From Clonostachys chloroleuca (taxonomy: Eukaryota; Ascomycota; Sordariomycetes; Hypocreales; Bionectriaceae), in assembly GCA_037952775.1 (NCBI GenBank), contig JBANAY010000004.1, positions 11,842,001 to 11,906,000 of the forward strand: a DNA stretch of 64,000 nt, in the 5' to 3' direction. How positions within the stretch are numbered: the first letter of the stretch is position 1; each line of letters begins with the position of its first letter. Below are positions 1 to 64,000 of this stretch, piece by piece. Position numbers and translations under genes: made by a program. The notes under the pieces are model-generated. The model saw nothing but the letters and a program-made list of their open reading frames with translations. It made no database searches and was not told the origin of the DNA.

Positions 1-1559
1 ACCGAAATGAAGGGACGAGCTTGGTGTCCAGGAGTGTAGAGTTCTTGACTTACAAGCTCAGTAATGATTCGCGAAACGCATGCTTTCCCGGTCAGAGGGA
101 AGGCGCATTGCTTCAAGATCTTTGGGTTGCCCTTCTTATCCGTATGCTCCATGGTGACCACAACCTTCGTCTTGGATGGGTTACTTACCAAATCCATCGC
201 ACCTCCAAAGCCCTTGACCTTTCCAGGGAGCATCCAGTTAGCGAGATCACCCCGGGCACTGACCTGCATCGCGCCGAGGATGGTCAGGTCAATCCTGCCG
301 CTTCTGATCATGCCAAAGCTCTCCTCAGAGCCAAAGACAGATGCGCCCGGCTTCAATGTGACGGTTTCCTTGCCCGCGTTGATCAGGTCGGCGTCTTCTT
401 GTCCACGTTGAGGATAGGGCCCAAGTCCCAGAATCCCATTTTCACTCTGGAGCTGGACTTCAACCTCGGGCCCGACGAAGCTGGGCGCGAGCATAGGCAT
501 GCCGATTCCCAGGTTGGCATACATGCCATTCTTGAACTCCTTGGCTGCGCGACGAACGATGAGTTCTCGCTTTGCTGCAGTCTCACCAGTCCCCAGGGCG
601 CTCTTGGCTTTTGAGTCGGGCTCGTTGGGGTCCTGTGCGAATGTGTACTTCTCAATGCCCTTCTCCGCCGTGCTCTTGATGACGCGCTTGACGTAGATGC
701 CTGGGAGGTGGACAGCCTCGGGTGGAATTTCTCCCGGTTCGACAATCTCCTCCGCCTCCACGATAGTCATCTTGGCATTGCGGCCCATAGCGCCGTTGAA
801 GTTCTGGGCAGCGAGGCGAAACTGGCAATTACCGAGCTTGTCGGCGCGGTATGCCTTGACGAAGGCGTAATCTCCCGCGATGCTATGTTCCAGCAGGTAG
901 GATTTCCCATTGAACACCTTGACGTCCTTTGGAGGGTTATAGAGCTCAGGCGTACCGTCAGGCTTGTGTCGCACGGGTAGCTCGCCCGTTTGCACAACGG
1001 TGCCGTAGGCAGCGGGAGTGTAGAATGCCGGAATACCTTTGCCTCCAGCGGCGCACCTCTCGGCGAGCGTTCCTTGGGGTGTGAGCTCCAGCTCGACCTG
1101 TCCATTCAGATACATGCTCTCAAAGGTCTTATTCTCTCCAATATATGAAGCGATCATCTTTTTGATCTGCCCAGACTTGAGGAGCTTGCCCAGACCGCTG
1201 TTGTCGGTACCCGCGTTGTTTGAGGCGGCTGTGTGATCCCCTTGATCCCCTTCTTGGCGACCTCGTTGATGAGCGTATCTGGCACACCGCAGAGGCCGAA
1301 TCCACCACAGAGAAGAGTGCTGTCGCTCTTCATATCTTTCAGGGCCTCGGCTGCAGAGGGATAGACCTTGTTGATCTCTGCCCGCCTGGCTGTGGCCGAG
1401 AAGGTCCTGGCCAACAGGAGCGCGGGCTGGATGAGTTAGTCACACGGAAAACATTGAAATTGGTCGATGCTTTCTTCAGATTACACATCTTGAACTTACA
1501 TTTGAGCCGTACTTGCATGAGGCTTTCAAGGCCCTCGGCCAGAGCATTCGGGGAGCCAT
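1..1559 (-). CDS. Succinyl-CoA:3-ketoacid CoA transferase (SCOT), mitochondrial; 3' end cut by window, one frameshift
   Basis: Transfers CoA between succinyl-CoA and acetoacetate in mitochondrial ketone-body and acetoacetate metabolism. The start at 1559 begins a 20-codon exon (1559-1500). An intron at 1499-1427 (GTAAGT, CTAAC branch, CAG) joins it to [13 protein letters not shown], which looks like a presequence end. The N-terminal half has the glycine-rich [15 protein letters not shown]. The C-terminal half has [12 protein letters not shown], which carries the family's catalytic Glu. A further GTAAGT donor at 53 follows IITEL, so the last exon lies outside the window. Near 1230-1235 the reading frame breaks: KKGIKGIT is followed in another frame by [15 protein letters not shown]. 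The break is explained by an extra CA/TG dinucleotide (TGTGTG on the + strand where TGTG would keep frame). The gene is divergent from a thiolase, which fits acetoacetyl-CoA metabolism. Family assignment is certain; whether the gene is intact is not. Confidence 0.92.
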
Positions 1560-2160
1560 TGTGTGTAGTAAATGGAAGAGAGACGTCAAAGAAATGGAGA
1601 TTGACTGCCTCAACGATCAAGGCCGCGACAGATACAGTATGGACAGACAGCAAAACAGATCACCATTCGAACATCAGATGATTGATAAGAATTTCGGCAT
1701 CACTCGCTCACCGTTCCTACATCGGAGACAGGACTCGCAACCGGCCCCTGCATCTCAAGCAACATCCGGCAGGCGACCGCGGCATAAATCAGTGCTCGGT
1801 TCGCTGCGAGGTGCCTTTCCCGACAGCGAGGCTGGGCGGTCCGCTGTTTCATTGGTCTAGCAGTGGGAGAATCGCCTCGTTCGCGCCGAGACTCAGCCAT
1901 TATTGGATGTCGGACTGTTGCCACGACCTACCGGATTGTTGCCGCGCTGTAAATCCGGTAATTGAAAACGAGAAACCAAAATCAAAGGCCTTATTGCCCA
2001 GTTCGGCTCGGGAGAGGGGGATCCATCCAGATTCACTTCCCCACAGTTACATCCCGATGCTCGGCTGGGCGTGGATTGATTTCACTTGCCTCTCTTCAAT
2101 CCATAATCTCAATTGTTGTTCTTGGATTCCATTTCGAGACGTCGCACCCGAAGAAAGAAA
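1560..2160. promoter_or_regulatory. Divergent intergenic region between SCOT and thiolase
   Basis: About 600 bp separate the start codons of the two head-to-head genes, so the upstream signals of both must lie here. I see no third gene and no clear TATA box. A CT-rich tract lies just upstream of the thiolase start. Confidence 0.5.
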
Positions 2161-3411
2161 ATGTCTCTACCGCGCGGACTCTCATCGGTGGTGAAGAAGG
2201 CGGCGACCGACACCGTGATTGTGTCTTCGCTGCGCACGCCAGTCGCACGAGCCAAGGGCAAGTTCAAGGATGCATTCCCGGAAGAGCTCCTCTCTGTCGT
2301 TCTTCGTGCGACACTTGACAAGACTCCTCAGCTTGACGCGGCCAAAATCGAAGATGTCGCAGTCGGCGTTGTCTTGTCGGAGCTGGGCGGCTCAAAGGCA
2401 GCTAGAATGGCGATGAATCACGTCGGTTACCCCAACACTACGTCGCTTTACACCGTGAACAGGGCTTGCTCATCGTCATTACAAGCAATTAACTTGGTGG
2501 CAGCCCAGATCAAGACTGGCGCCATCTCTGTGGGTATTGGAGCTGGTATGGAGAGCATGTCACGAAACTACGGTAGCAGAGCCATTCCTGTGGATTTATG
2601 GCCTGAATTGAAGGACTCCCCGGTTAAGGATGCAAGGGACTGCATCATGGCTATGGGGTTGACATCGGAAAACGTGGCTTCCAGATACGGCGTTTCTCGA
2701 GAGGACCAGGACGCTCTGGCCCTCCAGAGTCACATTAAGGCTGCCAGAGCGAGGGAGGCTGGCGTGTTCGATGCCGAGATTGTCCCTGTGACAACTCGGT
2801 TCCAGGAGGTGGACAAAAAGACGGGAGAGAAGATTGGCGAGCAGCAGACAATCACCGTCACCCAAGACGACGGAATCCGGGCCAACATCAGCCCAGAGGC
2901 TCTCGCAAAGCTCAAGCCGGCCTTCAAGGCAGACGGAACCAGCACAGCAGGCAACTCATCGCAAGTCTCGGACGGAGCTGCCGCCACCCTACTGATGAAG
3001 AGAAGCACAGCCACAGAGTTGGGACTGCCCATCCTCGGCAAGTTTGTGTCGGCCACAACGGTGGGCTGTGCCCCAGACGAGATGGGCATCGGGCCTGCGC
3101 TGGCCATTCCCAAGCTCTTGGAGCAGCATGGATTGGAGGCCAAGGACGTGGATCGATGGGAGATCAACGAGGCGTTTGCCAGCCAGGCGGTGTACTGCGT
3201 GCGTGCTTTGGGGCTGGAGAAGGCACTGGAAGATGGCAAGGTCAATCCGGATGGAGGAGCGATTGCTCTGGGTCACCCGCTTGGCGCGACGGGAGCAAGA
3301 ATGACGAGTACTCTGATTCACGGCCTTGGGCGAACAGGTGGTGAGGTGGGTGTGGTGAGTATGTGTGTCGGGACAGGGATGGGCATGGCTGGGCTGTTTG
3401 TGCGAGAGTGA
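2161..3411 (+). CDS. 3-ketoacyl-CoA thiolase (acetyl-CoA acyltransferase)
   Basis: Thiolytic cleavage of 3-ketoacyl-CoA to acetyl-CoA and a shortened acyl-CoA, the last step of beta-oxidation. It is a single exon of 416 codons, a normal length for the family. The frame is open upstream of 2161, but the ATG at 2161 (MSLPRGLSS) follows directly on a typical leader and is chosen. The nucleophilic Cys lies in VNRACSSSLQAI, the active-site His in GGAIALGHPLGATGAR, the NEAFA motif precedes it, and the second catalytic Cys lies in CVGTGMG. No clear peroxisomal PTS2 (R-L/I-x5-H-L) is visible near the N-terminus, and the C-terminus FVRE is not PTS1, so its compartment is open. Divergent from SCOT; the pair could connect acetoacetate activation to thiolysis. 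Confidence 0.93.
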   Translation: MSLPRGLSSVVKKAATDTVIVSSLRTPVARAKGKFKDAFPEELLSVVLRATLDKTPQLDAAKIEDVAVGVVLSELGGSKAARMAMNHVGYPNTTSLYTVNRACSSSLQAINLVAAQIKTGAISVGIGAGMESMSRNYGSRAIPVDLWPELKDSPVKDARDCIMAMGLTSENVASRYGVSREDQDALALQSHIKAARAREAGVFDAEIVPVTTRFQEVDKKTGEKIGEQQTITVTQDDGIRANISPEALAKLKPAFKADGTSTAGNSSQVSDGAAATLLMKRSTATELGLPILGKFVSATTVGCAPDEMGIGPALAIPKLLEQHGLEAKDVDRWEINEAFASQAVYCVRALGLEKALEDGKVNPDGGAIALGHPLGATGARMTSTLIHGLGRTGGEVGVVSMCVGTGMGMAGLFVRE

Positions 3412-3897
3412 TGGACGGTTGCAGCAAGTATCTGTGCCCAGTTTGTAATTTCCAGCGAAACAGATCGGAATACATGTTTTGATGATTCCCAATAGCTACC
3501 TTAATAGCATGATGTTGGTGAACAACAAGTTTCAAGCAGAGCCTGACAACAGAAGCGCGCGGCCTAATTTAGCGACTGGTGGTGGGGTCAGGAGCTGCGG
3601 CACGCGCGTTGGACCTCCACCAGGCTTTTTTCCAGGAACAAGCCCAGTCACGATGTGAACACCGCCACTTCATGTCCAGGGAGTCTGCCAAGCCGGCGGC
3701 AGATGCGCCGGGTCCACGCTTCTTCATTTGGTTCGTCAGGGTTTGGCTGCTCTTTGTAGCAAGTTAAATTCTTTGTTTTCGAGACCTTCGCGTGTCGAGG
3801 GTACCGGTCGCCATCCTTCGTTAAAGGAGACCGTGAAGTAGCTAAGCGCCCACCCATCGTGTCCTCGCGCCCTGGTTTTTCTTCGAGATACTCTACG
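3412..3897. other. Intergenic, no gene seen
   Basis: This is the thiolase 3' region and the upstream region of the T5orf172 gene. I see no supported gene; a long antisense reading frame covering part of it is only an open frame opposite the next gene. Confidence 0.5.
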
Positions 3898-5088
3898 ATG
3901 CCCTTCATAGCGAATACCCCCGAGTCCTCATTCGACCGCTCAGACTCCCTCAATCCTAACGCGACATGTCGCGGCATAACCACATCTGGCAGACCATGCC
4001 GACGAGCGATCCCAAACGCCCAACCCAGTCCGTCACGACATGGCAAGCGACGGCCACTGACCCCCGACCCTCGCGACGAGAACTCATACTGCTGGCAACA
4101 CAAGGAGCAGGCAAGCATGTCGGCGCACTCAAGTCCTGGTCCGCGTGGAACTGCTACACCCATCCTCCAACACCAGCGCACGAGCTTGGACACGCTCGCT
4201 GACCGCCTGGGACTGATCGACTTGCAAGATAAGAAGAAACGAAAGTCGGATAAGAGCCAACGGCAGGACTCTGGCCGCCGACCTTCGAAACCCCAGAAGC
4301 AGACGACCTCGTTTTGCTGCTGCTTTGGTACCGTCGAGGAGCCCTCCAAACCTGCTGTGCCTGTCCGGCCGCAGCCTCGACCGGTCCAAAAACACTCGGC
4401 CTCTGTTCCCTCTGCACAGAAGAAATCCAAGAGTTCCCGCAAGTCGGGGGCATCCTTCGTCAGCCAGGCGAAGGACCTGATACCCGATAGTCTCGATCCC
4501 ACGACCGCCTCTGCGCTCATGACGGAGCTTGCCCGCCCGTACGTCGACTCGGAGGAAGCTGGCTACATCTACATGTTCTGGCTCACGCCCACCTCCTCCT
4601 CAAGATCCATGGCAGTCCCCGGAGACGCAGCCCGTGATCTGCTTGCTCCCCCATCCCCGACACCCCGATCTCGACGAGCCAGCGACGTGGTATACTCGTA
4701 CGCGGATAAGAACGAATCCCAGGTCGCTCCTGGCGCAGGCGGGAAACCCATGGTGCTCAAGATAGGCCGGGCGGCCAACGTTCACCGCCGGATGGTCCAG
4801 TGGCAGCGGCAGTGCGGCCGCGACGTCGAGGTCCTACGGTACTACCCGTACTCGCCCTCAGCCTCAGGCAGCGTAACGTCGCCGCGCCCCACGCTGCACG
4901 CGCACCGGGTCGAACGTCTCATCCACATCGAGCTGGCGGGCATGGGGCTGCGAGCTGATCTAGGGGTGTGCGATGCGTGCGGGCGTGAGCACCGCGAGTG
5001 GTTCCAGGTGGAGGCGACACGCGCTGCGGTCAGGAAGGTGGATGGCATCATTCGGAAGTGGGTGGAATGGGACGAACGAAACGTATAA
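3898..5088 (+). CDS. T5orf172/DUF1766 (GIY-YIG superfamily) protein
   Basis: The single-exon protein has 396 residues from ATG 3898 (MPFIANTPESS). The frame extends upstream only with non-ATG starts. An N-terminal Cys/His cluster (CRGITTSGRPCRRA, then SYCWQHKEQ) resembles a small zinc-binding motif. The middle is a low-complexity Ser/Pro/Lys region. The C-terminal 180 residues are the T5orf172 domain: GYIYMFWL, then KIGRAANVHRRMVQWQRQC, then HRVERLIHIEL and a CDACGREHREWFQV block, as in fungal DUF1766 proteins. GIY-YIG folds are often nucleases, but the tyrosine-pair motif is reduced here to GYIYMF, so catalysis is uncertain. Fungal members are poorly characterised; I infer no specific function. 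Confidence 0.85.
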   Translation: MPFIANTPESSFDRSDSLNPNATCRGITTSGRPCRRAIPNAQPSPSRHGKRRPLTPDPRDENSYCWQHKEQASMSAHSSPGPRGTATPILQHQRTSLDTLADRLGLIDLQDKKKRKSDKSQRQDSGRRPSKPQKQTTSFCCCFGTVEEPSKPAVPVRPQPRPVQKHSASVPSAQKKSKSSRKSGASFVSQAKDLIPDSLDPTTASALMTELARPYVDSEEAGYIYMFWLTPTSSSRSMAVPGDAARDLLAPPSPTPRSRRASDVVYSYADKNESQVAPGAGGKPMVLKIGRAANVHRRMVQWQRQCGRDVEVLRYYPYSPSASGSVTSPRPTLHAHRVERLIHIELAGMGLRADLGVCDACGREHREWFQVEATRAAVRKVDGIIRKWVEWDERNV

Positions 5089-5732
5089 CGACCGATACGA
5101 ATGTATGATGTGACATGATATAGACAGACATTGTTACCTGTTTCAACGCCATAGAGAACAAGCGATGTGAGGCGTAGGGTGTCAAAGGAAAAGTACCTAG
5201 CCCCTGACCCAGATTATGATTGTGCAGTGCTACTTGCTACGCCTTGTTGTCATATTGTGAGATGGGGTTTTCGCAAGAGCCGACATTAGATGAGACCTTG
5301 ACGGCCGAGATTGTAGCCTTTCAGCTGGCTTATTTATTTATTATTCATTATCTATGTTCCAGAGGCCTCGAGCACGTACCTGACGGGCTTGTTGGTACCT
5401 TGGCAGGTGTCTTCTCCATTCTTCCTCACGTGCTACATTTCCCTTGTCTGTTGGAAATCTTGAGCAGACCATAAAGTCTCATCCCTTGCTAACAAGAGCT
5501 GGCCCATAAGCAGAGCTCAGCACACGGGGCGGTTTCGCCATCGAAATTTGCCGAGCCAGGCGCCGTGGAGTGTGGTATTGCTCACTGCCTTTCGAAAGAA
5601 ATACGGTGAGCCGTAGCATTCACAGATATCTGTGATATCTGTGCCGAACCACAGTGACTCGGGTCACGCGTCGCTGGATAATGTTATATTCGTACAGAGC
5701 ACACGTCGTATGCATGCCGCGGCAGACCGCAA
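5089..5732. other. Convergent intergenic region
   Basis: The region lies between two convergent genes. No gene is visible. It contains the palindrome-bearing repeat at 5621-5643 listed separately. Confidence 0.5.
5621..5643. repeat. Overlapping palindromic repeat of ACAGATATCTGTG
   Basis: CACAGATATCTGTG is a perfect 14-bp palindrome at 5621-5634, followed at once by another ATATCTGTG half. No function is evident. Confidence 0.6.
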
Positions 5733-6273
5733 TCAAAGCGTTGGCTGCGCCGGCCTCATGAAGTTGAAGCCGACGATGCCCTCAGCGACGATGTTGTCCC
5801 GATCCAGGCTGGAGCCCGAGCACAGGGAGACGCGCCTGCCAATGATGCCGTCGCTGCCCACGGCGAGGGACAGCGGGCTCTCCAGCGCGAGCTCGTAGTA
5901 TTCGCCATTCTGGGATGCGAGCTTGGCGGGGATCGTGAACTGACGGAACAGACCGCAGTCGGCTGGGTTGCGTGTCAGGTCGCCGGATGAACTAGAGTTG
6001 TCAACGTTAGTCTTGTAACTGTCTGTCGCATGCGTGACAAGGTGCTCCCACTTACTGGATCACGACACAGAGATCGGACAGGGCTGTGTGGTGGCAGACC
6101 TCTTCTGGTGTGAGCCTGGCGTGTGTAGCGTTCGTGCTGCCGGGATTTCCTGGAGTGTGGAAGGCCAAGTCGCCACAGAGCGTGCTACGGGGGAGGGAGA
6201 CTGGAGTTGAGGGTGGTGAGAGGGCAGCGAGGGCTCCTCCGCGAGGACGATTCGTGGTCTCCGGTCCGCACAT
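5733..6273 (-). CDS. Small protein of unknown function (158 aa, two exons)
   Basis: Exon 1 is 6273-6056 and exon 2 is 5991-5733, with a 64-bp intron at 6055-5992 (GTAAGT donor, CTAAC branch, TAG acceptor). Lengths of 218 and 259 bp sum to 159 codons including the stop. The protein starts MCGPETTNRPRGG and ends MRPAQPTL. It has no signal peptide or membrane segment and carries several cysteines, including LTPEEVCHHTALSDLC and ADCGLFRQF. The second exon reads like a compact beta-rich domain (QNGEYYELALESPLSLAVG). I do not recognise the family. The consistent splice phase and a clean second exon support it as a real gene. Confidence 0.7.
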
Positions 6274-7055
6274 GGTGTTGAGGCTAATGGATAGATGGAT
6301 GAGTGCCTTTGAATGATGTATTTAGGAGTATTCGCTTGAAGGACTAGAAGAGAGAGCAGCGATGTACATCTTCTTAAATTAATGCTCCTCTTTGGCTGAC
6401 TCGAGCTACCATGTGATTCTGCCCGTTTGAGGCCTAAGAGCTGAAACTTGCTCGGTCCTCCTCAATCTAGCCCGTATCAAAGACAATGATAGTCCGTGAG
6501 ATCGATCTAAAAGCACATCTAAAGACTAATAAGAGCACCTTGATGGTGCCTCGTCTCCACCCGCCCAATCACAACTAGCTCAATTTCCGCATTGGGCAAC
6601 ATCTGAGCATGTTTCCACCACCGCCCTTCTCAAACTTGCTCATACAGGTTCACAAAGCACAGTCAGAGTACCAAACTAACCCGTCCATGAGCTTTCGGCT
6701 CTGTGAGTATTCAGGTACCGATGGCCACGTCACGCAATGACTGTGGGCGAGCACGCACTTAGTTGATTGGTTGCTCCTGGGAGAGTAGATTTATCAGCAC
6801 CGGCGAACCTGCGCCGAGAGAGCTTTCCCAATATAACAAGCAATGCAGATATCTGGCAGTAATATGCAGGTAGCACTTGCCAAATGTCGTCATTTTCTGG
6901 CTCCATTACCCCTCCTTCCCCTTGCTTAACCCTCTTCACTTCACCAGAACATCATCGTCAAACAGCCTCAACCTTCTCTTCTCTGCCCGCTCCAACACCA
7001 TAAGTCGTGCCCAGGGCTTTCGTGATCTCTCTAAACCTTACGCTCAACCACAACC
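6274..7055. promoter_or_regulatory. Divergent intergenic region upstream of superoxide dismutase
   Basis: About 780 bp lie between the start codons of the small unknown gene (minus) and the superoxide dismutase (plus). A strongly pyrimidine-rich tract (about 6900-6990), common in fungal promoters, precedes the dismutase start. No other gene is seen. Confidence 0.5.
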
Positions 7056-7892
7056 ATGTCTGTCGGCAGCTACTCCCTCCCGGCGCTTCCATACGCCTAT
7101 GATGTAAGTCCGGCCGCCCACCAGAAAGGCACACAATCCCCTCATTTTCCAGAGCCAGACCCGGGATTCATGCAACATACGTTCCGCGATGCCCATCACC
7201 AGGTATTGTATGTGCTAATAGAGTCCCAGGCTTTGGAGCCCAGCATCTCTGCCCAGATCATGGAGCTTCACCACTCCAAGCACCACCAAACCTACGTCAC
7301 CAACCTCAACAACGACATCAAAACCTACGCCTCCGCTGTCGCTTCCAACGACATCGCCGGCCAAATTGCCCTTCAGGCCGCCATCAAGTTCAACGGCGGC
7401 GGCCACATCAACCACTCCCTCTTCTGGGAGAACCTAGCCCCTTCCTCCTCCCCTGATGCCGACCCCGGCAGCGCTCCGCTCCTCGTCGCCGAGATCCAAA
7501 AAGTCTGGGGAAGTCTGGATGGATTTAAGGCCGCGTTTACCAAGACCCTTCTAGGCCTGCAGGGCAGCGGATGGGGCTGGCTCGTCAAGGACGCACAGGG
7601 GCTGCGCATTGTGTCCACCAAGGACCAGGACCCTATCGTGGGCGGCGAGGTGCCCATTTTCGGCGTTGACATGTGGGAGCACGCCTACTACCTCCAGGTA
7701 TGTCTAATGACTCCCAATTCAGCCCACAGTTCCAGATTCACCAACTAGCGTATATCTTTGCTTGGATAGTACCTTAACGGAAAGGCTGCTTATGTAGAGA
7801 ATATTTGGAACGTCATCAACTGGAAGACAGCAGAGACTCGCTTCCAGGGAGGGGCAGCTGATGCCTTCAAGGTCCTCAAGGCATCCATCTAA
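7056..7892 (+). CDS. Superoxide dismutase, Mn/Fe family
   Basis: Dismutes superoxide to oxygen and hydrogen peroxide. Exons are 7056-7103, 7230-7697 and 7770-7892, with GT-AG introns after YAYD and YYLQ; 639 bp gives 212 residues, normal for the family. The metal ligands are visible: His in ELHHSKHH, His in HINHSLFWENL, and Asp and His in FGVDMWEHAYYLQ. QGSGWGWL is the usual Mn/Fe-SOD stretch. The mature-type sequence begins almost at the start codon (SYSLPALPYAYD), with no room for a mitochondrial presequence, so I infer a cytosolic isoform of the kind some fungi have beside the mitochondrial one. Mn rather than Fe is inferred from overall likeness. Confidence 0.93.
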
Positions 7893-9005
7893 AGTGTAAA
7901 ATCAATAAACTAGCTCGCTTTACGTTGCAGCAAATGGATTTGTGTGTACAGCTATAAAAGTGCTCAGGAGAGACGACCTCGTCCGAATCGTATCCGCTTT
8001 TTATGCCCAAATATGACTGTTTTCCGGCGCCTCCCCTGTATCATATATGTCGTGAATAGAGATTGCTCGTGTGGCTGCATTAAGCTGAAGCAAGCCACAG
8101 AGTTCAGTCATAGCACAGCTTCCTGTGGTGTATCACCCAATTGAGGTCCAGAACGGAGCTTGAAGGCGTTTGACTTAGACATTTTCAGGGGCTCTTAACG
8201 ATATTGCAGATCATCAGTCTATCAGAGACGGTGCCAAAGCTTCAATTAAGCGAGTGGACATTGGTTCCTGGGAACTGGGCTCTCGGATCATCAGTCTGTA
8301 ACACCGAACACAATATTTCCTAGACAGCAGGTTGATATTTACAAAGTCCCCGTGTATTTAGGAAATTAGCTCTGCTCATTCAAAGTAAGCCCTCGCCTAA
8401 ATGTTCATTGGACTTCGTTTCCTGGCTTAGGTATTTCGGCCGATGGGCCCAGCAACGCTCATTGTACTCCAAATGTCTCAGAGGCTGCTCCTTCGGGTCC
8501 CCCGACCGATGCCGTAGCCTGCAATATTATATGCCGTGCCAAGTTGAGTTCAAAGACATCAGAGATCTTCTGGTTCCTTCTTTGGACTAATAGCGGTGAT
8601 CATGCCGGGTTATCCAAGCTCACGTGCGTGTGCTGCCCATTCCCCAACAAGAAAGAAATCACAGGACCAGGCTCGTCCAAAGAAACTTGGCAAATGTAAA
8701 GGACGGGGTTTCGATTAGGGATATCGTGTTTCCACTACCATGCAGCTGAATACACTAATTCGGAAGAGACGCCAGAGTTGTGTGGCGACAGAGGGGGTAT
8801 TTATCCCGTGTGTATCAAACACGGCAAAACTTATAAAGGCGATATGTGAGCTACCGTCATTCCGTTTGGCGAAGATATGATGCTTATACATCAGCGAGTT
8901 GAGGGCAATGGTCTTGAATCTATCGCTTACTTTGGAACTTGTCCCTCTTTCCTCTGAGACCTCGACAGCACTCATTCAGACGAAGTCTTCTTCCAATTAC
9001 CCAAC
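7893..9005. other. Intergenic, no gene seen
   Basis: About 1.1 kb lie between the superoxide dismutase and the Ser/Thr-rich protein. Only short unsupported reading frames are present. Confidence 0.5.
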
Positions 9006-12000
9006 ATGTCGAGCATGATATGGCAAATTGTGCTTCTAGCACTTGGGTAGGCGCTCGCTTGAAAGCAATTTCCCCAATGTCGTCGATTAACACTTTCTAC
9101 CAGGTTAACTTCGGTTCTTGCGCAGGATAGGACGGTGACTGTGACGAAGACTATCACGGCTTGCGGCTCGGCATGCTACTCTACCCTTCCTGAACGCACG
9201 TTAACCGTATACATTTGCACCACTTCGACTACACGGACCGGTATCTTCAGCCCTCCGTCTCCTGGGCATAGTTCTACCCCCATGCCCTCGGAAACTATAT
9301 GGACCGAGACCATGCCTTCATTTACACCCGGGCCGCCAGCGTCATCACTTACGACTCTGTCCCAATCTGTGAGCAGCAAGCCAGGCCAACCAAACCGTCC
9401 AGGTCCTCCCTCTTCTACCACTTCCTCCAGCTCAGGGTCCCAGGGCCAGACTCAAAGCACCCGTACCGCTTCGTCGGGAACGCCATCTCCAACAGGCCCT
9501 TCCTACTCAATTACCCTGTCAAAGCCCACGTCAACGAGTGGGAGCACAGCCGAAAATTCTTCGATGAATACATCCCAAACAGGGTCTTCCCCAAGCGGAA
9601 GACCAAGTAGCACTTCATCGCCAGACTCAAACTCCTCCTCAGCCCCCTCTACCAAGCCTACCTCCCCGAGTACATCTCCGCCTGGCACGCGCGATATCAG
9701 CAGTACGGGTATTCCCACTTCCAGTCCAGGAGACCGGACGACAACAGTAAAGATTAGTTCGACCAGTTTTATCACGGTCTCCAAGTATACAACCGTCAGC
9801 GTGTCAAGCCCCGGGGTTCCTAACACATCGAGCGATGCAGGGTCCAGCCTCAGCGACAACTCAACAACAGGGAAGTCGGATGCAACCCTTCCAACTAGCA
9901 CATCTATCCCGTTAGGAAGTTCTACCGGATCCAGTCAAACTACGAACGTCTCCAGTTCTAATTCGATTTCTGGCTCCACGAGCTACCCAAGCTCACCAAC
10001 AGGCTCAGTCCCCGGGACGTCACGAACATCAGTTGTTTCTCCAACAGGAAGCCAGTCCGTAACGGGATCCACAAACTATTCTCGCCCTGGCTCCTCTACT
10101 ACTTCTCAGGCGAGTGTTGAGACTTGCACTGAGAGTACCAAAACTCCATGTTACTCGAATACGAAGACGCAGCCTTCGGCAGCCAGTAGTAACAGCTCAC
10201 CTACGGCACCTACTACAGGTCTTACTTTCAGCATACCAACTGGTAGCACACCCAGTGCGCCTACAACAGGGCCGACCTTGACGACACCCAACAGTTATAC
10301 AACAGAGACAACCTCAGGCACGCCAACCGCACCCACGACTGGTCTAACTTTTACTACTCTATCGATGTCTACAGGAAGCTCGACCTTCACTCCGCCGACG
10401 GCTCCCACCACCGATCTGACATTCAGTAATCCAGCTGAAAGCTCAACCCGTTTGACTTCAAGGATGCCAACAGTCCCTACCACTGGATTGACTTTCAGCG
10501 CATCTAGTTCTTCTACCGTAGATCTGAGTTTCAGCAGATCAACCACGCCGACAGCAGGCCTGACCCTCACCACACCGGCAGCGCCAACGACAGGTCTGAC
10601 CCTTAGCGCACCAACGGGATCTACGGGATATACGAGTTTCACTGCACCAACAGCCCCTACGACGGGTCTAAGTTTCACTTCCCCCAGTAGTTCTACAGTA
10701 GATCTGAGGTCAAGCACATCAACGGCGCCCACGACGGGATTGGTGTCCACTACCCCAAGTGCTTCGACAATAGACTCTACTTCAAGTGCACCAACCGTGC
10801 CCACGACGGGCCTGACGTTCACTACCCCAGATACTTCTATGATAGATCTGACTTCGAGCACTGCAACAGCGCCTACAACAAGGCTAACTTTCACCACACC
10901 CGGCGTTTCTTCAATAGATTCGGTGTCGAGTACACCAACCGCACCGACAACAGGCCTAAATTTCACTAGTCCCAGTGCTTCGACTGTAGATCTGAGTTCA
11001 AGTATACCATCCGCGCCTACGACGGGCCTGACCTTCTCAGCACCAACTTCCTCTACACCAAGCCTGACTACTAGCACCCCGAGGAGCCTTAATACCGGTT
11101 CATCTAGTATTCATACAACCTCTATGTCAGATACTACATTGCAATCACTCTCCACCTCAACAGGAATTGGGAAAACTTCTTCAAGTAGCTCACGCTCAGA
11201 CATCACATCACCAGATAGCTTGAGCACTCATACTGATTCCTCAGAAACCTCTTCCCGTTCAAGTACAGGGGCGTCATCACTCACACCATCTACATATCCG
11301 AGTAATGTAATTACCGATTCAATTTCCAATTCCAGAACAACACAAACGACGGACTATTCACGGCCAGCCACCACTTCAAGCCATGGTTCGTCAAGCCAAC
11401 AGCTATCATCGCCACCATCTTCCACGGTGTCCTCAGTTTCTCAAACCGAAAACTTTTCCTCGTTTACATCCAGTAGCTTCACCCAGGCGTCCAGTCAATC
11501 CATAACATCTCAGGTTCATTCTAGCAAACCTTCCACTGAGGTTAACTCTACACCGACATCTTCTACGGAAGTATCGAGTTCTAGAAACGAAAATAGGTCA
11601 TCCTCGCAAATTACCACCTCATTTCAGATCACCATTTCTACGACATCCGATGTTCAGTCATCTCCAACATCTCGGCCGGCAACGCCTTCTCTGAGTTCTA
11701 GTTCCTCTTCGGTTTCGGCTTCTTCGGACAAAACACCAATATCTACCACATCTCGAGGATCTCCGACTGGTTCTACATCGACAAGCTTGGGTGATTCAAC
11801 GAATCTATCCAGCACCAGGTATACAACCACTGGAGATGAGAAATCTTCCACTATTAGCACTAACTCATCCGCATCAACTACCACTGGGGTCCCCTCTAGC
11901 TCGAGCAGTAGTTCTTCATACAGCAACTCTACTAGCATGACTTCGGGTCTAAGCTCTTTAATTTTATCTTCTTTCACAACTTCTACTAGTACTGGGATGG

Positions 12001-12433
12001 GCACGACAAGTAATGGGTCAATGTCAACACCCACAGAATCAACGAGCTCAAGTGACGCAGCAAGGCCTGGTACAAGTTCGAGATCTACACCAAGCACCAT
12101 GCGATCTTCAGCTGGAACCTCAACCCCAACAACCTTATCCTCGTCTTTCACCTCACAAGGGACTCCCTCCTCGGGGACTGTGGTATCATCTACCCCAGCT
12201 ACCAGCACCGGGGACTACAGTTTTGGCCTCTCGACCACTGATTCAACAGGAGGGCGGACCACATCGACTTCATCCAGTCAAACTTCTTCAATTTCTTCTA
12301 CCCCGGGTAGTTCCACGAGCCCAAGCAGACAAGAATCAAGCACGGTTTCCTCGGCTTCACAGTACCTCCCCCGCCGGCTTATGGACATTTGCCCCCCGAC
12401 TACGGCCACACCCTGACCACGGTACGAATCTAA
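9006..12433 (+). CDS. Secreted Ser/Thr-rich repeat protein, cell-wall or adhesin type
   Basis: Exon 1 (9006-9046) encodes MSSMIWQIVLLALG. An intron at 9047-9103 (57 bp, TTAAC branch, CAG) joins it to LTSVLAQDRTVTVTK, completing a signal peptide that probably ends near VLAQ. The long exon from 9104 encodes about 1,000 residues dominated by Ser, Thr and Pro, as expected of a heavily O-glycosylated wall or surface protein. Four cysteines lie near the N-terminus (TACGSACYS, VYICTT) and two more in ETCTESTKTPCYS. Residues encoded at about 10200-11050 form 13 tandem repeats. The 3' end is ambiguous: unspliced, the frame stops at 12416; a possible 56-bp intron (12307-12362) would give a Pro/Tyr-rich tail ending at 12433. 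I see no GPI-anchor signal, but a changed 3' end could supply one. Confidence 0.75.
10195..11060 (+). repeat. Thirteen tandem repeats of about 66 bp (22 aa), core APTTGLTF
   Basis: The core APTTGLTF or a close variant (VPTTGLTF, APTTDLTF, TPTAGLTL, APTTGLNF, APTTGLVS) occurs 13 times, mostly every 22 codons. The stretch between cores often reads TTPSASTVDLTSS-like. Codons differ between copies, so the array is old or diversified rather than a recent perfect expansion. Confidence 0.85.
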
Positions 12434-12465
12434 ACCAACGGCAACCATCATCCTACCCTGCAAGT

Positions 12466-14594
12466 CTAATGCGCAAACCTGAAATCAAGCCTCTTGTTCC
12501 CTTCATCAGTCGTCGTGTCCAGATAATGCTTCCTCTCCTCCTCCGTCATCGCGTTCCACTTCTTGTCGCGGCTCTTGTTCCTCCAGACGTAGTACGCCTT
12601 GGTCAAAAAGTACAGCGCAATGTTCATGGACGCGACCGCAACGAGGTTCTTGTTACCCCGCGCGTACCGAGGAGCGTCGTCCTGGCGGTACACGTTGGAG
12701 GCGATGATGCCCGAGGCCTGGACGGACATGTTGTACACGGCCGCCGACACAGTCCGGAGGCGTACCGCGTTCGAGTTCTTGGAGTTCCAGCTGACTTGGA
12801 TGGCGTGCGCTAGAGTGTTTTTCGTTTGATTAGTTATGTTATGTTATACAATTTAATTATGTTTTTCTTTCTAGCTCGAGTCTGGACTTACGTGATGGGT
12901 ATGCGAGCAAGAGTGTCAGGATGACCCAGCCAACCCATTTATTGATCTGTGTGATGTCGACGACGTTAAGGTATATCAGGAAAGGGAGAATCCAGATCTG
13001 TGATATGACTGTGACGTAGGCTCTCTGCTTCAGAGTTTCAGAGATGTATGTGATGCCCAATATGGTGACGATCGAGAGTGCCATGGGCGGCACCGTGAGA
13101 AGGTTCGTAATAATGACGCTGAATCCGAGCTTCCGGAGCATGAGCGTAAAGTATTGATTTGTGGGATTCACAGGGATGCTCCAGACGAGTCCGATGGCGT
13201 AGAGTGGCCACATATCGTAGTCTGCCAGAGACTGCAGCAGCAACTTCGGGGTGATTGGCTGGCGGTTGTGCATGTCTCCCTTGCTAGGGTCATCACGAAT
13301 GACGCGGTTCACCATGATGGTTTCCTCACTTCTCGGCGTCAGTGATGGTAATCTTATTGAGAAATAGAATCTACTTACCGTTCAGTGAACCAGCCATCTT
13401 TGCCCCGCAGGATACCCTTGGTTTGAGTTGGCCCTGCAGGCATCAGGAAAATGGCAAATATACCAACAACCAGGGTAAGGATGCCCTATGTGAGATATCA
13501 GGTTAGCTCATATTGCAAATATGGGAAATGTCTCCGAAATACCTCGAAAAGGAAGAGCCATCTCCATCCTTCCAGGCCATGAAGACCTCGAAGTTGAAGG
13601 AATCCAGCGCCCAAAAAGCCTGAAAGAATGTCTGCGACTTGAAGTGCGGTCCAGAAGTAGGCGAGTCGGACAGAGAGCTCGGCTCCTTTATAAAAGTAGC
13701 TCAAGTACAGAATGACATCTGGGATGAATCCTCCTTGCTAGGATAATATAAGTAGATGTTTTCTGAAAGCACTGTTGAGGAACAGTTTACTGACCAGAAT
13801 TGCTAGGAGAGAACGACAAGCCAAAAACGACGTTCTTCCGTTGAGCCAGAACTGAGCCTGTTATGAAAGCGATGGTCAGTACGGTCTTGTTCAATATTAT
13901 CAAGGGCAAAACACGAACCCCAGAAACAATACTCCACAGGCACAGCTGAAGAGGGATCCATCGATCGGGTCCCATCCACTTGCTAATAAGCTGGGATGGC
14001 AACTCGGCACAGAGGAAGGACAGCCTGAACACTGTGAGTCCAAGATTGTAATCTAGGATATATTAGTGCCTTGGTTGCATATCTAATTGTATGATACCGA
14101 TACATACCATTTGTAGTCATCCCCAGATCTCCAAGAAAGTTGTCAGACACAGCTTGAGAGATATTGGAACGGTCCAGCTCAAGAGCAATGAACATGATGC
14201 AAGCGAAGACCATGATGCGTATGTCAATCTTTCGGATTATCTTCTTCTCTTCATTGATCGTCCACCGTGCCAGTGGGTCGAACCTATGAAGGTTCTCCCA
14301 GTCTGCCCGGGGCTGGTACCGCTTTGCCAGATCCGGATCATCGAACACAGACTCTTGCGTTGCGATGGCTTCCCCGTCAGTGATCGTCTTGGAACGCTGC
14401 CACCAGAAGGTGTTCTCTGCGAGGGGAGATCCGAGGGGAGGGATATCAGGTATTGAGCGTGTTTGGACTTCATACTGCTCCTTCTCAGTGCCCGACAACA
14501 CCTGTGAAGAATTACTATTGTTCTCGCCGTTGTCGGACGAGGAAGTGTTTGCCTTCTCAGTGCGCTCAGCACGCCGAACGAAAGCAGTCGACAT
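12466..14594 (-). CDS. MFS transporter, Dal5/Soa1 (anion:cation symporter) family
   Basis: Plasma-membrane permease of the allantoate/sulfonate/nicotinate class. Seven exons read on the minus strand: 14594-14108, 14052-13919, 13857-13795, 13737-13543, 13485-13379, 13328-12892 and 12809-12466, giving 588 residues. All joins restore family sequence, such as [45 protein letters not shown] and [16 protein letters not shown]. About 12 hydrophobic helices follow a long hydrophilic N-terminus. The second intron uses the weak donor GTTCGT. The acceptor before EETIMVNRV is a GAGAAG tandem site, so one residue may be optional. It is divergent from a TauD-type dioxygenase. Yeast Soa1, a Dal5-family member, imports sulfonates, so a sulfonate substrate is likely but not proven. 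Confidence 0.88.
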
Positions 14595-14704
14595 GACTCA
14601 GCCCGGTAAACGGAGAATTAAAAATTGTGTGTCGTCGTTGTATTCGCTAATCGTCTTGATATGAGATCTGTTTCTCATTTTTCTGAACTTTATCGGCGTC
14701 TCCT

Positions 14705-14711
14705 CTTTATA
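14705..14711 (-). promoter_or_regulatory. TATA-like box of the MFS permease
   Basis: TATAAAG on the minus strand, about 110 nt upstream of the permease start codon. Confidence 0.5.
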
Positions 14712-15358
14712 GGGTGTCTTTGGGTGGCATGCAGATCCTGGTTTCGCAGGGAGCGAGTTCGAGCACGACATTTCGACAAACGCGCACGATAACAATGGCT
14801 GAACCAGTGATGTGATATTCTAGACCCCTGGTAAACAAGGGGGATGGATAAGATAAACCAACAGTTCGCCTCAGCTTCTCGGAGGCGTGATTGCGGCGTT
14901 TCAATAGTCCCAAGGTCAACGCAGCTAACTTTCATTCTGTATCATACTGGGCATTGATCCCGTCATAATGGTCTTCACAAGCTACGTTCGAGACAATTCT
15001 ATTAATTTCAGCTTCTTCTCGAGCTAGAGCAGTGTTAAATCAACAAAGAATACGCAATGTAGGACTACATTGGTGGCTCCAGTTTAGTGACAACCCTTTG
15101 GAAAATGGAATATTACCCTACAACCTCGGATGTAAAGCCAAACATGCTTTTAAGTGGGGATAACTGAACGAAACTGCGGGATCTTACCCATGGTCCGATC
15201 GAGGAGTGTCCACGAGTATGTTCATGATGGCATCGCTGGTCAAACTGGCGCAACTTGCGATGTCCGCCGCCGATGACCGCAATATGCAGCATGACACATG
15301 TTAGCGTACACTAGAGACCCAGGGCGATTGCGATTTCTCCATTATTCGTGCCGGGAGG

Positions 15359-15399
15359 GAGAGAGATTCCACTTTGTTAATCGAGGCGAAATCTCTCTC
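15359..15399. repeat. 10-bp perfect inverted repeat in the divergent promoter
   Basis: GAGAGAGATT at 15359-15368 is mirrored by AATCTCTCTC at 15390-15399, with a 21-nt spacer. It lies between the two divergent genes and could be a bound site or simply a GA/CT-rich tract. Confidence 0.6.
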
Positions 15400-15936
15400 A
15401 TTTACGGTATCTCTCTAGTTTCGTAAACCTCTTCGCGTATCAATCGCAGGACTCACTGTCATGTTGTTGAAGAATGTAGTGCCGTATCCATCGATCAATT
15501 CCAAGTCCGTTTTACTGTACAATGCTTCTTATCTGTGCAGTGTTTCCCAAGTCTATCGTCTCAGAGCACGTAATAGCGTAGCGCCTATTCGCCATTTGGT
15601 TTGGGGGGATGGGAGCACGGCAAGATGGCCAATCATTACCCTTTCAGTTCCCATTTCCAACCAAATTTGAGATATGAACTATACATACGGGATGCATTAG
15701 CTCGAGATGACCGAATCACAACTTGTTATTGTCAAGATGCGACGCACCCAAACTGTGGGGGGGATCGCGACATGTGGCTGGGGGTTGGCGCCATATCTCC
15801 CATGCAACGGTTAATCAAGAACGTGAGACCGGATGTCGGATCATTCACCAGTTTGTAATCACAGGCCTCCTAGATCTTTGGCAATAGATCATATGTCATG
15901 TGTCAGGATAGCTACATGACTGCGTGGTGCTTCAAT

Positions 15937-15943
15937 TATAAAA
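15937..15943 (+). promoter_or_regulatory. TATA-like box of the TauD-type dioxygenase
   Basis: TATAAAA about 105 nt upstream of ATG 16045. Confidence 0.5.
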
Positions 15944-16044
15944 AGGGGAAAGATCTCTCGATAAAACGGCATCGGGTTGAGTAAGCGTAACATCAATCTG
16001 GCAACTAATCTTTAAACTCGCCAACTTTTATCAATTTTCTCGTC

Positions 16045-17309
16045 ATGGCTCCCTCTGCTATTGAGGTTGACTCTGTCAACACCAAGTCCAAGTACCCCGC
16101 GCCCCTCCAGCTATCGGGCGCTCTCAAGGACTATGAACATTTCGAGGTCACTCCTTCCATTGGTCGCGAGTATCCCAAGGCAAATTTGGCGGACCTTCTC
16201 AGTGCTCCTAACTCTGATGACTTGATCCGAGATCTGGCAATTACCAGTACGTACAACTCTCATATAGATAACAAAGAGTCAAATGTGCGGGCGTGCTAAC
16301 TATTGAAAACCCCAAGTCTCCCAGCGAGGCGTCGTCTTCTTCCGCGCACAGGACAACCTCACCAACGAGCTCCAGAAGAAGCTCATCATCAAGCTCGGTG
16401 AGCTTACAGGTCGCCCATCAACCTCGGGGCTGCATATCCACCCAGTGCTCAACTCGCAGCGAGACTTGGGTGGCGATGACCTAGAAATCAGCACCATCAG
16501 TTCCAAGCAGCACAAGCAGATTTACAAGAAGCCAGAGGAGAACGACGGAGTCGTCCCGAACAAGAAGGAAGGCCCCCAGTGGCACGCTGATATCTCCTTC
16601 GAGCCCGTTCCCGCAGACTATTCCTCTCTGCGCCTGACGGAGCTACCAGCAACTGGAGGAGGTGAGTAGTTGCTGAGAGTCTCAAACAAGTCTTGGTCAT
16701 TCTGACTAATATCCTTCTGTAGATACTCTCTGGGCGTCAGGATATGACATCTACGACCGACTCAGCCCTGCTTACCAAAAGTTTCTAGAGTCTCTGACCG
16801 CCACGTTCAAGCAGCCATACTTCAGCCAGGCAGCGGAGCGTAATGGTTTCAAGCTCTACGACGCGGAGCGAGGATCCCCAGAGAACGTAGGAAGTGAATT
16901 GAAAGCCATTCACCCCGTTGTCCGAACCAACCCCGTCACCGGCTGGAAGAGCGTTTTCCCCGTTGGAGGACACGTTGGTCACATCAACGATGTGACCAAG
17001 GAGGAGAGCGACAATCTTCTCAAGTGGTTCCTCAAAATCGTGGCAAGAGACCACACTCTCCAAGTCCGTCTTAAGTGGCAGCAGCCTAATGACATCGGTG
17101 AGCATCAACCCGCTTCGACTGGGATGATTTGTGCTAACTCAAACTGAATAGCCATCTGGGACAACCGCAGTGTGTTCCACTCTGCTACCTTTGACTACCT
17201 CGATATTGGCGACCGTTTTGGTGTGCGCGTAGTCGGTATCGGCGAGAAGCCTTATTTCGATCCTCAAAGCAAATCGAAGTTTGAAAGCTTGAACGCAGCT
17301 TCTGCATAG
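16045..17309 (+). CDS. TauD/TfdA-family 2-oxoglutarate dioxygenase (probable taurine/sulfonate dioxygenase)
   Basis: Fe(II)/2-oxoglutarate-dependent oxygenase of the type that oxidises sulfonates to an aldehyde and sulfite. Exons are 16045-16246, 16317-16661, 16723-17097 and 17152-17309, totalling 1080 bp and 359 residues. Introns have normal GT-AG ends and CTAAC/CTAAT branch sites. The HxD iron-binding pair is in QWHADISFEP, the distal His in DNRSVFHSATFDY, and the 2-oxoglutarate-binding Arg in GDRFGVRVVGIG. Length is typical of the fungal TauD group. It is divergent from a Dal5/Soa1-type permease, matching the yeast pairing in function of Soa1 with the Jlp1 sulfonate dioxygenase. Exact substrate (taurine, isethionate, other, or a herbicide-like compound) cannot be told from sequence. 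Confidence 0.9.
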
Positions 17310-17657
17310 ACTCATTCAGAAATGAATTGTGATACCAGAATGTCAATACAATTTTCTTAAACACTTATGATTCATCCTACTATGAGGAGCGTAGATTACC
17401 GAGATAAGGAAGGATATTCACCATGGGCTTAGGCGTACAATGAAAGCTTTAAGGTAGATCCATTTGTTCTGTTTCATGCCTGCTTTTGCTCGCTTAACGT
17501 ATCCGGCCAATCTATGGCGGCACGCTCAAGCATCTTTCTATAAGTTCCTGTCTATATGGAGCTCTAAGTTCTATCATGTAGCTCTATAGGATATGTCATG
17601 ACAAGTAAAACGTAAAAAATAGGGGAGGCCCTAGTTAGACCAGTCTAGCCAAAGAAC
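17310..17657. other. Convergent intergenic region
   Basis: About 350 bp of AT-rich sequence between the 3' ends of the dioxygenase and the DUF89 phosphatase. Nothing else is seen. Confidence 0.5.
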
Positions 17658-19416
17658 CTAACCTTGTGACAAGGAGACAACAGCCCACTTGCCGTGCCAT
17701 GCCCACTTTCGAGCGCCGGTCTCGATGTCGCCGCCGATCTTCTTCAGCTCCTCATCTTGCCCAGGCTTGAGGCCGACGACGACATCAGCCTTGCAAGTTC
17801 GCAGGGAGAGGACATTGACGCCCGAGCCGGGACCCAATGGGCCGAGAGCCTGGGGGAAGGGAGTGGTGGTATCCCAGTGAGCCTAGAAAAGTCGCAACAA
17901 GTTAGAAATGATTTCGCCTCAATTGCCAACCAGGGATGTGTCGAAACTTACATCGCCAGTCAGCTTTCTGTAATTAAGGTCACCCTTGAAGATGACAAGC
18001 TCAGCAGGCTTAAGCTCTTCGTGTAGCTCAGGGGCCTCCTTAGGGAGACGCCAGAAGCTGCCACCACGGGTCCAGTACCGGTTAGGCACCAGAGTGATCT
18101 GGCCATTCTTGTATTCCGAAGCCCAGTCCTGGTGGACAAAGAGGAGATCCTGCTCCTCCTTGGCGGTGAGGGCGACTGGGACCTTGCCCTGAGCCTTCTC
18201 GTCGTCGTTTGGAGTCTCGAAGAAACGCTTGGGGTCCGAAAGAGCGTCGAGTGTGGCAGTCCAGTCACTGGGCAGAACGTCTGAGACGAACCACGGGATG
18301 GACTTGGGGCGGAGAACGATCTGGGTGGCCAAGCCGGTGGCGAGGAGGAAGCCGCCGAGGATAATGTCAACGTAAAGCTCGAAGCCGGCGTTGTCGAGGA
18401 CAAAATCGATTCTTCGCTCCTTCTTACCCTCGTCGCGGGCCTTCTTGAGAATCTCATAGGCCTTTGGGAGGTCATTGACCAGAATGTTCTGCTCTGCGGC
18501 CTTGCGAGCCTCTGAGCCCTGAAGCTTCTGGATGTCTTCGTAGGTCATGTTAGTCAGAAGGGAGAGATCAGTGGCGTTTCCCCAGAGGCAAATCTCGAAG
18601 AATTCCTGGAAGAGAATCTTCTCAGCCTCAAGGTTGTGAGTCTTCTCCTTGTCGGCCTTGAGATCGGAGACCAGCTCCTTGTACCGCGAGGCTAGCTCGA
18701 GGACAGCATTTCGAGATGTACGGAAAGTGTCAAGCTTCTGGATGGCGAAGAGATCATACTCCTTCCAGTGCTTGGTGAGATTGAAGAAAGTGCTAATACG
18801 TCTATTAAAGTGCCCCCACTGGTCAGCTTCACAGAGAAAGACCAGTAATAATATAGGTAGCCCAAAGGATGTCTTACCGGTACATGTAGCACTCGGCGAA
18901 GAGCCATGTGACGTCCAACCAGGAGGGATTTCCTCGGTCTTGGATTTCTTTGTTGTAAGCAGCAACCTCGTCGGGGAACTCGTCGTTGACAATAGGCCTA
19001 GGGAGGACGTTAGTTCGGTGTCGCCTAGGCAATTGTAGTGATTGGAGCGGCGTACGTCAACTTGGCGTCGTTCACCACCTCGTCCTTGAGGGTGGTGAGC
19101 TGCTCAATGATCTTCTTGCCCTCGGCCTGCTTCTCAGCACCTTCGGCCTTGGATGTGGACTTGGTGATGTCCTGAATAGCTTGGGTCTGGAATGTCGAGT
19201 CAGAATTCGGGGCCAATTGAGTCGCTGGAGGAAGATAAAGGGGCCAATTCTACGAACCAGGATGGTAGGCCATCGCATACGGACTGAATCGCTGGCGAAG
19301 GACTTGGGGTCCGAGGTGATGGACTGGGCTGAAACGACCGAAGATGATTAGCACATTCTGTATCCAAACTAACGACGGGATGGAAGCCACTCACGGGTCT
19401 TGGTATCGTACTCCAT
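17658..19416 (-). CDS. DUF89/ARMT1-family damage-control phosphatase
   Basis: Metal-dependent phosphatase of the family that includes yeast YMR027W (Hrt2) and human ARMT1, thought to remove damaged or excess sugar phosphates. Six exons: 19416-19395, 19328-19258, 19186-19056, 18997-18878, 18801-17952 and 17882-17658, totalling 1419 bp and 472 residues, close to the yeast protein. N-terminal RMRWPTILTQAIQDITK and KKIIEQLTTLKDE fit the helical domain. The core has the metal-site motifs DNAGFELYVDIILGGFLL and VIFKGDLNYRKLTGD followed by AHWDTTTPF. The exon-2 donor is the weak GTTCGT. The small first exon encodes only MEYDTKT plus one base. Presumably cytosolic; no targeting signal is seen. Confidence 0.9.
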
Positions 19417-21036
19417 CCTGTCTGCGTATAACCAAAAAGGACAGAAACTAGAAAACAACGATAATGGTAAGCTTGAGATGAAGGTAAAGAGCTCGAAGGA
19501 GAAGTAGGAAAAAGTAAGGAGAAGAAGGATAGGTTTCACGCTTTGACTGGCGCAACACGATAAGATGCAATGTCGGTGGCAGGTACCTGAAGCTATAGTG
19601 GGCCTGCCCCTCCATCGTGCTCCGTTCAGCGGATGATGGATGGAGGGGCAGCCACCCGATAAGGGACAGCGGGCTCTGCCAGTGGCCGCGACGGGCTGCA
19701 GGCCCCGCTACAGGCTCTGCGATAAAGGCTAAGGGCAGCAATGGCCCTGAGTACCCGCTATGAGGTCATGAAAACGGGCCCAAATTGGGTCCGTGTCCAG
19801 CGGCTGCAGCAGGCGTTCGCCAGCGCTGCGGCCACTGGACAGAATCCCATTACTGTTGCTGCTGCTTCTCCATAATAAACCAGCCCGTAGCTGCTCTTGT
19901 CCACTCGTGCTGACGCGAGTCTTGTACCTGTAGGTGAGATGTCATAGCAGGTACATGCTTGAGCGACGAGAAGAGATTTCAGGCGGCATGAATTAAAAGT
20001 TTTCCGCCGCTTGCGCTCGCATTGGACGAGCCAGCGCCATGGACCAGCCACATTGCCAGGTACCTGCTGCTGGTTGGCGGTATCGCTCATAGGTGAGCTA
20101 AGATGAAACACCCAATGCTTCGTCAGATTTCGATGCGTACAGTCAAACTGCGGCATTTGGTCGGTTCGGGATGATCCCTCGATGGCGATCCATCCTCATT
20201 CTGGAGAAAAAAATTATTTTCCTGAGACAACAACCTTGAGACAAATCATCCGCAGCAAACTACACTCACTACCCAGGTCATAACGACTCAGGCTTGTTCT
20301 ACCAATTCAATATGGGCAGATGAGCCCCTCCTGGCATTCGTTTACCTCACACCTTGTCTTTTATCACTCAGCTTTTATAACTAGTCCAGGCGAAGGTCTG
20401 AGATCTATCTTTTTTTTTTTCAGCTGTACCAATGACTGCCATTCGATAAGCATGTGAACAGGGAGAACATTGAAAGGCTAGTTCCATGCATATGCATTAC
20501 AAGGACTGATACAAATCTACATTTCCCAGCCAAACTGGCGAAAAGGGCGAAAATGTCGCAATATGAATGAATCAGAGCGACAAACTAACACGGCCCTATG
20601 TAATTGTCTACAGAAAAGCCGCAGTCTTGTTCACTGACTTGTACAATGATGAAAGATCCCCGAGAGATGCTCTGTAACAATGGATCCTGGTGGGGCAAAA
20701 CGAGTCATTGCGGGTCGCGACTCGGGATTCATTTGGCACTCACCGGAAAACTCGACCTCTTATTTCTTCCAGCGGCGGAATGTTTGAGCTGCGTGATGGA
20801 AGAGAGGTTCTAGGCGTACATAGTAGATGGCGATCGTGATGGTAGGGCAGGCAATTCGATTGAACTGCTAGATATGACACAAACCAGAAGAAGTACCTGG
20901 CTCCTATGTCCACAAAGAGATGAGGTTGGAGGTCAGCGTGCTACAAATCTCGGTTCCAGGAGCGTTGACGGTGCGATCTATGAATTTACATACTGCGCCA
21001 ACTTCTTCACATAGGTAGATGACTCCCAGAGTACAA
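19417..21036. other. Intergenic, no gene seen
   Basis: About 1.6 kb between the phosphatase start and the rhamnosidase 3' end. The first part is the phosphatase promoter. A T10-11 tract lies near 20411. Open frames here have no recognisable protein features. Confidence 0.5.
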
Positions 21037-23188
21037 TCACCACAGGCTCTTCGTCATCGTCCCCTTCCCAACCTGCACCCTCTCAGGCGGAAATCCGGGC
21101 AGGGAAACAACCCCCTCCGTCCCCTCCGGCACATCCCAGTGCACCGTCAATCTCCCACCCGAGACCTTAAACCCCGCGGAGAACTTGCCAAGGCTCGTGG
21201 TGAACCCAGCCTCCGCCTCCGACAGCTCCGAGAATGTCGCTGGCTTGAACTCCCACGTCTTGCCAAGCGGCCTGGTGACGGTCAGCCCGACCAAGTACTC
21301 AGTCAGCGTCGACGTCGGCCCGCTACTCCAGCCGTGCGCGTGCGAGACGTAGGATGGGTCATTGCGGTACCCACGGTCGCCCCGGTAGCCCCAGGTCCCG
21401 TCCAGGAGGTAGCCCTCTGGCGTGGTGGACGCCGTGCCGTTGGGGTGGTCGAGGTACCATCCCCAGATGGACCGCATGAGCGCCAGGGAGCGTTTGGGGT
21501 GCCCGGCCTTGAAGTGGCCTTCCAGCTCGATGCTCGAGATGAAGGGTGATATGTTGTTCGGCAGCTCGGGGCATGATGGGCCGATCGGTGTCAGGTTGCT
21601 GGCCAGGTAGTCTGAGACGCGGTCCGCCTTGTTGTCGTCGTGGCCCGGAGAGACGACGCCAAAGGCGAGTGCCATGCTGTTGGCGTCTTGGGGGTACATT
21701 GTTTTGTTGTTGGGCTCGTCCATGAAGGCGCCTTTCGAGTTGTCCCAGAAGACTTTGAGGATGTTCTCCCGGAGTGTTTTTGAACGCTCAAGACAAGATT
21801 CAGCTGTGAAAACGTCGCCTTCTAGGCCAGGATACCAGGTCAGTATCGATGAGCAGGTCGTCAACGCCCGGTACAGGCTGGTAAATGTTAGCTCATCTCA
21901 GCAGGAGAACTTCCATACTACCAGGAACTCACAGCATGCTTGCTGAAGCACGTTTGACAGAGTAAGTCCATCGTCCCCAGTCGGCCGTCCCCGTGATATT
22001 GACGATTCCGTCCTCCGTCAATGTGCCCAGCGTGTGGGAAAGGGCACGAGTGTATTTCTCCCAATTATCTTTGAGGAAGGAGTCGTCACCGGTGTACAAA
22101 TAATAGTTATATGTTCCGATGAGTACCCAAAGATGGTACGCTAGAGGTCATCAGTTGCGCACCAACAATAAGCAAAATTCAACGTAGACGCACTGGTACT
22201 ATCCGTCGACTTATGAGGAGGTCCAGCTTTAGGAAGTTGTCCGTCGCTTTTCTAAGGCAGAGAAGATGGTAAGATACTATTGCGTTCCTTTGAAATCTGC
22301 TAGGCAACTCACCTGGTACGCATAGATGGCTAGAAGAGCATTCTTGACACTGTCGAGCTCCCCCGTACTCACGAATTGGCTTGGGACAGCCGTACCCATA
22401 TCACCAATCCAGACCCAGCGGTCACGCTTTGCGCCATCCAGGAGAACTGTATCCCCGGGCCCGATATATTCGTCGTTCTGCCATCCGCCCTTCAGGTTCG
22501 TTTGATGGCGGCCAGTGTTTCCAGGGACGCAATTAGACTGCAGAGTGTACGCGCCGCTGTACCAAATCCGGTTCAACAAGTCGTCGTTTGAATAAAAGTA
22601 GCCATGATACGCTCGCAAGTTGGGCCAGGTCGGCTGAAATACGAGCTCCAGGCTGATGTCGTGTATATTTAGGCTTGCCGTTGTATTAGAATCAAGGAAC
22701 AAGGAGAGGTAGCGAAATCCGCCACGGAGCTTTGCATCGGGCAGGACATAAGTTCCTGGGCCTTCCTCAGTGATAGCATAGCTGAGCGAGCCATCAGCGC
22801 CCGGGCCGCCATTTGAATTATCGGATTCTCGTCCAATGTAGTCCTTGGCTTCAGTGAAGGCGATCCCAAGAGAGGCTGCTGCAGTGCCTTCCAGTGTGTA
22901 ATTAACGGTGATGATGCCGCCAACTTCCAGGCCAAAATCAAACACGAGGGCCTCCAGATCATTAGACAATGGGATCATAGTAGCTTTTCCAAAGTCCGTC
23001 ACGTTAGAAGCGTCATTGAGCGAAAAGAATTCTTTGGGGCGGACGGTCCTGGAGGACGGAGCGTAGTTGTAGTCGTCCCATGGGCCAGGAAACACAACTT
23101 CCTCCAGGCCTGTGCACTTGGTATCCCTCCAGCATGATGCTCCAACTACAACCCCAATGATCGACGAAAGAAATAGACACCGTACCAT
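21037..23188 (-). CDS. Secreted alpha-L-rhamnosidase, GH78 family
   Basis: Extracellular glycosidase releasing terminal alpha-L-rhamnose from plant glycosides or rhamnogalacturonan side chains. Exons are 23188-22313, 22251-22194, 22140-21933 and 21877-21037, totalling 1983 bp and 660 residues. The N-terminus MVRCLFLSSIIGVVVGAS is a signal peptide. The GH78 (alpha/alpha)6-barrel signature LDGAKRDRWVWIGDMGTA contains acidic residues typical of the active site. Further family stretches are GNTGRHQTNLKGGWQNDE, STTYHLWVLIGTYNYYLYTGD and SYVSHAHGWSSGPTSTLTEYLVG. The C-terminal beta-sandwich is complete. Several N-x-S/T sites fit secretion. Related intracellular bacterial forms lack the signal peptide. 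Confidence 0.9.
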
Positions 23189-24095
23189 GATTGAACTGAT
23201 TGGGGATGATGCTCAACAGAAGGCGTACAACGGAGTACTGTTTGGAGATGATCTTATACTGAAGATCGGACATTACAATGAAAGCATCCGTTCGCTGAAG
23301 AACAAGCCGAGCCTATCTCCACCCCTTTACCATTATTATCTTAGTATTTCTACATCGTCACCCCTTTTTGCCGAACGCCATACCGAGCGGTTTTCTGGGG
23401 CGGGCAAAAACCCGGGGAACATTCTCCCGAGGGGGCATGGACAACGGTCGCAGATGGTAGAAGGTGGAATTTACCCGTTCGCCTGAATCAATTTGGCGCG
23501 ACCGGGGCGAGGTACGATCTTCGACAGGCCTCTCCTCATCTGTGACAAGCGCTCTGGACCATGCGGGGAAGCTGGATGCTATTGTCCGGCCAAAGTTTGG
23601 GTTTGGGGAGCAATCATCTCCTGCGCTCCGTCCCATGCATTGAATTTGGCAACGCTTGTTCTATTTACAATCAAATTCAAAGATCAAGTCATCATCCTCT
23701 TCCGCCAATAATAGTAGGCTGCCAAAGCGCCTGATGATACACGAGTGCACTCATCCTGGACCAAAAGAGACTCAATTACCCCAGTTCTCAATATTCTCGT
23801 AAGCTCTTGTCGAAGTTGCAGAGACCATGGAAGATAGATGATTCATTAGTTCCAGGTCCTCATTCAATAATTAATACAATGTACTAGCCAATACGCCTCT
23901 ATTCATATAACGTACAATTCCTTTAAATCGTTCCAGGTCATCATACAAAGTGGCTATGCGGCATATGATCCAAAGCCGCTATATGGACAAGTCAAATATA
24001 TTCATCAAAGCCAATTGAGAAGAAGCAGCGTTGCCAGATGTTGGCAAAACATTAGAGGATTTCGGGCCTGCCAGAATGTCCTCTCACCACTCACA
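23189..24095. other. Intergenic; rhamnosidase upstream region
   Basis: About 900 bp between the rhamnosidase start and the 3' end of the next minus-strand gene. No gene is seen. Confidence 0.5.
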
Positions 24096-25355
24096 TCATT
24101 GAGCTGGGTCTTGCGGCATAAACCCTTGGAGCCTCCACAACAAGAGATGCAGGTTGACCATGCTGTGCGACTTCCAAGTCTTCAGCACAAAAAGTTCTCC
24201 AGTCCCAAAGATACCTGGGGCATCGGCACGCAGTCGCGCGACCTCTTCGTCCCCAAGCAGCCATCTCAGGTCGTGAACCGGCATCTTCCGGTCATAGGCC
24301 ACATCCTTCACATCGTAGGTTGCATATCTCGTCTTTGCCAATCCATCTTTTTCCTGGTCCTGTGATTGCGGTGTTGGCAACCACAGTACGCAGCCTCGTC
24401 GTCGAACGAGTCCAATCTCTTCCCAGCTCTTGACGGGTTGTACGAACTTATCCAACGGTGGCTGGGTTCGGTTCGATCGTGCAATGAGTGCATCTACTGC
24501 CGCCCGACGCAGCATCCCCAGGAGGAGATCACCGGTGTTGGGAGCAAATTCGGCCTCTCTAAACGATCCCAAGGTCGCGCTCCCTGAACGTGTCCCTAAT
24601 AATTTGCGCTGCCACATCGGTTTTTTCCCTCCTACCAGATCGAAAAAGCCTTTATCCGAAACTATATAGGCCGTTATGGGGGCTCGTCCTGTACGCTCCG
24701 CGTCGGCGGGGCTGCCCTCATATTTGCTCGTTTCTGGATCATTTGCGGTCGCAATTTCCCCATCCGTACTCGTTGATTCTTTCGCTTCATCGATTTCATT
24801 TGCCGTAGGGTCGGCCGTCTCCCAGTATTTCGGCTGGACTCTGTGGAAAGACAACGGACCCGGAACAAGATGAGGTTTGTCCGTTTCGGGATGTCGAACA
24901 ACCTCCATGTCTTGTAGGAAGTATCGGGGTAAGGCACGGGAGGTGAGAGAGCAGAGACGAACAGGTGACGCCAATGCCCTCGCTAGATCCCAGTTAGCAT
25001 ACGTTTCCTATCAAGCTGCGTGAACCAACGTACCAAACGGGTTGAGAGCTAGCTTCTTCCGAAATCTACCCATAGGCTGAGAAGGCTCTGTCTTCCTCGG
25101 TCGCCGCCTAGATCCAATCCATTCTGGATCGAATAAAGGCGAGATTGGCAAGGGGCCTACAGCTGTAGATACCGTCTTTGCGTCGGGGTCGATTCGCATC
25201 GGGTTTCCAAGCGCATCGTCACCGAGACCACTCTCCACCTGCTGCTGGAGGGCCTCGGGGGTCAATTCGTCTCTGTCGTATGAGCGGAAGCGACGCGATG
25301 CCGGGCACCAGCCTGGCCGCAACGTTACCACGGATCGCCTTGATCGCTTCAACAT
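24096..25355 (-). CDS. Unidentified, probably mitochondrial protein (402 aa)
   Basis: Exons are 25355-25034 and 24982-24096, with a 51-bp intron (GTACGT donor, CTAAC branch, TAG acceptor), totalling 403 codons including the stop. The N-terminus MLKRSRRSVVTLRPGWCPAS is rich in Arg and Ser with no acidic residues, and RRFRSYDRDELTPE follows, which looks like a presequence cleavage region. Conserved-looking blocks are GNPMRIDPDAKTVSTAVGPL and YIVSDKGFFDLVGGKKPMW, and a C-terminal DRKMPVHDLRWLLGDEEV. No catalytic motif or membrane helix is apparent. I do not recognise the family. It is divergent, 262 bp away, from mitochondrial ClpP, which fits a shared mitochondrial role but does not prove it. 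Confidence 0.8.
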
Positions 25356-25617
25356 TGTTTCAAAACATTAGGCTTCGCTCGGCTCCGGGATCAACAGCCA
25401 CTCCTTCGTCAGACAAGCTTCTGGAAATTTGAGCGGCAGATCCTCGGACAAGGGCAAGAGCAACGCCAAGACAAGCTTATCACGGGGCTATCGTCAATCG
25501 ATATACCTGATAAGGCTTAGCGTGGTTTGGCCAAGCTCTCCCATCACCAACGTCACTTCAGCTTTGGGCCAGAGCTGCAGAGCCTCCGATCGCCTCCGCT
25601 TCCACGAGCACGATAAG

Positions 25618-26607
25618 ATGCATCCACGCGCGAGGCTGCTTTCTTCGTGCATGCGGAGGCTGCCGCTACTCAATCAGCATGTTCGAAGCTTCGGGAGCTC
25701 GTCATCTGGCGGACGTCCGTCAATGGACTTGTACATTCCCACACCCTACATCGAGGAGACCTCAGTGAGTCGTCGCAATCCAGGCGTTGATGGTAACACC
25801 AAGACAAGACTAATAGCAGCAGTCCGCAGGCAGGAAAACTTGTACGCTTCCTTTTCCGTCCTTCTTGTCGACCATTGACTGATTTTCAGCGAAGGGGATA
25901 TCTTTTCCAAACTCCTGCAGGTACGAATGCCCCTCTGTCGCTTGCTCCAGAAAGCATCAAGGCTAACTCCACCTTTAGGAGCGAATTATCTGTCTGAATG
26001 GCGAGATCAACGACTACATGTCCGCTTCTATTGTTGCTCAGCTGCTGTGGCTTGAGTCCGACACCCCCGACAAGCCGATTACAATGTACATCAACTCTCC
26101 AGGCGGCTCCGTCACCTCGGGTGAGCATTAACCTCCGAATCTCGAGACGAAAGCTCACGTGGAATACTAGGAATGGCCATATACGATACCATGACCTATA
26201 TCAAATCCCCTGTCTCGACCATCTGTGTCGGAGGCGCTGCATCCATGGCCGCAATTCTGCTCGCTGGCGGCGAAGCCGGCAAGCGGTTCGCCCTACCACA
26301 CAGCTCCATCATGATTCACCAACCTCTCGGCGGAACTCGGGGCCAGGCCTCGGATATTCTCATCTACGCAAACCAGATCCAACGTATACGCGAGCAGTCG
26401 AACAAGATCATGCAATACCATCTCAACAAGGCGAAGGGCCACGACCGATATAGTATAGAGGAGATCAACGACATGATGGAACGAGACAAGTATCTGAGCG
26501 TGGAGGAGGCACTTGAACTAGGTGTTATCGACGAGATATTTACGAAGAGAAGCGACAAGGACGAGAAAGAGGGCAAGGAGGGTGAGGATGCTGTCAAGAC
26601 GCCTTGA
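25618..26607 (+). CDS. clpP: Mitochondrial ATP-dependent Clp protease proteolytic subunit
   Basis: Serine protease that forms a tetradecameric barrel with the ClpX unfoldase in the mitochondrial matrix. The start [20 protein letters not shown] is a basic presequence; the mature part begins near [10 protein letters not shown]. Exons are 25618-25764, an inferred 8-nt microexon 25834-25841, 25890-25920, 25979-26120 and 26171-26607, totalling 765 bp and 254 residues. Catalytic Ser is in [13 protein letters not shown], His in [13 protein letters not shown], and Asp in [34 protein letters not shown] and the handle helix [20 protein letters not shown] are intact. The microexon is needed to keep the frame between IEETS and [12 protein letters not shown]. 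The highly charged Lys/Glu C-terminal tail is an extension beyond the usual core. Confidence 0.9.
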
Positions 26608-27619
26608 ATGAGCAACACCACGTCGATAATGGATGCTCCCAACACCCAATACAGCTTCCGTCTCTCTCAAAGGGTGCTGAATCTTGACTCAAGAACTCTC
26701 GCCAAAAAACCAGCCTCGATTCAAACACATTACCAAGTAGCCACAGTGGATAGTGGGCCGTTGACTCAGAGCAAAGTAGCGCTGATCAAATCGAGCTTGG
26801 CCCAGTCACTCGCGAGAAAGTGACCGATAATATCTCAATTTCATGCCCAAAATCGAGATGAACTCCCTGACATGACTTTCAACAGGCTTGATCGTGATAT
26901 ATATCGACACTTGCAAGCTTTATTCTACCTCATACAGCCTACATCAGGTGTTATCAAAATATAGCCAGACTTCAAATCCTTCCAAAAAAAGAAATAATGT
27001 ACTATATTAATTTATCATATTTTGGAGTGTTCTCGCCGTTTGTCGCTAAATGAATTGATGCGATCAGTGTTCTGACATCTACACCTGTTGACCGAATCTC
27101 CAGGGAGGCATCCTACCCTATACCTTAGGCCCTTGAATTACCTCTACCCAGGTACTCTTCGATGAGGCTGTACAATGCATGTTAATATTTAAATGAGTAG
27201 TAGTTGTTGCAAGCCATGCATTATAAATTACTAGAGGTGCTGTTTCCGTATGTCGCACCACTCCCGTCGGTATGATTGAAAATCACTATGATCAACTTTA
27301 AATGAAAAGAAAAGAGCTTGCACTCCTCCGTTTCCACCAAATCTCGAGTCACTTCTAGAAAAGAATAAAGCGAGCAGAACCTATTTTAACTCCTTTCGTT
27401 TTACAATAGAATGGTAAATACGACATGGCTTTGATGGCTCTAAGGTGGCTACGAGTGCGCGCGAGAGCAGCCCCGGTAGAAGCATGTTGCTGTTATCTGC
27501 ACAACGCTCGCTCACGCGACCATCCCACCAAAAAAATTCTCCACAACTGCCTCACTTTTCAAACATACAACCAGCCAGACCCGAGTTTGCAGTCAACACA
27601 TACTTTCTCATTCGCAAAA
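26608..27619. other. Intergenic, no gene seen
   Basis: About 1 kb between ClpP and methionine aminopeptidase 2. The first 200 bp continue as an open frame without family features. The rest is AT-rich and includes the aminopeptidase promoter. Confidence 0.45.
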
Positions 27620-29152
27620 ATGGCTGCCAGAATCCCGGCCGACGACACCCAGGCCCTCAACGGTTAGTCCCACCTCTCCCAGACAAGAACCAGCCCCGCC
27701 TAACAACAGTCGGCAGCCAAGGAAGCGGCCAAAGCCACCAACGGTGGCGCCGGCAATCGCGCGCCGAAGAAGGGCGATGCTGCCGCCGAATGCTCCGGCG
27801 AATCCGACGACGACGCCGACGACCATGTAACTAACGTCCCAGGCGCTGCTGGTGACGGCGAGGCCAGCAAGAAGAAGAAGAGAAAGAACAGGCCCCGAAA
27901 GAAGAAGAACAAGGCCCCGACCGCCCAGACCGATCCACCGTCCGTCCTCATGTCCCAGCTCTTCCCCAACAAGAGTTACCCCAAGGGTGAAGAGGTCGAG
28001 TATAAGGACGACAACCTGTACCGCACCACGAACGAAGAGAAACGCTATCTCGACAACCTCAATAGCGACTACCTCGCCGACTTCCGCCAGGCAGCTGAAA
28101 CGCATCGCCAGGTCCGTCAGTGGGCGCAGAAGAATATCAAGCCGGGGCAGACGCTCACCGAAATTGCCAACGGCATCGAGGACAGCGTCCGCCGCCTCGT
28201 CGGCCACGATGGGCTGACCGAGGGCGACGCCATTGTCGCGGGCATGGGTTTCCCGCTTGGTTTGAACCTCGATGAAATAGCGGCGCACTTTAGCCCGAAC
28301 GCGGGCGACAAGACTGTTCTGCAGCAGAGCAGCGTCATGAAGGTGGACATTGGCGTCCATGTCAATGGACGCATTGTCGACAGCGCCTTCACCATGTCGT
28401 TTGACCCCAAATACGACAACCTCCTCAACGCCGTCAAGGATGCCTCGAACACAGGCATCCGCGAGGCAGGGATCGATGTCCGCCTTGGAGAACTCGGCGG
28501 CTACATCCAAGAGGCCATGGAAAGCTACGAGCTGGAGCTTGATGGCAAGGTTTACCCCATCAAGCCTATTCGTAACATCACCGGCCACAACATCCTGCAC
28601 TACAGTATCCATGGCTCCAAGGCTGTGCCTTCCATCTTGACTGATGATGATACTAAGATGGAGGAAGGCGACGTGTTCGCCATCGAGCCGTTTGGTAGCA
28701 CTGGTAATGGCCGCGTCTACGATCAGGGCGAAGTCTCCCACTATGCCTTGTCTGGCGACGCTCCCAACGTGCAGCTGCGCTTGTCTTCCGCCAAGTCTGT
28801 CTTGAACGCTATCAAGAAGAATTTTGGCACCCTTCCCTTTTGCCGACGTTATTTGGACAGGATCGGGCAGGAGAAATACCTCCTCGGTGTAAGACAACCA
28901 ATCGCGTTCTCCCCTGATGCACACTCTCGCTAACATATCGGCAGCTCAACCACCTCGTCAAGTCTGGGATCGTCGAAGACTATCCACCTTTGGTGGACAA
29001 GAAAGGCTCCTACACGGCCCAATTTGAGCATGTAAGTGACTTCTCACCTAAGATGGATCGATTCTGCGCACAGCCCGACTGACAAAACCCGCCAGACTGT
29101 CTTGCTCAGACCTACCGTAAAGGAGGTCGTGAGTCGTGGAGACGACTACTGA
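27620..29152 (+). CDS. Methionine aminopeptidase type 2
   Basis: Removes the initiator methionine from nascent cytosolic proteins. Exons are 27620-27662, 27717-28888, 28945-29031 and 29096-29152, totalling 1359 bp and 452 residues. The N-terminal tail has an acidic run (ESDDDADD) and a polybasic run ([15 protein letters not shown]), the usual MAP2 ribosome-associated extension. The pita-bread fold carries the five metal ligands: two Asp in [19 protein letters not shown], His in [15 protein letters not shown], Glu in [11 protein letters not shown] and Glu in TAQFEHTVLLRP at the end. Its length and the type-2 insert identify it as MAP2 rather than MAP1. The start at 27620 keeps the canonical MAARIPADD beginning. 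Confidence 0.95.
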
Positions 29153-29156
29153 GCTG

Positions 29157-29186
29157 ATTAGGCTACTCCGAAATGAGTAGCCCAAT
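29157..29186 (+). terminator. Stem-loop in the MAP2 3' untranslated region
   Basis: ATTAGGCTACTC and GAGTAGCCCAAT form a 12-bp stem with one mismatch (8 bp perfect next to the loop) around the 6-nt loop CGAAAT. It starts five bases after the stop codon. Fungal terminators do not normally need hairpins, so an mRNA stability or binding role is as likely. Confidence 0.4.
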
Positions 29187-31123
29187 AGGGGTTTACTCAG
29201 AGACTTCGCCGACTACTTCATGATTGGAGTGAGTCCGCGCTTTTGATATATGATAGGGTTAGTGTTTTGAATTCAAGACTTCTATTCTTCGCGATTAGCT
29301 TTGTGCTACCGCAAAATGCGTGATGATTTGTTGTGACAATTCGTTCTCATCATATTGCCCAATTGCCCGGCATCTGAACGGATAGTCCACGGGTAGGCAT
29401 GATGTGTATGATTGATTGAACATCAACTGGTATTACCTACATATTTGTGAGTATCAGTAAGAACAACACACGAACTAGCTTGTTGAGGCTTGAAAGGGAG
29501 GAAGTGAAAATCCTCATTGTTCGCACTTCCTTCAGATTTGCCCTTGTTTTCGAAGATGGAACGAGCCATGGATATATTGGTATGATCTCTGATAGTTATT
29601 GAATAATCAATGTATTGGGAGACAGCGAAGTGAATTATGATAAAGGAATAGGAGCAAATGATCCGTTTCAAACAGATTGGCGTCTTTAGACAGGAAACAG
29701 ATCAAAAAGCCTACTTGTAGTTATAGAGGATGGATTACGCGACTGATTACCATGCTCGACACGCCCTGCGACTTCAAGGTGCACATATACACCGGGTTCA
29801 GTAAGAGACTGAGAAACACATTGTTCGTTTTCCTCACAGTGAATAAAATAATCTCAAAGCGTAAAAATATCATCCAGCTTCCAACACTCTCCCACGGCAA
29901 CCATCTATGCGACCGATATATTCCTGTACTATGATTACAGAACCGATAATTACCTAGCGACTGCAGATGTAACTTTATCGTGATATCATAGCAGACGCAA
30001 TACTACATAAGCTATTGCTAGAAGAGAAAACAATATCTCCTGATGGTCTATATGGTTGGTCCATCCATACTATAGAGGAAAACTCCGCAATCACATCTGC
30101 AGGCCCTCGGCTGGAACCTTCCTTCTAAATAAATTAAACAGTGCCGACTTCTTTCTTATAAGTTCTACCGCATTAGCTTTTGCTTCTTCGCTGGTTCTAA
30201 GTCTGTGGGTCAAACAATTTGGCTTCTATTGGACGGATTCTGGAAAACCAAGGTTGAAGGGATAACTATTGATCACTAATGTTCTCTAGAATGTCACCCT
30301 ATCTTCATAGGGAATCGTTTATAATGTCACGAGGCGTAAATAGGTGCGCCCTCCAGAGCCTGGGTAGTCACAAACCCTAAACCAATCTTGGATTCTTCAT
30401 TCGCTTCCCCGGTCCCCTAGCAATGTAGAGGGGTTTTAGTGCTCGTCCATCCCCCTCCCCCCACAATGTTTAGCTTTCATCTCACTCATACCTTGACCCA
30501 ATATGTCAAGCGAAATATAATCGTGTTATTTTTGGCCATATGAAAACCTCTCGAGTTAGGCTGGGTCCTCCTCGTATTTGTGCACTCCTCTATGGTCTCT
30601 ACGGATTGGCCATCACTCTCGTTCACTTCAGAGACGACTTACAATGCAGGGGTATCTCTTCTTAGTGAACTTGGTCGTCTCGTAATTTGTACGTCTTATT
30701 TAGTACAGCGAATCGGATTGCAAGACTCTCATTGTGGCGCAGGAGCTAGACTGACTCGGGGCCTGGAATTATTCAGATCAGCACCGTTGTGCCCCAGTCC
30801 GGGGGCACAACACCCTTAACCTAGTCTTCAGCTCCCCCATCATCGACTCAACGCGGAGGTGGGCCATGGGACTTAGGCCACGCTCAGAACATGGGGACTG
30901 GGCACCCACTAACTTCCCCGGAGCGCGCTACCTTCGCAGTAGCAGACAACTATTCCCCTTCTGGTGAAGGATGCTACTACTAGTCTTTCTAAAATCAGGT
31001 TGGAAGTGATCAGGGATGGGGGGAGGGTTCTACCATGGTTAAAAAGACGGGGAGATCCCGAGTTCAGTGGGCTGTATGCGTTGCTTCTTTCTTGGTATCT
31101 TGACCCCAAATGTGGCTGGTAAC
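29187..31123. other. Intergenic, no gene seen
   Basis: About 1.9 kb with only short unsupported reading frames. No RNA gene or repeat was recognised. Confidence 0.5.
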
Positions 31124-32338
31124 ATGGCGGCCTTCATGGATGTCTCCGGAGGGAGACTTCTTAGGAGGATGACTGAGGATATCTATTCCTCCGAGGATGT
31201 TCTGGTTCTGGTAAGTGCTTGTCTCCTTCTCCTCCTCTCATGTCTCAGTTGGTCGGCTGCCAAAACCCACCCAAAAGAGAAATGTGCTAATTGCCCCCTT
31301 TCTCTTGCCGCGCAGATCGCCACGGTCCTATCCATGTACAACGCCATCGAACTCCTCGTCCTTATATTCCTTAACTTTAAGCGACGCAGCGGCCTGTATT
31401 TTTGGAGCATCTCCCTCGCCTCCTTTGGAATCATCCCCTACTGTATCGGATGGATGCTTATCCAATTCCGCTTCAGCCATGCGTGGGTGGGTATGATCAT
31501 TGATTCCATTGGATGGGTCTTGCTGGTTTCAGGTCACTCTGTGGTTCTGTACTCGAGGCTTCACCTGGTTCTTCAGAACACGACCATTCTGCGGGGCGTG
31601 CTGGGCATGATCATTGTCAACGGCATCGTCTGGCACCCTGCCATCACCGTCCTTCTCTTCGGTTCGGCCTACGCAACCGGTGATACTAATGTAGTCTTCA
31701 ACCATGTCTTTAACATCCTAGAAAAGGTGCAAATGACATGCTTCTGCGTCCAGGAGTTCATCATTTCTGGCCTTTACATATGGAAGACGATCGAGATACT
31801 CAAAACAGCCTTTGGCAGCAAGAGGGTATTCCTTTGGAAGCTGTACTCCATTAATGTGTTCATCGTGGTCATGAACATAGCTCTCCTCGCCATCGAGTAC
31901 AAGAGCTTGTTCCTCTGGGAGCAGGGAGTCAAGGTCATTACATACTCGGTTAAGCTGAAGCTAGAATTTGCTGTTTTTGGGCAACTTATCGAATTTGTGC
32001 AGCACCGCACAGGCAACACGTTGAGCGACCCGACGGGTGTCAACACAGGCGCATTTGTCGAGCTCTCTGGTAGCCGGACAAAGAAGGATACGAAGGCCCG
32101 GTCGATGACAGGCAAGGGGGAGGCGATTCACATGGAGGATATCAAGACGAATGTGGCATCGACCACGGCGACAGGCAATAGTTTTTCCGTACCGGGCACC
32201 TTGGATCACGGCCACAGCCAGATTAAAGTCACCACGAGGATTGACGTAGATAGCAACAGGGGTAGCCGTGAGTCCGGAGACAGCGATAGCACGCGCCATT
32301 TGTACGAGGGTGCTATCCAGGAAATTGCGAGATCTTAG
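31124..32338 (+). CDS. Fungal seven-helix-type integral membrane protein (DUF7703-like)
   Basis: The protein has about seven hydrophobic helices, for example ELLVLIFLNF, FWSISLASFGIIPYCIGWM, VGMIIDSIGWVLLVSGHSVV and LGMIIVNGIVWHPAITVLLF, then a polar 100-residue cytosolic-type tail. The pattern, including the SGLYIWKTIEILK segment, matches fungal membrane proteins annotated as DUF7703; function is unknown. Start is uncertain: ATG 31124 is chosen, and an in-frame ATG lies upstream at 31076. The stretch 31211-31315 has a GTAAGT donor, a TGCTAAT branch and a pyrimidine-rich CGCAG acceptor. It is exactly 105 bp with no stop, so splicing or retention both keep the frame; splicing joins SEDVLVL directly to IATVLSMYNAIELL, the more family-like form. 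It converges on the four-domain fusion gene. Confidence 0.75.
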   Translation: MAAFMDVSGGRLLRRMTEDIYSSEDVLVLVSACLLLLLSCLSWSAAKTHPKEKCANCPLSLAAQIATVLSMYNAIELLVLIFLNFKRRSGLYFWSISLASFGIIPYCIGWMLIQFRFSHAWVGMIIDSIGWVLLVSGHSVVLYSRLHLVLQNTTILRGVLGMIIVNGIVWHPAITVLLFGSAYATGDTNVVFNHVFNILEKVQMTCFCVQEFIISGLYIWKTIEILKTAFGSKRVFLWKLYSINVFIVVMNIALLAIEYKSLFLWEQGVKVITYSVKLKLEFAVFGQLIEFVQHRTGNTLSDPTGVNTGAFVELSGSRTKKDTKARSMTGKGEAIHMEDIKTNVASTTATGNSFSVPGTLDHGHSQIKVTTRIDVDSNRGSRESGDSDSTRHLYEGAIQEIARS

Positions 32339-32735
32339 GTGCCAGGTGTATCTCGGCAACTGTATATAATTAATTCATCATATGTACTTAAAATAACGAA
32401 GATTAATCCAAGGTCGCTAGGCTCCAGCCTACCAGAGACATCAACAGCAATAATAGGGGCTAAGGCATCTTGTAATAAACTATAACCGTGTTGTGGGAGA
32501 TAAATGACAAGTAGTGCGTTGAAATAGCCACACTAACCTTTGAATGTATTTGTCACTCGGCCATGAACAGCGAATTAAGCGACGAGCATTATTCTAGCGA
32601 GAAGTGGGTGAGTGAAGAACTTCACCATGTATGTTGGCGTTACTTATATCACAGTCATTGAAGCAGATCGAAGTATAGGAGAAGATAGATTACTAGAGCT
32701 AGAGAGGGCTCAGAAACAAGGCCAGCTGAAAGCAC
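32339..32735. other. Convergent intergenic region
   Basis: About 400 bp of AT-rich sequence between two gene 3' ends. Nothing else is seen. Confidence 0.5.
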
Positions 32736-35700
32736 TTAAGCATCACCAAATACTAGTAGGCTTTCAATCTTAACATCACCAAAGCCTTCACGATGCAGTA
32801 ACGCTCGTCCGCCATGTACGGGAAACTCGGCAACAACACTGACGGTGATGTCCTTGACAGTGACACCGACGCTTTGCAACAGCTGCAACACTGCGCAAAG
32901 TGTCTTCCCAGTGGCAAGCACATCGTCCACCACAACCACTGTTGACCCTTTGGAAACCACATTACTGCCCATCTCCATTACCTTAATCTTTGAGCCAGTA
33001 GGCCCTAAATTTGAGATATGCGATGGAAGCTTGGACATGGATACAGTGGGAGGAGGCAGTTTGCCAACCTCTCGGATAAGCGCCAAGCGCACATTGACCC
33101 TCGCAGCTAGAGCTGATGCAAATACAAAGCCACCAGCTTCACAACAAACTATCGTTTCAACCCGGGTCCAGTCACCTGAAAAATGAGTTTTCAGTAGAGA
33201 TGTACATAAGGATAGCCCATCTCGTAGTTGAGAGATGCCCAGTACATCACGAAACTTGATGCCGGGTCGTGGAAAGTTTGATATCGACCGTACCATGTCG
33301 GAAAGGCGATCCAGATCCTTTTCCAAGAATGGAAAGATTTGATCGTGGGCAAATTTGCTTATTGATTCCTTTCCAGTTACGTCATTGTTCATGACGAGAT
33401 CAGGTCGGTAACTTGGAACTGTGGATTTCGATTCATCGTCATGAATCTTATCATGAATCCAGTTGCCACAGTGAACCTCATTGTTGTCTTGGATTTCTCG
33501 ACGAACTCGCCGCGTATCTTCCTTGGCTTGGACGCGCAGCTCGAGCAGTTTGCTGTTTGGTACCAGTTGCGAAAAGGTCGCAACTGGTGCCTCGTCTCTC
33601 ATACCCGTGATGAACAGTACATCTACATCTGAAGCATTGCGTACCACTCTTATAAATTGATCCTCTGGAAGTTGAGGTCTTATTTGCACCTGTTCATGGA
33701 AAAACTGTGTCAATGCTCGTCGATGCTGCTCCTTGTATCCACGATCGCAGAGGAGACGGTTCAGATCGGCACCAGTGGCCGCTGCATATTCTTGTTTCAT
33801 CACCTCGCTGATGCTTACTGCGCGTGCCTCAAGTCTCTGAGCATTGAATAGAGAAGCCCAGAAGGTTGCACAATAGTCTTTGCCGGCACCGCTTTTGCCT
33901 GTGACAAGAATAATGAGCTTCGGCCTTGTGGATAGTTGAAGCGGACATGCATAAGCCAAAACGTTATACGGGTCCAAAAGAGATTTGAGGCGGGATAGAC
34001 GTGGCTGATTCGACCCAAAGGCAGCTCTAGCTAGGGGTGCATCTCGAGGGTCTGGCCCAAGGTCTGCACCGTATGCTCCGTTACTTAGAGGCAACAAGCC
34101 CATAGCAATTTTGTAAACCCATTGTATGGCCTCTTGAGCTGTAGCAGTTCCGTCCTGATTCCTAGGCCAGACGCCAGTTATAACACAAGCAAAGTCCCAG
34201 TCTCGACAGCCAAAAGCAGAGGCATGGCCCATAAGGTCATCGATCGCCCCGCCACCTTGTAGTAGATGAAGGTAACAAAGTCTGGAGGGCCGAGATTTTA
34301 GAGCCGACACCAGGATATTGTGGACATCTGGAGTCCCAATATACTTTAAGAATATGCATCGCTTGAATGAGGAGGTCTTTCCACTGCCGTGGCCGCCGTG
34401 CATTACGGATACATACATCTCGGTGTCAAACAGACCAACGCCGTCGACAATCTGGCGGTGATGTTCGCCTCCAAGAATTGCATATTCATTCTTGGATATT
34501 TCCAGAGGGTGCTTGGCCGTTGCGGACTCGAATATTGTCACCCCAAGACAAAGCCGATCATTATCCCAAAACAAATATCCATCTACGGAACAGTTTCGGG
34601 TGAGCTTTGTGGCTACTTGGTCTAGATGACCAAGCCTATGCTGTGGCTCATCATCAAGTGAGAATATCCAGTTCCGGACTGAATAGCTCAGAGCAGCACA
34701 GGACTTGACAGTGACGCTAACCACGATGCCAAAGTTTGTTCCGGCGCCTTTGATTGCCCATAACAAATCCTCTGCGTTGTCGGGGCGTATAGAACCGACT
34801 GGTCGACATTGAGCTGGTACATGGCCAATATGAATAATCCTTCCGTCGTCAACGGTGACCAAGACAGCACCTACAATTGCGTCGCACGTCAACCCGTGTG
34901 ATCTAGCCATGTGGCCGAAGCCGCCTTGAAGCCAGAGTCCCGCACCTACACTCGGCCGGGAGCCCAGTGGTACAGTCAAACCTGCTGATGCGGCCTTGCG
35001 GATGATATCACCAGTGTTGCAGCCAGCTTCCGCAAGGATCCATGGACCGTGATCAGACCTGGGGTCCCCTATTTCGTCGTCGGAAGAGACAATGTGTACT
35101 TGATTAAAGGCAGCCATATCAATTGATACAACATTTGGCCACAGGCAATGCCCGCTATGGCCCCCACCGATCACGGTCAAGCCGACCTTGCAGGCCAAAG
35201 CCCATTGGACGCAAGTTTGGATTTGTTGAACATCCTTTGGCACAACAACAGGGACGGGATGGCGAGAATAAGCCTCTCGGTTTTTAACTATCCTCTGCCC
35301 ATCACTCAGTGGTACACGTTTGGTTAGGGCTGGTAGCATAGTCGCATCTCGGGTAAAGGTCACCATGACGTTGGGCGAGCTAAACACGAGATACTCTGGA
35401 TGGTCTTGGTCGCGACGAGCAAGCGTACAGCACACTTCGCGCCACCTGAGTCGCACGACTTCATCCACATTAATGTCCTGCATGACAAGACCCGCAATGA
35501 GAGGTGTGAAACAGTCCAGTATCTCAGGGACATTTTGGATGCGGCTAATTCCGGTAGGGAACGAGGCCGTCTTATGGCACACTAAGTCGTCAAGTTGTAG
35601 AACTCCGTCACGATGAAATACCACAATCATCCCGCTCTCTGGTCGTTCAGCAAGCATATATCTAGCCTCTTTTAGAACTTTGTCCTTGAACTTCATGCCG

Positions 35701-36182
35701 TACATGCTGTGGCAAAAGAGAATGATGTCGAATTTCTCATCAAAATGGCTAGCACCAACGTCGCTATCTTCGCTTCCATCATCCAGAGTGAAAGGAATTT
35801 CTCGAACATCGGGCGGGCTTTCTGAACAAGGAAAAGGGTGCGAGGTCAGCCACTGTTTCAGTGATTGAAAAAACAGTGTGTTGGGCTCCAACGCAACATA
35901 TTTTCTGATCTTCTGCCCAATATGTTTAGATAGATCTCCAAGTATGCTTTTCGGACCTGGTCCGATTTCAAGCACTGAAATAGTACTGCGAGATTTAAGA
36001 AAATTATCTAAGAGGAGTTCTAGTTGCGGGATGATGAAGTCCTCGTATATTGACTTATCCGAGCACCGTCTTATGATGTCGAACCCAGCTCTGTATTGAG
36101 CATTGGATAGAGGCTTCGTTGGGGACATCATGGCCTGGGCTTCCTGCCTCAGAGCCGACTTCAACGTTTGAAGAGTCGCCAT
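32736..36182 (-). CDS. Four-domain fusion: methyltransferase, FAD oxidoreductase, PMVK-like kinase, APRT-like phosphoribosyltransferase
   Basis: An intronless 1148-residue protein with four recognisable enzymes in line. Residues about 1-265 are a class I SAM methyltransferase (motif I SVLEIGPGPKSIL near 68). About 300-745 is a BBE/GOOX-type FAD oxidoreductase: GGGHSGHC near 337 holds the His often linked covalently to FAD, LQGGFGHMARSHGLTCD follows, and the usual DPYNVLAYACPL closes it. About 752-945 is a P-loop kinase (VTGKSGAGKDY near 757) whose LKEQYA-like EVMKQEYAAATG, LLCDRGYKEQHRR and FITGMRDE blocks resemble animal phosphomevalonate kinase. About 955-1148 is adenine-phosphoribosyltransferase-like: NFPRPGIKFRDV, EVGKLPPPT and the PRPP loop VVVVDDVLATGKTL. 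All key motifs look intact. It is divergent from GTP cyclohydrolase I. I infer a multistep enzyme for a base- or pterin-derived compound; substrates are unknown, and no targeting signal is seen. Confidence 0.85.
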   Translation of the reverse strand: MATLQTLKSALRQEAQAMMSPTKPLSNAQYRAGFDIIRRCSDKSIYEDFIIPQLELLLDNFLKSRSTISVLEIGPGPKSILGDLSKHIGQKIRKYVALEPNTLFFQSLKQWLTSHPFPCSESPPDVREIPFTLDDGSEDSDVGASHFDEKFDIILFCHSMYGMKFKDKVLKEARYMLAERPESGMIVVFHRDGVLQLDDLVCHKTASFPTGISRIQNVPEILDCFTPLIAGLVMQDINVDEVVRLRWREVCCTLARRDQDHPEYLVFSSPNVMVTFTRDATMLPALTKRVPLSDGQRIVKNREAYSRHPVPVVVPKDVQQIQTCVQWALACKVGLTVIGGGHSGHCLWPNVVSIDMAAFNQVHIVSSDDEIGDPRSDHGPWILAEAGCNTGDIIRKAASAGLTVPLGSRPSVGAGLWLQGGFGHMARSHGLTCDAIVGAVLVTVDDGRIIHIGHVPAQCRPVGSIRPDNAEDLLWAIKGAGTNFGIVVSVTVKSCAALSYSVRNWIFSLDDEPQHRLGHLDQVATKLTRNCSVDGYLFWDNDRLCLGVTIFESATAKHPLEISKNEYAILGGEHHRQIVDGVGLFDTEMYVSVMHGGHGSGKTSSFKRCIFLKYIGTPDVHNILVSALKSRPSRLCYLHLLQGGGAIDDLMGHASAFGCRDWDFACVITGVWPRNQDGTATAQEAIQWVYKIAMGLLPLSNGAYGADLGPDPRDAPLARAAFGSNQPRLSRLKSLLDPYNVLAYACPLQLSTRPKLIILVTGKSGAGKDYCATFWASLFNAQRLEARAVSISEVMKQEYAAATGADLNRLLCDRGYKEQHRRALTQFFHEQVQIRPQLPEDQFIRVVRNASDVDVLFITGMRDEAPVATFSQLVPNSKLLELRVQAKEDTRRVRREIQDNNEVHCGNWIHDKIHDDESKSTVPSYRPDLVMNNDVTGKESISKFAHDQIFPFLEKDLDRLSDMVRSISNFPRPGIKFRDVLGISQLRDGLSLCTSLLKTHFSGDWTRVETIVCCEAGGFVFASALAARVNVRLALIREVGKLPPPTVSMSKLPSHISNLGPTGSKIKVMEMGSNVVSKGSTVVVVDDVLATGKTLCAVLQLLQSVGVTVKDITVSVVAEFPVHGGRALLHREGFGDVKIESLLVFGDA

Positions 36183-37067
36183 GATTGCGATTTGATAGAG
36201 AGAGGTATATGGTGAAGCTTGAATGACACAAATCTGCGCGGTATTGAAAACGTGTGTGGCAATTTTTGAACGAGCTTGTGTTTGCGGATTGATGAATCGG
36301 AATGGAATGGTTTGTGAAGGCTTATATATCTTTTTCTTTCAATTTCTTCTCCTTTTAACACTAGGCCCTATCATGCTTCGGAGTCGATTAGCCCATGCAG
36401 ATTATTGAAGCTCAACACCGCGTTGGCCTCTCTAGCCCAATGTGCAGTAGATGGTCTATCCACGGAAAGTTTGCTAAGCATTGTCCAATTAATTAAGACC
36501 ACGTAGAAGACCACGCAGGAGGTACGGACTCTATCGACAGCCGGTGAGTGTCTGCCTACTAGATAAGGTCGATGGGGTTGGCCTCCTGCATAACTTGATG
36601 CGCACTTTTTAATGCTTATTATCTCACCGAGCCCGGAAATGAAATTATCCGAGAACTTTTGTGTCACATCTACACCATCTCGAAGTCGTGGAACCGAGTA
36701 TTAGGCAGCAACTTTGCATGACACCGGAGTGCACATGAATGATAGTCGATTCAAGAATCTCATTGGTGCTTGGCTTAACATATGGACGGCCTCCCGCAGA
36801 AGGACATCCCGGAGGCATGCGACTCGCTGAGCTTGGGAGAAGACTGAGCAGGTAGATTCACGCCTCTGGCCGCTTCAGTCGCTGATATAATGCTCAGTTT
36901 ATTTGTCTTTTTCTGTAGTTCCAAGCTTAAAATAGAGCGCTTCTTGTAATGGTGCTACATTTATAAGCAGATCAAAGTCGTCGTTTGATTTTGTGAAGTT
37001 GAACCTTCTATTCCCTATATTCTGCATCTTGCATCTATACAGTCGTGAATCGACCTATTCCACGCCA
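36183..37067. promoter_or_regulatory. Shared divergent promoter of the fusion gene and GTP cyclohydrolase I
   Basis: About 885 bp with no gene seen. A TATA-like box for the fusion gene lies at 36321-36328 on the minus strand. The first coding exon of GTP cyclohydrolase I is itself inferred, so the exact right-hand border could shift. Confidence 0.5.
36321..36328 (-). promoter_or_regulatory. TATA-like box of the four-domain fusion gene
   Basis: TATATAAG on the minus strand, about 140 nt upstream of ATG 36182, followed downstream by a CT-poor leader. Confidence 0.5.
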
Positions 37068-38026
37068 ATGGCTATTCTAAGATGGTGTAAAACCTCTCCT
37101 AGGAAGAGATCCTACAATGACTTTAGCACCCCTTGCCTAGCTAACAACAAATCATTACCTATAAATCGTCGGTACCACAAAAGATTTGGGAGTCGGGTCA
37201 TCAAAAATGTTTGGGTTAAACCCCACCCAAAGCAGGATGCTCGGCAACGCACGCGTGCCAGGTCACGCAGCCCCATGCTAAGTATTGATGGCATAGGTTG
37301 TATGAGTGAACTACTATCTTTGTGAACTAGTTAGTATTTTTAAAGTGACTGACTGTTGCACATTTAGCTGAGTCTACCAAAGGAGCTCAAAGAGGAGAAG
37401 TCGCTGTACGTCTTGCAAAAATGGAAAGAGCTGTTCGAACTTTGCTAGAGTGCATAGGTGAGGATACCGAGCGCGAAGGTTTGAAGGACACACCTTCACG
37501 ATATGCCAAGGCCCTATTATTTTTGACCAAGGGATATCAGTCAAATGTGAAGGAGGTTGTCAATGGCGCACTCTTCCACGGAGGTCATGACCAGATGATT
37601 GTTGTCAGAAACATTGATATCTCCAGTCTTTGCGAGCACCATCTAGTTCCATTTATTGGAAAGGTAATTTTGCCATTCAATATCAGCAAAAAGAGCCACG
37701 ACTAAAAATTATATTCCTAGATGCATATTGGATATATCCCCTCCAAAATGGTCATCGGTTTATCCCAAATCGCACGAATCGCTGAAATTTTCTCTCGTCG
37801 CCTACAGATTCAGGAGCGCCTTACCGAAGAAGTTGCTCAAGCCATTGTGGATATTTTAAAACCTCAGGGTGTCGCTGTGGTTATGGAATCCAGCCATATG
37901 TGTATGGTTATTCGAGGCGTCGAGAAGACTAGCAGCACAACCTTAACTCGCTGCATGAGGGGCTGCTTTCAGCGTGAGGCTAGGTTAAGCGAAGAGTTTT
38001 TGCACCTTGTGAACGTGCGCCAATGA
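37068..38026 (+). CDS. GTP cyclohydrolase I, probable second copy
   Basis: Converts GTP to 7,8-dihydroneopterin triphosphate, the first step to folate, pterins and 7-deazapurines. The core is certain: exon 37368-37663 ([19 protein letters not shown] and [15 protein letters not shown]) joins 37721-38026 ([20 protein letters not shown]). Zinc ligands are visible: Cys and His in [10 protein letters not shown], Cys in [12 protein letters not shown]. The [14 protein letters not shown] and [13 protein letters not shown] blocks are typical. The 5' exon (37068-37296) is inferred: it carries a basic N-terminal extension and uses a weak GTTGTA donor; the three exons total 831 bp and 276 residues. Several positions differ from the strongly conserved fungal folate enzyme, which suggests a pathway-specific paralogue. 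Head-to-head with the fusion gene. Confidence 0.85.
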
Positions 38027-38606
38027 AAAATAAACTTTTGTTCTGAATTTCGCTCCTGGAGGAGTCTGGGTTGTGTGTTCAAGCGAATCGAGTTCCAGGA
38101 CGATCTTGAATCAACTGAGCGCGTGGAATATGATGCAGTTGTCTCAAAAAGCGTTCGTACTCTTCGGGCGTACCTTTTTCTTTTTATAAAAACAAATTAG
38201 AGAAACTTAACTTGTTGCTTTGAGCCGTGTGTACCAGGTCTTGACATCCGCCCCGGGCACTCCGTTGAAGAACAGGGAAGAAGGTTCACCGAAAAGCTTG
38301 ACATATCATGATTTAGAGAAATACTCGGTTCAAATTCGTGTTAGCCCCTGGCAAGGGCGAAGACTGATGGGCAGGGAGTTTTGATCCCGGCTGTGCAAGT
38401 AGGGCGAATTAGCGCCTGGCTCATCAATGCGACCACGGTTCTCCCCCACTTCTTGCCTCGGCTCTTGTGTCAATCGTACGTTTGATTCAAAGCAGTCTTA
38501 TGTTCCAAGAGGTACGCAATTTAGCTCTCGATCTTTTCCATTAGACCATTTCCTTGATATATATAAGGATTATTGAAACCAACGTCTCAGAGCTGTCACC
38601 GTCATT
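38027..38606. other. Intergenic, thioesterase upstream region
   Basis: About 580 bp without a gene. The TATA-like sequence at 38558-38567 lies close to the thioesterase start. Confidence 0.5.
38558..38567 (+). promoter_or_regulatory. TATA-like box of the thioesterase gene
   Basis: TATATATAAG, 40 nt upstream of ATG 38607. The short distance implies a very short leader or an alternative start. Confidence 0.4.
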
Positions 38607-39569
38607 ATGCCCATCACCGAGCAAATTAGTGTTGAGCACTTGCAGGATGGCAGATTCGTGTCTAAATTTACACCTGTTCGGTTTGGTAATCTACGAGCAA
38701 CATACGGAGGTAATACGATCGGGGTTGCTTTCAACGCTGCAAGTCAGACTGTTCCTCCTGGCTTCTCAGCATATTCTATCCTCGGCCACTTCCTCGGTCC
38801 AGCACTAAAAGAGCACAAGTTATACTGCAAAGTCCATGATACAAGGACAACAAGGACGTTTTCCACTCGCCGTGTAGAGGTGAGCCAGGAGCAGACCGAC
38901 GGCACTGTTCGAACTTGCTTGGAACTCACTGCCGATTTTCACGCTTCTGAGCCATCCATGCTGGAGTTCTCTGCCCAGCCTACTTTGGCATGGCCCAAGC
39001 CACGGGATTGCCCAGACCGTCATGAGTATGCGCAAGGAATGCTGGACAGAGGAGAGGTCAACGAGGCGCAGATGGAAGAGTTCCGGAAGTCATTCGATGA
39101 AGACAGAGACTACTTTGAGACGAGAGTTTGCACTGGAGGCATGGCGGCTCAAAACCTCACCGGTATCGCTGGAGGACTACCAACCACCCAGGACACCATT
39201 CCTGTTACCTCCAGGGTCTCAGCTGAGTGGTTACGAGCACGTGGAACATTCACTACGCAGGCCGAGGATATAGCAGCCTTGGCATTTATCATGGACGGGA
39301 CTCTGGCTTTCCTAGCACTGACACATAATCATCTTTGGGTAGATGCTGCGGGTCCATGCGGATCTCTTGACTTTGCGCTGAGGATCTTCGTGCCGCAGGT
39401 GAAGATGGGCGACTGGAATCTGAGAGAGCGAACTGTTCATCACAGCGGGAGTGGACGAACATATGCAGAGGGACGGTTGTTTGACGAGCAGGGCAAATTG
39501 CTAGCATCCATGACGCAACAGTGTTTCATGAGGGTACTTCGGAATGAAAAGTCGGGTTCGAAGATCTAG
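38607..39569 (+). CDS. Acyl-CoA thioesterase, TesB-like double hotdog
   Basis: Hydrolyses acyl-CoA to free acid and CoA. It is a single exon of 320 residues, normal for TesB/ACOT8-type enzymes. The N-terminal hotdog has GNLRATYGGNTIGVAFNAAS followed by HKLYCKVHDTRTTRTFSTRRV. The C-terminal hotdog has DGTLAFLALTHNHLWVDAAG, SLDFALRIF and TYAEGRLFDEQGKLLASMTQ, with the Asp/Gln positions of the family. The C-terminus GSKI is not a canonical PTS1, though SKI-type tails can act as weak peroxisomal signals, so the location is uncertain. It lies in the same orientation as GTP cyclohydrolase I, 580 bp downstream. Co-membership in a cluster is possible but unproven. Confidence 0.88.
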   Translation: MPITEQISVEHLQDGRFVSKFTPVRFGNLRATYGGNTIGVAFNAASQTVPPGFSAYSILGHFLGPALKEHKLYCKVHDTRTTRTFSTRRVEVSQEQTDGTVRTCLELTADFHASEPSMLEFSAQPTLAWPKPRDCPDRHEYAQGMLDRGEVNEAQMEEFRKSFDEDRDYFETRVCTGGMAAQNLTGIAGGLPTTQDTIPVTSRVSAEWLRARGTFTTQAEDIAALAFIMDGTLAFLALTHNHLWVDAAGPCGSLDFALRIFVPQVKMGDWNLRERTVHHSGSGRTYAEGRLFDEQGKLLASMTQQCFMRVLRNEKSGSKI

Positions 39570-39885
39570 GGAGCTCCTTTAACTGACAGACCAACTGTGA
39601 CAATCTAGACTCAAATTAAGCCTTGAGCAATATATCGTATGCGCAAAATATTCCATTGTTGGTGATCTATTGATAATTTCTTATGTTGAAGATCAACTTT
39701 AAGCGTTCAAGAATGGATAAATTCCTCAAATTGGATTTCCTATATGAATAACTAACTTACTCAACCATACTTAGGCCATGTCCGCCATTTAAATTCGTTG
39801 AATACTAGTCTTACATTCTTTTTGCGACCCGTCTTCTTTAAGCGTTGCGTATAGTTATCCTGATGGGAGCGATCTGTGAGATAGA
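39570..39885. other. Convergent intergenic region
   Basis: About 316 bp, AT-rich, between the thioesterase and F-box 3' ends. Nothing else is seen. Confidence 0.5.
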
Positions 39886-41196
39886 TCAGCTCCAACGCCT
39901 CCATGTGCGGAAATCCCCCCCCGGACCACACTTGAGTATGAATGCCTCTATACTATCTACCATTTTGTTTATCCCTACTTTGCTATCGAATTTCCAATAC
40001 GCGCCTCCCACTAAGCACAAGCATTTCAGTGATTTCGGAAGTAGTTGAGAATTAAGTGAGATGAAAGTCTGCCCACCGATCTCGCCGTCTTCGCACAGCA
40101 TGTACAGTGGAAGTTCGAGATACTCGAGGCGGTGGAGTTGACGGAAGCATTGTTCGATCTCCAGCGGACCCTGAGACGTGATTTCCAAGGTTGGGGAATG
40201 GCCCCAGTCAAGCGCAAGATTCTGAAGAGAATCCGCCCGGGCAACAAGAAGCTCGGCCAGTCGACTGGAATCAACCTCTCGAGTATCTAAAACGCTCCCA
40301 TAATCCAGGGCAAAGGTCCTCAGCCTGCGACACGCCCGAATGAAAGTTTCCAGCGCCTCCAAACACATGTCGGAGCAATTGAGAATAATCTCCTCGACAG
40401 TCGAAGTCCCAACGGGAAACTCGGTAAGATATGCGCTTTGGATATCGTCGTCATCTTCATCGCTTTCTCCGTTATATGGACGAGTCATCTCAATCCTGTA
40501 CCCGAAAAATGTCCGTAGGTTGGGTAGATAGAAGAATGGCGCCGAAAACTGGCCTTGCACACCAAATTCCGTGTCCCAATGTTTGTATTGGACGTACTGC
40601 AATCTGGCGAGGGGGAAGCGATCCAGCATTGCGTCCTCAGGGCTGTCGCGTAACCTTCGGGCAACTTGGCTAACGAAACATAAGACCAACTGTTCTTCGC
40701 CATCTTGACTTAATGACCCGATAAGAGGCACAGTGAAGTCAAACTCCACCAAATGACTCGCCCATAAGAGAATCAGCACCATGAAAGCGTCGTCTATACC
40801 CTCCGACATTTGCACCCCCATTCCCCGGAGCTGCGCAAGTGCGGGCCAGTCCCGGACGCCCGCAGTCACCAGTTGCTGCACCTCATCCTGACTGATGGCT
40901 AGTTCTTCATGACTATCTTGACGCGTACCAAAGTCTTCCACGTCCAGGAGCCTGATGTATCGTCGAAGACTCGGGTTGCGCAATAGGTGCAATGCGAAGC
41001 GATCAAATCTGGGAGAGTTCTCGAGGGCATCTTCTCCCCCCACTAGAGGCCAGCGCCGGACCAGAAAGGGGGTAGCAATGATATTCAGGCGTTTGTTTAC
41101 ATAAATCAAGCTGAACAGCGATTTGTGATCCGCATCGCTCAGGCGGCTGGAGATTCGAGAGAGCACCTCGTTTGGTAGATCCAGCAATTCTGTCAT
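39886..41196 (-). CDS. F-box protein with leucine-rich-repeat-like C-terminal region
   Basis: Probable substrate receptor of an SCF ubiquitin ligase. It is a single exon of 436 residues from ATG 41196; the open frame continues 25 codons upstream without ATG. The F-box is at residues 1-45: TELLDLPNEVLSRISSRLSD, then HKSLFSLIYVNKRLNIIATP. The rest contains Leu-rich stretches spaced irregularly (LEALETFIRACRRLRTFALD, LEYLELPLYML) and an acidic loop (ESDEDDDDIQ). Fungi have many such F-box genes of unknown target, often in variable regions. Partner and target cannot be inferred. Confidence 0.82.
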   Translation of the reverse strand: MTELLDLPNEVLSRISSRLSDADHKSLFSLIYVNKRLNIIATPFLVRRWPLVGGEDALENSPRFDRFALHLLRNPSLRRYIRLLDVEDFGTRQDSHEELAISQDEVQQLVTAGVRDWPALAQLRGMGVQMSEGIDDAFMVLILLWASHLVEFDFTVPLIGSLSQDGEEQLVLCFVSQVARRLRDSPEDAMLDRFPLARLQYVQYKHWDTEFGVQGQFSAPFFYLPNLRTFFGYRIEMTRPYNGESDEDDDDIQSAYLTEFPVGTSTVEEIILNCSDMCLEALETFIRACRRLRTFALDYGSVLDTREVDSSRLAELLVARADSLQNLALDWGHSPTLEITSQGPLEIEQCFRQLHRLEYLELPLYMLCEDGEIGGQTFISLNSQLLPKSLKCLCLVGGAYWKFDSKVGINKMVDSIEAFILKCGPGGDFRTWRRWS

Positions 41197-43803
41197 ATCG
41201 GTCACAAGAGAGTGTTGTTTTAGAGAATTAGTTTGCAATTGAGTGACATTGAGTTGAAAAGAAGGAGCCAAAAGGTTTGCATATGAGGAGAAACCTCACT
41301 GGTTACATTACGCCCAAATTAGGCAGTCAAACGCATCATGTGACACCGTGAGATTCTGAAACGCGATTGTGAACATCGAGGTACAATCCTTAACCCAGCG
41401 CGCATCTCAAGTTCAAAACTAGAAGGCCCAGCCTTTGGAATTGTGAAAACTATATGCGACTATAAATTTTTGATATGTCCCGTCAAGTTTGCACTACCAA
41501 GCTAACCCAAACAGCTCTCCGAGCCTCCTCGACTGAAACAGAGTCGTAACATACTTCACACTAATTCACACCAATTCACGATGATGTTCATATGGTTCCT
41601 ATATATCCGATATATCTGGACGGGGATCTTAGAGCATTGTCACATATTGAATCAGTATGTAGCGCATCTAATTTTTTCTAATTTCTTTACGCATGGGTAA
41701 TTTGCCTTTAACTACGTGAACTGCGTGATTCCAACTTTTACATCACAAGTATGCATGGCAAGTTTCCCTGAGGCCTTTTGTTCTATACAACATATGAAGG
41801 TCTGTCAGTTCTGAGTTTTCACGCGCTTGGAAAAGGTGATTCTGCTTCCTTATCTATTAGCAGATCCCCACGCTCTCCTTATCAAGGAATTGCCGTTCTT
41901 TGGACCAGATTCAAGTACTTGACAGTAATTCATACATCACCAATCAAGATCAGCCCCTGTATCTCAAAGCCAAGGGTAGAAGACGGCTGGGAAAGAAACC
42001 TAAAAGCTCTCAAATTTCAAGAGCTCGAGCGACTTAAATAGCCAACCCAATGGCATATGAAAGAAGTCAACGACTCGATAATTCACAGGCAGTAAGGGAA
42101 TTCATAAATTTTCATAGCTAACGTTATCTATAAGACTGATATCGTTGCATACCCAAAGTTTGATTTACCCAGTTGCCCAACATCCGGTGTAATCCTGGCT
42201 TAGGGCTAACAGGATGAGGACGCCCTCTAAGCTACGCGTCCATTGTTCTCGCTGCATAGTTTAGTCATGAAAAGGACAAACCAGACCAGTCATCGGCTAA
42301 CAATGCGCCACTGTCGGCGAGTATTCGCAACAAAAGAACCAGTACGGAGTACCTACTGGGGCATCGGACAGCCTACCACACCCGACGGCCCCGGAAACTC
42401 TCCCCTGGGGCAAGACCCCTCGGCTCAGGGGCAAGCCCTGGAGATTTGTAGATGTCAAAGTACCCTAAGTCTCGCCTGACAGCGCGCCTACGCGGAATCT
42501 TTCACGCGCTTAAACGTATGCATCATGCTGGGCTGAAGCCGTGTGTGAGGCGTGGGAACAAAGTTAGCCGGGGTGACCGATTGCCTTGGGGGGAGGGGTG
42601 GCAGAGAAGGGTTTATTTCCCGTGCAGCCGGCCGGGCTTGCTACGCTTTTAGGCATCTCGTGTGTTCGTCTCACGCCCACTCTCGGTATGGCTGTAGGTG
42701 GGTAGACGCAGAAATCAGGTGGGTGAAGATGCCTATCACCGCCGAATCGAAAGTACTAAATATCATGCGCAGCTAGATATGGACTGATAGTCAACCGGTG
42801 GTGGGGGGAGTGAGAAAGTCTTGGGTGACTAGGATGCGTCGACGCCGTCCTCAAGGGGGACTGGAGAAAGCCAAAGACGGCCGAGAGATTCCGTGGCCGG
42901 AAGAATCGATCACTACTATGCTAGTGATCCATTTAAGTATGCAGTGCAAGAGAACTTCTGCGGCTTGCAGTTGCGGTCAAGGGTCTCTCACTGAAACGCG
43001 GGTCGTGCAGTCGCGGCGGGCCTCATGTTTGCCGCTCTGTAGTCCTTGGAGCTGCTACAATTACTCTTAATTCGGGTCGTTTTCACTTAAACTCAAATCT
43101 AAGGTGACATATAGTAGCTGCTGACTTTAATAAAAAGAATGGTGACCAAAGGGAATTCAACTTCTAGGTTGTTTCCAAAACCTTCTAGAGTTCAACCTTT
43201 TTATCAGTTCGTTCTCATCATTCAAAGCCACACCTTAATATCCCATTGTGACGTTACCATGAGTACCTTGCTGTCTCACCCGCAAATACGGGAAACATGG
43301 GGTGGAAGACGCACACTTCTCTAGTATATCCGAAGGACACGTGGAGAAGGGGCATATCCCCGAGGGCTCTTGACCTATGGCATGAGCTTCTCAGTACACA
43401 CCCATCTACGGGGCTCTCTCGCACCGCTGGCTAATTTGAGCTTAGTTCATTTGCCATCAAGGTTCCTTTTTCCATTTTCACTGGGGATGATGCGTCGTCA
43501 GTACCAGGGCGGTTATTTTAGGAGCCTTCAGTTACGACAAAAATGCCTTTGGGGATGCCATCTTGAAATGATAAGACCATAAATGAAACTGGCATGTGTT
43601 CCACTACTAGTACAAACTTTTCAAAGTGATCGATGGAAACGAACTGCTCAACAAAAAAATCCTTTAGAGCAAAAATGCTCGGTCCAGAGACCACTTATCT
43701 ATTATAAATCCAATATTCGCTTGCTTTCCGTGTTACATACATTCTAAATAAGATCAAAAATACAACATAAACAATAAGAATACAATTTTATCCCAGTCAT
43801 CAC
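41197..43803. other. Gene-poor intergenic stretch
   Basis: About 2.6 kb with no supported gene, only short unrelated reading frames. No transposon ends or repeats were recognised by eye. Confidence 0.45.
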
Positions 43804-45588
43804 TTAAAGTCCGCTTGAAATGTAGAGGCAATTGCTCATCTTCGCCACCACAGCATCCAAGTCGAGCGGATCAGTACGAAAATGCTCGACCGGCATACCC
43901 CTTGCCCATTTCTTGGCATTTTCTAACTCGGGGGCCTCAATTTGTAGAATCATTGAGGCTCTGATGAGCTCGCCACGAACGAAGTCGAGTTGTCCAGGTC
44001 TAAGTGATCTCGCAATAAACGATCCGAATGGCTCTGAGATCATTCGTATTAGGTTGCATAACGGTGCAGATATGTGCCATGGCCCAAGTCCAATGGCATG
44101 GCGACGGTATGCTTCTGCAATGGCTAGATTTTCTTCAGATGTCGCCTCAAACAGATTGTCAGAGCAGAATTCGAGGTCATAATAACTGGGGACGACGATG
44201 CTAGGATCATTCAAATCATCCAAACACCCGCTGAAGAAGCGGTTGCCCAAATGGAAGGGGATGCTGCGACATAGAGAGTCTACCATATCTTGTATGCTCG
44301 AACGGGCGTAGGCTTCCATCTTAGCTCGTTTATTGACGTCGAAGTAGGAGAAAGCCGTCGGAGGCACTCGGTCAAGAATTCCAATGGTCATTTTGAAGAG
44401 GAGAATGCGGTAGTTTCGCCAGTCGTTCCAAGTGGCAGCTATTTGAAGAGAGGGGTATATGTCGCAGTCGCCCCCATATGACGTTATAGGTGGCTCGGCG
44501 AGCTTGACTTGTTCTGAATAAGATGGATGCCAGTGGTCTGGGACGTTGCTTTGCCAGTCTAGGAGCTGGGCCTCGGCATCTTCCATATCCAGCAGAAGAT
44601 TGTCAAGATCCTGCTCCGCGATTGGAGAAGCATCGTTTTGTTCCATTAGTGCAAGGAATCTCGACTGTAAGTCGGCAATTGTAATACCAATGATATCAAG
44701 CCCCGTATTGGAGTTGAGGGGCATGAGGTCCAGCTGTATCCAGGAGAATTCGGACAAGGGGAAATGTCGCTTCTCCAGAATAGCTGAGGCTACCTCCACA
44801 TGAAGTACATGGCTTGTCATGCGGTTCCAGTATGGCGAAGATAGCACCTCGGTCGGTTGACGCTTCAAAAGAGCCACTGCCCCATCGTAATGTAGACGGG
44901 GAGCTTCACGGAGCCCTCCGAGAGCCGACAAATTGTCGTAGAGTTGGAGGACGAAGGTAGCCAATACAGTGGATTGTCTTTGGCTCTCTCGATGGCCGCT
45001 TATAGCAGTTCGAAGCCATTCAATGGCTCGTACATGCCATTCGTGGGGCTTTCTATTTGAGAGACCATTCTTCCAGAAGGTTAGCACCCAGGAAGAAACG
45101 GAGACAACTGCAGCATACAAGGGCGAATCCCGCCGTTCCAATGCCAAAACCGACGGTAACATATCACAGAAGCCTCCGATATAGAGATTTCTTGGGTTGG
45201 AGACACAGAAATGGCGAAGAAAGAACGACACCGCCATGTCATCGTCAGACGGTACAGGCGATGGAGACGAAGACATGGGCGTTCTGCACCCGCTTCTTGA
45301 GTGTGATACCGTCAGATTTGGGTGTCGACTTTGCTGCCGTGGCTGTCGTTGCTTTGAAGGAGTTGAACTCGAGGTTGAACTGGAGCTGGGAGACGCTCGA
45401 CGCTGTAACGAAACGGGGCCATAGTTGATCTCTTGCTCCTTGAACTTGAGGGGCGCCACCTTCTTCTGGTAGCCGCCGCACTCTCGACCGAGACGCAGAC
45501 AACGCTGGCAAGCCGGCTTGCCCTCATCACACTTGACCCGCCGCTCCTTGCAAGTACGGCAGCCTTTGGATGGTCCCAAGTTGACCAT
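43804..45588 (-). CDS. Zn2Cys6 transcription factor
   Basis: Fungal-specific regulator, 594 residues, apparently intronless. The binuclear zinc cluster lies at residues 10-38 (CRTCKERRVKCDEGKPACQRC then LRLGRECGG), with six cysteines correctly spaced. A Ser/Gln/Arg-rich linker follows to about residue 115. The rest is the fungal transcription-factor middle-homology type (fungal_trans_2): SFFLRHFCVSNPRNLYIGGF, then LYAAVVSVSSWVLTFW and APRLHYDGAVALLKRQ. It acts in the nucleus, with unknown targets. The nearest neighbour on the far side is an MFS exporter 4.3 kb away and oppositely oriented, so control of that gene is possible but weakly supported. Confidence 0.92.
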   Translation of the reverse strand: MVNLGPSKGCRTCKERRVKCDEGKPACQRCLRLGRECGGYQKKVAPLKFKEQEINYGPVSLQRRASPSSSSTSSSTPSKQRQPRQQSRHPNLTVSHSRSGCRTPMSSSPSPVPSDDDMAVSFFLRHFCVSNPRNLYIGGFCDMLPSVLALERRDSPLYAAVVSVSSWVLTFWKNGLSNRKPHEWHVRAIEWLRTAISGHRESQRQSTVLATFVLQLYDNLSALGGLREAPRLHYDGAVALLKRQPTEVLSSPYWNRMTSHVLHVEVASAILEKRHFPLSEFSWIQLDLMPLNSNTGLDIIGITIADLQSRFLALMEQNDASPIAEQDLDNLLLDMEDAEAQLLDWQSNVPDHWHPSYSEQVKLAEPPITSYGGDCDIYPSLQIAATWNDWRNYRILLFKMTIGILDRVPPTAFSYFDVNKRAKMEAYARSSIQDMVDSLCRSIPFHLGNRFFSGCLDDLNDPSIVVPSYYDLEFCSDNLFEATSEENLAIAEAYRRHAIGLGPWHISAPLCNLIRMISEPFGSFIARSLRPGQLDFVRGELIRASMILQIEAPELENAKKWARGMPVEHFRTDPLDLDAVVAKMSNCLYISSGL

Positions 45589-48500
45589 TGTCTTTATCGC
45601 TGGGATTGGGAGACCGAAGAGAAAGAGGATGGGGGGTTACCCGAGAAAGGTTCGCCTTTTTCGTCACCTGTGTCTTAGGCAAAGCTAGGCGGGAAAACGT
45701 GATTGGTAGTAACGACTGACAAAAGATCAAGGATTTCAGAAAGACCAGTTACGCAGAGAAAGAAGCTGGTATAGGCACTTGAAGAAGTCGAGAGAGGAAA
45801 TAGTGGCTGGCAGGGCTGGTCTTTATTTATGAGATCAGAGAGAAAGCAGCGGTATGGCCCCATTCCAGGGCCCAGCCCGGGAAGGGTACCTCATAGGGCT
45901 AGCTTGTCTAAATCGGGGAGATCGGCAAGCGGGCTCGATAGGGGAGAGGAATCATTGTGAGGAGGAGAAGAACGCCGAGGCACGCCAGTGACAATAACCC
46001 AGGTAGATGGTAATAAGGTAAGGCAGTCAAGGCTGAAAGAGGTAGCGGGGGAAAGCTGGGACCTCCGACACCCTTGGCCAACCCAGGCTTGGCGGCTGAG
46101 TACTTTGTCCAGCTTGAAAGCAGGTGCGTACGTATGTAGGTAGAGCATGAGGGGCCAGATATGGGGTAATAACCAAGTAGGCCCTCAGACGCCCCTCTAA
46201 CTCGGCCTCCCCTGAACCACTCTCATCCTTGTCAAGGCCAATCAGTAAACCAGCTTGACGGGAGATGGCCATACGTCTAAGCAAGGCCGTGGGAGTTAAA
46301 CCCCATTTGTCCAGGGTCCATAATAACTCGGTAAACTTTTACTCCTCTAGGAAAGATGCCGCATAAAACTGACCAGGGTGCGGCACGCTCCGACGGTAGT
46401 GTCTGAACGTGAAATTTTGTGTCTCCCAAACCCATGCACGCGTCTTTCATGACTGTTGTTTGTTGATACGGGAGATCCTCAGAATCGAATTGCGGTATGG
46501 CCCCTGGTGCCGATCATATCGACGGCCAAGACTAAGTGAATGTGGTTGCTTGGGTCTTTTTAAACTTACTGTATTGGGTGATATCTGTAAGCTCTACATG
46601 CAGGAACAACGTCTAGATGGCCCAACTGCTACATGTTGATCCTCATGCTGTCTTCACCTCCTTACTGTGTAATCTCACTTCTGATCAAAACCTGCATTGG
46701 GATATCTCCGATGGCTTATCTGAAGAGGTTTGGATTCTTGGCAAGTCAAGTTCTTCACTGGTCACCAAAGCGGTAACAACTGGGCTCCAACAAAGCCGTG
46801 GTTTCATGCCCAATCCATGTATGTTTTACCTAATATAGGTAAGTTAGGCACACACGGGACCTTTCAGCTGGCTTGCTGTCCATCCCCACTGTCCATCTGG
46901 CTCTAATCCCTCAATGAAGTAGCGTGATAATTGTTTATGCCGGATGTAAGAAGCAGTTCACTCGGTGATTTTGAATTTGCAGTCTAATCAATCAGAATCA
47001 GAAACATGTCCTTTTCACGTGTATCAATATGCGGTCATCCTCGGAACCCAGCCAACGGCAAGGCGCCACTTGCGCGACCCTAGGCAGACAAGATAAAGTT
47101 CTTCCTTTGAAATTTCTCCTCTAGCGTGTACGCCGACACTCTTTTAACACTAGTGGCCAGCCCTATGAGCCCAGATGTCCTCGAATATGGTTGGATCCGA
47201 GTGCGAGGGCCACCTCCGCGGCTAGCGCACTCACGCGGCACGTCTCGACGAGTTACCTAAATAGCCTTAATCTATGAAAGGCGGGACGCAAACAGCTGGA
47301 AGGCCTCCCAGTGTCAAAAGTCTCCGCGTGAACCTTCCAAGTACCGACTATTAATATATGCCCTACCCTTATCCCAGCGGCCGCCACACCGTGCTGACTG
47401 GCAAATCGCAACGCTTTTCCCTCTACGGGCAGCCACAGCCTTACTGCTCCACATACTTTCGGCAGCTGGGCTCAAAACATATAATGCCGAGTGTGTCACT
47501 CAGGGACCTGGCCAGGTTCATTTCCACATGGCAGGACTGGAAGTGTCCGGCTAACCCTCGTCGCCAAGCTTTTGGATCGGGTAGCCCACTGACGTCTCGC
47601 ATAACCAACCATGGGCATTGGGCAAGCTCAGGGCCCTTTAGCCATCCACCTCAGCCACGGGTCCAATGTAGATGCTGTGGACCGGCCTCTCGGTGGCTTC
47701 CACATTCTTCAGCCCCCACACTTCGACCAGAAACTGCCTTGTCGGTCTCGTGGAGGTGTCCTATTTCAGTATTCGGCTCAAGAAGCCTATTCAAGAAACA
47801 TTCTTCCTTCATTCCTTAGACATTCATCCGAACTTATTGGAAAGGGGGATGAATCTAGGGGTAGACGCAGTGATTCAGCCACCCACATACCTAATACCTA
47901 CTTCAACGTGGGATGAATACTGTAGCTGGCAACGGGGCTTGCTGCTGCGTACCATCAGAAACGAAGATATACTTCCCCCACACCTATGTACCTTGATTCT
48001 AAGTACATCCGATTAAGGAACACGAAAATCGTCAGAAGCTTGAGAGTAGTATTATGTACCGGGGGGCGTTGGGTCTAGAGACCCTTGATTACTCTATTGA
48101 GCCCTAAACTTGTTTCCATCAACGGAATTCCGGTACAAGACAAAAGAACACTATTTAATTTGCCACGACAAACGCCATCAGGTAAAAATCATATCACTGT
48201 CATTCACAGCTGGAAGGGATCCACCTCGGTAGCTTGCGCCCTAACTGCCAAACGGGAAGCTCGTACCCTCGTGTGAAATCATATCCCCGACTAAACGATA
48301 GATCACTAAGCATATTGAAAACATAGATGCAAACCATTCGATTTGATAAGTGTGGGCATGGCGGCTGATTTGCCTTCTAAGACTTGCCGGGATTGACTAA
48401 GTCAGTTCTAAATTTTACCCTGTAGGGGAACATACAACATGTGCTGATGCTATATGGGCTGACGAATGAATAATGCAGTGAGAAGTGTTGACAATAGGCA

Positions 48501-49930
48501 GTATACGATAGGTAGGCTTTCCAAGAGAGCCTGTTCCGTTCGCATTGAAGGGCATGTTCTGAACAGTCCAATACGGGTAGCAAATCATACATATTTTTTT
48601 CGCCGAATGTTTCCCTTTCGTTTTCCTGGCTACTAGGACTTCAGGCTGGCTACCCGGAGATAGGAGGGATAAAAGAGAATTCTGGCTAGGAGAAAAGAGA
48701 GGCTGCCCAGGAATAAGAAAGGGCACCATCTAAGCCACTAATAGAAGGCTCCTGTATTAGGGATGCTTATGGCCCTGATGCAATGGCAACCCCGGCCACT
48801 TCTCCTGTGTAATTATTAAGGTAATCAGATAAGCACCGTTTTCGTCATAGCGGGATGTATCGGCGTCAATAAATTACACATACTCTCTCTCGATTTTGTT
48901 TTGATTTAGCCCTACGCTGATCCACCTGACAGTTGTTGTCTGATGGCTACAGTCCATGTATCAAGTCGTTGTTCCGACACGATGGAAACGAGTCTACAAT
49001 TAGACAATCATCTAGTTGGCTGTGTGGGGATGTCGTAGGTAATGAAATACAATGCATTAAATCTCTGAAGATTATTCGGAAGCCTAAAGTGATGGGACAA
49101 GAAGCCAGAGAAGCCCCTTAACGTGTAGGGTAAGGTAGGTCACAACGGCATGTTCATTTATCCTAAACATTCGCGATCCATGTCACAATTACCCATTGTG
49201 GAGTCTCGATTGAATTCCGCTGTACGGAAATAAGATATTTGGTTTCAAGGCGATCGATGCTGAGTGAGAAATCTAAGGCGCTGTCGCGACATTGGAGAAC
49301 GGAATGCGCCGGTCTTCCTTCGCAGGCAGCAGGCAATGACCCAATGCGTGCGCCTGCATTTGCACTATGTCGATTATGGTTGCGTGTTATTGTCATGCGG
49401 TTGCTACCTTTTATTAATTACCAATTCCATGTTGTTCCATGTTAGGTTTCATTGCGCTGACGAGTCCGGAGTTCAACGTGCCGACGGCGGGATTGGCGAG
49501 ATCGGGATTGTCGAAATTGGACCATCTCGACTCAGTGCGACCAATCACTAATGCATAGCGCTATGACTATTGCCGGGCTATGCTGTTTAGGGACCTTCCG
49601 GGTCGCTGCCGTTGCCTGGAATTCGAGATACGGGGCTTACTGGCCGGGTTTGGCTCCGGGATTCGCACGTCCGGCGGCCACTCTCCGCTGGAAGTCCGCT
49701 GGAGCGCACCACTGAACAAGTCCGCATTGGGATTCTCATATTGAGTCAAAATTGAGCATTCCCCCCTTATATGGATTGGGGAAAACACTACTCAATAAGC
49801 ATTTCGGATCCCAGATCTCAAATACTGGATCTGCTCTCAACATAGTGTTTTCCTCGCCGCAGAAGCGCCGATACACATAATTGCAGAACTTCACAGCCTG
49901 ATCGAGAGGGAGCGAACCACAACGTCAACA
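45589..49930. other. Long gene-poor region between regulator and exporter
   Basis: About 4.3 kb with no supported gene. Promoters of the divergent regulator and exporter are presumably at the two ends. Reading frames near 47.4-48.0 kb overlap in three frames and show no family features or codon pattern, so none is called. Confidence 0.45.
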
Positions 49931-52077
49931 ATGGCGCCAAGCAAAGCCGCGTTCTTGTTGGCCGACAACAAGTTGCAGGTTTCAGACCTGGACGACATGA
50001 ATGGCAGCACAGCCCAAGAATCGATATCGGAGGAGAAGGCACCCAAAGAGAAGGAAACAGAGACCACCGAACATGAGACCAATTATCTTGAGGGGATCAA
50101 GCTCTTCATAGTCATGTCGGGCTTGACCGTCTTGATGTTTTTGGTCATGCTGGACATTTCAATTCTCGGCACCGTAAGTCAACGGCCTGCTCCGTTGGCG
50201 TAATAAAAAAAAAATCGCATTTTCTGACTCTGTGCTGTCTAGGCAATCCCTCAAATCACCAGCGACTTTAAGCGACTCCAGGATGTAGGCTGGTATGTCA
50301 GTGCATATCAACTTGCCAGCGCTACTGTACAGCCTCTCACCGGAAAGTTCTATACCTACTTCAGCACCAAGGCAAGTATATTCTGCCTCTAAATGCTACA
50401 TAGGGAGCTAACACTTCATTTCTAGTGGACGCTGCTTGCCTTTTTCCTCCTCTTTGAGATTGGCTCTGCCATCTGCGGAGCCGCAACCTCCTCGACCATG
50501 CTGATTATCGGCCGTGCAATTGCTGGTTTAGGATGTTCTGGCCTTACCAATGGTCTCCTGACAGTCATCGTTGGGGCCATAGCTCCGCGAAAGCGTCCTC
50601 GTATGTGTGCCAAACACGTTTCATACAAAGAGCATTAACTAACGTGTAATGTGTCGTCTTCAAGTATACACGGCCGTTGCCATGGGAAGTAAGTGACAAG
50701 TGCCTTACCTCCGGAGAGCGAAGATACAGAGACTAACAAACTGTAGTTGGCCAAATTGGTATTGTTCTTGGACCGGTCATTGGTGGTCTATTTACTGAGC
50801 ATGCTAGCTGGCGCTGGTGTGAGTAAACTCGTTCTCCTTAACATGCTTGAGAACTGGAACTTGGCAACATCGTTTCTAACTCCGAGGCAGGCTTCTATGT
50901 CAACCTTCCCCTGGGAGGTCTTGTTGGGCTTTTCATCGCCGTAATCGCCATCCCTGACCAGATAGAAAAAGAGCGCGTGAGCTTTGGTCTTATCCGCAAG
51001 ATCATGCCTAAATTTGACTTGACCGGATTTGCACTCTTTACTCCAGCATCTATTATGCTCCTTCTTGCTCTCCAGTTCGGCTCCGGGGAGTACGGTTGGA
51101 ACTCACCCACAGTTATTGGACTTTTCTGTGGAGCAGGCGCCGTGGCTCTGCTGTTCATCGCTTGGGAATGGAGGGTAGGCGATGAGGCTATGATTCCGCT
51201 GAAACTGGTGTCCCAGACAGTAGTCTGGACAAGCTCGCTGAACTTCGCCTTTCTGATGAGTGTTACAGTGGGAGCCAGTAACTTCCTGCCCATTTATTTC
51301 CAGTCTGTGAAAGGACTGTCGCCAACGATGAGCGCTGTCTACATGTTAGCAGGGATCATTTCCCAGCTTATTCTCCTTCTCTTCTCGGGAGCTCTAAGTA
51401 TGGACTTCCAGCCCTTTCGCCCCTCTAGGCAATCCTCTTTCTGGCTTGCTAACCTTTCAACAGTGACAAAACTCGGATATTACATTCCCTGGGCCCTGTT
51501 CGCAGCCGGTGGCACAGCGATTGGATGTGGCCTCATTTCAACCTGGGCACCTGGCACCACCCTTGCTCACTTGATCGGCTTTCAAATTCTTTACGGATTC
51601 CGAGGCGCAGGCATTCAAATTGTGAGCGCATACCGCCGACTGAACCCCTCCCCATGCTTCCCTCACTAACATTTGCAGGGTACCGTGGCACTCCAAAACG
51701 CTCTGCCTCCCGCCCAAGTCGCCGTGGGTAGTTCCTTCCTCGTATTCTGCCAGAATATGTGTAGCGCCATTGCTATTACCATCGCCAACACTATCTTCCA
51801 AGAAAGCCTCAAATCCAAGATCCCCATCGCAGCCCCTTCTGTTGGCGTGCAAGCCGTCATTGCCGCTGGAGGTAGCGCCGAGGCCGTTCAGAAGCTGGCC
51901 CCTGCAGGCAGCGCAACCATGGACGGCATCCTGCGATCTTACTCTGAGAGTTTTGGAAACGTCTTCTATCTCTGGGTGGGGGTTTCCGTTGCAGCTTTCG
52001 CCGTTTCTTTCGGCATGGGCTGGTTCGACTTGAGGAAACTTGAGAAGAAGAAGCCAGTCAAGCCTGAGGAAGTCTAA
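49931..52077 (+). CDS. MFS exporter, 14-helix drug:H+ antiporter (DHA2) type
   Basis: Probable exporter of toxic or secondary metabolites at the plasma membrane. Eight exons: 49931-50173, 50243-50371, 50426-50600, 50665-50688, 50747-50818, 50891-51397, 51464-51621 and 51679-52077, totalling 1707 bp and 568 residues. Family motifs are [51 protein letters not shown] and [19 protein letters not shown]. The intron after STK has a GCAAGT donor, a GC-AG intron. The fourth exon is only 24 nt. About 14 hydrophobic segments sit between hydrophilic ends. No biosynthetic genes lie immediately beside it, so its substrate is unknown. Confidence 0.9.
50372..50425 (+). other. GC-AG intron in the MFS exporter
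   Basis: The exon end AAG is followed by GCAAGT, the standard GC-donor consensus. The 54-bp intron has a CTAAC branch and ends TCTAG. Splicing joins STK to [11 protein letters not shown] in frame. Confidence 0.75.
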
Positions 52078-52703
52078 AGACTCATTCCGGATAGCAAACT
52101 TTCACGAAGAAATGACGATTTTCATCATCGAATACTCTCCGCCGGCTTTTCTGCTTACTTCGGCCTTATTTCCTGGGACCATCCATATACAATTAATAGA
52201 TTTGGATTTAGACAGGGCCCGATAGACTGGATCATATCTGCAATAACACATAGATTAATACTGCTAGTTCATTAGATCACTTGACCTCTACTCTGGCAAG
52301 TTTCATAAGGCCAAGAGGAATTGAGGTGCAACTCACTAGACTGCAAAGCACTTTCTACAAAAAATCTCCTTCTTATTTTTTCATTGGGTCACTATTACTA
52401 TTGGAATGGTTTTATAAGAATTTCCTTCATTGTTGCTTGATGCTGGTAAAATTTAGGTAGAGTGAACAGAGCTAGCATCAAGCAGCCACATGACTCATCT
52501 CGGCAACGCGCGACAAAGACGAAATACGATCCCCCGCATTCAGCCTCGCTGACGGTAGCCTTGCAAGAAGTAAATGGATGCCTAGTCCTGGATTCGTGTC
52601 GAGTGTCATGGGCAAGCTTGCCCAACCCCCATCATCTGGACATGTGTATGCCGTGATTTCATGATTAGATGAGTTTACGGCTTGGGTGAATCCTGTCATC
52701 AAC
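52078..52703. other. Intergenic, no gene seen
   Basis: About 630 bp between the exporter and the actin paralogue. No gene is recognised. Confidence 0.5.
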
Positions 52704-54277
52704 ATGGAAGGTAGTCACCCCGGATTTCAGTCCAGAGAACTGAGCTAACTGACGTGATTTTGAGTGCTTAGGAAATACCGGGGCTATTGTGATTGATACT
52801 GGGTATGTTTCTGCAGGACGCGCGAGACGTCTCAGTTCCCCTAATTGCGGTTGATAATCTATTCCCAGACGACTTGTCCCCCGCTAATCGTGAATTATGA
52901 AATCGGCAGGACGGATACCATCAAAGGGGGCTTCGCGAGCGGGAGGAGGCCATCAGCTGTTTTCCGTAAGTAAGCCCCGGACACTTAGCATGACGGAACG
53001 AGCTTGTTCTCTCTTGCTCTAAGACTGTAAGGAGAGTTCCAGCAGGCTTATTATCTGACAGCAACACTTATTTCTCACCGGCGCCCATCTAAGTAATTCC
53101 CCACCTGCTTTCTCATCCCAGAAGGAGGATATCACGTCCGCTTTCAGCTTCAAAAATTAGGTACAGTGCCACTTCATACTAATTGCTGTTTTTGATAAAA
53201 AAGCATTTGTCTACTTCCTGGAATGAACCTGGTAGATCGGTATTATGGGGAGGAGGCAGAGGAGCTTCGCCCCTTGTTTGACCAGAGATATCCAGTTGAT
53301 AACGGAATGATTACCAACTTCACTGACATAGAACGGGTTTGGGATTATCTTTATGAAAAAAGGCTCAAAGCCAAGCCAGAAGACCACCCTATTCTCCTCG
53401 CTGAGCCAAATGCAAGCTCAAAAGAGAACAGGGAAAAAACGGTGACGTTGTTGTTTGAGCAGTACTATGTCCCTGCTCTCTACCTTTCTATGCAAGGTGT
53501 CCTAGCTATACACCCATCAGGAAGTAGCACAGGAGTGGTGCTTGATTCCGGTACCGCCTCGACTTATGCGGTTCCTGTTTATGAAGGGTTTGCACTACGC
53601 CGCGGCATCCAACGACTGAATATCGGTGGGAAACATTTGACGGACCAATTCTTCGAAGGCTTTGCACGGGGCGGTAATAATCTAAGGACAATATCGGAGT
53701 GTAAGCTTGCCCGAAAAGTTAAGGAGGAGTACTGCTACGTTGCGCAAGGCTTCAGAAGGGAATTTCAGTTTTCACAGGGGGAAGCACCCAAAGAAACAAG
53801 CTACAAATTGGCAGACGGAAAGTCTATTACTGTTGGGAGAGAGAGGTTCATGACCCCCGAAGCTCTCTTCCATCCTCATCTTATGGGGATGAACAACGAG
53901 ATGGGGATACAGCATCTAACTTTCGGCGCTGTATTGAAATCTGATACCTCACTTCAAGATACGCTGTACGAGAACATTGTTTTGGTGAGTATTGTTCCTA
54001 TTCACTCACAGTTTGGCAAGAAAAATGCTGACTCGGCCACTTCAAGGCTGGGGGGTCGACATTGTTTCCAGGTATTCAAGACCGAATGCACTCAGAAATA
54101 ACTGGTCTCGCCCCTTCATCAGCCAAGGTCAACGTTGTTGCATCACCGGAGAGAAAGCACGCATCGTGGATAGGAGGATCCATAGTTGCATCCTTATCGA
54201 CATTCCAGAAGATGTGTGTCCTGTATGAGGAATACGACGAGGTGGGACCTACGATTGTACTTAGACGATTCTTCTAG
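52704..54277 (+). CDS. Divergent actin paralogue
   Basis: Actin fold throughout but far from conserved cytoplasmic actin. Exons supported: 52704-52710, 52772-52802 and 52910-52965 ([13 protein letters not shown] then [18 protein letters not shown]), then 53204-53984 and 54047-54277. A middle exon at about 53094-53160 is needed; the version given keeps frame (1173 bp, 390 residues), but its acceptor is uncertain. Recognisable blocks are [74 protein letters not shown] and a terminal [14 protein letters not shown]. The phosphate loop [11 protein letters not shown] departs from DNGSGMCKAGF, so nucleotide handling may differ. Neighbours to the right are decayed. It could be an actin-related protein, a resistance-type copy or a decaying duplicate. 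Confidence 0.75.
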
Positions 54278-54750
54278 TGTATTCGCGAGATGGTTTGGTC
54301 GACCCATAACTCACGAGCCCCGAAATTCCGTCGTAGAATGTTCCTAGGGCATCCGTAGTATAAGGATCAATGAGGAAGCTCCGTGGGATGATCCTATGGC
54401 CGCCCTACCACGTTCAATACGTTAATTTCCCCCCCGACGACGAAGAGCTTCCTACCTTCTTATCAAATCGGGATACTTGGCTTGATAATAAAGCTAGTTT
54501 CAATTTGTCTCATGTTTATTGAAAGAATTACTAATATCGATCATTCGATCTGGTGATGCTAGCCATGCGCCCCGGCGGGATCCATCGGAGTTTCCGAGAT
54601 GTTATTCTCGGAAGGACTTAAATAGACCTCCAAATCAATTCACTTCAGCCTTTACTGTCGTCCTATTCCACTTACCAGAATCAGAATCAGTCTGAATAAA
54701 ATTTTAGGAATATTTTACAACTGTCATTGAAAAGATCGTCATTGTCTGTA
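54278..54750. other. Intergenic, no gene seen
   Basis: About 470 bp between the actin paralogue and the MFS remnant. Nothing else is seen. Confidence 0.5.
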
Positions 54751-55921
54751 TACCATGTCCAGCGAAGCACTTCCAGTTCCAAAGATGGGCACTGCCAAAG
54801 AGTGAAAGCGAGGCTGAAGTCACAGTCATGAACGATGAAGTTCAAATAACAGATCGCGTACTTCAAGATGACGACATTGAGAAGCATACCGGCCAGAAAA
54901 ACAAACTTCTACATGCAGCCCCCAAACATATCGAGGAGATGCACACAACACTATCGATTGGGATGGACCTGAAGATCCGCAAAACCCTATGAATTGGTCT
55001 TCAACAAAAAAAATCACCAACATCGGTGTAATTTCAGTTCTTGCTTTTCTTTTCTCAGCGCCATCCCGGGTCTCTGGACTAACGTAGCATTATCTAGGCC
55101 GGTCTCGTTTTTCTTAGAAGTCTGTTACTACTCCAAGAGTCATATCCCTATACAATTTAAAAGAAGAAGACACAACGATTGCAAAAAGAGATCGGTGGCC
55201 GATCCCTTCGTTCCTCTCTTGATGGTGGCAAAGACCCAAAGAAGCAAGATGTTCATTTTGCTGCCGATTGTCACTTTACTCTCTCTTTACATGGCAACAT
55301 TCCTACGAGTTTTTGAAGGGACTTGCCGTCTTTTCCAAGAGCGGCGATGGGCTGGTGTACTTGGGGATTGGAGTGGGATTCCTTTTCGCCTTGGTTCTAA
55401 GCGCAGTGCTTTCTGACCGGCTTGTCAAACAGCGGACAAAAAGATATGGCGGAGAGCCAAAGCCCGAGTACAGACTACCGCTTTTGTTTGTAGGCGCGGC
55501 GCTTGCACCCATCGGCTTGTTCCTATACGGCTGGACTGCTACCAAGAATATCAATTGGAGTGTGCCAATCATCGGATCTGCATTTTTAGGAGCTGCATCA
55601 TTCACCATCATCGTAAGTCATTTACTGACTGCAAATAGAGCTCAACCCTACTGATTACTTCATTAGATGCCGTTATTGGCATATCTTGTGGATGCTTACA
55701 CCCCTTATGCCGCTTCAGCGACCGCAGCGGCTATTGTTTCCCGCTCTCTCCTGGGGGCACTGCTTCCTTTGGCAGAAAACAGTATGTACGACGCCCTCGG
55801 GGTTGGATGGGGCGCATCGCTTCTGGGTTTCATTGCGGTGGACTTTGCCCCAATACCTTTAGTCTGTTGGAAGTTTGGAGAGAGCATCCGAACCAGCGGC
55901 ATCTCTCAACGTCACCTCTAG
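54751..55921 (+). pseudogene. MFS (DHA1-type) transporter remnant
   Basis: Two recognisable pieces in different frames. At about 54950-55085 the typical N-terminal hydrophilic signature DWDGPEDPQNPMNWSSTKK leads into the first helix, then a stop. At about 55250-55921 the second half of a DHA1 transporter is present: LLPIVTLLSLYMA in one frame, then in another GDGLVYLGIGVGFLFALVLS, PEYRLPLLFVGAALAPIGLF and, after an intron-like gap near 55613-55667, MPLLAYLVDAYTPYAASATA. Helices 2-6 are missing, and at least one frameshift lies near 55270-55330. The original was probably a 12-helix exporter. It belongs to a stretch with other damaged genes. Confidence 0.75.
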
Positions 55922-56450
55922 CGCAGTTAGCCTTCCAAGAAAGTCCTGCAACTTGCGCGCGTGAGCTCTTATCTTTTCACCTATGTTGTTTTTGTGACAA
56001 TCGCACCGTATCCTAACTGACTCAAGGGGGCTCGCGGGTGTCATCTACTCAATGCAAGCCCTGTTAGCAATCTATTTTAAACTACCTCAGACTAGTTGCG
56101 GAGGACGTTAAAGGATTTTGGAATTCTAGCTCGAGTTCGATCTATTAAGGCAGATGGGCAAGCTTTTGGTCGTTTGTTTCATTCATATCACGTATCAACT
56201 TCGCTACATAGACAGGCCCAGCATAGTCCAATTGATCATTAGAAACCCAAGTTGAAGCAATGAATCTCGAGTAGTTCCTGGTAGGGACGTCGTCGTGGCT
56301 TATGTCATCACATCATCACCAGATTAAGTTCCGCGGATTTGACGGAAACTCCGATGGTTTTGTCGCTCTCCATCAACTAGCATGATTGCTGAACATTTGA
56401 GAGTCTTCTGTGTTTTTAATTGTTTAGTAAAACTTGAAAAATACAGAATG
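55922..56450. other. Intergenic, no gene seen
   Basis: About 530 bp between two pseudogenes. Nothing is recognised. Confidence 0.45.
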
Positions 56451-58537
56451 CCCAAAGAAAAATCTCAGCCGCCAAAATCTCGCCAAAAGCCAGTGTCCTG
56501 CACTTTTTGTAGGACAAGATAGCTACGATGTAGCAGAACAGCACCTTGCTCCAACTGTATTTCAAGGGGTATCACTTGCGATTTGGAACCTCCGCACCCG
56601 CAACCGGTTGTAATTTCCGAAACTTCTGGAAATTCGGAAATGATCGAGCGCCTTCATAGGCTTGAGAGTCTGTTGCTCGCTCAGAAGGAAGAGGTACAAG
56701 GAAGAAACGCCCAATGTCCTGAAAATTCAGAATCTCAGTATCAATCAACTTCGTCCTCGCAATACCAGGACATAGATATGGGTAGTGATGTTGCCCTTGA
56801 TAGAACTTACACAGGGAAAATTTATACGGTAAGTTTGTTCCTCATAGTAGGCAGCTCCTAGGTTGTGCTTTGAATTCCTTCACTTTCTTCTGGAGTAGAT
56901 CGCAATGTATAGCTTTTCAATGACTGCCATTTAGACCGTAGTACTAGGAGATTATATAGTTTTCAGGATCTGCCCGGTTCAGTAGGTAATCAAAGTATAG
57001 TTATATGTGTACTAGCCTGAATTGAGCTTAATTTGTAGCTCTGGGCTTTTAAGATGTATATGGCTACCCCAGCTCGACGAGGCTAATATCCTTCTGAAAA
57101 GCCTATTCGGGTTGCTCATTACTTTTTATGTGTGACCCATATTCCCATCTTCCATCTGTTCTTGAACGAGTCTACGCGAATTTGAGCCTACAACAGGAGG
57201 TACAGCCAGGACATACCATACTGGTCCTAAGTATTATCGCGGCGGCAACATATTCCTGGGCCCCAAGCGATGGCGTCAATGGTGTATTTTCTTCCCCGTC
57301 AGACGCTAACGAACAAGTCTCGCTTTGGATCACCGCGGCTGAAGATGTTCTGGAGGCGACCTCTCGGAAGACGTAAAATCTCTATTGAAGGGCCCAAGGA
57401 ATGATACTTATAGGATTTATTGCTGCCCATATCCACGGGTTACATAGATACCGGGTCCTGTTTGTCAACGCATTGGTGCTCGCTCGAGACTTGGGGCTTC
57501 ATCGCATTGACCATCCACTTAACTCTGGAAAGGCGAGCACATCACAAGCAGAGATTGAACGCAGGGTATGGTGGTATTTGTGTGCATCTGATTGGTAATT
57601 TTCATGTTTCAATTGCCAAAGCTAGGGTGCTAGCATATCTTGAAGGGCTATGGCGGCACGAGTGGGCGGAGTCGGCGAGGGTATTTATTCATGTCATCCA
57701 CGCCAGATGATCACGAAAAAGCCCCTCAACATCAATGACGAAGAGGTCTTGGATGGCATGAGCCTTCATGAGCGCCCCCTTTCGCTTCCAACCTCTATGT
57801 CATATACATTGCAGATGATACATCTAGCTGAACTATCTCGTAACATTGTCGATCGAAGTCCGCTCATGATGGCACCTTTCAAAATTATGGAAATTGCGAA
57901 AAAGGGCTCAGAAACCACTTCAAAGTTTGTTGACTCGCTGATACAAATTCTTCGAAAAAATAGACGTCAGCTTCCGATTCTATTCCAAGCGGACAGCAAG
58001 AACCTCTTGCATACAGTGGTGGCAAGGGTGAACGAGACCATCAAATATTTCCCTATGAAGAGACATCCTTTGACAATATTATACCTCCTGGATATGGTAT
58101 CTATGATAATCTCCGTTTCCCGGAAACTACTGAGGATCCTCTCAAGGTCAATAACAGCCCAAACCCTGTCGCAAGGTCCGGAGAACATCTTGACTTTACC
58201 CCAGAAGATATTTCATCATACTGGACTGATTTCACTTATAACTTTGAAGAAGGCGTTGAAATTGACCCTAAATATTTTAATTGGGACAGTATTTTCGTGG
58301 AATTGGATTCTTCGTTTATTTAAGATTAACCTTAAATGCTACATATTGCTAGAATATAGAGAGCATGCGGATTTCGATGATCGAAATTCCCGGTCGCCCT
58401 TGGATATGCTACGTCGTCATAAATTGGTGACTAGACGCTCCCATTTCAGGCTAGGCTATGGCGACATGCAGAAACTTGATGAAATGAATTCGGGGTTTGA
58501 GAGGATGACGGTCCCATCAAAAGAAACATCCTATTAG
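56451..58537 (+). pseudogene. Zn2Cys6 transcription factor remnant
   Basis: The zinc cluster is legible (PVSCTFCRTR, then LRCSRTAPCSNCISRGITCDL) but carries an in-frame TAG at 56520-56522 where a basic residue is expected between the two halves. A linker follows (SEMIERLHRLESLLLAQKEE, a likely dimerisation coiled coil). Later pieces of the fungal_trans domain appear in different frames: QQEVQPGHTILVLSIIAAAT, HRYRVLFVNALVLARDLGLH, EIERRVWWYLCASDW and ITKKPLNINDEEVLDG. Frameshifts occur near 57376-57400, 57595 and about 57700, more than plausible introns can explain. The 3' third reads as low-complexity hydrophobic sequence. Probably once the regulator of a local gene cluster. Confidence 0.8.
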
Positions 58538-58551
58538 TTTTTATCTGCTCA

Positions 58552-59672
58552 CTAAAAGGAAGAAATAGGAGTTCCAAGGCCTCTCTCCTTAGCTACTCGA
58601 AGAATCTCCTCGGCAGATGTCAAATCAGTGGTGCTGATACCAATACCCTTGAGTACGACGAAACCCTCGGCTAGCCACTTATCAAGACGTTTCCTCTGCG
58701 ACTCTTCCAGATCCCCATTACCTCGCAGCCAATCGATCACCTGCCCTACGTTGAGCAACTCATCCGTAGTAAGATCGCTATTCACCAACTCCCCAGATTT
58801 GAGAGTCGCTTCATGAACATCATCCGAGAGCACAACACTACCCTTTCCACCAGTCGGGTTGAAACTAGGCTCTGTCTCAACAGCTTTGCGTAAAACATCG
58901 GGGCCGATCTCAGTCATATCAGGGGTCCAAGAACCAATAGCTGAAATATAAGGGAGTCTCTTTCGCTCCTTGTAGAAAATAGTGTCTACCTTGAATAGTG
59001 GTGTAGTGGTCGGAAGAGTACAGAAGATCGCATCTGCCTCTGTGAGCAGCAATCGGAACTTCTCATCGGAGTCGGCCAAAGATGAATCAAATACAGCCAA
59101 CTTTGCGGTAGACTTCCAATATTTATCATTATCCGCTTTCACGGTTTGTAGTAATTCTTGCGCACGATCCTGGGAGCGGTTACAAATTGTAATACATTTT
59201 ATTTCGTCACCCCTCAGAGCTAACGCGAGACGAGTATGCCAAAGGGCCTGCTTCCCGGCACCAAGAACAACGATGTGTTCTGTATGCTTCCTCCAGTACC
59301 AGGGAATTAAGGCGCTGAGAGAGGTTCGGAAGCCAGTGATTTCGGCTGCGTTGAAAATAGCCGACGGCACACCGTTTTCGTCGGAGAGAGTGATGATACC
59401 TCCGAGAGGGAGCTTTTCGCCGGGCCTTGGAGGAGGTGTGGTCACGATTTTGACTCCAACACTTTTGGGTCCAGTAAACGGCCTGAAGAGTGTCTTCCCC
59501 CTTCTGGACGAACGACCGTATTTGGCTGAGGCTGCAAGGACCCCTCCGCGCCTAGGATAAATTCCCTGATCGTTGTCTCAAATGCATGTTTGAACTTGAG
59601 GATATCATCCTTAGATAAACTGAGGAAGATATTTGTGATAGTATTGTTATCAAGTACAAGAAAGCCAGGCAT
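58552..59672 (-). CDS. Ornithine cyclodeaminase/mu-crystallin family protein with a one-base frameshift
   Basis: NAD(P)-dependent family that includes ornithine cyclodeaminase (ornithine to proline), ketimine reductases and amino-acid dehydrogenases of secondary metabolism. ATG 59672 opens MPGFLVLDNNTITNIFLSLS, and the frame runs to VVRPEG. After a run of five C on the + strand (59497-59501), homology continues in another frame: KTLFRPFTGPKSVGVKIVTT, then PLGGIITLSDENGVPSAIFN, the NAD-binding VVLGAGKQALWHTRLALALR and ICNRSQDRAQELL. It ends at 58552 with GLGTPISSF. One more base in the run would restore continuity over about 373 residues, a little above typical length. The enzyme core is otherwise undamaged, so an assembly indel is a real alternative to gene decay. 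Confidence 0.8.
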
Positions 59673-60456
59673 TTCTGTTGTCGTTGGGCGGGGTAGGGTG
59701 AGGGGATTATGGTGGCGATGAGGTAAGGAAGATGATGTGGGAATCACGAGTTTATCAAGCCTCGGGAGGCATTCCGGTCGGGGGCTTCTGTTAATTTTAG
59801 CCTCTCGCGTGACTCATCAACAGGCATATTTCGTAGATATAAAGATAAGCAAATGCGTGTTCTTCCTTTTTTTTTATCTCCTCTTGAGATGTAGGCTAGG
59901 AGGTGTTCGGTCATCGAAGCGAAGGGAAAACGCGCCAGTTCGGGGTAGCCTTCCTCATATAGCATTGCTAAACCATTGCTCGTTTAGGGGATGACTTGCC
60001 CCTTTTGCATTTGAGCAACCGAAGATTCATTAACTACTGAGCCAGGCGTGAACTTGGCGTTGTGTTTCGGCTACATGATATTAGCACAAGAAACTAGAGT
60101 TGAAGGCCCTGGCATGGGACCATGCTATCTCTGGCATTCTCTCCAATTTGCTTCAAGGTCCTACGTATCTCATTAGAGCATCCGTGGACTGGATCAACCC
60201 CTAGCTCTAGTTAGACGCCGCCTGCCGTGACGCGATGCAGACCTTACTTTTAGTGAGTACATTGATACTACGAACGTCTGGTCTCGGTGCCGACCCCGGA
60301 TCGTTCCCCGTTCTACGGAGTAGGGGGCACCAGATTGTGAAGTTGCTGGACAAGGGTTTCGAATATCTCCACCTTCTCGGTACATTCTCCCTTTTCCCAC
60401 AATGCCCATGCCGTTTTCTTTTTTCTTGACCCATGCATGGCATGACGAAGCGTGTG
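59673..60456. other. Intergenic, no gene seen
   Basis: About 780 bp between the cyclodeaminase start and the HeLo gene 3' end. No gene is recognised. Confidence 0.5.
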
Positions 60457-60813
60457 TCAGTCCCCTTCTAATGAGCTGTCGTCGTCAAAGTCCACGCCCC
60501 GAGCACGATGGGAGGCTACATTGGCGCGATTACAAATCGCCTCAACAATGACATGTAACAACTTGGCTACTGCATCTGAAAGGACTTTATGATCCAAAGC
60601 TGGGTGATGGGTGTGCCTCAGTTGGCCCCGTGCGATACACACGCCTAGACCCCATCGCTCGAAGCGAGCTTTGGTGGCATTAAATCGCGTATCTAGGACG
60701 CGAGAGTCATATTCGAAAGTCCAGTAAGATTGCAGTTTATTGAGGGCCTCGAGACAAGAGTTGAAAAGTCCGGCGAGTCCGACAACTTCGATGACCAGAC
60801 CGGCGGTCTCCAT
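60457..60813 (-). CDS. Short HeLo-domain (prion-inhibition and propagation) protein, truncated
   Basis: HeLo domains are the N-terminal cell-death domains of HET-S and some fungal NLR proteins. From ATG 60813 the sequence METAGLVIEVVGLAGLFNSC opens the domain, with the hydrophobic first helix, followed by LEALNKLQSYWTFEYDSRVL and KARFERWGLGVCIARGQL. The match continues for about 100 residues, then ends VDFDDDSSLEGD with a stop, about half the normal HeLo length; no prion-forming tail, NACHT or other partner domain follows. An upstream in-frame ATG at 60954 would add 47 unlike residues. It may be a degraded gene or a free-standing short form. It is divergent from a HET-domain gene 770 bp away. 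Confidence 0.7.
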   Translation of the reverse strand: METAGLVIEVVGLAGLFNSCLEALNKLQSYWTFEYDSRVLDTRFNATKARFERWGLGVCIARGQLRHTHHPALDHKVLSDAVAKLLHVIVEAICNRANVASHRARGVDFDDDSSLEGD

Positions 60814-61652
60814 GACGGGTTGCAGTGAGTGTGGCAGCAGCATTTGACCTGGACAAGGGAACTCGGCCCGGCGGGGCTTGAGTTGGGTCTCAATTCTTGG
60901 TAGCGTGGCCAAACATCGATCAAGATGCCAAGATTTTGGAGTGGATAGGTACATCAAATACTTGGCGGGCCTAATTTTGCCGAACCCCTACCTACCGCCA
61001 AGTAAAGCAGGTTGTTACCTTGATTCAGGCCTACGGTATGTGCAATCTTAATATGATTGCCTTAACTAGGTGTTAAACTTCTAAGATCTACCTTCATTGT
61101 AAAGGATGTAGTAGCATGGACTGAATTATTATTCGGGAGCCTACTATGGCCCACTTAGCGGTCGCCTTTCGGGTCTTGATCGTTCTTCGAACCGCTTTGG
61201 TGAGGCGTGGAAGGCCATCGTGACTTGATATTATAGCGTTACTGGCAAGGCGACCGGTAAGGCGACCGGTAAGGCGATCTGCCTATGTCCCGCTGTGCCA
61301 TTGCGGCGCTAGTAGTAACAATCGTACAAGTATGCACTTCTACTCTTTCGCGGATTCCTACCACTTGCTGCTTCTTCACACTACATTCCTGTTCAAACGC
61401 CGAGGACATAAGAAGGAGCATTCCTTATCAACTGTGGTAGTACAGCTTTGGTGCATTCATAACGCGCGCTCCAACCATGTGAGCCACCCGATTCAGGCAT
61501 TTCCTTACTCCCTTGAGCTTGAACCTAACAAATAAAGGAAAACAACGTCGTTCACCAGTCCCGCCCCGGAGACTGATAAATTGGCCGACAGTCAAGACTC
61601 CATTGTGCCACAACTCCTCAATGTTCAGGAGTACAGGGAAGAGATCCCAAAA
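60814..61652. other. Divergent intergenic region between HeLo and HET genes
   Basis: No further gene is seen. A short tandem repeat of AAGGCGACCGGT (two full copies and a part of a third) lies at 61247-61276. Confidence 0.5.
61247..61276. repeat. 12-bp tandem repeat, about 2.5 copies
   Basis: AAGGCGACCGGT at 61247-61258 and 61259-61270, then AAGGCG at 61271-61276. A simple local duplication. Confidence 0.8.
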
Positions 61653-63475
61653 ATGTGGAAGTATATCAGACATTTAGAGGTGCTTTGCCCGCCGTCTGAT
61701 GCTGGGTTGCGCTTAGATTGGTCACCACCAAGGGTGCCGCTCAAACGCCACTGGATCAATGCTCGGAAGGAGAAGCGATTTGTTGCTTTGTCGTATACCT
61801 GGAAGGAATCCAAGCACGAGCACAAGACTCACGAACGATACGCAGTCCAGGCCCGGGATAAAACAAGATACTTCCCATGCAAGGTTCGAGACTGTGTCTT
61901 TGAACGTATCCTTAAGTATATGCGCGTTCACGACATATTCTATTTATGGATCGATCGATACTGCATCGCGCAAAAGGCTTGCGGGGTCCACCATTGCAAA
62001 CATAAAAAGTGCGCTACAAAACGCAATGCTCTTCACACCTCAGACCTCGTCTACGGCAATTCTGAATTCCCTGTTGCCTTGCTTGGCAGGCAAATGAAGC
62101 AAGAACAAGAATTGCGGCTTTTGGCGAAGATCATGAGAGGACGGCTTGCGGTTGGCAGGATCGACGGCACCCGACTTTCCAGGAAGACTCGGAAAAAGGT
62201 ACGAGGTGCTCTGACCTTACTGGATAATATCACTAGTGACAGGTGGTGGACGAGAGCTTGGACGTTCCAGGAGAACTACCGTAGTAGCACAAAAATGACA
62301 TTGCTGATCCATCACCCGTCAAATTTGGAAAGTACTAAGGGGGAGTTTGCGGACGTGTTCGGGTACGTCCCTGGCGAATTGAGCATCCAGTCAACGAGCT
62401 TCTTTAAGCACACGACCCTGCTTTGCCAAGCAGCCCTTGCTGCGGGACTGGAGAGTGATATGGTACATCGCATTCTTCATGCGGCTGGGAGGTACTCGAT
62501 GCTCTTGCATGAATCAGAATCGATGACGTCCAGGATTATCGCCGACCTCCAATTCAAGGAGGTGACTGTGGAGTCTGATATCCTCGCCATTATCGCAAAC
62601 TGTTGCACATATCCTGTGCGGCTGGATGTGAAGTCGCTTGACAAGGAAGATCTTTCCGTCAATATCCTTGCTTTGCGTCTTCTCAATGGAGAGGTTTTCA
62701 ACAACGGCCGCGGCCGAAACCAAGATTTGACGCAGCCGAAACCCACGACGGAAAGCTTTTTCTTTCCGCAATTTGAGGCTCCCCCAAAGCATCGTAGACT
62801 CACGTACAACAAGCATTGTCGATTCGATGCTGTTTACCTTACAAGTGCAGGGGTCAAAACTACCGGACATTTGTGGAAGCTAGGGAAGTTGATACGTACG
62901 GACGAGCTGCTCCCTGATCCACTGCGTTTGAAGCCTTCGGAACCGACATTAGTCACGCGAGACCGTCTAAAGCAGCTGGTGAATGAATGTGCTGGAGGAC
63001 AACGATGCCCAATTTCTCGCAAAAAAAAATCGACCATTTCATCCGTTATAATGACTGGAACTTGCCTCTTAGACCGCTTACAACATCCAAATTCTCACAC
63101 CGCTGGGTATTAACAATGATTCAGGAAGTGATTGCTGCAATGAAAGATGGCAAAGTCCTTAGACTGGGGCGTTTGTACGACTCTCCTACCAATGCAACTC
63201 CTCAAATTTCTGCCCTATTTATCTGCAATCATGATGACCATCGGGAACCGTTCGGCCCATCGGATTACGTTTTTACCAGTTTACGTCCCAAGACCGTGGA
63301 TGACAAGCAAAGGAACTACAATGACTTGGACCGGCATGTCTCTATTCAAGTGGAAGTAGCAGGCCCCGCCGACCCGTTGCCTCGACTGTATTTCAAGCAG
63401 TGGATGCCAGGATCGTGTTTCTTCTCGGGATGTCCCAGGAGGAAGGTGGTGTTTCCTTGGCCAGATATATTATGA
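61653..63475 (+). CDS. HET-domain (heterokaryon incompatibility) protein with a poly-A frameshift
   Basis: HET domains trigger cell death on recognition of non-self; many copies have no known partner. The open frame runs back to 61581 but without ATG; ATG 61653 is the first, or a 5' exon is missing. Core motifs are RFVALSYTWKES, YLWIDRYCIAQ and SDRWWTRAWTFQE. The frame changes at A9 (63021-63029): SRKKK is followed in another frame by IDHFIRYNDWNLPLRP, MIQEVIAAMKDGKVLRLG and the family's usual end KQWMPGSCFFSGC and VVFPWPDIL. One base difference in the run explains the break; without it the protein stops at 63113. The second motif has Arg-Tyr where most HET proteins have Ala-Leu. It lies head-to-head with the HeLo gene. 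Confidence 0.82.
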
Positions 63476-64000
63476 ATACAGCTCTACATTTGAGTAGGGT
63501 GTGTTGCATTATTTGCTCCCTTTACCTGCAGTCACGCGTGTAGTAGATTTTGTTGTAGTAACAAGTGTTTATGTGTTAGCCTCTGGTGCCTCTGGGTCAT
63601 GCGTGGCCGCCCTTTAAATACCCGTCAACGGCTTGTTACTAGACACGCCGAAATGTGCTGGGATACGGCGGAACTAAACCTCTTGGTCTTCTCACGGAGG
63701 CCATAAAGTGTCTGAACAATCTCCGTCAGGATTTATTGACCGGAGGGAGCTCTGACATTTCATATGGCCTGGATGGCGGCTTGGTCTCAGAGAAGATGAC
63801 ATCTGCCTAGCCCCTACTCTGCGGAAATGTACACCGTAGGTTTGGCAGCAAGGACAACGGCTTACCAAACTATCAGTCCGGGTTCGCGCTGAGCCTTTCA
63901 CGCAAGTCTCGATACGGTTCGTACACTGAGGGGCTCATCGGCTCGACACCCGGGTCATGTCCTATCCAGTATGCCAACTCTAGCACAGGGCCTTCGTTCG
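63476..64000. other. Window end, no gene seen
   Basis: About 525 bp after the HET gene. No recognisable gene or repeat is present. Confidence 0.45.

Follow-up and report, generated by a model that had tools for sequence, protein, structure and literature searches.

A single open frame of Clonostachys chloroleuca, lying in a window of 64,000 nucleotides (the whole stretch of DNA that was analysed), encodes four enzyme domains. As judged from sequence, the domains stand in a fixed order with conserved signature residues, and the same arrangement is found on one chain in 119 other listed proteins. We propose, with a probability of about 0.4, that the fusion would work as an assembly line whose starting material is one flat N-heterocyclic base and whose product is a modified ribonucleotide, and that the GTP cyclohydrolase I (GCH1) encoded beside it would be at most a lineage-specific booster. 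The general assembly line comes close to an even chance, while the pterin version inside it is somewhat unlikely. The features of the locus are:

32736..36182, minus strand: four-domain fusion gene, a single open frame of 1148 codons (1148 aa)
35328..36182, minus strand: class I SAM-methyltransferase-like domain, residues 1-285; nearest solved fold among those listed is that of human histamine N-methyltransferase
33933..35327, minus strand: FAD-linked oxidase of the berberine-bridge / 6-hydroxy-D-nicotine-oxidase kind, residues 286-750; PF01565; 2bvf, 2.8e-12
33495..33932, minus strand: animal-type phosphomevalonate-kinase-like P-loop kinase, residues 751-896; PF04275
33333..33494, minus strand: variable linker, residues 897-950; 29% mean identity to 115 rows outside Clonostachys
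32739..33332, minus strand: APRT-like phosphoribosyltransferase, residues 951-1148; PRPP motif, Pfam Pribosyltran
36183..37067, no strand: intergenic region of 885 nt shared by the two divergent genes, from one start codon to the other
37068..37296, plus strand: GCH1 exon 1; start codon uncertain, with another in-frame ATG at 37275
37368..37663, plus strand: GCH1 exon 2; PF01227 match
37721..38026, plus strand: GCH1 exon 3; PF01227 match

The analysis confirmed the intronless four-enzyme frame that the earlier note had described; its domains are methyltransferase-like, FAD-oxidase, phosphomevalonate-kinase-like and APRT-like. The possibility of separate genes, named in that note as a refutation, was contradicted at the level of gene models, as 119/119 other proteins among the best 120 of 1072 relatives (the window's own protein included) were single chains. 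Each of the 120 covered 96-100% of the fusion, and the last three domains were matched by Pfam in all of them. In the 120-row alignment of these listed relatives, signature residues of all four domains were invariant or near-invariant, with 17/285 invariant columns in the methyltransferase, 76/465 in the FAD domain, 26/146 in the kinase and 22/198 in the phosphoribosyltransferase (PRTase). The predicted structure of the full chain was weak (mean pLDDT 60, pTM 0.34), and the 50 listed rows of the Foldseek table for the fusion contained FAD oxidases and APRTs only, methyltransferases being absent.

The FAD_binding_4 domain reached 57.5 bits against a Pfam cut-off of 26.4, and H342, which aligned with the GGH histidine of 2bvf and was kept in 119/120 rows, is a putative FAD-linking histidine. 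The fusion shares this domain and histidine with the 6-hydroxy-D-nicotine oxidase / EncM / berberine bridge enzyme family, but its BBE C-terminal domain stayed below threshold (13.8 bits, cut-off 20.6); among relatives, 13 of 16 matched that domain at E up to 1, the best at 4.5e-4. The best solved-structure match was 6-hydroxy-D-nicotine oxidase (2bvf, 2.8e-12), an amine oxidase acting on a heteroaromatic. The kinase part scored 83 bits with PF04275 (cut-off 33.8), and was the only match to this profile found in the genome by exon-by-exon search. Its residues G762, G767-K768-D769 and Y816-K817-E818 were invariant across 120 rows. The P-loop GKD and YKE segments are those of animal-type phosphomevalonate kinase, but the equivalog TIGR01223 gave 38.9 bits against 188.15, and a true phosphomevalonate kinase was rejected by this score.

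The last domain matched Pribosyltran with 73.6 bits against a cut-off of 26.3. Like adenine phosphoribosyltransferase (APRT), its nearest relative by sequence and fold, it carries a Pribosyltran domain with the PRPP-binding motif VVVVDDVLATGKT, whose residues D1087, G1092 and T1094 were present in 120/120 rows; unlike APRT, it reads EAGGF for EARGF, has the EYG loop replaced, and misses the equivalog cut-offs (NF002636, 99.7 of 125 bits; TIGR01090, 89.3 of 185.85). A 132-aa piece of the separate APRT of the genome passed NF002636 (144.9) and, being partial, missed TIGR01090 (141) and the other APRT models. A housekeeping APRT was rejected for the fusion because the equivalog cut-offs were missed and a normal APRT is present elsewhere. 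The nearness to APRT, and the logical salvage order of oxidase, PRTase and kinase, would suit a salvage of the purine or cytokinin type, in which the oxidase strips off or oxidises a substituent carried by a modified adenine, the APRT-like domain makes the nucleotide, the kinase takes it to the diphosphate and the methyltransferase tags an intermediate. Such salvage is distinctly unlikely, however, given the low equivalog scores, the loss of EARGF and the EYG loop, the normal APRT of the genome, and the absence of a cytokinin-binding Pfam domain from the matches of the fusion.

The identity of the methyltransferase part is the least certain of the four, because it fell below the Pfam cut-off (15.3 bits against 27 with the class I methyltransferase profile), gave zero sequence-level matches in the search of solved structures (PDB), and had the fewest invariant columns. 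In relatives, the profile reached a best E of 3.4e-5 with the whole protein and 4.3e-6 with the piece. The part gave a poor model when folded alone (pLDDT 45), and the whole-chain model was used for comparison instead. In this weak predicted model, residues 28-278 were closest, among listed solved methyltransferase folds, to histamine N-methyltransferase, the sole methyltransferase among the 50 solved entries listed (best 1000 Foldseek chains compared), but the likeness was at fold level, with 13% identity. This fold, the match of the oxidase to 6-hydroxy-D-nicotine oxidase, and the adjoining kinase and PRTase, which would suit a reaction using ATP and PRPP, would fit the inactivation of a histamine-type imidazole: the ring would be N-methylated, its side chain oxidised by the FAD domain, and the imidazole nitrogen phosphoribosylated with the help of ATP, as when imidazoleacetate ribotide is formed (EC 6.3.4.8). 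Against this, the likeness does not extend beyond the fold, none of the genomic neighbours points to histamine, and such a fungal enzyme was not described in the titles and abstracts of the literature searched, so we regard imidazole inactivation as very improbable.

The fusion is a widespread Pezizomycotina enzyme, not a local oddity. Listed carriers, some of them metagenome-assembled records, fell into Geoglossomycetes, Lecanoromycetes, Leotiomycetes, Dothideomycetes, Orbiliomycetes, Eurotiomycetes and Sordariomycetes. They included Aspergillus cristatus, Aspergillus chevalieri, Penicillium camemberti, and 4 other Clonostachys species. Conservation of the four-enzyme chain across so many classes makes a useful function very likely, and with all activities on one chain, a whole pathway might be revealed from a single protein. 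No description of the four-domain fusion was found in the literature searched, mainly titles and abstracts. The pairwise identity of 70-91% among 13 rows outside Clonostachys resembles primary metabolism, as would be expected if the protein were multifunctional, with each domain serving a housekeeping step of its own and the four joined only to be regulated together. However, the distribution looks patchy, with only 3 Trichoderma species named among the best 120 of >1000 rows nearest the T. viride protein (query included), and the genome holds its own APRT elsewhere; we give this explanation little credence.

In a quickly built tree of 54 rows with names, selected out of 142, the labels needed 14 changes (minimum 7; shuffles averaged 34). 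Eurotiomycetes came together with good support, and Hypocreales fell on one side with weak support (63); counting starred branches alone, Leotiomycetes required at least 3 changes, while Lecanoromycetes and the other Sordariomycetes each required at least 2. Horizontal transfer, suspected because the Trichoglossum and Lepraria proteins share 91% identity, hidden paralogy or mis-binned records may lie behind this pattern, and we conclude nothing from the tree. The 27 pattern matches in viral contigs included no relative, and the 171 in the genome-contig collection gave one distant bacterial APRT-like match only. A plasmid search returned 130 records, of which the listed 20 matched in the FAD part only. 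As to Starship cargo, no captain lay near the fusion among the matches listed: the nearest of at least 39 DUF3435 matches on the contig was at 9.40 Mb, >2.4 Mb away.

The divergent neighbour proved to be, as claimed before, a real GCH1, with three exons, two of which matched PF01227 above the cut-off (134.1 and 92.9 bits). The spliced protein has the zinc/active-site motifs CEHH, QER and SSHxCM. It reads GLSQ where two aligned PDB chains read GLSK (K191Q); the Lys, present in at least 97% of compared rows, is a triphosphate contact. Of 118 near-invariant sites, the protein departs at 22, among them the GLSK Lys; 14 of the 22 fall in the core, beyond residue 90. It also stands on a long branch (1.96), and may therefore be undergoing decay or have become specialised. 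The genome has two GCH1 loci besides this one, three in all, which contradicts the possibility, named in the earlier note as a refutation, that it is the only folate copy. The copy at C4:1.06 Mb matched the usual Clonostachys GCH1 (96% and 93% over the two best stretches; 82-86% over two running into introns), and was the only other match in the genome to the intergenic and GCH1 DNA. The intergenic region contained short weak repeats only.

For 4/4 other Clonostachys species listed as carrying the fusion, the closest GCH1 among their annotated proteins was 67-74% identical and lay on a contig whose length differed from that of the fusion's contig, and no near orthologue was listed. A branch with 99/98 support set the neighbour GCH1 together with paralogues from Trichoderma (two species), Mariannaea (one) and Fusarium (one), sources unnamed in both fusion lists (each the best 120 of >1000, many rows without names). 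Because of these two results, the tie between GCH1 and fusion is weak, and their pairing as a conserved unit was rejected as unproven. The same results make it likely that the two are unrelated neighbours, in that only in this species did a divergent GCH1 paralogue come to lie, or persist, next to the fusion; whatever the fusion does, this reading would agree with it. The contig comparison is, however, an indirect test of adjacency, the fusion lists are partial and annotation may miss a gene; moreover, a genome with three GCH1 loci but no PTPS match could well make some extra pterin product. The GCH1 thus appears to be a local addition and no fixed partner, and at most would probably boost the fusion in this lineage.

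The assembly line that we prefer keeps part of the original proposal: modifying and ribophosphorylating a base fits the domains, whereas the GCH1-fusion pair as a functional unit is weakly supported. The N-terminal domain would N-methylate the ring, and the FAD domain would oxidise the methylated ring, removing a hydride and adding water in the manner of the FAD oxidase family. The APRT-like domain would attach 5-phosphoribose from PRPP, and the P-loop kinase would add a phosphate or renew PRPP from ribose 1,5-bisphosphate. As candidate acceptor we suggest the folate-branch intermediate 6-hydroxymethyl-dihydropterin, and as candidate product a riboside of 8-methyl-isoxanthopterin similar to asperopterin A, to be released through a phosphatase step; such a phosphatase was not found here. 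Asperopterin A differs from this folate intermediate by three changes, N8-methyl, 7-oxo and ribosyl. Against the pterin reading, asperopterin A is presumably an O-riboside while PRTases usually form N-glycosides, the literature searched held no useful precedent for O-ribosylation, and the kinase has no obvious job in the synthesis. The literature excerpts that mention asperopterin named no gene for it, and a review states that the strain which produced it can no longer be obtained. That one polypeptide builds a methylated, oxidised and ribosylated pterin from a folate intermediate, with GCH1 recruited beside it in this species, is quite improbable; if true, it would give a one-gene route to pterin nucleosides in many ascomycetes, lichen formers included.

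The 7-deazapurine version of the earlier reading is unlikely, because neither QueD/PTPS nor QueC had a genome match at E<=0.001 in searches read exon by exon, which can miss split genes and in which controls matched in 9/14 and 12/14. FolB was matched only below its cut-off in the genome profile search.

Two further known systems resemble the locus. The tubercidin cluster combines the GCH1 TubC with the PRTase TubE, so that a GCH1 and a base-PRPP transferase share one locus as here, but its route runs through a CPH4 synthase together with a CDG synthase of the radical-SAM type (PMC6112128); the present genome gave no PTPS/QueD or QueC match. Cns3 of the pentostatin/cordycepin cluster of Cordyceps militaris is likewise a single fungal protein in which a kinase, here a nucleoside/nucleotide kinase, is fused to a PRTase in the service of a nucleoside analogue (PMC8869658). 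Its PRTase is described as HisG-type rather than APRT-type, and the description names neither a methyltransferase nor an FAD oxidase as part of it.

Judged by sequence, the four-domain fusion (32736-36182, minus strand, 1148 aa) is a family and no oddity. A protein search with the window protein matched 1072 proteins, and the homologue figures rest on the best 120 of these, window protein included. All 120 covered 96-100% of the query and contained the kinase, phosphoribosyltransferase (PRTase) and FAD domains, and the near-full-length homologues bore out the four-domain single chain described in the earlier note. The nearest listed relatives came from four Clonostachys species (84-88% identity to the window protein), and the other 115 were 57-60% identical to it; 13 of the latter compared with each other, several classes represented, were 70-91% identical. 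When the Trichoderma viride protein was used as query, 1085 matches were obtained, and 22 of the best 120 were new. Among these 120, query counted, Trichoderma was named only as T. viride, T. arundinaceum and T. cornu-damae, and proteins of A. cristatus and A. chevalieri were present. No second copy was found by genome search in C. chloroleuca. Classes were partly separated in a rapid tree built from 54 named rows (label changes: 14, with a minimum of 7 and 34 in shuffles), with some class discordance on well-supported branches, so either plain vertical descent or transfer may lie behind the distribution.

Conservation was scored by residue and column over the 120 listed rows (of 1072).

Conservation along the fusion (invariant columns; mean identity to the 115 non-Clonostachys rows; mean column conservation)
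1-285, methyltransferase: 17/285; 55%; 0.85
286-750, FAD domain: 76/465; 63%; 0.88
751-896, kinase: 26/146; 66%; 0.88
897-950, linker: 1/54; 29%; 0.80
951-1148, PRTase: 22/198; 62%; 0.88

Methyltransferase E72, G74 and G76, kinase G767, K768, D769, Y816, K817, E818 and R862, PRTase D1087, G1092 and T1094, and F977 were each found in all 120 rows, and H342 of the FAD domain in 119. The signature sites of all four domains look kept and, column conservation being kept as well, no domain seems to be carried along without function; constraint was lowest in the methyltransferase.

A housekeeping APRT identity was rejected for the PRTase, which missed the APRT equivalog cut-offs; it carries EAGGF where aligned APRTs have EARGF, and has lost their EYG loop. 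The separate APRT of the genome lies at 25.9 Mb of contig C3 in a frame carrying DARGF and EYG; a 132-aa stretch of this APRT scores above the NF002636 cut-off and misses the other, longer-scoring APRT models. A true phosphomevalonate kinase was likewise rejected, the equivalog score being missed by far. The phosphomevalonate kinase of fungi is of a different, GHMP type; profile search found one PF04275 match in the genome.

The divergent GTP cyclohydrolase I (GCH1) gene (37068..38026, plus strand) reads as three exons with a start at or after 37068 and has the zinc and active-site motifs; the neighbour of the fusion is a real GCH1. It is not the sole folate copy, as the genome holds three GCH1 loci, this one included. 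The copy at 1.06 Mb of contig C4 matches C. solani GCH1 at 96% and 93% over the two best stretches, and corresponds to the usual GCH1 of Clonostachys. A tree was built from 43 rows, two from the C. chloroleuca genome and 41 out of 119 fungal or unnamed rows listed; in it the window GCH1 shared a branch side with proteins of Trichoderma evansii, T. harzianum, Mariannaea and Fusarium sp. LHS14.1 (support 99/98), with an end branch of 1.96 and an unusual letter composition, and such rows place poorly in trees. Among 118 near-invariant sites, 22 are altered in it, 14 of them in the core and 8 in the first exon, itself uncertain; the figure is 6-11 in the four grouped paralogues and 0-3 in seven other checked rows. 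The Lys of its GLSK motif, kept in both solved enzymes shown aligned, is Gln.

The third locus (G000:C3:20690677-20691207, listed matches L001 and L027) has a core open without intron and, aligned over 231 aa, is 73% identical to the GCH1 of C. solani; in the same tree it grouped with a Podospora protein, not Clonostachys, with weak support (81/48). The best GCH1 match by E-value (P0121) was an Ascaris entry with part of the GCH1 sequence tandemly repeated, probably a gene-model artefact.

The earlier note read the two genes as a pair that makes, modifies and ribophosphorylates a pterin- or deazapurine-like base. Their adjacency stands; a functional unit is weakly supported. C. rosea, C. rhizophaga, C. 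byssicola and C. solani all have the fusion, and no near relative of the window GCH1 was found in them among the 120 of 7997 GCH1 matches listed, their best being 67-74% identical to it. In the same order, these GCH1s lie on contigs of 5,144,933, 371,754, 1,516,221 and 5,262,741 bases and the fusions on contigs of 2,803,920, 841,249, 1,597,819 and 1,656,062 bases, an indirect test, contigs being told apart by size, with annotation that may omit genes and strains that may differ. The four paralogue taxa (T. evansii, T. harzianum, Mariannaea and Fusarium sp. LHS14.1) were not named among the listed fusion matches (120 of 1072; 120 of 1085), in which many rows are unnamed. A lasting functional tie is therefore unlikely, with a probability of about one in three.

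Other genes in the window
9135-12416, plus: Ser/Thr-rich frame of 1093 aa with PTAPTTGLTF-like repeats, without Pfam match
17919-18992, minus: ARMT1-like damage-control phosphatase, about 14 kb from the fusion
31067-32338, plus: DUF7703 membrane protein; its end and the fusion stop lie about 400 nt apart
38607-39569, plus: acyl-CoA thioesterase-like protein, flanking
53223-54101, plus: actin-family exon (Pfam Actin, 2.9e-62)

The Ser/Thr-rich frame, whose repeats form a 72-nt tandem array (10643-10855), resembles a protein of the cell wall or a mucin. Neither the DUF7703 nor the thioesterase-like gene suggests a pathway. A sugar-phosphate phosphatase would suit a nucleoside pathway, and the nearby ARMT1-like gene is at most a possible candidate for one.

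From the chemistry of its families, the fusion would methylate one flat N-heterocycle on a ring nitrogen, the FAD domain would oxidise it, the PRTase would join it to 5-phosphoribose from PRPP, and the kinase would add phosphate. Rival readings place the fusion in purine salvage or in imidazole chemistry. As to the heterocycle, genome searches with working controls gave no match to PTPS/QueD or QueC, which counts against the deazapurine proposed earlier. HPPK had one locus over the cut-off, and FolB a match below threshold at another locus. Folate enzymes were the only users of the GCH1 product among the routes searched and, with three GCH1 loci, this speaks for a pterin. Three changes, N8-methyl, 7-oxo and ribosyl, set asperopterin A apart from 6-hydroxymethyl-dihydropterin and match three of the domains; neither the kinase nor the O-glycosidic bond fits this scheme well. 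Asperopterin A is an isoxanthopterin glycoside reported from A. oryzae, and the producing strain is no longer available (PMC6208954).

No description of the four-part domain order was found in the titles and abstracts of the literature searched, most subscription journals lying outside its scope. We call the fusion a putative multi-domain tailoring enzyme. Kinase-PRTase fusions are known in fungal nucleoside pathways, and Cns3 joins a kinase to a PRTase as the fusion does (PMC8869658). The tubercidin cluster resembles the locus in having GCH1 together with a PRTase (PMC6112128).
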